Source: Thalassotalea sp. (GTDB lineage Bacteria > Pseudomonadota > Gammaproteobacteria > Enterobacterales > Alteromonadaceae). From it: a DNA stretch of 34,956 nt. Shown here piece after piece: positions 1 to 34,956 of this stretch; positions within the stretch are counted from its first letter, which is position 1; each line of letters starts with the position of its first letter. The notes beneath the pieces were generated by a model. That model made no database searches. It saw nothing but the letters and a program-made list of their open reading frames with translations, and was not told the DNA's origin. The translations under genes and the position numbers were made by a program. The stretch spans positions 1 to 34,956 of the forward strand of contig JAQWHO010000070.1 in the NCBI GenBank assembly GCA_029249355.1, given 5' to 3'.

Positions 1-144
1 CGCCTTGAGCGAGAGCTTGAAGATGAGCATTTACGGAACCTGTTACTCAATGAAGTGGTTAATATTCTTGATGCTGAGCATGGAACTAGCCTCAGAAAAA
101 AGTATATGGCCAAGGAGCAAGAAGCATTCAAAAGCAAAAAATAG
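1..144 (+). CDS. C-terminal end of an unidentified protein, possibly an IS3-type OrfA transposase (5' truncated by window edge)
   Basis: Frame 1 is open from the first base to a TAG at 142-144 and gives a 47-residue, highly charged tail. The segment around 'LLNEVVNILDAEHG' followed by 'LRKKYMAK' resembles the end of IS3-type OrfA (helix-turn-helix) transposase subunits, where a short helix is followed by a basic KK-rich tail. That is pattern memory, not an alignment. No OrfB-like reading frame follows before the next gene, so if it is transposase-derived it is either a remnant or a stand-alone piece. It could equally be the charged tail of an unrelated protein. Confidence 0.45.
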   Translation, partial: RLERELEDEHLRNLLLNEVVNILDAEHGTSLRKKYMAKEQEAFKSKK

Positions 145-185
145 TTAGCTTAGAACGTGCTTGCATGCTCCTGTAAATAAATTTA

Positions 186-1826
186 TTAAAGATCTTTATT
201 AAAAGCTTCTAATGCTTCGAATTTATTACGGAGTTTCAAAAAACGTTTGTAGGATTCACTTTCTGGTGAGAGATGAGTAAATTGTCTAATTAATATTCTA
301 GCTTGTTTAAAGTCTTCTATTCTTTTTGGATCGGCTTCAAATGAGACCAGCAGCACTTGAAGTAAATTAAGCTTAACACCAAGGTGATTAGGAAAGTGAT
401 ACAAGGCCTGATTTAGTTTATCAATAGACAATGTGTAATGATTTGCTTTATATAAACTAACACCTATTTCTAGAGCATTTTGTGCCGCTACTTTATCTTT
501 TTCACTGATCGGTCTATCTGATAAATCAACAACTTGAGAAAGTATCTCCATGTTATCAGGATGTGCTTGTGATAAATTATCAAGCAAAGTTTCAGCTTTA
601 CCTCTACGTTTTAGTGCTATTAACGATTTAGCAATACTAAAGGTGCCGTCAATACTAATTTCATTTTTATACCTATCGAGAAGTCTTTCGGCATCTTTTA
701 AGGTGCTATATGAAATAGAATTTTCATTTGCGTTGCTATGAAGTCTTGCTGTTAAAAATTGCGCAATGACTTTTAATTCATTAGCGGGGAAATCCCTCAC
801 CATATTGCCAAGAACTTCAAAGGCTTTATTGTTTAACTTTCTAATTTCAAATTGATTGAGATTATCGGAATTCTCTATTAATGCTTCAGCAAAGTTAATC
901 GCGTTCTCGGGTTTTTTATGAATAGAATGGTAAGCGAGATCATTCGTTTTAGATAAGGCACTTGTAGCTTTATCTAATTTATTATTGTTTAAACAAAGTT
1001 GTGCATATTGTCTTAATCGCGTGACTGACCTCGGTGAAACTAATAAAGCTTTTTCTAAAGTCTCTTCTGCTTTTTCAATATCATTATTAAATTGATATGT
1101 TTTAGAAAGCCAATCGTAAGCCGTCAAATAGAAAGGGTTGTCGTCGATTACAGCTTGAAAATAGCGTTCAGCGCTATAATAATCAGTTTCTATAATGGCT
1201 ATTTTACCTAACCCAATTGCGGCCCATTGGCAGTTCTGAGTTCCTAAATATGCGGTGTATATTTTTTTGGCTTTATCATATTCTTTTAATTCAAAATGTT
1301 GTCGTGATTTGATGCCAAGACATTCATGTTTATAAGAAGAGTTATTATGTATTTGCTGTTTGCATAGCTCTATAACTTGTTGATGATTGTTTGCATCCAT
1401 AGCCGCATATATATTACGCATTGCATTATTTTTGTCGAAGCAGCGCGTTAGTCTAATGGTTAAATCTTTATGTGTATAAGGTTTGGTAATGTACTCATTT
1501 GGTTTGTGTTCAAGAGCCGCCAGTACCATGGCCTGAGAGACTTCAGCAGTTATCATAATGATAATACAATTACGCGAAAGGTTACCTTTAGCACGTAATT
1601 CTTCTAAAATTTGCTGACCGTTTTTTTTGTTATCACCAAGATCGTATCCTAATAAAATAACATCAAACTTTGTCGACTCACATAAAGCGAATAAATCAGG
1701 AGCATGAGAACAAGTATCGACACTTAAAACACCAAGACTATAGGCAAATATTTTTAGGTTATCACGTGACTGTTTAATGTGATCGACAATAAGAAAGCGT
1801 TTGTTGCCGTAATCTATGTTGCTCAT
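186..1826 (-). CDS. TPR protein with an N-terminal degenerate (phosphoacceptor-less) receiver domain
   Basis: Residues about 8-130 have the response-regulator receiver fold: 'FLIVDH' for strand 1, 'DVILLGYDLGD' for strand 3, 'IIIMITAE' for strand 4 and 'YITKPY' with the conserved Lys. The rest (about 140-530) is helical with several tetratricopeptide-like units, for example around 'NPFYLTAYDWLSKTYQ' and 'GVSLYKANHYTLSIDKLNQA'. The expected phosphoacceptor Asp is Gly60 (codon GGA) and the second acidic residue of the strand-1 pair is His16, so ordinary aspartyl phosphorylation looks impossible. It is a cytoplasmic protein with no output domain other than the TPRs, so it probably acts as a protein-interaction scaffold. 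It diverges from the OmpR-type regulator at 2072, sharing a 245-bp upstream region, which suggests a functional link that is not proven. Confidence 0.85.
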   Translation of the reverse strand: MSNIDYGNKRFLIVDHIKQSRDNLKIFAYSLGVLSVDTCSHAPDLFALCESTKFDVILLGYDLGDNKKNGQQILEELRAKGNLSRNCIIIMITAEVSQAMVLAALEHKPNEYITKPYTHKDLTIRLTRCFDKNNAMRNIYAAMDANNHQQVIELCKQQIHNNSSYKHECLGIKSRQHFELKEYDKAKKIYTAYLGTQNCQWAAIGLGKIAIIETDYYSAERYFQAVIDDNPFYLTAYDWLSKTYQFNNDIEKAEETLEKALLVSPRSVTRLRQYAQLCLNNNKLDKATSALSKTNDLAYHSIHKKPENAINFAEALIENSDNLNQFEIRKLNNKAFEVLGNMVRDFPANELKVIAQFLTARLHSNANENSISYSTLKDAERLLDRYKNEISIDGTFSIAKSLIALKRRGKAETLLDNLSQAHPDNMEILSQVVDLSDRPISEKDKVAAQNALEIGVSLYKANHYTLSIDKLNQALYHFPNHLGVKLNLLQVLLVSFEADPKRIEDFKQARILIRQFTHLSPESESYKRFLKLRNKFEALEAFNKDL

Positions 1827-2071
1827 GTATTCCCTTTACGATGAATGACAACATTGCTTTTAACGGAATTTTGCATTTTTGTCTAGTGTTCTTAAACGGT
1901 TAGATAAAAATATCCTAAATGACGCTGAGATAAGATATATGTTTATAAATTGCTAATTGTTGTTTTTATTACTTAATTATAAGAAAACAATACTGGAAAA
2001 TATTGATATATCAGCAAACAAGTATAAAATTAAAGGATCGTGGTGTTAAAACATATAAGAATTTCTGCCTA

Positions 2072-2755
2072 ATGAAAAAAATCCTTATCATTGAAGATGA
2101 TAATTTGGTTTCCTTTACATTAAAGGCTCAATTGGAAAATCGAGGTTTTGAAGTAACTCAAGTTTTTAATGGTTCTGCAGCTGTTAGAAAAGTTATTAAT
2201 GTGAACCCTGATGTTATTTTGCTAGACATCGGTCTACCTGATAAAAACGGATATGATATTTGTAAAGAACTTAGGCAGTTCTATGAAGGAGGTATAATTT
2301 TTTTAACGGCTTCTGAATCCGTTGAGGCTGAAGTGACTTCTTTTGGCTTAGGGGCCGATGACTTTGTTGTTAAAGGTGCTCCTTTTGAAGTGTTATATCA
2401 GAGGATAAAGCGACTGGGTGTAAGACCACAGCAAATTGATGTTAATCAAGCCATACTGTTTGATGATATTGAATTTCAACCTAACAATTCAGATTGTTTT
2501 TATAAGAGCAAGGCAATAGGGCTGACTCAAGAAGAATATGAGTTGTTTTATTTTATTGCGACAAAGCGCGGACAAGTGGTTTCTCGTCAAATGATTTTGA
2601 AAGTATTAAAAGGAGCTGACTATAATGGCATTGATCGTTCTATTGACATTAAAGTGGCACGTATTCGTAGCAAATTAAAAAAAATAGGCTTGCCGAGCCA
2701 GATAATTCAATCAATACGCTCCAAGGGTTACCAGTTCATTTATCCTGTTCAATAA
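2072..2755 (+). CDS. OmpR/PhoB-family response regulator (orphan in this window)
   Basis: From the ATG at 2072 the protein is 227 residues, the usual size for this family. The N-terminal receiver starts 'MKKILIIEDDN' (acidic pair), has the phosphoacceptor in 'DVILLDIGLPDKNGYD' and the Lys in 'FVVKGAPF'. The C-terminal winged helix includes 'GLTQEEYELFYFIATKRGQVVSR' and ends with the recognition region 'SIDIKVARIRSKLKKIG'. The ORF track begins at an upstream TTG (2003), which adds 23 residues unlike the family. I prefer the ATG because the receiver strand starts directly there, although the ribosome site is weak. No histidine kinase is encoded nearby. The divergent neighbour is a degenerate receiver-TPR protein that could modulate the same pathway. 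Confidence 0.85.
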   Translation: MKKILIIEDDNLVSFTLKAQLENRGFEVTQVFNGSAAVRKVINVNPDVILLDIGLPDKNGYDICKELRQFYEGGIIFLTASESVEAEVTSFGLGADDFVVKGAPFEVLYQRIKRLGVRPQQIDVNQAILFDDIEFQPNNSDCFYKSKAIGLTQEEYELFYFIATKRGQVVSRQMILKVLKGADYNGIDRSIDIKVARIRSKLKKIGLPSQIIQSIRSKGYQFIYPVQ

Positions 2756-2831
2756 ATTGCAGTTAAATACACTATACTGTATTCTTCACCGCCGCTGAAA
2801 ATCAACCGATTTAACATCTAAGAGAACCAAC

Positions 2832-4232
2832 ATGAGCTTTTCCTCGTTAGCTTTATCAAGCAAAATTTTGTCTGCAATTGCGAAAAAAGGCTATAAAGAG
2901 CCATCTCCTATTCAAGCCCAGGCAATTCCGGCTGTTCTTTCTGGAAAAGATGTTATGGCAGCTGCACAGACAGGTACAGGAAAAACCGCGGGCTTTACGT
3001 TACCTATTCTTGAGTTATTATTAAAAGGACAAAAAGCAAAACCTAACCATGCACGTGTTTTAGTGTTAACCCCCACTAGAGAGTTAGCCGCGCAAGTTGG
3101 AGAAAGTGTTGCAACTTATGGTGCAGAGTTACCATTAACTTCAGCGATAGTATTTGGTGGTGTAAAAATTAATCCGCAAATGATGCGATTAAGAAAAGGG
3201 GTCGATATTTTAGTTGCAACCCCTGGTCGCTTAATGGATTTATATAATCAAAACGCGGTAAAGTTTTCACAAATTGAAGTTTTAGTACTAGATGAAGCCG
3301 ATAGAATGCTCGATATGGGCTTTATCCGTGACATTAAAAAAATTATCGCGTTATTGCCAAAACAACGACAAAATTTATTATTTTCAGCAACCTTTTCTCC
3401 CGATATCAGAGCGCTTGCGAAAGGTTTAGTACATAGCCCGGTAGAAATTTCAATTAATCCAGAAACAACAACGGCTGAAACCGTTCAACAAACGATTATT
3501 CCTACCGATAAAAAGAAGAAATCGAAACTAGTTAGTCATTTAATCAAAGAGAATAATTGGCAGCAAGTGCTTATTTTTACTCGAACAAAACATGGCGCCA
3601 ATAAGCTAACCAAGGACTTAGAATCACAAGGTATTCATGCAGCGGCTATTCATGGCAATAAAAGCCAAGGAGCAAGAACGAAAGCGTTAGCCAATTTTAA
3701 AACAGGCGAGGTTAGAGTTTTAGTGGCAACGGATATTGCAGCCCGTGGTTTAGATATTGACCAATTACCGCAAGTGGTTAACTTTGAATTGCCTAATGTG
3801 CCAGAAGATTATGTTCATCGTATTGGTAGAACAGGACGCGCGGGAGCAAAAGGCCACGCGGTTTCACTAGTTTGCTCAGATGAGATTAATGAATTACAAG
3901 ATATCGAACATGTTATTCAGCAGCATTTAGAAAGAAAAATTGAAGCGGGCTTTGAACCTTTTAATGCGTTGCCTGATTCTCGGGCGATAAAACCACTAAA
4001 ATCAGGTAGACCGCAAAAAATTAAGAAAAAGAAAGTTGAGCATAAAGACGGACAACGTTCTGGTGATAACGCTAAAGGTCATAAACCTAAAAGTAAAAAC
4101 CCAAGGCACACTGACACTAATAAGTTGGGGAATAGCAGCGCAAAATCAGGGAGAAGAAAACCTAACCCTGCAGCGAACTCAAATAAGAAAAAGCAAAGCC
4201 AGTCGGCTGACCCATATAGCGCTACGCGATAG
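2832..4232 (+). CDS. rhlE: DEAD-box ATP-dependent RNA helicase, RhlE-like
   Basis: This 466-residue protein has all the DEAD-box motifs in order: Q motif 'GYKEPSPIQ' (about 20-28), Walker A 'AAQTGTGKT' (44-52), 'PTRELA', 'DEAD' (154-157), 'SAT' (185-187), '[10 protein letters not shown]' and '[10 protein letters not shown]'. After the second RecA-like domain there is a lysine/arginine-rich, low-complexity tail of about 90 residues, as in RhlE-type helicases, which is expected to bind RNA. The enzyme unwinds short RNA duplexes using ATP, in ribosome assembly or mRNA decay. A second paralogue lies at 8307. The start has 'aagagaacc' just upstream. Exact assignment to RhlE rather than another DEAD-box clade is family-level inference. 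Confidence 0.9.
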
Positions 4233-4282
4233 TCGGTTAAATATTTAAAAAATCGAAACTTTGAGCGAGAAAAATATTTAAA

Positions 4283-4313
4283 GGGTAAGTAAATTATGCC
4301 GATTTATTTACCC
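4283..4313. terminator. Hairpin between convergent helicase and yaiI
   Basis: Arms GGGTAAGTAAAT (4283-4294) and ATTTATTTACCC (4302-4313) pair with one G:T-type mismatch around a 7-nt loop. The sequence is T-rich to the right and A/T-rich to the left, and it sits between two convergent genes, so it could act as a two-way terminator. Confidence 0.5.
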
Positions 4314-4326
4314 TAATTTTATTAAC

Positions 4327-4773
4327 TTATTTTTTCTTGATTAACCATCGGTCTAAATTATTAGCAAATGTTTGACGATCATTTTGACTGATAGGCGGTA
4401 CTCCACCTGTTTCAATTCCGCTTGAACGAAGTGTATCCATAAAGTCTCGCATATTAAGTCGTTGCTTTATGTTACTTGCCGTATAAAGTTCACCTCTAGG
4501 GTTTAGCGCAATACAGCCTTTTTCTACAACTTCTGCAGCTAATGGAATATCGGCGGTGATCACTAAATCACCTTTCTCCGCTCTTTTAACAATTTCATCG
4601 TCGGCGACATCAAATCCCGTACTCACTTGAACAAAACTGATCACTTTTGACGGTGGCGTTTTTAAATAGTGATTGGCCAATAAAGTCGTTGGCGTATTCG
4701 TTCGCTCGGCCGCTCGAAAAATAATTTCTTTGATCACCACTGGACATGCATCAGCATCAACCCAAATTTTCAT
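4327..4773 (-). CDS. yaiI: YaiI/YqxD family protein (UPF0178, DUF188)
   Basis: The 148-residue product opens with '[18 protein letters not shown]' and carries '[10 protein letters not shown]', '[18 protein letters not shown]', '[10 protein letters not shown]' and '[17 protein letters not shown]', all hallmarks of the UPF0178 family and close to E. coli YaiI as I remember it. The acidic residues in a PIN/NYN-like arrangement suggest a nuclease-type fold, but no activity is established. Two ATGs are adjacent. I chose the second (4773) because its distance to the 'aaaggga' ribosome site is better. It follows the DUF748 gene by a few bases on the same strand, so the two are probably co-transcribed. 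Confidence 0.93.
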
Positions 4774-4784
4774 CATATTTCCCT

Positions 4785-7181
4785 TTAATCCACACTAAAT
4801 GTAATGCGAGGTTGTGCTTTTTTCGCAGAATCAATTTGCGGTGTACAAAGTAATAATCGTGAGCTGGAAATTTTATATTCATCGACAATGTGGTGCTTAA
4901 AATTCTCAACACGTTTTAAAGACAGTTGGTGTAAGTCTTCAATAACGTTTTTATCGGTAATTTTATTTCCTACACTCAAACCAGCATCTGCTGGGGTTGA
5001 AATAGCACATAATGTCACTTGAGTATCGGGCTTATCTTTAAGTAATAAAGCAAATTGTTTTATAAACGTTTGTTGGTCTTCTGAAATGTCAGCATGTGTT
5101 GGGGCATAAGGTAAGTCGTTAAAGCGCACTTTAAGCAACATTTTTCCTGCGCTCATGGCAACACTCACAACATTGGCATATGGGATAAAGGTAGTCATTA
5201 AATAGTCTTTAGCGGCCATCATCGTCGCTTGTTTAACTAATAATGTCATAAAGCCAGAATGCCCAAATGATGGGTCATTGGTATTGCCCGATAAAGGCAG
5301 TGATAAATCTACATTGCCTTGGCTATCTTTAAGCATGCCTAAAGCGACAGAAAATGGGATTGCTGTATGGTCTTTAAGCGAGCCAGCTTCATGATCATCG
5401 GCGGCAGTAAAATCAATACCACGTAATAATATGTTAGATTTCCCTGAAATATTATCGCCAGTTAATTTCGCATCGATGCTGAAATCTAACTGACCTGTTT
5501 TTATTTCATAATTTAATGCTTGTTTAATATAAGACGATACTGCCGGTAAGCTCACTTCTGTAATGCCACCCTTTATCGCATAGTATGATTTTTTAACAAA
5601 AGGTTGCAGAACACCATCGAAATTAAAATGAGCGTATCTATTATTCTTCCCGCGCAGTTTCAATAAACTTTCTAGCTCAGGATTACGGCTGTCTAATTGG
5701 CTAAATTGCAATTCTTCTACGGTAAATGTTTGTTGGAATGTCGGCTGAACACTTTTGTCTTGAAAGTTAATTATGGCGTTATTCGTTATATGAAAGTCAT
5801 TTAAACTGAATTGAAATTTAGGTTTAGTGCTGGTTTCAGTCGTTTTAACTTCTTCAACTTTAGCCGTTTCAGTTTTCGTGGCACTTTCTTTACTTTTAAT
5901 ACTATTTAATGGTGCGAAGCTTGTTAGTATTTTTTCAGCGTTAATATGTGTATCTATAATAAGATCAGACAACGATACCATATTAACATCAGCGGCTTGT
6001 TCAGAGATCATGACGTTATTAAACAATAACTGACTAAACTGGGTGAAAGCAGGTAAATCACTTTGGCTATCATGAGAAATAGTTGTTTGATCAATCAGCA
6101 CCTCATCAAGTGTGATGGTTGGTAAACCTTCAATCGCGTTAATATCAATTTGATTCACATTAAGGTTTGCGATTGAAGCAATCACTAAGTTTGATTGCTC
6201 TGCATTGGTTACAGTGATATTCGTTACGCTAAGTTCTCCTTTACCCAATATTTCCGGCGCAGTGTCGGCGAGTAAAGAAATATCAACCTGTGAAAACTGA
6301 GTTAACGACTCCTCGACAGAGAGTTGAATCTTGTCATATTCTGCAGAAAGTTTAGCCAGTGATAATTCGGTATCAGCTAACAAAATTTGCGTATTAGCTT
6401 CATTGAGTAATAACTTTTGGTTACTTTTTAAGGTAACCAAGCCAGCTAACTCGCGTATGTTTTCAGGAAGCCAAGGTTGAACGATAGCTAAATCGAATTG
6501 CTTAATATCAAGGTTACTTTCAATTTCACCTTGGCCATTAATTAAGTTCGCCTCAGCCGCAAACTGAAATTTTGACTCTTCTATGGTTAATTCGGTTGAG
6601 ATATTAGCAGATTGAGAATGTTCGTCTGCAAGTAAGTTATTTATCGTTAATGCATTGATTGCAATTGAGAGGTCGCTATTATTGATAGACAAATCTAACT
6701 GGCTATCATTTATTGATAAAAGTGGCATCACCAAGTAATACGGTTTTTTATTTTCTGACTCTGTCGTTGGTTCTTCTGGTTTTTCAGTCGCTGGTTGTTG
6801 AGGTGATTTCGGTATGGCTACGCCTGCGACGATGATACCGTCATCATTAATCGCAACCTGTCCGTTAATACCTTCTGCAATAATTGATTTAATATGTAAT
6901 TCTTGAAAGATCAATTGCAATAAATTCATTTCAACGGTTAATTTATCAATCGAAAAAACAGTCTTATTCGCTTTTTCTAAAACGAAATCATCAATCTTTA
7001 CTTGTGAAATAAAAGGGTTATAACGTACGGAACTGCTTTCGTTTAAATTTAAGCCATAATCTGCAATGTTTTTCTCAATAAAATGGCTACTGATCATTGG
7101 GGAAATTATCCAAATAAGCAGATAGAGAAAAAAGAAAAAAGCCGCAAGAACTTTAAGCGTAATGAAGGTGATTCTTTTCAT
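4785..7181 (-). CDS. DUF748 / AsmA-like envelope protein
   Basis: This 798-residue protein begins with one strong N-terminal membrane segment (about residues 9-32, '[19 protein letters not shown]') followed by a long region of repeating amphipathic beta strands, as in DUF748 and AsmA-like bridge proteins. The bulk should be periplasmic. A Thr/Glu/Lys-rich linker occurs near residues 130-145 and another near 415-440. The C-terminal part, with '[19 protein letters not shown]', is the most DUF748-typical section. The family is thought to act in the cell envelope, possibly in lipid transport between membranes, but a specific role here is unknown. It lies directly upstream of yaiI on the minus strand. 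Confidence 0.85.
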
Positions 7182-7383
7182 TGATGATTCCGAATTGTTT
7201 CAAGTGCACGGTATTGGTGCGCAAAGGGTTTTGAATATCTGATTATATTTGTTAGTTTACTCTAAATGTCATTGATTTATCTAGCTGATATCGCGATACA
7301 CATTTAATAAAAATTCTGGAATAGTTTGTGCTGTGCGTATTCATAAGCACTATTTTACATGATTAACTTAAAGAGAAAATATA

Positions 7384-7860
7384 ATGAATAAACCACAACG
7401 CGATATCACTTTACGATTTTTGGCTGAGCCTCAAGATGTAAACTTTGGCGGTAAAGTTCATGGTGGCGCTGTGATGAAATGGATCGATTTAGCGGCTTAT
7501 GCCTGTGCCGCTGGTTGGAGTGGTAGATACTGTGTCACCGCATATGCTGGGGGAATTCGTTTCGTTTCACCTATTCATGTTGGTAGTTTAGTTGAAGTGG
7601 AAGCAAAAGTTATTTATACCGGTAATTCTTCAATGCATATTGCACTAGAGGTAAACGCTTGTGATCCAAAATCATTAAACCGAAGAAAAACAACGCATTG
7701 TATTGTTATTATGGTTGCGGTTGACGAACATGGTCAGAAAATAGAAATACCAGAATGGATCCCAGAAAGTGCAGCTGATATAAAACAACATGAGTCGGCA
7801 AAAAAATTGATGGAAATGCGCAAACAAATCGGCGAAGAGATGCAAATTTTTGTAGAATAA
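7384..7860 (+). CDS. Acyl-CoA thioesterase, hotdog fold (YciA/BACH-like)
   Basis: The 158-residue protein has the hotdog-fold thioesterase signature 'NFGGKVHGGAVMKWIDLAAYACA', with the Asp in 'WIDLA' at the expected catalytic position, followed by 'IRFVSPIHVGSLVEVEAKVIY' and 'SMHIALEV'. It is expected to hydrolyse acyl-CoA to free fatty acid and CoA in the cytoplasm. The start is preceded by 'aaagagaaaat'. A short helical tail ('KKLMEMRKQIGEEMQ') extends past the core fold. It leads a plus-strand series with the DUF2750 gene 34 bp downstream. Substrate chain length cannot be judged from the sequence. Confidence 0.9.
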   Translation: MNKPQRDITLRFLAEPQDVNFGGKVHGGAVMKWIDLAAYACAAGWSGRYCVTAYAGGIRFVSPIHVGSLVEVEAKVIYTGNSSMHIALEVNACDPKSLNRRKTTHCIVIMVAVDEHGQKIEIPEWIPESAADIKQHESAKKLMEMRKQIGEEMQIFVE

Positions 7861-7894
7861 GCGTTGAGTTTTTCAGCCACTTTAGGAAAGTCCG

Positions 7895-8302
7895 ATGGCA
7901 CAGGCGATAGATAAAAATCAAATTGAAAGTATTTTAAAATATGACGATGAACAGCGTGCGAAATATTTTCTCAAAGAAGTTGTCGAAAATCACCAAATTT
8001 GGATTTTAAAAGATGAACATGGTTGCGTGATGCTCACTACTGAAGATGAAGACTGTATTCCTGTTTGGCCAAATGAAGAGTTTGCTGCTGCATGGATAAC
8101 CCAAGAATGGCAACATTGCCAAGCGGAAGCTATATCACTTAATAAATGGTTTAGTCGTTGGTCTCATGGTTTAGCTGATGACGAATTAGCGATTGTTGTT
8201 TTTCCTAATCAGGACGATCAGGGGCTAGTCTTCTATCCAGATGAACTTGAAGATGAGTTAAAAACACAGCAAAAAAAGCAAATCAAGCAAGGGTCAAGAT
8301 AA
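7895..8302 (+). CDS. DUF2750 domain-containing protein
   Basis: The 135-residue, acidic, soluble protein matches the DUF2750 pattern: an N-terminal helix 'RAKYFLKEVVENHQIWIL', then 'PVWPNEEFAAAWI' and 'SLNKWFSRWSHGLADDELAIVVFPNQDD'. Trp and Asp/Glu residues are dense. It has no signal peptide or membrane segment, and the function of the family is not known to me. The stop lies 4 bases before the ATG of the following RhlE-like helicase, so translation may be coupled. Confidence 0.85.
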   Translation: MAQAIDKNQIESILKYDDEQRAKYFLKEVVENHQIWILKDEHGCVMLTTEDEDCIPVWPNEEFAAAWITQEWQHCQAEAISLNKWFSRWSHGLADDELAIVVFPNQDDQGLVFYPDELEDELKTQQKKQIKQGSR

Positions 8303-8306
8303 GAGT

Positions 8307-9566
8307 ATGAAATTTTCTGACTTTGCTTTAAATAAAGCTTTAACTGACGCTGTTAAAGCATTGGGTTATAACAATCCTACTCCTATTCAAGAAAAAGCTA
8401 TTCCGGCAATATTAGCCAAAAAAGACATTATGGCCGGTGCGCAAACCGGTACTGGTAAAACAGCGGCATTTGCTTTACCTATTTTGCAGTTACTTAGCGA
8501 AAACATACTTGAGCATCGTCCTGTTCGTGCTTTGGTATTAACGCCTACGCGAGAACTTGCTCAGCAAGTGTATAAAAGCTTTGTTGGTTATGCTGAAAAT
8601 ACCCAGCTGAATATTGCCGTTGCTTATGGTGGCGTCAGTATTAATCCACAAATTGAAGCGCTAAACAAAGGTGCTGACGTATTGGTAGCTACGCCGGGTA
8701 GACTGCTAGATCACATCATTAATGGTTCTGTCGCGCTAACAGAGCTTGAGTGTTTAGTGTTTGATGAAGCGGATCGTATGCTTGATTTAGGCTTTAAAGA
8801 TGAAATTGACCGAATTTTAAATCGTCTACCGTTAAAGCGACAAACGTTATTATTTTCAGCAACTTTTGATGATGCGATATATAAACTCAGCAAAAACTTA
8901 CTTACCGACCCTGAACGCATTGAAATTGGTGAGAGAAATCAAGCGGCAGCCAAGGTTGAACAAGTTGTTTACACTGTAGATTTAGATCGAAAGCGCGAAT
9001 TAACGTCTTTTTTAATTGGTTCGAAGAATTGGCAACAAGTATTAATTTTTACTCGTACAAAACAAGGTGCTGATGCGCTAGCTAAAGAAATGTGTAAAGA
9101 CGGCATAAAAACACAATCTATTCATGGTGATAAATCTCAAGGAGCAAGAGAGCGTGCTTTAGCCGAGTTTAAAGAGGGAAAAACCAGAGCGTTGGTGGCT
9201 ACTGATGTTGCTGCTCGAGGGATTGATATTCATAACTTAAATGTCGTGATTAATTATGAATTGCCTTATGTTGCTGAAGACTATATTCATCGAATCGGTC
9301 GCACGGGTAGAGCAGGTAAAGAAGGTCTCGCTATTTCATTAATGGCGCCGAGTGAAGAGTGGTTGTTAAAAGCCGTTGAAGAAGTGCTTGATACGCGTTT
9401 ATTACAGCAATGGTTGCCCGGCTATGAGCCCGATCTAACGAAAACTGAAGCGGTGATGAAAAATATCAGCAAAGGCAAAGAAAAACAACGCGCAAGAAAG
9501 AAGGCGTTTGGTGATCAGTCATCAGATAAAAAAGGGCAGAAAAAGCGCAATTTTCAACGTAGATGA
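8307..9566 (+). CDS. rhlE: DEAD-box ATP-dependent RNA helicase, RhlE-like (second paralogue)
   Basis: This 419-residue protein has the Q motif 'GYNNPTPIQ', Walker A 'GAQTGTGKT' (about 44-52), 'TPTRELAQQ', 'DEAD' (153-156), 'SAT' (184-186), 'VATDVAARGID' and '[10 protein letters not shown]'. It is similar along its length to the helicase at 2832 but has a shorter basic tail ('KGKEKQRARKKAFG...'). The domain order and basic tail fit RhlE-type helicases that remodel RNA in ribosome assembly or turnover. It starts 4 bases after the DUF2750 stop, with an 'aagataagag' ribosome site inside the end of that gene. The symbol reflects the family, and which of the two copies is orthologous to E. coli rhlE cannot be told. 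Confidence 0.9.
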   Translation: MKFSDFALNKALTDAVKALGYNNPTPIQEKAIPAILAKKDIMAGAQTGTGKTAAFALPILQLLSENILEHRPVRALVLTPTRELAQQVYKSFVGYAENTQLNIAVAYGGVSINPQIEALNKGADVLVATPGRLLDHIINGSVALTELECLVFDEADRMLDLGFKDEIDRILNRLPLKRQTLLFSATFDDAIYKLSKNLLTDPERIEIGERNQAAAKVEQVVYTVDLDRKRELTSFLIGSKNWQQVLIFTRTKQGADALAKEMCKDGIKTQSIHGDKSQGARERALAEFKEGKTRALVATDVAARGIDIHNLNVVINYELPYVAEDYIHRIGRTGRAGKEGLAISLMAPSEEWLLKAVEEVLDTRLLQQWLPGYEPDLTKTEAVMKNISKGKEKQRARKKAFGDQSSDKKGQKKRNFQRR

Positions 9567-9603
9567 CACGTATTAAATTGATAAAATAAAAATAGGAATA
9601 CAT

Positions 9604-11223
9604 ATGAAACGACTCATTAGTGCTGCGCTACTCCTCGTTGCTCATCAAGCTATTTCACAAACAATTGTTTTAAAAAACATCAATGTGCTTGATGTCAAAA
9701 ATCTTACCGTAAATCAACAGCAAACTATTGTAATTAAAGATAAACATATCATAAGTGTCGGTAGGAAAGGCTCATTAACAATTCCAGAAAATGCGATTGT
9801 TTTTGATATGACAGGCAAATATGTATCTCCGGGGTTAATAGACAGTCATGTTCATCATGCTACCGATCCCGACGGCTTTGATAATGACAGGGATTCGCGT
9901 AAACGATTAAGAACATTAATACGTGGTGGTGTTACTTCTGTGCGTGATATGGGGGGAGATACTCGAGCCTTAAATTCACTAGCGCGCAGAGCAATGTTAG
10001 ATCAAATACAATCGCCTGATATTTACTATTCTGTGATTATCGGCGGCGCTGAATTTTTTGCAGATCCTCGAACAGTTTCTTCTGCTAAAGGCATGAAGTC
10101 TGGCAATACTCCTTGGATGAAGGCCGTTGATGATGAAACCGCTCTTGATCAGGTAATGCTTATGGCCAAAGGTACAGGTGCAACAGGTATAAAAATATAT
10201 GCGAAAGTGCCTGGTCACCTTATGGAAAAACTATCAAAGGCAGCTAAAAAACATCAATTGAAAGTGTGGTCACATGCTTATGTTGGACCTGCGAAACCAA
10301 GTGAAGCAATTGCAGGGGGTGTTGAAACTATTTCACATGCACCTGATTTAGCCGCAGAAATTATTGAAAACTATGAAAATTGGCGTAGAAAGAATATTGA
10401 GCCAAATGCAGAACAAGAAAAACGTTCTTATAATGAGGATGAATATCAAAGGCTTTTAGCTCTTATGAAGCAAAAAGAAACGATTTTGGATGCAACATTG
10501 ACTGTATTTGAAAAACGTAAAAATTCATCAAAAAATAGCGAAAAGCGTTATCAACATGCAAAAATGTTGACACGTTTATCGCATGAAAAAGGTATTAAAA
10601 TTTCGGCGGGAACTGATGCGTTTAGCGATGAAGAAGTTCAGCTATACCATGAATTAACATTATTAGTTGAAGATGCAGGACTAACGCCATTTGAATCTCT
10701 GCAAGCGGCGACGATTCATGGTGCTGAAGTCATTGGTATTGAAAATGAGTATGGCTCAATTGAGAAAAATAAAATTGCCAATCTTGTTGTCTATAACGAA
10801 AACCCTAGTGAGAGCTTATCAGCACTTACGTCAATTGCTCATGTAATAAAAAACGGTCAATTCATTTATCGTGGAGCAGACTCTAGGCTTCCTTTTATTC
10901 CAGCAAAAAAAGCAGCTGGTACATTATGGATGTCGGGGCAGCTCGGAAACCTTCCCGGTACAATGAAGCTGGCTGGTGAAACAATTGATGGGCAAATGCA
11001 TCAAACTATGAAGAATATTGGTTATGTTTTGCAAGAATACAATTTATCAATGGCAGATTTGACTAAATGCACTGTGATGTTAAGCGATATTAAGGATTGG
11101 TCGAAAGCGAGTGATATTTATAAGACGTACTTCACAGGCGCCTTACCAACAAGAAGTGCTTTTGCTGCAAGTGGTTTGGCATTAAATGCCAAAGTTGAAA
11201 TTGAGTGTTTTGCTGCTTTCTAG
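9604..11223 (+). CDS. Exported amidohydrolase (Met-dependent/imidazolonepropionase-like) fused to a C-terminal RidA domain
   Basis: The 539-residue product begins with a signal-peptide-like stretch ('MKRLISAALLLVAHQAISQ'). Residues about 20-420 form an amidohydrolase: metal ligands 'DSHVHH', a Lys in 'GIKIYAK' suited to carboxylation, His in 'WSHAYV' and 'ISHAPD', and the Asp of 'AGTDAF', followed by the usual C-terminal beta part 'IEKNKIANLVVYNENP'. Residues about 423-539 form a RidA (YjgF/UK114) domain, including 'MSGQLGNLPGTM' and 'PTRSAFAASGLALNAKVEIE', in which Arg517 and Glu532 match the carboxylate-binding Arg and the conserved Glu of RidA. The fusion suggests the RidA part acts on a product of the hydrolase. 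The substrate is unknown; peptide-like or cyclic imide compounds are typical of this amidohydrolase group. Confidence 0.88.
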   Translation: MKRLISAALLLVAHQAISQTIVLKNINVLDVKNLTVNQQQTIVIKDKHIISVGRKGSLTIPENAIVFDMTGKYVSPGLIDSHVHHATDPDGFDNDRDSRKRLRTLIRGGVTSVRDMGGDTRALNSLARRAMLDQIQSPDIYYSVIIGGAEFFADPRTVSSAKGMKSGNTPWMKAVDDETALDQVMLMAKGTGATGIKIYAKVPGHLMEKLSKAAKKHQLKVWSHAYVGPAKPSEAIAGGVETISHAPDLAAEIIENYENWRRKNIEPNAEQEKRSYNEDEYQRLLALMKQKETILDATLTVFEKRKNSSKNSEKRYQHAKMLTRLSHEKGIKISAGTDAFSDEEVQLYHELTLLVEDAGLTPFESLQAATIHGAEVIGIENEYGSIEKNKIANLVVYNENPSESLSALTSIAHVIKNGQFIYRGADSRLPFIPAKKAAGTLWMSGQLGNLPGTMKLAGETIDGQMHQTMKNIGYVLQEYNLSMADLTKCTVMLSDIKDWSKASDIYKTYFTGALPTRSAFAASGLALNAKVEIECFAAF

Positions 11224-11237
11224 TTCGCCGTAAAAAT

Positions 11238-11269
11238 AAAAACGCCAGAGAATAATCTCTGGCGTTTTT
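11238..11269. terminator. Bidirectional intrinsic terminator between the amidohydrolase and dsbA
   Basis: Arms AACGCCAGAGA (11241-11251) and TCTCTGGCGTT (11256-11266) pair perfectly around a 4-nt loop. A T-run follows on the plus strand, and an A-run precedes it that serves as the U-tract for the minus strand. It lies between two convergent genes. Confidence 0.9.
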
Positions 11270-11291
11270 GATTGTGCGATTAACGATTCAT

Positions 11292-11927
11292 TTATTTAAG
11301 TGTTAATAAATGCGCGATAATACTCTTGTACTCTTCAAGGAAGTTTTGAGGGTCAAGTTCTTTTGAATTGATTACGTATTTACCGTTTACGACAAATGTA
11401 GGAACACTTTTTACATAGCGACCTTGAGATAACTTGTCTTGAACTTTTTTATTACGTTTTGCTTGGCTGACAAGTGAAAAGCTTTTCATACCTTTATCAA
11501 ACTTAGCACCGTCGCCACCTGCAGCAATAAACATTTTACGAACGTCAGCTTCGCTGGTTACGATTTCACGTTTAGTTTGAATATAGTTGAATACCTCAGC
11601 ATTAAATTGTTTAGCAATGCCCATTTTTTCTGCAACCACTAGCCCTTTACTTAACATAAATTGAATATCTGGAGAGGAAGCGCCCATAAAATCAACATGC
11701 GTTTTATTTAATTTTGTGCCAGCAGGTAAACTTTTTTCAATATCGCCAAGGTAAGCTTCAAAACCACGACAGGCAGGACAATAATAAGAAAAATATTCAC
11801 GTACTTCAGGCTTGTTGGTCGCTTGTCCTGGGATCACTTGATAATGCTTACCTTCTTCATATTTAGCGGCAGTAGCTAAAACGGGTAATAAGGCGATGGC
11901 GAAAAAGGCAATGAAAAGTTTTTTCAT
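11292..11927 (-). CDS. dsbA: Periplasmic thiol:disulfide interchange protein DsbA, CPAC variant
   Basis: The 211-residue protein has a signal peptide ('MKKLFIAFFAIALLPVLATA', cleavage near residue 20) and a thioredoxin-fold DsbA body. The active-site motif is 'YYCPACRGFE' (Cys50-Cys53) and the cis-Pro loop is 'SVPTFVVNGKY'. It introduces disulfide bonds into exported proteins and is reoxidised by DsbB. The dipeptide between the cysteines is Pro-Ala, not the Pro-His of E. coli DsbA, which should change its redox potential. The length matches the family. It is alone on the minus strand and shares the terminator with the amidohydrolase gene. Confidence 0.92.
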   Translation of the reverse strand: MKKLFIAFFAIALLPVLATAAKYEEGKHYQVIPGQATNKPEVREYFSYYCPACRGFEAYLGDIEKSLPAGTKLNKTHVDFMGASSPDIQFMLSKGLVVAEKMGIAKQFNAEVFNYIQTKREIVTSEADVRKMFIAAGGDGAKFDKGMKSFSLVSQAKRNKKVQDKLSQGRYVKSVPTFVVNGKYVINSKELDPQNFLEEYKSIIAHLLTLK

Positions 11928-12164
11928 AAAATAATTACTCTTGTTGTCGTTCGATATAAATTCGATATTGAAATATGGTTTGATAATATCACCTTAAATT
12001 AATAAGTAACATTATCAAGTGGGTTTATTATTGTCACAATAGACCTTAATAGTAGCTGAACAGTTCACTGAAAATTGTAAAATTTTATTATCAGCGCTAT
12101 TTGATTGTGTTCTATTGCTTTTATTCTGCTACATTGTTGTTGATTATAAAGATAAGGAAATAAG

Positions 12165-12911
12165 ATGAAAAGCCATGAAATAGACTATGAAATAATCGGT
12201 CAATCAATGCAAATGGTTGAAGTTGAACTTGACCAAGATGAAACAGTTATTGCTGAAGCTGGCGCCATGAACTATATGGAAGATGGTATTGATTTTGAAG
12301 CAAAAATGGGTGACGGCTCAAACGTAGATCAAGGTTTTATGGGGAAACTATTTTCCGCAGGTAAGCGTATGATCACAGGAGAGTCTTTATTTATCACTCA
12401 TTTTACTAGTCGAGTTTCCGGTAAAAGAAAAGTCGCTTTTGCGGCACCTTTTCCGGGGTCAGTTATTGCGATTAATTTAGCTGAAATGGGGGGCAGCATT
12501 ACTTGTCAAAAAGATTCATTTTTATGCGCCGCATTAGGAACAAAAGTGGATATTGCTTTTAATCGACGTTTAGGCAGTGGCTTTTTCGGCGGAGAAGGAT
12601 TTATTCTTCAGCATTTGTCTGGCGATGGTATGGCTTTTTTGCATGCCGGCGGCACAGTGATTGAAAAAGAACTGAATGGTGAAACCCTACGTTTAGATAC
12701 GGGGTGTTTGGTCGCTTTTAGTGACGGTATTGATTACAGCATAGAAATGACGAAAGGCTTAAAAAGTATGTTTTTTGGTGGCGAAGGGTTCTTCATGGCG
12801 ACATTGAGCGGTCATGGTAAGGTTTGGATCCAAAGTCTACCGTTCTCTCGTTTAGCCGATAGGATTATTCAGCATGCTCCACAAGTTGGCGGTAGAGGAC
12901 AGGGAGAGTAA
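12165..12911 (+). CDS. AIM24 / TIGR00266 family protein
   Basis: The 248-residue protein has the TIGR00266 (AIM24) pattern: '[28 protein letters not shown]' at the N-terminus, Gly-rich turns such as '[17 protein letters not shown]', and a near repeat of the same strand pattern at '[20 protein letters not shown]'. The family forms a beta-sandwich or trimeric barrel related to mitochondrial AIM24. The bacterial function is unknown. It is cytoplasmic, with no signal peptide. The ribosome site 'ataaggaaataag' precedes the ATG. It appears monocistronic, with a strong hairpin just after the stop. Confidence 0.9.
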
Positions 12912-12928
12912 TAGTCTTCACATCTGCT

Positions 12929-12960
12929 TTATGGCTCAAAGTGTATGCTTTGAGCCATAA
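12929..12960. terminator. Hairpin between AIM24-family gene and the CBM9-like gene
   Basis: A 13-bp perfect inverted repeat, TTATGGCTCAAAG (12929-12941) and CTTTGAGCCATAA (12948-12960), lies around a 6-nt loop. It sits between convergent genes but no clear T-run follows on either strand, so it may be a weak or factor-dependent terminator or an RNA-stabilising hairpin. Confidence 0.5.
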
Positions 12961-12968
12961 AAATAATG

Positions 12969-13736
12969 TCACTCAACTAACTCTAATATGTCAAAAACAT
13001 CGGCAGTAATATAACCTAAATTCTTTTCACCATTTACAGGAGTGATAGGGGTAGAGCCTACAAAGTGTTCACGCTCTTTACTGCCATCATTATCACAATA
13101 GGCGAGCATAAATCCGAGTTTCTTACCTTTAAATAGTTTAACTGGCTTGCCTTTGAACTCTTTTTTATTTTCAATGGTTTGGTAAGTTAAGCTGTCATCA
13201 TAAACATCAATGGCCATCTCCCAAGTAACAACATGCGGTGCATCTTTATTTCTCTGCCATTTATTTTTGATATGGTCATTCAGTGTTAAAAAATCAGGTG
13301 AGCCATCTGAATTTTTATAACCAATATCAACAGATTGATTATCTAACGCAACATGATAAGCAAAAGCATTAAAGTTAAATTGATGATTACCGCCGGAAGC
13401 GTCTTCATCGATAAATACTTCAATACAATCATCATCCCAATAAAAATGCAGCGGATCAGCATGTTGGTCAAAAAGAATATCGTCGGTAATTTCAACTAAT
13501 AAGTAGAGCTTTTCTTCGTCCCAAATTATTTTAAAACGTCCAGAAAAATCTTCAGGGCTTAAAGCTTCACCTAAAATAAGTTCATTTAAAGGTTGCCATT
13601 GAGCTAATGCCCAAGCCTTATCTATAGATTTTCCATCGATAGTGGGTGCAACGTTTGTTTTTGGTGCTGTCATTGCTAAAACATTGGGTATGCTTAAAGC
13701 GTACAATAATGACGTGATGAAAACTAAGGCTTTCAT
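12969..13736 (-). CDS. Exported CBM9-like carbohydrate-binding protein
   Basis: The 255-residue protein has a signal peptide (about residues 1-21, ending '..VLA') and one CBM9-like sandwich: 'APTIDGKSIDKAWALAQW' opens the domain, followed by 'LYLLVEITDD', 'FYWDDDCIEVFIDEDASGG' and 'HQFNFNAFAYHVAL', the usual CBM9 order. It should be periplasmic or surface-exposed and bind sugar rather than cut it, since no catalytic domain is attached. It is the last gene of the symporter-GH94-gluconokinase operon and its ATG overlaps the gluconokinase stop by 4 bases. The characterised CBM9 of Thermotoga Xyn10A binds reducing ends of glucans. Whether this one prefers oxidised ends is a guess. Confidence 0.82.
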   Translation of the reverse strand: MKALVFITSLLYALSIPNVLAMTAPKTNVAPTIDGKSIDKAWALAQWQPLNELILGEALSPEDFSGRFKIIWDEEKLYLLVEITDDILFDQHADPLHFYWDDDCIEVFIDEDASGGNHQFNFNAFAYHVALDNQSVDIGYKNSDGSPDFLTLNDHIKNKWQRNKDAPHVVTWEMAIDVYDDSLTYQTIENKKEFKGKPVKLFKGKKLGFMLAYCDNDGSKEREHFVGSTPITPVNGEKNLGYITADVFDILELVE

Positions 13737-14257
13737 TTTCGATCTCTCTGTTTCGTTAGGAAAATAATAGATTGCTTTATTATACTTTCAATTGATTGAT
13801 TAATAGCGATTAATTCTATATTTTCGTGATTGTTTTTATTAGGCAACTCAAGTTCTTCAAATTGACTATCCAGTAATGTTTCAGGAAAGAAATGTCCTGT
13901 TCTATCGACTATGCGTCGGATAATTATCGCTTTTTCACCATAAAGAAAAATACCACTCAATGATCTATCTAAATCGTGAAACCGTTGTCTTTGTGATTTT
14001 TTCAAACCAGAATAAGCCAAGACAAAACGGGCATTATTATGATGTTCATCGGCAAGAAATAATAAAATACGAGTGATCCATGCTTGACGAATTTCATCGT
14101 TAATCGGCTGACCATCCGCCATCATTCTTTTAGCTTGTTCACTATGGAAGTCATCAGCATCAAGGTAAATATAGTTAAGTTGTTCGGCAAGCGATTCGGC
14201 TATGGTGGATTTCCCTGTACCACTAACACCCATCACTAAAATTAACTCTGCTGGCAT
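13733..14257 (-). CDS. gntK: Gluconokinase (GntK/IdnK family)
   Basis: The 174-residue protein has the P-loop 'GVSGTGKST' (residues 10-18) and the gluconokinase signature 'YLDADDFHSEQAKRMMADGQPINDEIRQAWI', plus 'YSGLKKSQRQ' and 'RTGHFFPETLLDSQFEELE'. It phosphorylates D-gluconate with ATP to 6-phosphogluconate in the cytoplasm, feeding the Entner-Doudoroff and pentose phosphate pathways. Its start overlaps the end of the GH94 gene by 16 bases and a 'gaagg' ribosome site lies inside that gene, so the two are translationally linked. This is the key context for reading the GH94 enzyme as one that releases gluconate. No gluconate permease is nearby, which fits gluconate being made inside the cell. 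Confidence 0.93.
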   Translation of the reverse strand: MPAELILVMGVSGTGKSTIAESLAEQLNYIYLDADDFHSEQAKRMMADGQPINDEIRQAWITRILLFLADEHHNNARFVLAYSGLKKSQRQRFHDLDRSLSGIFLYGEKAIIIRRIVDRTGHFFPETLLDSQFEELELPNKNNHENIELIAINQSIESIIKQSIIFLTKQRDRK

Positions 14258-16629
14258 ATTTGGCCTTCACTATTTCCTAGTGTTATATCTATATTGTAGA
14301 TTTTACCTTTAACGATATCGGTAATTATATTTGACGCTGATAATTTACCATCAACAATAACTTTAGTTGCTTCTGTGTTTTCATCTCTAGAATAATTCAC
14401 TTTAAACGTTGCGCCTAAAAAGTTACGTTCTACAGTTAATGACGGCCATTGCGATGGAAATTTTGGTGAAATAATAAGTTTTCCTGCCTCACCTTTTAAG
14501 CCACAAAGTTCTTCAATGATACAGCGATAATACCAAGCAACTGTTCCGGTATTGAATAATTGACTTGATTTACCAGCAACCTCAGGCATTTGAAAATATG
14601 CGCCACGGTAGTAGTTAGGCACAAAAGTTGGTAATTGCTGACGTGTTGAAATATCGTCTTTATTGGGAAGCATTTTAAGTAAAACATCAAACGCTTTATC
14701 GTACTGATTATTTTGATAAAGACTATAAGCGTAAAATGCGGCAGCATGATTATAAACCGAGCCATTTTCAGAAACACCGGGGAATTTTTGTGTCAGTCGT
14801 CCGACATTTTCATGCATTTTTGTGTAACTAGGCGCAAGCATCATGATGCCAAAAGGGGTGGCAAGATTTTCGTCAATTGCCGAAAGCACTATTTGTTGTT
14901 GTTTTGTATCTGCGGCGCCACTTAACATCGCCCATGTTTGAGGGTTTAGATATATTTTACCTTCTTCATCACTTTCTACACCGAAAGCGACACCATTATC
15001 ATTTATACCTCTTGCATACCATTTTCCATCCCAAAAATGTTCGTTCATCGCGTTATTGAGGGTATCAATGGCGGCTAAGTATTCAGGCAATTTTTCTTGA
15101 TTGATTTGGTGTTGTTGGCAAATATTACACCATACTTTTAACGAATAGGCGGTAGCAACGGTTAACCAAGCAGAAACACCTTTACCTTTATAGCCCACCA
15201 TATTCATAGGGTCACACCAATCACCTTGCTCAATAAAACTTAAGCCCTGTTCATTTCGAGCATTGAGTAAGTAGTCAAGGGTAAGGTTGATGTGCTCAAC
15301 CAGCGGTAAACATTGCTCAGAATCTGAAAAAGGAATGTCAGACGTTAAAATATCGTTGTCATTTGTTTCACTTAAATAACATTGCAAACAAAGTGTTAAC
15401 CAAATTCCATGATCGCTATGTGGCACCAAATTGATGTATTTAAGTTCAGCCTGTTCATGCAATAAAATTCCGTCGGGCATCGCACCAGAGATTAATTGTT
15501 GTGAAAGGGCAGTTATTAACGCTTTTTTCGTTTTTTCTGGTGCAATAAAAGCCATACCCATGGCATCTTGTAAGTAATTTCGGGTTTGTGGATCTGTCGA
15601 TAAACGATTGACATCACCATGATAAAAAACTTGCCTTGGTAGCCAATGATTAACAAATTCATTAAAGGCTTTATCTGGTGAAGTCACGCTAATGCTTCCT
15701 TCTCCTTGCGATAAATACTCTTGGTAATCAAGCCGAGCCTTATTAAAGCGATCTGGCTGAGCAAAGTACTTTTCTTTAATGTCTGCTATTTCATGATCAT
15801 TATTTGCTGGGCCAAAGAGAAATTGATGTTTTATTTGCTCTTGGCAGTTTAATTGATGATTAAATTGCAAAGCGGCTAACGGTGTTTGATACAGTGCTTT
15901 TTGCTGTGGCAGTTGACTAAATTGCAACGCGTCAGGATTATGCAAACCACCTTCACCTTCAAAAACAGGCTGATTTGCGCACCAACTGGTAGGTTGATGT
16001 TTTGTTAATAAAAACGTTTTGTCTTTTAAATGTTTATTTTTAAAGTAATCTTCTACTTTTTGATAAGGGGTAATACTACTAGCGACAATGCCATTTAATG
16101 CTCTATCAAAATCAGCAGATTGATTCATCCATGACATGTAGCCGATAGTAAAGTATGGGTATATCGCAATATTCCTTGTTTTTTCACTATGACTAATAAT
16201 GCTAAGTTCCCACATTTCTACCACATCATTTTTGGGTAGTGACAAACTTAATTGAATTTCTAATTCTAAATGATTAATGCGCCAAATTAGGTTGTCTTTG
16301 CCGACTGAAAAATTAAACGATCCGAGCTTAGACCTAACTGGTTCATAAGGGATTGAGAATAATTCACCTGAATCTAAACATTTAATATAGAAGAACCGGC
16401 CACTATGATGAGCAAAATAACTTTGCTCAGGTTGCATAAAGGTTTTAGCTTCCATATTAAGTGCATGTGAATACTTACTTGGTTCTGGTTGCATAAATTG
16501 GGCAACAGAATAACCGCGACAATTCATGTGGATCATCATGTTTTTATTCCATAAAAAGCCACTGGCTTGCGACATTTTTATCGGGTCGGAGATATCAACA
16601 CGCTGGTTGATAAAATCATGTTGAAACAT
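14242..16629 (-). CDS. GH94 phosphorylase, probably cellobionic acid phosphorylase
   Basis: The 795-residue protein has the GH94 layout: N-terminal beta-sandwich (about 1-300), alpha/alpha-barrel (about 320-720) and a C-terminal jelly-roll. The likely catalytic acid is Asp473 in 'EQGDWCDPMN', where cellobiose and chitobiose phosphorylases have DWND. A phosphate-loop-like 'PGVSENGSVYNHAAAF' follows 'NVGRLTQKF'. In Saccharophagus degradans cellobionic acid phosphorylase, as I recall, Arg609, Lys613 and Gln190 bind the substrate carboxylate; here Arg611, Lys615 and Gln190 fall at nearly the same numbers and spacing. With the overlapping gluconokinase this points to cellobionate + phosphate giving glucose 1-phosphate + gluconate. 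It has no signal peptide and is cytoplasmic. A plain cellobiose or other beta-glucoside phosphorylase is the alternative. The residue match is from memory and not aligned. Confidence 0.88.
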   Translation of the reverse strand: MFQHDFINQRVDISDPIKMSQASGFLWNKNMMIHMNCRGYSVAQFMQPEPSKYSHALNMEAKTFMQPEQSYFAHHSGRFFYIKCLDSGELFSIPYEPVRSKLGSFNFSVGKDNLIWRINHLELEIQLSLSLPKNDVVEMWELSIISHSEKTRNIAIYPYFTIGYMSWMNQSADFDRALNGIVASSITPYQKVEDYFKNKHLKDKTFLLTKHQPTSWCANQPVFEGEGGLHNPDALQFSQLPQQKALYQTPLAALQFNHQLNCQEQIKHQFLFGPANNDHEIADIKEKYFAQPDRFNKARLDYQEYLSQGEGSISVTSPDKAFNEFVNHWLPRQVFYHGDVNRLSTDPQTRNYLQDAMGMAFIAPEKTKKALITALSQQLISGAMPDGILLHEQAELKYINLVPHSDHGIWLTLCLQCYLSETNDNDILTSDIPFSDSEQCLPLVEHINLTLDYLLNARNEQGLSFIEQGDWCDPMNMVGYKGKGVSAWLTVATAYSLKVWCNICQQHQINQEKLPEYLAAIDTLNNAMNEHFWDGKWYARGINDNGVAFGVESDEEGKIYLNPQTWAMLSGAADTKQQQIVLSAIDENLATPFGIMMLAPSYTKMHENVGRLTQKFPGVSENGSVYNHAAAFYAYSLYQNNQYDKAFDVLLKMLPNKDDISTRQQLPTFVPNYYRGAYFQMPEVAGKSSQLFNTGTVAWYYRCIIEELCGLKGEAGKLIISPKFPSQWPSLTVERNFLGATFKVNYSRDENTEATKVIVDGKLSASNIITDIVKGKIYNIDITLGNSEGQICQQS

Positions 16630-16638
16630 TGTTAAACC

Positions 16639-17991
16639 TTACTCGCTTTCATTGGATAATAATTTACGTTTAGCTAAATCGTCTTGAATATCTATTACAG
16701 CCTTATCAGATAGTGAATAAAATTTAACGACAAATACCGAAAGGGCAGCAAAGCCGGCAGGGATTAAAGTCATTAACAGAACAATACCTGTTTGAGAATC
16801 ATGGTTTTGCACTTGGTTGGCAATATAGCCCATTGATGCTAATAACCAGCCGATCATCGCTCCTGCAATTGCTCCACCTAATTTTTGCGCAAAGGCGGCG
16901 GCAGAAAAAACCATCGCAGTTGCACGACGACCATGTTTCCATTCAGAAAAATCAGCTGTATCTGCATACATAGAAAATACCAGCGGAGACTTTGGCCCTA
17001 ACGTAAAGCCAATCGCTATTTGTAGTATGTACATCAGCATTATTTGATCTTTAGGCACAAAATAAAAAAGTACCGATAAAATAGTTACCGCTGTCATCAG
17101 TATCATTAAAAGACGGCGCTTATCGATAAATTTAGTCATGATGGGTGTTGACGCAGCGCCCACAGCTAAAGCAATCATATAAGCAAAAGAAAAACTGCCG
17201 ATAAGGTCTTCTCGTTCAACGAAGTACTTAAAATAAAAAGTCCCTGTACTACCTCTTAAGGAGATTGTCATCATAATGATCAGGGCAAGACTAAACAAAA
17301 TGACCCACGGTCTATTTTGGGTTAAGTCTTTGATGTCTTGTAAAATAGGGGTCTTTTGTTCTTTTGGGGGGGCAATACGCTCCTTGGTACTTAAGAACGT
17401 AATTGCAAATAATATTGCGGCAATACCACCGTATAAGCCCATGGTGAGTTGCCAGCCAAAGGCTTCATTCCCTTGACCAAAATACTCAACTAATTTTGGT
17501 GTTAAGTACGCAACTAAACTACCGCCTGAAAATGCACCGATAAAACGAAAGCTCGTTAATGTCGTTCTATCTTGGCTGTTACCAGTAACTACTCCTAGTA
17601 ATGCTCCGTATGGGACATTAATAAAGGTGTAAGCGAGCATCATAAAAATATAAGTAGCATATGCCCACATTAGTTTGCCGCTGTCATCGAGATCAGGAAC
17701 CGTAAAAGTTAATACACCGGCTGCAGCAATAGGAATAATACCCCAGAGTAGGTAAGGACGGAATTTACCAAATTTCGTTTGTGTACGATCAGCCAAGGCG
17801 CCCATTAATGGGTCAGAAAATGCGTCTATTAAACGCGTGACTAACATCATGGTACCAACCGCAGCGGGGTGTAAACCAAATACATCGGTGTAAAAGATAA
17901 AGAGAAAAACATCAAAAACGCGCCAGTAAAAGTTTGATGCGACATCACCGCATGCATAACCGACTTTTTCTTTAAGTCTTAAACTCGCCAT
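16639..17991 (-). CDS. GPH-family (MelB-like) sugar:cation symporter, first gene of the GH94 operon
   Basis: The 450-residue protein has about 12 hydrophobic segments and GPH-family motifs: 'EKVGYACGDVASNFYW' at the start, 'DAFSDPLMGALADRT' with 'KFGKFRPYLLW' in the loop after helix 2, and 'KHGRRATAMVFSA' late in the protein. These are the cation/sugar-site regions of MelB-like symporters. It sits in the inner membrane and should import a glycoside, most likely the GH94 substrate since GH94 begins 9 bases downstream. Length is standard for the family. A LacI-type operator lies 62 bp upstream of the start, downstream of a candidate promoter, so repression by the LacI protein at 26395 is likely. 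Confidence 0.9.
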   Translation of the reverse strand: MASLRLKEKVGYACGDVASNFYWRVFDVFLFIFYTDVFGLHPAAVGTMMLVTRLIDAFSDPLMGALADRTQTKFGKFRPYLLWGIIPIAAAGVLTFTVPDLDDSGKLMWAYATYIFMMLAYTFINVPYGALLGVVTGNSQDRTTLTSFRFIGAFSGGSLVAYLTPKLVEYFGQGNEAFGWQLTMGLYGGIAAILFAITFLSTKERIAPPKEQKTPILQDIKDLTQNRPWVILFSLALIIMMTISLRGSTGTFYFKYFVEREDLIGSFSFAYMIALAVGAASTPIMTKFIDKRRLLMILMTAVTILSVLFYFVPKDQIMLMYILQIAIGFTLGPKSPLVFSMYADTADFSEWKHGRRATAMVFSAAAFAQKLGGAIAGAMIGWLLASMGYIANQVQNHDSQTGIVLLMTLIPAGFAALSVFVVKFYSLSDKAVIDIQDDLAKRKLLSNESE

Positions 17992-18052
17992 AAATAGAGA
18001 CCTTATTCATTTTTAATTTAGTTATTAGTCTTATTATTAAACTATATCAAAA

Positions 18053-18066
18053 TGAAAGCGCTTACA
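18053..18066. promoter_or_regulatory. LacI-type operator upstream of the symporter-GH94 operon
   Basis: TGAAAGCGCTTACA is one mismatch from the perfect 14-bp palindrome TGTAAGCGCTTACA found twice more in this intergenic region. The central AAGCGCTT with a CG step is typical of LacI-family operators. It lies about 20 bp downstream of the predicted transcription start for the minus-strand operon. Confidence 0.8.
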
Positions 18067-18089
18067 AATATTTATTGATAGAAGAACTA

Positions 18090-18118
18090 ATTTTATCTTT
18101 GATTGTTCATATTCTGAA
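18090..18118 (-). promoter_or_regulatory. Candidate sigma-70 promoter of the symporter-GH94-gntK-CBM9 operon
   Basis: On the minus strand TTCAGA (18113-18118) and TAAAAT (18090-18095) are 17 bp apart, giving a start near 18083. The operator at 18053-18066 would then lie in the early transcribed region, a good place for a roadblock repressor. Confidence 0.45.
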
Positions 18119-18200
18119 AATAATAGATTTAAGGATGTTTAATTTATTTAATGATAACAATGCTTTGTCTTTATTGTTGAAATAATTAGTAAAATAATGA

Positions 18201-18229
18201 TTGACGATAATATGAACATAATCTAACTT
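18201..18229 (+). promoter_or_regulatory. Candidate promoter P1 of the TonB-dependent receptor gene
   Basis: TTGACG (18201-18206) and TAACTT (18224-18229) are separated by 17 bp. The perfect operator at 18232 begins just after the -10 element and so would cover the start site. Confidence 0.4.
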
Positions 18230-18231
18230 AA

Positions 18232-18245
18232 TGTAAGCGCTTACA
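18232..18245. promoter_or_regulatory. LacI-type operator, perfect palindrome
   Basis: TGTAAGCGCTTACA is a perfect 14-bp palindrome. It directly follows the P1 -10 element of the receptor gene. The same sequence recurs 66 bp further on. Confidence 0.88.
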
Positions 18246-18296
18246 GAGTGTCTCGGATTTTTTTTCCCTTACACACGGTAAAAATTTTCAATAACT

Positions 18297-18326
18297 TTGT
18301 AAGCGCTTACAAAAATATATTATAAA
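18297..18326 (+). promoter_or_regulatory. Candidate promoter P2 of the TonB-dependent receptor gene
   Basis: TTGTAA (18297-18302) and TATAAA (18321-18326) are 18 bp apart, giving a short leader of about 35 nt before the ATG. The -35 element is embedded in the operator at 18298, so repressor binding would block it. Confidence 0.5.
18298..18311. promoter_or_regulatory. LacI-type operator, perfect palindrome, receptor-proximal
   Basis: TGTAAGCGCTTACA occurs again, and here the symmetry extends outward to TTTGTAAGCGCTTACAAA (18 bp). It ends 57 bp before the receptor ATG and overlaps the P2 -35 element. Confidence 0.9.
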
Positions 18327-18368
18327 AATAGCGATAATTGTACGTAAAAAGTATCGAGGGAGAACATA

Positions 18369-21300
18369 ATGAAAACATTTAAAAAATCTCAAATAGCTAC
18401 CAGTTTATCGGTGGTTTTAGGCATGGGAGCATTGAGTTTAGTTCATGCTCCAACTGCATTTGCAGCAGAAAATGCAGAGCAAGAAATTGAAGTTATTGAA
18501 GTTACGGGTATCCGTGGTTCTTCAAAAGCAAGCATAAACGGTAAGCGCTTTGCTGATTCTCAAGTAGATGGTATTGCTGCTGAAGACATTGGTAAATTAC
18601 CTGATGTAACTATTACAGATTCACTACAACGTATTTCAGGTGTTCAAATTGAACGTGTTGCAGGTGAGGGTGGACCGGTACAAATTCGTGGTTTACCTCA
18701 AGTAGACACCACAATGAATGGTGAAACATTCTTATCCGCTACAACAATTGATACTGCTGCTGCCGATTTAGGTGATTTACCAGCACAGTTATTTGGTGGT
18801 GTTGATGTATATAAATCGGCAACCGCTGGAAACGTAGCACAAGGTATCGCCGGTTCAATTGATCTTAAAACACGCCGCCCATTTGATATGGATGAAGGTT
18901 GGACATTCGCTGGTGGTGTTGAAGCTACTCGTGGTTCAATTACCGAAGAAACAGATCCTACATTACATGGTTTAGCATCATATAATAACGGCAAAATTGG
19001 TGTATTAATTTCTGCTGTCACCCAAGAAGCTACGTTAGCAACCGATTATAATGGTCATAACGATACGTCTGAAAATGGCGGAATCGGTTGGACTCAAAAT
19101 AACCATGCTTGGGGCGAGCCAAGTGAAGGTGGTGACGTTTATACAATCGTACCTCATGGTTTTACGGCTTTTAACAAAACAGAAGAACGCGAACGTGATG
19201 CTCTACAACTTTCTGTTCAAGCTGATTTAGACGATGGTTTTGTTTTAACGGCTGATTATTTCTATACACAGCAAGACCGTTTTAACAATCGTTCTGGTTT
19301 TAACCATAACAACCGCTGGCAAACATATAACGAATACGCGTATGCAACAAATTATACAGGCGATTCGTTTACAGATGCTAATGGTAATCCTTGGAAAGCT
19401 GCTGACGCATACAAAATGAATCCTTACCGTATGCAAACATTCACACAAGTAAACGTGAATGAGGAAAAATCACAAAACTTTAACCTTCAGTTAGATTTTG
19501 ATAATGGTGGAGCGTTAACAGGTCAAGTTCGTGCAACTCATGCTCGCGCGACAGCTAAAATGCGTCATGCATATGGTGAAGGTGATTTACTTAGCATTGA
19601 TGAAGGTTCACGTGTTTTAGGCCCAGGTGGTTTTAACCCATCACAATACTGTACAAATGGCGAAGAAATCATTGGCTCTGAAGGTGGTTGTAATGCTCAG
19701 TATTCTACAGGTATTGAAGACCCTAATTTCCAATTAACATATGATGCTCGTGGTTCACATCCAGCATTTGGTGGTTTCGATCAGCAAGTACTAGGCGGAA
19801 AAGGCATGATGTCAGTTGCTGACTACATGGCTGATCTTGATTCTTACCACATTGGTGCGTTCTCTTCTGAAGGTAATACAGACGATGAAGGTAAATTATC
19901 TACATTTAGCACCAAGTGGAACTATGCATTAGATGATCATGACTTCATTACGAGCGTTGATTTTGGTGTGCGTTTTAGCAAACGTGAAGTTGACCATGAC
20001 CAATTCACTTATACTTCTACTTTTGGTAATGGTTGTGATATCGCACAGTGGAAAGCGGTTGATCAACAATACGGCCCAGATTGTGAAGGGCAAGCAGGTA
20101 CCGGTGAATATGTAACTGATGATGAAGGTAACGAAGTTTGGACTCCTTATACATTGTTAGGACCTACAGCACTTGATCAACATACTACCGTTTCTTGGCA
20201 GACTGATTTTGGTGGTGTAACGGGTATTCCAGGTATTTGGGTGATTGACCCAGAAAACTTCCGTGACCCTAAACAATGGCATAAAGATACTTTCGGCAAT
20301 GTTGCACGTACTGAAAATGGTGGTGCTACCTATGATGTTGGCTTAGATGAAATCTCGTATTTCACACAAGTTAACTTCGATTATGAAGCATTAAGCGGTA
20401 ACATTGGTCTTAAAATCATTCAAACTGATTTATTTGTTAAGCAAAACTTAGTGGGTCCTAACTTACCTCACTCAGGTTTAGGTCCAGATATCGGTGATGT
20501 GGTTACAGAACGCAGCTATACAGATGAATTATTGTCAATGAACTTAGCATATCAAGCTTCAGATGAAGTTGTGTTACGTGCAGCATACTCTGAAAACATG
20601 CAGGCATTAAATTTAAGTCAATGGGGTGCGGGTAAAACTGTAGGCTCAGTATTTAATAATGATTGTAACTGTATGCGTGTTCAAAACGGTTCATTAAATG
20701 GTAACCCTGAGCTTGACCCATGGCGTTCAGAGAACTACTCACTTTCTGCTGAGTGGTATGCTGGTGATGCATCAATGTTTTTCCTTTCAACATACGGCAT
20801 TGACATTGAAAGCTTTACTGAAGGTTCAACTATCATGATTGATGAGCCTGATTCAGATGGTGTTCGTCGTGGTCCACATCCTTTCTCTGCTAACATTCAA
20901 GGCGTTGGTGGTGATGTGTCAGGTTACGAAATTGGTGGTAAAGTTGCATTCAGTGACTTCCTAGGAGAAGACAGCATATTAGCAAATGTAGGTATGGATA
21001 TTAACTACACATATGCTGACAGCTCTCAAGAAAGTAAAGGTATTGATGGCGATGACTTACCGTTTGGCGGCATGTCGAAAGATACTTACAACGCGGTTGT
21101 ATGGTATGAAGATGATATGTTCTCAGCTCGTTTAGCATGGAACTCTCGTAGCCCACGCCTAATGTCTGGCGGTAATGCTAACACAGGTAATCAAGCACTT
21201 TATCAAGATGACTATTCGCAACTTGATTTCAATGCTACATATGACTTCAATGAAACAGTTAGCTTCTATGTTAACGGTTCAAACATTACTGAAGAAATTC

Positions 21301-21389
21301 AACAGACTTATATAGAGTTTTCTAAGCAAAAAGCTTTCCAAAACGTATATGAAGCACGTTGGACAGTAGGTGCTCGAGTATCTTTCTAA
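18369..21389 (+). CDS. TonB-dependent outer-membrane receptor (TIGR01782-like, carbohydrate type)
   Basis: The 1006-residue protein has a signal peptide (cleavage near 'AFA', residue 32-33), a TonB-box-like 'EVIEVTGIRGS' (41-51), a plug domain of roughly 55-185 ('DSQVDGIAAEDIGKLPDVTITDSLQRISGVQIER', 'VQIRGLPQ') and then a long beta-barrel ending in 'ARWTVGARVSF' with the terminal Phe of outer-membrane proteins. The plug pattern is that of the large TIGR01782-type receptors of Alteromonadales and Caulobacter, often sugar importers. Extracellular loops contain paired cysteines ('CTNGEEIIGSEGGC', 'CDIAQWKAVDQQYGPDC', 'CNC'). Two perfect LacI-type operators lie upstream. Its ligand is inferred from context to be a cello- or oxidised cello-oligosaccharide. 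No SusD-type partner is present. Confidence 0.93.
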   Translation: MKTFKKSQIATSLSVVLGMGALSLVHAPTAFAAENAEQEIEVIEVTGIRGSSKASINGKRFADSQVDGIAAEDIGKLPDVTITDSLQRISGVQIERVAGEGGPVQIRGLPQVDTTMNGETFLSATTIDTAAADLGDLPAQLFGGVDVYKSATAGNVAQGIAGSIDLKTRRPFDMDEGWTFAGGVEATRGSITEETDPTLHGLASYNNGKIGVLISAVTQEATLATDYNGHNDTSENGGIGWTQNNHAWGEPSEGGDVYTIVPHGFTAFNKTEERERDALQLSVQADLDDGFVLTADYFYTQQDRFNNRSGFNHNNRWQTYNEYAYATNYTGDSFTDANGNPWKAADAYKMNPYRMQTFTQVNVNEEKSQNFNLQLDFDNGGALTGQVRATHARATAKMRHAYGEGDLLSIDEGSRVLGPGGFNPSQYCTNGEEIIGSEGGCNAQYSTGIEDPNFQLTYDARGSHPAFGGFDQQVLGGKGMMSVADYMADLDSYHIGAFSSEGNTDDEGKLSTFSTKWNYALDDHDFITSVDFGVRFSKREVDHDQFTYTSTFGNGCDIAQWKAVDQQYGPDCEGQAGTGEYVTDDEGNEVWTPYTLLGPTALDQHTTVSWQTDFGGVTGIPGIWVIDPENFRDPKQWHKDTFGNVARTENGGATYDVGLDEISYFTQVNFDYEALSGNIGLKIIQTDLFVKQNLVGPNLPHSGLGPDIGDVVTERSYTDELLSMNLAYQASDEVVLRAAYSENMQALNLSQWGAGKTVGSVFNNDCNCMRVQNGSLNGNPELDPWRSENYSLSAEWYAGDASMFFLSTYGIDIESFTEGSTIMIDEPDSDGVRRGPHPFSANIQGVGGDVSGYEIGGKVAFSDFLGEDSILANVGMDINYTYADSSQESKGIDGDDLPFGGMSKDTYNAVVWYEDDMFSARLAWNSRSPRLMSGGNANTGNQALYQDDYSQLDFNATYDFNETVSFYVNGSNITEEIQQTYIEFSKQKAFQNVYEARWTVGARVSF

Positions 21390-21418
21390 CTCTCCCTAGA
21401 TAGTTACCTCGTTACTTA

Positions 21419-21448
21419 GAACGCCGCATTAAATGCGGCGTTTTTTTA
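21419..21448 (+). terminator. Intrinsic terminator of the TonB-dependent receptor gene
   Basis: Arms ACGCCGCAT (21421-21429) and ATGCGGCGT (21433-21441) pair perfectly around a 3-nt loop and run into a stretch of T residues, 30 bp past the receptor stop. Confidence 0.93.
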
Positions 21449-21450
21449 TT

Positions 21451-21666
21451 TCAAACCATTAGGGCATGTTGATCTTTGTAATAGTTTGTATGGTATTTAT
21501 ATAAATTATTGCGAATGTAGTGAGGTTGTAACACATCAATGTGAATTAATGCTTTGCCTCCTTTATTATTCATGACATTTTCACTATCTGCCCAAAATTG
21601 TTTATTGTGGTAAACATCAAAGAAAAGAAAGTGTTCTCGATTTCCGGTACCATTATTATTTCCTTT
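21451..21666 (-). pseudogene. Unrecognised short frame, probably a frameshifted or truncated gene remnant
   Basis: The minus strand is open for 71 codons from just after a TAG (complement of 21667-21669) to a TGA at 21451-21453. The residues look protein-like ('HFLFFDVYHNKQFWADSE', 'ALIHIDVLQPHYIRN') but the frame has no start codon near its beginning; its first Met is about residue 32. An ATG with a strong ribosome site ('agaaaggaaataata') occurs at 21653 in another frame and reads only 27 codons, as if one base had been lost or gained soon after the start. That would make the original product about 66 residues. I do not recognise the family. It is missing from the ORF track, presumably for lack of a start codon. 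Confidence 0.4.
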
Positions 21667-21810
21667 CTAATGTCTAATAAAAAACGAGGAATACAAACTA
21701 CCTAAGACTTTATTGAACATGGTTATTGTCAAAAGCTTAAAGAGTTCTGTACTGAGAATTGAAAAGCATTTAAGAGAATATGTATTGTAAATAGGGTGTG
21801 TTTTGAATAT

Positions 21811-21847
21811 AAAAAAAGCACTGATAAAGAATAATAGTGCTTTTTAT
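21811..21847 (-). terminator. Intrinsic terminator of the gluP-like gene
   Basis: Arms AAAAAGCACT (21813-21822) and AGTGCTTTTT (21836-21845) pair perfectly around a 13-nt loop. The run of A on the left gives the U-tract for minus-strand transcripts. It lies about 20 bp past the gluP-like stop. Confidence 0.75.
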
Positions 21848-21864
21848 TTTGTCATTGAGGACGG

Positions 21865-23115
21865 TTAATTCTGTTGAGGCTTATAACCTTTCAAGCCGTA
21901 GTACATGATAAATACGTAGCATACTATTGGTAAAACAAATGAGATTTGTAAACCAATTGTATCGGCTAAAAGTCCTTGTAAATAAGGAATAATTGCCCCA
22001 CCAACAATCGCTAAACATAAAATACCCGAACCTTGGCTGGTATGTTCTTTCAGGCCATTAATTGCTAATGTGAATATTGTTGGAAACATAATTGAATTGA
22101 ATAAGCCAATAGCTAGCACAGCCCACATTGCGATAGCACCAGAAGTAAAAATGGTGATTAACAATAAAACAATGGCAGCCGCGGCATTAAAAGCCAACAC
22201 TTTTCCTCCTGCTATTTTTTGCATTACTGCAGCACCAATGAATCGACCAACCATAGCGCCACCCCAGTAATAAGCGATGTATGTTGCTGCAACTGATTCT
22301 TCCATCGCGGCAATAGTAGGTTCAGCGAAAAAGTTAACAAGAAAGCTACCAATGGCCACTTCAGCGCCAACATAAACAAAAATCCCAATAGCGCCTAATA
22401 CTAAGTGACTGTATTGCCATGCACTGCCAGACACCTCAACCGTTTGAGTTGTTTGTTGATGCTCAATATTAGGTAATTTTAAGTAGGCAAAAATAGCCGC
22501 TAAAATAAGTAGCATTCCCGCTAGAAACAAATAAGGCATTTGCACTGATTCAGCTTGTTGAGCTTTTGAAACCGCTTCTGCCGCTTCGTTTAATATTAAG
22601 AGCGCACCAAAAAAAGGGGCAACTGTTGTTCCTAATGAATTGAACGCTTGTGTTAATGTTAATCGCGATGAAGCAGTCGCTGGGTTTCCTAGAATACTGA
22701 CATAAGGATTAGCCGAAACTTGTAGAACCGTGATACCACTTGCCAAAATGAATAATGCAAATAAAAATACAGGATAACTTTGCATTGATGCTGCAGGATA
22801 AAAAGTCATACAACCAAAAGCCGCAATTACTAACCCGAGCACAATACCTCTTTGATAGCCTAATCTTTTCACTAATGCGCCAGCGGGTAATGACACGATA
22901 AAATAGGCGCCAAAAAAGCAAAATTGTACGAGCATCGCTTGGCTATAAGATAAATCAAATATACCTTTTAAATGAGGAATTAAAATATCATTCAAACAGG
23001 TGATAAACCCCCACATGAAAAATAAAGAGGTGAGTGAAGTTAAGGCAAAAGTATAATTACCGTCTTGACTCTGATTGTTGTTTTCTTGCGCTACGCCAGC
23101 GATACTTGCCGCCAT
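21865..23115 (-). CDS. gluP: FucP/GluP-type MFS sugar transporter (FHS family)
   Basis: The 416-residue inner-membrane protein has about 12 hydrophobic segments and FHS-family signatures: '[30 protein letters not shown]' in helix 1 and its loop, '[17 protein letters not shown]', and '[37 protein letters not shown]'. It should import a monosaccharide such as glucose or galactose with protons or sodium. 'taggagaattt' before the ATG is a strong ribosome site. It diverges from the GH1 gene, with a LacI-type operator between them, so it is probably part of the same regulon and collects glucose released outside the cytoplasm. Substrate beyond hexose is not determinable. Confidence 0.88.
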
Positions 23116-23220
23116 AAATTCTCCTAATATAGTTAACTTTTTGTTTGTTTAATTATTATTCGTTAATAACTTTCTATGAGATTAGAACATAGACTATCTC
23201 ATTATTAATTAGCTGTTGAT

Positions 23221-23249
23221 CTTTTATTTGATTCAATCTAATATTACAA
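23221..23249 (-). promoter_or_regulatory. Candidate promoter of the gluP-like gene
   Basis: On the minus strand TTGTAA (23244-23249) and TAAAAG (23221-23226) are 17 bp apart. The -35 element lies next to the operator at 23252-23265. The match is modest (4 of 6 in each element). Confidence 0.35.
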
Positions 23250-23251
23250 AA

Positions 23252-23265
23252 TGTAAGCGCTTTCA
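23252..23265. promoter_or_regulatory. LacI-type operator between gluP-like and GH1 genes
   Basis: TGTAAGCGCTTTCA differs by one base from the perfect operator seen upstream of the receptor and mirrors the variant at 18053. It can serve both divergent genes. Confidence 0.8.
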
Positions 23266-23367
23266 TTTATACCACGTTAAAATAAAAGTGCAACAATTTG
23301 CATACGTATGTTTGCACCGATTTTGTAAAAGCTTTGCTTAACTGTTGAAAAGGAAACTTGAGATAAT

Positions 23368-24699
23368 ATGACTTTCTCACTACCAAAAAACTCTCCGATG
23401 CGTTCATCGTCATTTTTATACGGAGTGGCTACCGCATCATTTCAAATTGAAGGGGGAGTAGAAAATCGCTTACCTTGTATTTGGGATACTTTTTGTGCAA
23501 CAGCAGGAAAAATTGAAGACGGTTCAAATGGCGATGTAGCTTGTGATCATTTTAACCGCTGGCAAGATGATGTTGAGCTGATCAGTTCATTTGGTGTCGA
23601 CGCATATCGTTTATCTATTTCATGGCCTCGGGTGATCAAACAAGACGGTAGTGTTAATCAACAAGGCATGAGTTTTTATATCAATTTACTCGATGAATTG
23701 AATGCAAAAGGCATAAAACCTTTCGTGACTTTATATCATTGGGATTTACCACAATACCTTGAAGATAATGGTGGATGGCTAAATCGAGAAACGGCCTATA
23801 AATTTCAAGAATACACCAAACATGTTGTCAACGCTTTTGGTGACCGCGTACACGCATATGCGACACTAAATGAACCGTTCTGTAGTGCATATTTAGGCTA
23901 CGAAGCGGGTATTCATGCGCCGGGTTTAGTAGGGAAAGAATACGGGAAAAAAGCGGCACATCATTTACTTTTAGCACATGGCTTAGCCATGCAAGTGTTG
24001 AATGAATTAAGCCCAAATACCTTAAACGGTATTGTCCTAAACTTTACTCCAGGTTACGCGCTTTCTGATTCTATTGAAGACAAAGAAGCAACAAGAAAAG
24101 CCAACGAATACTTTAATTACTGGTACTCAAAGCCTGTATTTGATGGTGAATATCCTGAGCTAATAAACGAGTTACCAGCAGAGCATCGTCCAGAAATTCT
24201 TGATAATGACATGGAAGTCATATCCCAGCCGATGGACTTTTTAGGTATCAATTTTTATACCCGAGCAAGATATAAAGCGCACCCAACTGAAATGTTTGAA
24301 GAAATCATCGTTGAAGGGGTAGAGCGCACCGATATTGGTTGGGAGATCTATCCACAAGCTTTTACGGATTTATTAGTCGATTTAGATACTCGCTACGACT
24401 TACCGCCTGTTTATATTACTGAGAATGGCGCATCAATTGATGATGAAATTGAAAACGGAGTAGTGAACGATGTCCGTAGAATTGACTACTACAACAAACA
24501 CTTAAATGCGGTTAACGATGCGATAAGTAAAGGCGTTAATGTTCAAGGGTATTTTGCTTGGAGCTTAATGGACAATTTTGAGTGGGCCGAAGGCTACTTA
24601 AAACGTTTCGGCATCGTTTATGTTGATTATCAAACACAAATACGTACAGTTAAGGCAAGTGGCTTAGCGTACAAAAAGTTATTGAGTGAGCGCGATTAA
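23368..24699 (+). CDS. bglA: GH1 beta-glucosidase (cytoplasmic)
   Basis: The 443-residue protein is a full-length GH1 enzyme: 'FLYGVATASFQIEGG' near the start, the acid/base Glu169 in 'YATLNEPF', the nucleophile Glu352 in 'VYITENGAS', and 'YFAWSLMDNFEWAEGYLKRFG' at the glycone site. It has no signal peptide, so it hydrolyses beta-glucosides such as cellobiose after import, yielding glucose. The ribosome site 'aaaggaaacttgag' supports the ATG at 23368. The GPH transporter follows 54 bp downstream and the LacI regulator after that, an arrangement typical of a beta-glucoside uptake unit. GH1 is broad in specificity, so glucoside versus galactoside preference is not certain. Confidence 0.93.
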   Translation: MTFSLPKNSPMRSSSFLYGVATASFQIEGGVENRLPCIWDTFCATAGKIEDGSNGDVACDHFNRWQDDVELISSFGVDAYRLSISWPRVIKQDGSVNQQGMSFYINLLDELNAKGIKPFVTLYHWDLPQYLEDNGGWLNRETAYKFQEYTKHVVNAFGDRVHAYATLNEPFCSAYLGYEAGIHAPGLVGKEYGKKAAHHLLLAHGLAMQVLNELSPNTLNGIVLNFTPGYALSDSIEDKEATRKANEYFNYWYSKPVFDGEYPELINELPAEHRPEILDNDMEVISQPMDFLGINFYTRARYKAHPTEMFEEIIVEGVERTDIGWEIYPQAFTDLLVDLDTRYDLPPVYITENGASIDDEIENGVVNDVRRIDYYNKHLNAVNDAISKGVNVQGYFAWSLMDNFEWAEGYLKRFGIVYVDYQTQIRTVKASGLAYKKLLSERD

Positions 24700-24753
24700 T
24701 TGCCAACGAGTAAATATCTCCATTAAATAATTATAAGAAGAAGGTATAAAATA

Positions 24754-26286
24754 ATGCATAAGCTTTCGTTGTTTGAAAAAGTCGGTTACGCAACGGGTGA
24801 CGCTGCCGCAAACTTAGTATGGCGAGGTGCATTAGCTTACTTAGCGGTGTTTTATACTGACACTTTTGGCTTAACGGCTGCTGCCGCCGCCATGTTATTT
24901 TTGGTGGTGCGACTTTCTGATGGTGTTACTGACATTATCATGGGGATGATTGCTGATAGAACCGACACTAAGTGGGGCAAGTTTCGCCCATGGATTCTCT
25001 GGTCAGCGCCATTTTTAGGTTTGTTTATGGTGCTATGTTTTACCACGCCAGATCTGTCTGAAAATGGTAAATTAATTTATGCCTACGTCACATATATTGG
25101 TTTAACACTCGCTTATACCATCAATAATGTTCCTTATTCTGCTTTGATGGGCGTTATGACACCAAGTGATACTGAACGTACTAGCTTGTCAGGATTTAGA
25201 TTTGCTGGCGCTTTTGCTGGTGGTTTACTGGTTATGGGCTTTTTACCTGATTTGGTTGCCTACTTTGGCGCCGGCGACGACGCGGTAGGTTATCAATACA
25301 CTATGTACCTATTTGCTGGCTTGTTAATTGGCTTAATGGTGATCACATTCGCTTCAACTAAAGAACGTGTTACACCAAAAATTGATGAAACATCTTGTTT
25401 AAAAACAGAATTATTCGATTTATCTAAAAACCTCCCGTTTATTATTTTGCCTTTATTGGCGATGACCTTATTCTTTTATTATCGAGAACTTTACAGCGGA
25501 ATATTTTTCTTTGCGGTAATGACTGGGATGTATGTAGTGATCAAACGTTTGATCAATCAATCAACAGAAAATATGACGGGCACACAACGAGATATGGTCG
25601 ATCTATTAACCAATAAACCTTGGTTAATATTATTAGGCATGGGCTTTTTAACCATGATGTTTAACGGCATTAAATATGGCGTTATTGCCTATTATTTTAA
25701 ATATCATGTGGCGGATGAATTAATGGCCGGTAAATATTTTATCGCTTTGTTATTGGTGTCTATTCTTGGTGCATTATGTACAAGTTATTTAGCCAATAAA
25801 TTTGGCAAAATTAAATTATTTATAATCGCGTTAATTATTAGTGGCTTATTAACGGGAGCACTTTATTGGGTACCAAAAGGCGATATTGTTGTTCTTTTTT
25901 CACTCGGCTGTGCCGCTGAATTTTTTGCGGCGATGATGCCCACATTATTTTTTACCATGCTGGGCGATTCTGCTGATTATTCAGAGTGGAAAAATGGTCG
26001 TCGTGCTACGGGCTTAGTGTATTCAGCAGGCACTTTTGTGCAAAAAACAGGAGGAGGTTTTGCCGGTGCATTAGTATTGGTTGTGTTAGCAGGCTACGGC
26101 TATAACGGTATGGACCCTGCAACTATCGAAGCTTCATTGCCTGGTATGCAGTTATTGATGAGTTGGATACCTGCTGCATTTGCTTTTGCGGGCGCAGCAT
26201 TAATGTTGTTTTATCCATTAACGACTCAGCTAAACAAGCAAGTGAGTGAAGATCTTATTCAAAGAAGAAAAGCTTCTGCTCATTAA
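24754..26286 (+). CDS. GPH-family sugar:cation symporter with an extra central hydrophobic insertion
   Basis: The 510-residue protein is a paralogue of the symporter at 16639: 'EKVGYATGDAAANLVWRG', 'LSDGVTDIIMGMIADRTDTKWGKFRPWILW' and 'KNGRRATGLVYSAG' match it. It is about 60 residues longer because of an insert at about 221-280, between the two six-helix halves, containing the hydrophobic stretches 'LPFIILPLLAMTLFFYY' and 'GIFFFAVMTGMYVVI'. The insert begins with 'DLSKNLPFIIL' and the core resumes with 'DLLTNKPWLIL', which looks like a partial internal duplication. It should import the GH1 substrate through the inner membrane. It stands in the bgl operon before the lacI gene. Confidence 0.9.
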   Translation: MHKLSLFEKVGYATGDAAANLVWRGALAYLAVFYTDTFGLTAAAAAMLFLVVRLSDGVTDIIMGMIADRTDTKWGKFRPWILWSAPFLGLFMVLCFTTPDLSENGKLIYAYVTYIGLTLAYTINNVPYSALMGVMTPSDTERTSLSGFRFAGAFAGGLLVMGFLPDLVAYFGAGDDAVGYQYTMYLFAGLLIGLMVITFASTKERVTPKIDETSCLKTELFDLSKNLPFIILPLLAMTLFFYYRELYSGIFFFAVMTGMYVVIKRLINQSTENMTGTQRDMVDLLTNKPWLILLGMGFLTMMFNGIKYGVIAYYFKYHVADELMAGKYFIALLLVSILGALCTSYLANKFGKIKLFIIALIISGLLTGALYWVPKGDIVVLFSLGCAAEFFAAMMPTLFFTMLGDSADYSEWKNGRRATGLVYSAGTFVQKTGGGFAGALVLVVLAGYGYNGMDPATIEASLPGMQLLMSWIPAAFAFAGAALMLFYPLTTQLNKQVSEDLIQRRKASAH

Positions 26287-26319
26287 TTCATGTAAAATGC
26301 GGCATCCAAGATATTTAAC

Positions 26320-26357
26320 GGATAAAGATTAACGATATATATTGTTCATCTTTATCC
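26320..26357. repeat. 38-bp near-perfect palindrome upstream of lacI
   Basis: Perfect 10-bp arms GGATAAAGAT (26320-26329) and ATCTTTATCC (26348-26357) flank an AT-rich centre that is itself nearly symmetrical (AACG...TTGTT). No T-run follows. It lies between the GPH transporter stop and the lacI start, and could be an RNA hairpin that separates expression of the two, or a binding site for another regulator. It does not resemble the TGTAAGCGCTTACA operators. Confidence 0.6.
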
Positions 26358-26394
26358 AAATTACCTTTAAAGGAAATAATCCGATAGGGAAATT

Positions 26395-27396
26395 ATGGCA
26401 ACCATTTATCAAGTTTCTGAATTAGCAAAAGTATCACTTGCGACTGTTTCTCGAGTGATGAATGGTAATGCTCGTGTTAGCGAGAAAACACGCAACCGTG
26501 TACTTTCAGCAATGAAAGAGCTAGATTATCGCCCGAATACTATTGCCCAATCTTTAGCGTCAAATCGTAGTAATTGTATCGGATTGCTGGTTTCTGAAAT
26601 TCATGGTCCATTTTTTGGTCAGATGATGAGTGGCGTTGAAACTGAGCTTCGCGCGGCAGGCAAACATGTCATTATTACTACCGGCCACAGTGAAGAAGAT
26701 AAAGAAAAAGACGGTATAGAATTTTTAATTAGTCGTAATTGCGACGCCATTATTTTACATGTTGAAGCCGTAACAGATGAGTATTTGCTTGAATTAAGTA
26801 AAGGTAAAACGCCTATTTATCTTATCAGCCGCCATGTTGAAGAAATGCCTGATAAATGTATTAGCTTAGACAATGAATTAGGTGGTTATATTGCCACTCA
26901 ATCATTGATTGAAATGGGGCATACCAATATAGCGTATTTAGCGGGGCCACAATATAAAGCCGATGCTATTGCTCGTTTACAAGGGCATAAAAGGGCGCTT
27001 TCAGAAAATAATATTGCAATTGATGAAAAGTTGATTTTCGAAGCTGAGTTTAAAGAGGCAGGTGGTATTGAAGGCTTACGCCACTTTTTGCGAGAAAAGG
27101 CTGAATTTTCGGCGTTAGTTTGTGGCAATGATGAAATGGCTTCCGGTGCCATGACTTATGCTCGAGAGCATAATTTGCAAATGCCAAAAGATTTATCGGT
27201 AATCGGTTTTGATAATGTTGTGTTTGCGCCGCACTTATATCCTAAATTAACAACAGTAGAAAACCCTGTTAATAAAATGGGTGCCATGGCAGCAAAATTA
27301 GTGCTGAAAGATGTATACCAACAAGATCAACATGACATTCAGCAATTATTTGAACCTAGCCTTATTATGCGCGACTCTGTTGCTGTATTAACTTAA
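26395..27396 (+). CDS. LacI-family transcriptional repressor of the sugar locus
   Basis: The 333-residue protein has the LacI helix-turn-helix 'ATIYQVSELAKVSLATVSRVMNGNARVSEKTRNRV' (residues 2-36) with hinge 'YRPNTIAQSLASNRS', then a periplasmic-binding-protein-like effector domain ('IGLLVSEIHGPFFGQMMSGVE', 'GHTNIAYLAGP', 'SVIGFDNVVFAPHLYPKLTTVENP'). Length is normal. It is the only LacI protein in the window, so it is the natural candidate to bind the four TGTAAGCGCTTACA-type sites. The inducer is probably a cello-disaccharide or glucose derivative, which is inferred. No such operator stands directly before its own gene. It is likely transcribed with the GH1-GPH genes 108 bp upstream. 'atagggaaatt' serves as its ribosome site. 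Confidence 0.93.
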   Translation: MATIYQVSELAKVSLATVSRVMNGNARVSEKTRNRVLSAMKELDYRPNTIAQSLASNRSNCIGLLVSEIHGPFFGQMMSGVETELRAAGKHVIITTGHSEEDKEKDGIEFLISRNCDAIILHVEAVTDEYLLELSKGKTPIYLISRHVEEMPDKCISLDNELGGYIATQSLIEMGHTNIAYLAGPQYKADAIARLQGHKRALSENNIAIDEKLIFEAEFKEAGGIEGLRHFLREKAEFSALVCGNDEMASGAMTYAREHNLQMPKDLSVIGFDNVVFAPHLYPKLTTVENPVNKMGAMAAKLVLKDVYQQDQHDIQQLFEPSLIMRDSVAVLT

Positions 27397-27606
27397 ATGA
27401 CTATGCCTGTTGATAGTACTATTTGCCCTTTATGTCAGGCGAATAATAACTGTGGTGTTAACGGTGCAGAGCCTTGTTGGTGTACAAAAGAAAAAGTACC
27501 CGAAGCTTTAATCTTAAAAGTTCCCAGTGAATCGTTACATAAATCTTGTATATGCCAAGCTTGTATTCAAACATTCAATTTGGACAACATAAAAGAAGTT
27601 AAGTAA
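27397..27606 (+). CDS. Cysteine-rich CWC family small protein
   Basis: The 69-residue protein contains eight cysteines (positions 10, 13, 19, 27, 29, 51, 53, 56) arranged 'CPLCQANNNC', 'EPCWC' and 'CICQAC', which is the cysteine-rich CWC family pattern. It probably binds zinc or another metal; no activity is known to me. The ATG directly abuts the lacI stop with no spacer, so it is translated through coupling. A second ATG two codons later is an alternative start. This family is widespread and its position after lacI may carry no functional meaning. Confidence 0.85.
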   Translation: MTMPVDSTICPLCQANNNCGVNGAEPCWCTKEKVPEALILKVPSESLHKSCICQACIQTFNLDNIKEVK

Positions 27607-27658
27607 TTCCAATTTATTCATTGCAGCTACTTAACTTATTTTGTTACGTGCCCTGTGG

Positions 27659-28093
27659 TTATTTTTGCACGACGGCAAATACCTTATTTACTATTTTCCA
27701 CTCTTGATTGATTTTTAGCAAAGAAAGATAATCGACATATTTCCATGTGCCCATATCCCATTCAGCACGAACAGACGCATCACTTTGTTCTATATCCACT
27801 GAAATAATATGAATGGTGTGTTTACCTGGCTTATCTGTACTAAAGAATCCAAGGAAAGTTTTCATATCATAAACATCATGTTTTCCTTTTCTAATTCCTT
27901 GAACCTTAGCGTCAGGATGAAAGGCTTTAGCAATTATTTCAGGATCACCTAATAAGCTACCTTCAAGATAATAATTCACGGCTTTTTCAACCGCCGTAGC
28001 TTGTGTTTTATCGCCACTATATTGGGTTTCAGCAATACTACTAAAACTTAATAAAATAAAGAGCGATGTTGATATTAAGTTGATGATTTTCAT
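27659..28093 (-). CDS. Exported NTF2-like / lumazine-binding-like protein
   Basis: From the ATG at 28093 the product is 144 residues with a signal peptide ('MKIINLISTSLFILLSFSSIAET'). The mature part has the NTF2-like fold used by the putative lumazine-binding family: 'AVEKAVNYYLEGSLLGDPEIIAKAFHPDAKVQG', then 'VDIEQSDASVRAEWDM' and 'YLSLLKINQEWKIVNKVF'. The ORF track starts nine codons earlier, but a clear ribosome site (aaaggaataagc) sits before the internal ATG and the signal peptide then starts cleanly. It is placed behind the AraC-family gene on the same strand. No catalytic role can be assigned. Confidence 0.82.
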   Translation of the reverse strand: MKIINLISTSLFILLSFSSIAETQYSGDKTQATAVEKAVNYYLEGSLLGDPEIIAKAFHPDAKVQGIRKGKHDVYDMKTFLGFFSTDKPGKHTIHIISVDIEQSDASVRAEWDMGTWKYVDYLSLLKINQEWKIVNKVFAVVQK

Positions 28094-28136
28094 GCTTATT
28101 CCTTTGTAGTCATAATTCATTATAAAACGTGTAAAT

Positions 28137-28895
28137 TTAAGGCTTTAAAAACTGACTGGGAGAAACCCCCATTTGCTTTTTAAACATATAAATAAATGCT
28201 GAGCTAGACTCATAGCCCAATAGTTCTGCAATGCTATTTATACTATCGCCGAGCGATAAATGTTTTATTGCTATTTGTATATTCAACCGCTGGCGCCATT
28301 CGCTATAAGTAATGCTGGTTTCTTTTTTAAACACGCGACTTAGGGTACGAGGTGAGGCTTTGACAAATTTCCCCCAAAACTTCAAATCACTTTTAAGTGA
28401 CGGATGCTTGAGTAAACGCTCAGTTATGTCTGTTAACCTATTATCTTTTGGGTAAGGTAAAAAAGTATCAAGCTCAGTCGCGATAATAAATTTGTCACGC
28501 ATTAGCCGTAACAACCTACCGTCGGGTGATTGCCAATCATAATTAGCAGGGATATTGATACTTTCAAGTATTAACGCATTTAACAAATGATCAACGGTAA
28601 TGACTTCAGGCTGTACAGATAAGTTAGTCGCTTCTTCGTTTGTGAAACAAAAAACACTAATTTTAACGGCAGTTTTGGCTAACATTTCATGCAAAAAATC
28701 AGCAGGAATAACAATAGCTTGTTGAGGCGGAACAAAGTATCGCCCGTTTTCGGTGATTATTGCCAGTACACCCGTATGAACAAAAATACATTGCGCTTGC
28801 TGGTGTTGATATTTGTTGATACCGGCAAGTGCAGGTATTTCACGATGTAGCACTGAAATAGGAGGAAGCTGGGTAGAATCAATTTCATTTGTCAT
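28137..28895 (-). CDS. AraC-family transcriptional regulator
   Basis: From the Met at 28895 the protein is 252 residues. The first half is a cupin-like sensor ('QAQCIFVHTGVLAIITENGRYFVPPQQAIVIPADFLHEM') and the last 100 residues are the AraC double helix-turn-helix ('KASPRTLSRVFKKETSITYSEWRQRLNIQIAIKHLSLG', 'SINSIAELLGYESSSAFIYMFKKQMGVSPSQF'). The ORF track adds 44 residues with little family resemblance. I prefer the internal ATG because the sensor domain begins soon after, although its ribosome site is weak. It diverges from the M61 peptidase gene and precedes the NTF2-like gene. Its targets are unknown. Confidence 0.85.
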   Translation of the reverse strand: MTNEIDSTQLPPISVLHREIPALAGINKYQHQQAQCIFVHTGVLAIITENGRYFVPPQQAIVIPADFLHEMLAKTAVKISVFCFTNEEATNLSVQPEVITVDHLLNALILESINIPANYDWQSPDGRLLRLMRDKFIIATELDTFLPYPKDNRLTDITERLLKHPSLKSDLKFWGKFVKASPRTLSRVFKKETSITYSEWRQRLNIQIAIKHLSLGDSINSIAELLGYESSSAFIYMFKKQMGVSPSQFLKP

Positions 28896-29083
28896 TTTGT
28901 CTACAAATACAATAAAATTTAATAAACTATGACATTCAGTTTTTATCATTTTGGCTGATAATTCAAGTATTGAGCAGAAAAAACACAATATGCCAGACAA
29001 TAAAGTTGAGAAAGTGATTGTATTCAATAGACAATAGTAACTACACTTTAGCCCACAAAATAAAATAACTCATAGGATTATAA

Positions 29084-30982
29084 ATGAGAAAGTTATTCGC
29101 ACTCTGTTTGGCATTATCTACTGTATTGTCTACAGCATTAACAAGCCAATGTGCGCTTGCTGATGGAGAAACTATTTATCAAGTGTCATTTGATAATGCC
29201 GTTCATCACGAAGCTCAAATATCTGCTACTTTTACCGGAATTGAAAATCAAGTATTAGAGGTGCAGATGAGTCGCGCTTCACCTGGCCGTTATGCAATGC
29301 ATGAGTTTATTAAAAATGTTTATAAAGTGCGCGCGGTAAATAGCGTAGGGCAACCACTAGAAATAACTCGACCTAATCCGTATCAATGGCACATTGCAGG
29401 TCATGATGGTGAAGTGACATTTATTTATACTCTATTTGGCGATAGAGCTGACGGGACCTATAATCAAATTGACCGCACTCATGCACATTTAAATATGCCA
29501 GCGACTTTTGTTTGGGCAACAAATCACGAAGACAGAAAAATAAACGTTGAATTTCGACCATTCAACCCTCGCTGGAAAGTGGCAACTCAATTAGTGAAAG
29601 GGCAAGGGAAATATTCATTTTCAGCGCCTGATTTACAATACTTTTTAGATAGTCCAACAGAATTAAGCGATCATCAAGTGCGTTCTTGGCAAGTGAATTC
29701 TGGTGGCAAAACACAAACCATAAAATTAGCTGTTCATCATGATGGTATCGAAGATGACTTAGATAAATACACTGAAAAAGCCAAAGCGGTTGTCGAAGAA
29801 CAGATAAAAGTTTTTGGTGAACTACCCACATTCGATTATGGCGAATATACATTTATTGCTTGTTATCTCCCTCACGTAAGTGGTGATGGTATGGAACATC
29901 GTAATTCGACTATATTAACGAATTCTACTTCGTTAGATGAAGCCGAATATAGTCAATTGGGTACTTTATCTCATGAATTTTTTCATGCTTGGAATGTCGA
30001 GCGTATTCGTCCGCAAGAATTAGAACCGTTTAAATATATTGAGGCGAATATGACGCCGAGCTTATGGTTGGCGGAAGGGTTTACAACATACTATGGCGAT
30101 CTTATCTTAAAACGCACGCAAGAATGGGATGAAGATAAATACTTAGAAAAAGTCGCAAGTATCATCAACCAAGCTTATAACATGCGTGGTCGATTATATT
30201 TTACGCCTGAAGGCGCGAGCCAATTAGCGACATTCACCGATGCTGGCGTTTCAAAAGACAGAACGAATTATCATAATATCTTTTTTAGTTATTACACCTA
30301 TGGTCGAGCGATGGGCTTAGCGTTAGATTTATCATTACGCGCGCAATTCCCTGGTAAGTCATTAGATGATTATATGCGTCAATTGTGGCTTGATTTTGGT
30401 CAATCTGAAACGCCATATTCTCGTGACGATGCACTTGCAACATTAGTAAAAATTACCGGCGATCAATTGTTTGCCGATAAATTTTTTGCGGAGCATATTC
30501 ATGGTCAAACCAAACCTGATTTTGCCGCATTACTCGCATCGGCAGGTTTGAAACTAGAACAAAAAGACGATGAAAGCGCTTATCTTGGTAAAGTGAATTT
30601 TTACTTTCGCGGTGAAGATGCCATTGTCGATAATACCGTTTTAGTTGATAGCCCACTTTATAGAGCTGGCGTTGAACGTGGTGATCAAATTATAAAACTA
30701 GGTCGTAGAACTATTCGTAATAGTAAGTTGTGGGATAAAGCTTTAGCGCAATTTTCACCGGGTGATGTAACCACTATTGAGTATATTCAACGTGGCGAAA
30801 CGGTTAAAAAGCAAATAGCCTTTATTAGCGATCCAACGTTAACCGTGTCAAAGCTTGATGATGAATTGTTACTTGATACACACAAAGCGTTCTTAATTGA
30901 TTGGCTAGGTGAGGATACTCCAGATGAAGATCTAGAAAATACACCGCCTACTGTGCAACCATTAGAACGTGTAGAAGACTAA
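29084..30982 (+). CDS. M61 family glycyl aminopeptidase with PDZ domain
   Basis: The 632-residue protein has a signal peptide (about 1-26, 'CALA') and the M61 layout: an N-terminal beta-rich domain, 'GDGMEHRNST' before the catalytic zinc site 'LSHEFFHAWNVERIRP' (HExxH at 297-301), and the third ligand Glu331 in 'WLAEGFTTYYGD'. A PDZ domain follows in the last 130 residues ('VLVDSPLYRAGVERGDQIIKLGRRTIRN'). It should be a periplasmic or exported zinc aminopeptidase with preference for N-terminal glycine or similar residues. Length matches the family. The start is clean ('ggattataaATG'), and the gene seems to stand alone. Confidence 0.92.
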   Translation: MRKLFALCLALSTVLSTALTSQCALADGETIYQVSFDNAVHHEAQISATFTGIENQVLEVQMSRASPGRYAMHEFIKNVYKVRAVNSVGQPLEITRPNPYQWHIAGHDGEVTFIYTLFGDRADGTYNQIDRTHAHLNMPATFVWATNHEDRKINVEFRPFNPRWKVATQLVKGQGKYSFSAPDLQYFLDSPTELSDHQVRSWQVNSGGKTQTIKLAVHHDGIEDDLDKYTEKAKAVVEEQIKVFGELPTFDYGEYTFIACYLPHVSGDGMEHRNSTILTNSTSLDEAEYSQLGTLSHEFFHAWNVERIRPQELEPFKYIEANMTPSLWLAEGFTTYYGDLILKRTQEWDEDKYLEKVASIINQAYNMRGRLYFTPEGASQLATFTDAGVSKDRTNYHNIFFSYYTYGRAMGLALDLSLRAQFPGKSLDDYMRQLWLDFGQSETPYSRDDALATLVKITGDQLFADKFFAEHIHGQTKPDFAALLASAGLKLEQKDDESAYLGKVNFYFRGEDAIVDNTVLVDSPLYRAGVERGDQIIKLGRRTIRNSKLWDKALAQFSPGDVTTIEYIQRGETVKKQIAFISDPTLTVSKLDDELLLDTHKAFLIDWLGEDTPDEDLENTPPTVQPLERVED

Positions 30983-31099
30983 AAGCGTACTTTAATCATT
31001 AATTTGGCGGAGTTACAGGGTTAAGAATTTAACTGCTATAACTCCAGCCATCTAAAATAACTTATACAATCAAAAATAATAATAACAAAGGCCTTTACG

Positions 31100-31528
31100 T
31101 TGTACTCACCAGAACAAATAGAAAACTTAACCGCTGAACTTCGACATTCACTTGGAGATAATATTCCTTGGAAATATGAAGAAAAATTAGCGGTAATGCT
31201 CAGCGAATTTGCGCAAAATAAATCAGATGTTGTGTTAGAGAAATTAAGAAATACATTAACCGATGAATGGCATAGTAAAACAGCAAAAAAACTGCCGAAA
31301 TCAATAAAAGAACAATTGGGTGATTTAGCTAAATTAAGTAAAAATCAAAGAATACTCGCTGTTCCTGCTAAAGATAGTTCTCCTGCATTAGTTGCCTTAT
31401 GGTGGCCTTGGGATCATGGTGGAACATATTCGCTGAGAATAAAAGTATTAGAAAATAGTTATGAAAATACACCTGAACAATCGTCAGGCATATTTTCATG
31501 GTTAAAAAATTTGTTTGTTTCTGCGTAA
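31100..31528 (+). CDS. Hypothetical protein with TTG start
   Basis: The 142-residue soluble protein is not recognised. The first half is helical and charged ('LTAELRHSLGDNIPWKYEEKLAVMLSEF'), the middle includes 'KSIKEQLGDLAKLSKNQRILAVPAKDSS', and a strand-rich segment 'ALVALWWPWDHGGTYSLRIKVLE' precedes a short tail ending 'IFSWLKNLF', which is amphipathic and might touch a membrane. The start is a TTG with 'acaaagg' about 9 bases upstream; the next in-frame Met is 32 residues in, which would cut a helix. Codon use matches its neighbours. It is convergent with the permease gene, with 25 bp between the two stops. Confidence 0.65.
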   Translation: MYSPEQIENLTAELRHSLGDNIPWKYEEKLAVMLSEFAQNKSDVVLEKLRNTLTDEWHSKTAKKLPKSIKEQLGDLAKLSKNQRILAVPAKDSSPALVALWWPWDHGGTYSLRIKVLENSYENTPEQSSGIFSWLKNLFVSA

Positions 31529-31553
31529 GTTATTTTAGTTTTTATTTATGAAT

Positions 31554-34010
31554 TTAATCTGCACCGCGTAAGCTATTTATAACAGGCTTTTTGATAGATT
31601 TTTGTAAAGGTAAATAACAAGCTAAAAACGAAACTAAAGAAATAAACCCTAACGTGACAAGATATGCAGGAATTAGCTCAATCGATATATAACTTATTAA
31701 ACTCTCAGCTAATATAAAATAGACACTAAATATCACAGTAATACTTAATAAAATACCAATGAGTAAAGCTGTGATGTTGTCTTTGACCACCATTAATATA
31801 ATGTCTTTTCCTTTTGCCCCTATTGCCATTCTAGTGCCTATTTCGAACTGCCTCATTTGAGTGCTATAGCTTAAAATTCCATACAAACCTATACCAGCAA
31901 GCACTAATACTAAGCTCGCCAAAATTGCGGTGGTTACAGCTGTGGAAATTTTGGGGAATAAGCTTTTTGTCAGTAGGTCAGATGCCATATGGAAGTTCAA
32001 TACTGAATATCGCGAATCTGCTTCTGTTAATATTTGTGCTAGTTGTTGGCGACTAATGGATTGTTCAGCTTTTATTTTTAGCATCAATTGCTGTGAATGT
32101 AGTGGTATGGGTGCATAAGATCTTGGCACAGCTGCTGTTATATCGTCGTTGCCAAATGCAGTCTGTCCAGGAATAACAATATCTTTAACTATACCTATTA
32201 TTTCAAAGTCAGGCTCGCCGATCGATGACAGTTGCATGCCTATAACATCACCGTCAGCTTTTAGTTGTTCGGCGAAAGCTTGATTAATAATAATGACATT
32301 ATTATTCTCTCGGCGATCAGCTATCGTCAGGTTTTCACCTGTTAAAAAAGGCTGTTCTATTAGGTTAAAATATTTCTGATCTATTCTTTTAAAGTAGGGT
32401 ATGTATTTTACATTATCTGCATTATTGGTGAGTGCTTTAACACCAAAGCCATCTAAAGGAGAACTCCCTTGCGAAATTGATTCAACTTGCGGTAAAGCCT
32501 CAAGCTGTCTGATGAGTTCAGCCATACTGTTAGTCTTCTCTTCTTCACTAGGAGTCTCTGTTGAAGAAAAGTTTAAAATTAAAGTTGATTTATTATTCGT
32601 GTTGAACCCTATCGGTGCATTGACGGTTTCCATCGCACTTTTAAACAAGCTAATATTCGCAAAAGCTAATGTTGTAGCTAATGCCACTTGGCTAGCGATA
32701 AGTAAATGACGCGTTTTTTTAGACACTTGTATACTGCTGTTCTTACCACTGCTCTGTAGCGCAGTATTTAATATATTGTAATTGACGATACGAGTGCTTA
32801 ATGTTGCAAATGATAATGCAAAAAGCAGCATAGTGAATATCGCTGATCCTAACGTAATCGCGTTAAGAGATAACTCGTTAATTCTAGGTAATACATCGGC
32901 TAAATATTGATGCATGAGAGAGAACCCAACTTGAGCTATAACTAGAGCCAGAATGATCGACATAAACATTAATAGACTGGTTTCAGCGAAGACAGCTGTA
33001 AATAGATGTTTTTTATTTGCACCAAGTGCCGCTTGAATGGCTATTTGATGTTGTTTTTCGGCAATACGTGACATGAATAAATTCGAAATGTTTGTACTGG
33101 CGATTAATACTAATCCAATGACACCAGCTAACAACATTATCGCAATAGTCTTGCTATTACCGAGTATGTCTTCTTCAAGTGAATGAACTTTCATGGTGAC
33201 CGACCAGCCTTTGAAAAAGTCATATTTAGCCGCAAATCCTTCCTGCCAATATTCACTCAATAAAGGTGTTAGCTTTTGTTCCACTTGGTGTTGAGTTGTA
33301 TTTTTTGTTAATTTTCCAATAAATTTAAAGTTACTTTTTATATTACCAAAAGTCTTTCTTTCTTCTGTACTCTCCGGATTCAAGTCCCAGGGTAGCCAAA
33401 CTTGGGTTTTACGACCAATTTCTGCCAGTGTAGGTTCAGCAAAGTCTTTAGCCAACACACCGACAATGCGATAACTAATAGCGCTTAAGGTTATTTTCTC
33501 GTCTAGAACACTATTGCTACCAGCAAACTCTTTTTGCCAAGTATCATAACTGAGCATTGCAACAGGATTATAGCTATCAAGAGCTTCGCTTGCTTCAAAC
33601 ATACGCCCTAGGGCTATGGGAGAGGCTAACATCTGATGAAATTCAGGCGTAACATAAGAGGTATTAACCAATGGCTGACTATGGTGAGAAATAATCACAT
33701 CTTGATCATAATAAACCATTGCTGCATGCTCAAATGCTTCTTTATCCTTGTATAAATACTCGAGGTTCGGATAACTATAAGCAACTGTTTTAGTTTCTTT
33801 TTTAGCATCAATAATTTTGTGGTCAACAACAAATAAACGATCTTGTTCCGGATAAGGCAATGGCTCAATCAATAACAAATAACTTAGCGTAATTGTGCAA
33901 AGTAGGGCGCCTAAGGTGATTCCCATTGTTGAAATAACACTAAAAACAAAACCCGGTTTTTGTTTAAGACCAAAATAGGCTTGCTTAAGCAGATAAATAA
34001 ACAGATTCAT
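31554..34010 (-). CDS. MacB/FtsX-like ABC transporter permease
   Basis: The 818-residue protein has a first membrane helix (about 18-45), a MacB-like periplasmic core, an FtsX-type block of three helices near 285-405 with 'RIAEKQHQIAIQAALGANKKHLF', one further helix near 440, a second periplasmic core and a final FtsX block ('QFEIGTRMAIGAKGKDIILMVVKDN'). This doubled arrangement is that of 800-residue MacB-like permeases. Such proteins work with an ATP-binding subunit, and none is encoded in this window. The start overlaps the stop of the upstream paralogue by one base (TAATG), so the two are translationally coupled and probably form a pair. The exported substrate is unknown. Confidence 0.88.
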   Translation of the reverse strand: MNLFIYLLKQAYFGLKQKPGFVFSVISTMGITLGALLCTITLSYLLLIEPLPYPEQDRLFVVDHKIIDAKKETKTVAYSYPNLEYLYKDKEAFEHAAMVYYDQDVIISHHSQPLVNTSYVTPEFHQMLASPIALGRMFEASEALDSYNPVAMLSYDTWQKEFAGSNSVLDEKITLSAISYRIVGVLAKDFAEPTLAEIGRKTQVWLPWDLNPESTEERKTFGNIKSNFKFIGKLTKNTTQHQVEQKLTPLLSEYWQEGFAAKYDFFKGWSVTMKVHSLEEDILGNSKTIAIMLLAGVIGLVLIASTNISNLFMSRIAEKQHQIAIQAALGANKKHLFTAVFAETSLLMFMSIILALVIAQVGFSLMHQYLADVLPRINELSLNAITLGSAIFTMLLFALSFATLSTRIVNYNILNTALQSSGKNSSIQVSKKTRHLLIASQVALATTLAFANISLFKSAMETVNAPIGFNTNNKSTLILNFSSTETPSEEEKTNSMAELIRQLEALPQVESISQGSSPLDGFGVKALTNNADNVKYIPYFKRIDQKYFNLIEQPFLTGENLTIADRRENNNVIIINQAFAEQLKADGDVIGMQLSSIGEPDFEIIGIVKDIVIPGQTAFGNDDITAAVPRSYAPIPLHSQQLMLKIKAEQSISRQQLAQILTEADSRYSVLNFHMASDLLTKSLFPKISTAVTTAILASLVLVLAGIGLYGILSYSTQMRQFEIGTRMAIGAKGKDIILMVVKDNITALLIGILLSITVIFSVYFILAESLISYISIELIPAYLVTLGFISLVSFLACYLPLQKSIKKPVINSLRGAD

Positions 34011-34956
34011 TAATCGCTACCTTTTAAGCTATGAATCGCAGGTTTGTTAATATATTGACGCAGTGGTAGATAACACGCGAGAAATGAAATCAGGGAAATT
34101 AGGCCTAAGGTTCCAACAAATACAGGCACTAGGTCTAGTGAAATATAACGAGTTAAGTTGTCACTAAATCCGATATATAAGCCTAGTAACATTAACATAC
34201 TGAACACAATCCCCATTAATAACGCGCGTCCATTGTCTTTAATCACCATGGCAATAATATTTTTCCCTTTAGCGCCAATCGCCATATGCGTGCCTATTTC
34301 AAAACGACGCATTTGGCTTGAGTATTTCAAAATACCGTAAAGGCCTATACCACTCAGTAAAAAGGTAATGACAGTTAATATAATGGTCGTGAATGCAGTA
34401 GTTGTTGCACTAAATAGGCGGTCATTTTTATAAGCTGTTAATGAAGAGAAACTGAATAAACTTAGGTTATTATCAACCGTTTTAAGCGTTGTAATTAACT
34501 CTTCTCTTGATAGTGTTTGCCCGTTTTTTACTTTGATCAGTAACATGTTTCTTGAAAGGCTAGCCGGATAATAAAACCGCGGAGAGATAGACTTTCTGCC
34601 CGGAACATTAATGCTTTTAACTACACCAATAACACTCGCACCATTAGTAAATTTTGTACCTAATGCACTACCATTTGGGGCAAGCTTCTTTGCAAAAACA
34701 TCATTTATGATAGTAACTAATTCTCTATCTTTTATCTGAGCAGTCGTAAAGTTATCGCCTTCAATAATCTCTTGATTAATCAAGGAAAAATATTGTTCGT
34801 CAACATCTTTGCCGGCAATCGAAAAACGTTGATTATCTGCCTCAGTGGAAATGGCAAAAGTGCCAAAACCTGATGGCCTCATAGATTGACTAACCGCCAT
34901 GATTTTTGGAGACTCAAGCAATGCTTTTTTTAAGTGGGTTAAGTGTTCTGCTTGCA
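34010..34956 (-). CDS. MacB/FtsX-like ABC transporter permease, C-terminal part (5' end outside window)
   Basis: The frame is open to the window edge: upstream of the track's TTG at 34921 it continues for another 11 codons ('QAEHLTHLKKA') without a stop, so the true start lies beyond 34956 and the listed start is an artefact. What is visible corresponds to the second periplasmic core and the final FtsX block ('RRFEIGTHMAIGAKGKNIIAMVIKDN') of the gene just downstream, with which it shares the arrangement throughout. It is a tandem paralogue, joined by a TAATG stop-start overlap. Confidence 0.88.
   Translation of the reverse strand, partial: QAEHLTHLKKALLESPKIMAVSQSMRPSGFGTFAISTEADNQRFSIAGKDVDEQYFSLINQEIIEGDNFTTAQIKDRELVTIINDVFAKKLAPNGSALGTKFTNGASVIGVVKSINVPGRKSISPRFYYPASLSRNMLLIKVKNGQTLSREELITTLKTVDNNLSLFSFSSLTAYKNDRLFSATTTAFTTIILTVITFLLSGIGLYGILKYSSQMRRFEIGTHMAIGAKGKNIIAMVIKDNGRALLMGIVFSMLMLLGLYIGFSDNLTRYISLDLVPVFVGTLGLISLISFLACYLPLRQYINKPAIHSLKGSD

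Follow-up and report, generated by a model that had tools for sequence, protein, structure and literature searches.

RidA proteins are known as guards against the enamines and imines that PLP enzymes and amine oxidases form inside the cell. What would a RidA domain do when it is joined to a hydrolase behind a signal peptide? This question is raised by a gene in a 34,956-nucleotide stretch of Thalassotalea sp. DNA (hereafter the window; contig JAQWHO010000070.1 of assembly GCA_029249355.1). The original prediction, made from the sequence of the window, had described its product as an exported amidohydrolase-RidA fusion and had deduced that hydrolysis yields an imine or enamine handled outside the cytoplasm.

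A leader-bearing amidohydrolase-RidA fusion

The fusion was borne out by our analysis. A single uninterrupted ORF contains matches to both Pfam families far above the cut-offs (Amidohydro_1 with E 4.9e-29 over residues 73-419; Ribonuc_L-PSP, i.e. RidA, with E 3.2e-21 over residues 430-538), and the same architecture is found in 13 further sequences (Table 1). Since these come from 13 other genomes, an assembly or frameshift artefact is ruled out. The linker between the two domains is nearly nil, so that they abut. The protein begins with MKRLISAALLLVAHQAIS, followed by QT at the predicted cleavage site. In a simple heuristic, this leader shows the basic, hydrophobic and cleavage regions of Sec export, with a mean Kyte-Doolittle value of 2.85 across the 10 residues of the hydrophobic stretch, in agreement with the predicted signal peptide. 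The same pattern was scored in 13 of the 14 full-length fusions, and in the L037 protein, which the heuristic left unscored, a leader was seen by eye. We infer that the leader is a Sec signal peptide and that the protein is probably exported.

Downstream of the gene, an inverted repeat is likely to serve as a terminator common to the fusion gene and a converging dsbA-like gene. Further along, the window contains a carbohydrate-related stretch (12969-26286) with a CBM9-like protein, a GH94 enzyme and a TonB-dependent receptor identified by Pfam; its kinase, transporter and beta-glucosidase-like genes were assigned by visual inspection alone.

Table 1 Features of the fusion gene and its surroundings (positions are those of the window)
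Feature	Position	Strand	Basis or remark
Amidohydrolase-RidA fusion gene	9604..11223	+	539 aa; ORF, Pfam, 13 further full-length fusions
Predicted Sec-type signal peptide, residues 1-18	9604..9657	+	Predicted cleavage between AIS and QT; heuristic scoring of all fusions
Amidohydrolase domain, residues 20-419	9661..10860	+	Pfam PF01979; Foldseek best matches COG1228-type
Metal ligands H82, H84, K197	9847, 9853, 10192	+	Invariant in 14 fusions
Metal ligands H224, H245, D338	10273, 10336, 10615	+	Invariant in 14 fusions
RidA domain, residues 430-538	10891..11217	+	Pfam PF01042; AF2 pLDDT 95; Foldseek to 5hp7
RidA Arg517	11152-11154	+	Invariant in 14 aligned full-length fusions
RidA Glu532	11197-11199	+	Invariant in 14 aligned full-length fusions
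Inverted repeat (cgccagaga...tctctggcg), A and T runs on flanks	11241..11271	.	Read directly in the sequence

The amidohydrolase domain

The whole protein was modelled with AF2 (pLDDT 84, pTM 0.86), and the top Foldseek matches of the model were 4c60, 9kov, 2p9b, 3mtw, 2qs8 and 3feq. The best solved matches are thus ochratoxinase, COG1228 prolidases and Arg/Lys carboxypeptidases, and the amidohydrolase domain has the fold of prolidases and ochratoxinase. The subtype-I ligand set (HxH, a carboxylatable Lys, two further His and an Asp) is complete and invariant in all 14 full-length fusions, including the window copy. It fits the binuclear scheme of ochratoxinase, which consists of HxH, Asp, a carboxylated Lys and two His (PMC11342369). 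The score with the Xaa-Pro dipeptidase model NF051886 was 97 bits, below the curated cut-off of 500.

The nearest solved enzymes thus cleave dipeptides or N-acyl amino acids. Of the substrates put forward in the original prediction, N-acyl amino acids agree with these families, imidazolonepropionase was a weaker match, and no support was found for cyclic imides.

The RidA domain

RidA proteins are typically homotrimers with active sites at the subunit interfaces. The AF2 model of the RidA domain alone (pLDDT 94.9) had RidA 5hp7 as its best Foldseek match, with a TM score of 0.93 and 37% identity. The original prediction had been made dependent on a trimer-forming RidA fold, and its fold part survived. 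The positions it gave for Arg517 and Glu532 were exact, and both residues, as well as a Ser, are invariant in the aligned full-length fusions. The equivalent of Tyr17 of TdcF is Phe431 in the fusion. Imine hydrolysis by RidA proteins requires the Arg; replacement of Tyr17 or Glu120 by Ala had little effect (PMC4433059). With the TIGR00004 model (Rid family detoxifying hydrolase) the domain scored 82.9 bits, below the curated cut-off of 106.25; it is a divergent relative and was therefore not filed under this family.

Distribution and selection

The full-length fusions (n = 14 including the window copy) are 50-63% identical to the window copy. They were found in 13 of the 249 genomes of the family, the genome of the window included, and, in a scan of named genomes, in Microbulbifer variabilis; a Thalassotalea algicola locus from the same scan matches one of the 13 (G075) in gene order. 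No full-length fusion was found outside the family in samples of the order, class and phylum. Among 94 genomes of the class, a RidA match in a frame longer than 300 aa occurred only in the window ORF, besides a frame in G531 that carries two RidA matches. At the limit used, no plasmid record spanned the complete fusion.

The distribution of the gene is patchy: at the limit used, the fusion is missing from two further genomes of the genus. In one of these (G035), the genes flanking the fusion in the window, a helicase and the dsbA-like gene, enclose other genes and no fusion, showing that the site is variable. As the flanks are the same and their contents differ, the conserved neighbours in the window were ruled out as a clue to function. 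Horizontal transfer of the fusion gene is likely.

In four close pairs, dN/dS was 0.05-0.09 for the amidohydrolase domain and 0.01-0.10 for the RidA domain, ratios that are rough because for several of the pairs dS approached or exceeded saturation. The values indicate purifying selection on both domains. Of the two, RidA was the better conserved in 83 of 91 pairs, which together with its low dN/dS argues that it is not a passive tail. That the RidA part is a degenerate tail is ruled out by this selection and by the invariance of its Arg.

An M19-family partner in some fusion loci

Directly downstream of the fusion lies an M19-family gene in five of the 14 loci: L037, L038 (the L028 locus), L042, L043 and L027 (identified by Pfam in L038, L042 and L027, and by similarity in L037 and L043). 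The encoded proteins are leader-bearing, with twin-arginine-like leaders in most. In the same five loci and in L041, the gene before the fusion is a divergent one of LysR type (Pfam in L038). With the L038 query, M19 proteins of at least 61% identity were obtained from four of the 249 family genomes, always directly 3' of the fusion, and in Microbulbifer an M19 gene again follows it. The window copy has no M19 neighbour. A partner encoded elsewhere in its genome is improbable, as no close M19 homologue was found in this genome, which is 84% complete (best match 29% identical).

An unfused version of the system exists in one genome (L052), where genes for a RidA and an M19 protein, both with leaders, and for a related amidohydrolase adjoin. 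Nine amidohydrolase loci were examined in a single order from another class of the phylum; an M19 gene adjoins four of them, and none of the nine had RidA nearby. RidA is therefore not required for the amidohydrolase-M19 module. On these few loci, the amidohydrolase-M19 pair seems to be the older association, with RidA added in the fusion lineage.

The M19 partners (e.g. L038:11441-12550 and its orthologues) match Pfam M19 strongly and retain the two later His and the Asp. They have no N-terminal His-x-Asp, and the position of the bridging Glu is occupied by Gln, as in the solved structure 2i5g; the roles of these ligands are those of renal dipeptidase. Lacking this part of the binuclear site of M19 membrane dipeptidases, the partners are not ordinary dipeptidases or dehydropeptidases, and the idea that the partner is a canonical dehydropeptidase is weakened accordingly. 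They are possibly a distinct enzyme group.

The neighbours of the other fusions differ. In L039 (5191-10188), the fusion gene is immediately preceded by a carbon-nitrogen hydrolase, an SDR-like gene and another amidohydrolase, and in L048 it adjoins a GH20 hexosaminidase and a sugar transporter. L046 contains a region (17434-19408) in which short peptides of the SRPARGAWIET type are repeated on both strands, resembling a CRISPR array translated as protein.

Leader-bearing stand-alone RidAs and a domain swap

The original prediction stated that RidA normally acts in the cytoplasm. We collected ten leader-bearing stand-alone RidAs from the same order (L036, L052, L086-L088, L090, L091 and L122-L124), and as these recur across the order, an exported RidA is less odd than it implied. 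The description of a two-domain protein with predicted export is supported. Like the RidA part of the fusion, these proteins combine a leader with a RidA domain, and a similar Arg-Ser-Ala...Leu-Ala region is present in the seven aligned. Unlike it, they are unfused, and among those collected only L052 has amidohydrolase and M19 neighbours. Their neighbours vary and none is consistent (for example, a DUF885 protein in L086). In a tree, the fusion RidAs form their own group, apart from cytoplasmic and from exported stand-alone RidAs, and the latter two also separate from each other; supports in this tree are rough, since one row (L120), extracted badly, sits on a very long branch and the bootstrap was unsettled.

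The protein L035:9262-11334 has an amidohydrolase of the same family (51% identity), followed by a Polysacc_deac_1 domain where RidA would be. The tree places it among the fusions, but one in which all fusions stand together was not rejected (AU p 0.18). A single origin of the fusion with loss of RidA in L035 is therefore no more than a possible reading. Unfused relatives of the amidohydrolase domain without RidA exist as well. In L075 (8260-9544; G205), an amidohydrolase relative is split across two overlapping frames, by a frameshift or as a pseudogene.

Proposed function and alternative explanations

Both active sites are intact, conserved and under selection, which makes coupled chemistry outside the cytoplasm plausible. 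We propose from sequence that the fusion is a Sec-exported, periplasmic, bifunctional enzyme catalyzing two coupled steps, a reading that we consider about evenly balanced between right and wrong. The binuclear metal centre would hydrolyze a small peptide or an N-acyl amino acid at its amide bond, setting free a C-terminal amino-acid-like compound. This product, or a compound formed from it, would be a carboxylate-bearing 2-enamine or 2-imine that is bound via Arg517 and hydrolyzed by the RidA domain to a 2-keto acid and ammonia. An imine or enamine as the hydrolysis product, as the original prediction had it, would be in keeping with the RidA Arg. In favour of the two-step reading are the invariant metal ligands and RidA Arg, the low dN/dS of both domains, the separate neighbouring genes of L052, the M19 genes beside fusions and the kind of bond cut by the nearest solved enzymes. 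Against it weigh the lack of an M19 partner for the window copy, the altered metal site of the M19 partners, the amidohydrolase-M19 pairs without RidA and the deacetylase domain of L035.

The classical RidA substrate is 2-aminoacrylate, and free dehydroamino acids are such enamines. The linking substrate could therefore be a peptide or N-acyl compound with a 2,3-dehydroamino acid at its end, such as dehydroalanine, dehydrobutyrine or dehydrophenylalanine, a speculative chemical guess that we consider unlikely as it stands. Equally doubtful is the wider scheme of an extracytoplasmic pathway for dehydroamino-acid peptides, in which the fused hydrolase and RidA would free the enamine and dispose of it locally as keto acid and ammonia, with the divergent M19 protein helping in some species.

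The two-step enzyme has to be weighed against other roles of the RidA domain. The protein could be an exported COG1228 peptidase or aminoacylase in which RidA is a non-catalytic module for oligomerisation, ligand binding or stability. RidA proteins are typically trimers (PMC4433059), the amidohydrolase has relatives without RidA, and L035 carries another domain in its place, all of which would suit such a module; a scaffold alone, however, would need no Arg, and the catalytic Arg, together with the Glu and Ser, is invariant in a domain that is subject to strong purifying selection and better conserved than the amidohydrolase, so that we regard this reading as somewhat unlikely. Quite improbable, in our view, is that the two activities are unlinked and RidA clears periplasmic imines or reactive species produced by other enzymes or oxidants, with the fusion ensuring co-export and co-expression. 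The recurrence of exported stand-alone RidAs with no consistent neighbour is in line with it, but the fusion is conserved, and the separate RidA of L052 again stands beside the same amidohydrolase family.

A role in amino-sugar or chitin-derived metabolism, with an N-acetylated sugar acid or related compound as substrate, is suggested by the polysaccharide deacetylase domain of L035, the GH20 hexosaminidase and sugar transporter of L048, and the use of oxidised chitin in Pseudoalteromonas, which needs a D-aminoacylase-type enzyme and a RidA protein (PMC9537276). Each of these links is a single case, however, the neighbours of other fusions differ, and the Pseudoalteromonas enzymes are cytoplasmic and separate proteins; we consider this role very unlikely.

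To summarize, the fusion is real, conserved and under selection, and it is a new architecture of known families. A literature search on RidA-amidohydrolase fusions or periplasmic RidA gave nothing relevant among the papers covered, and no functional description was found in them. The dehydroamino-acid pathway, if true, would be the first case, as far as known, in which RidA is linked to a hydrolase and not to PLP or amine-oxidase chemistry. The conserved exported fusion, its unfused counterpart and the co-occurring M19-like partner point to a different source of enamines or imines outside the cytoplasm, and they form a small, testable set of genes for locating it.

Comparison with known systems

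For the N-terminal domain, comparisons of structure and of sequence both gave COG1228 enzymes as the best matches. The prolidases Sgx9260b/c (3MKV, 3FEQ/3N2C), the Arg/Lys carboxypeptidase Cc2672 (3MTW), ochratoxinase (4C5Y) and ADH3 have the fold and the binuclear subtype-I ligands in common with it, at identities of about 18-24% in structural alignments, a level at which substrate specificity is not transferable. In contrast to the fusion, the solved chains are no longer than an amidohydrolase and have no RidA domain. With Arabidopsis RidA (5HP7) and E. coli TdcF the C-terminal domain shares the fold and the catalytic Arg and Glu; unlike them, it is joined to an amidohydrolase, has a leader and contains Phe at the Tyr17 equivalent. 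The ong cluster of Pseudoalteromonas likewise unites an amide hydrolase, the D-aminoacylase-type deacetylase OngB, and the RidA protein OngD in one pathway (PMC9537276), but there the two are separate cytoplasmic proteins, whereas in the fusion they form a single, probably exported one.
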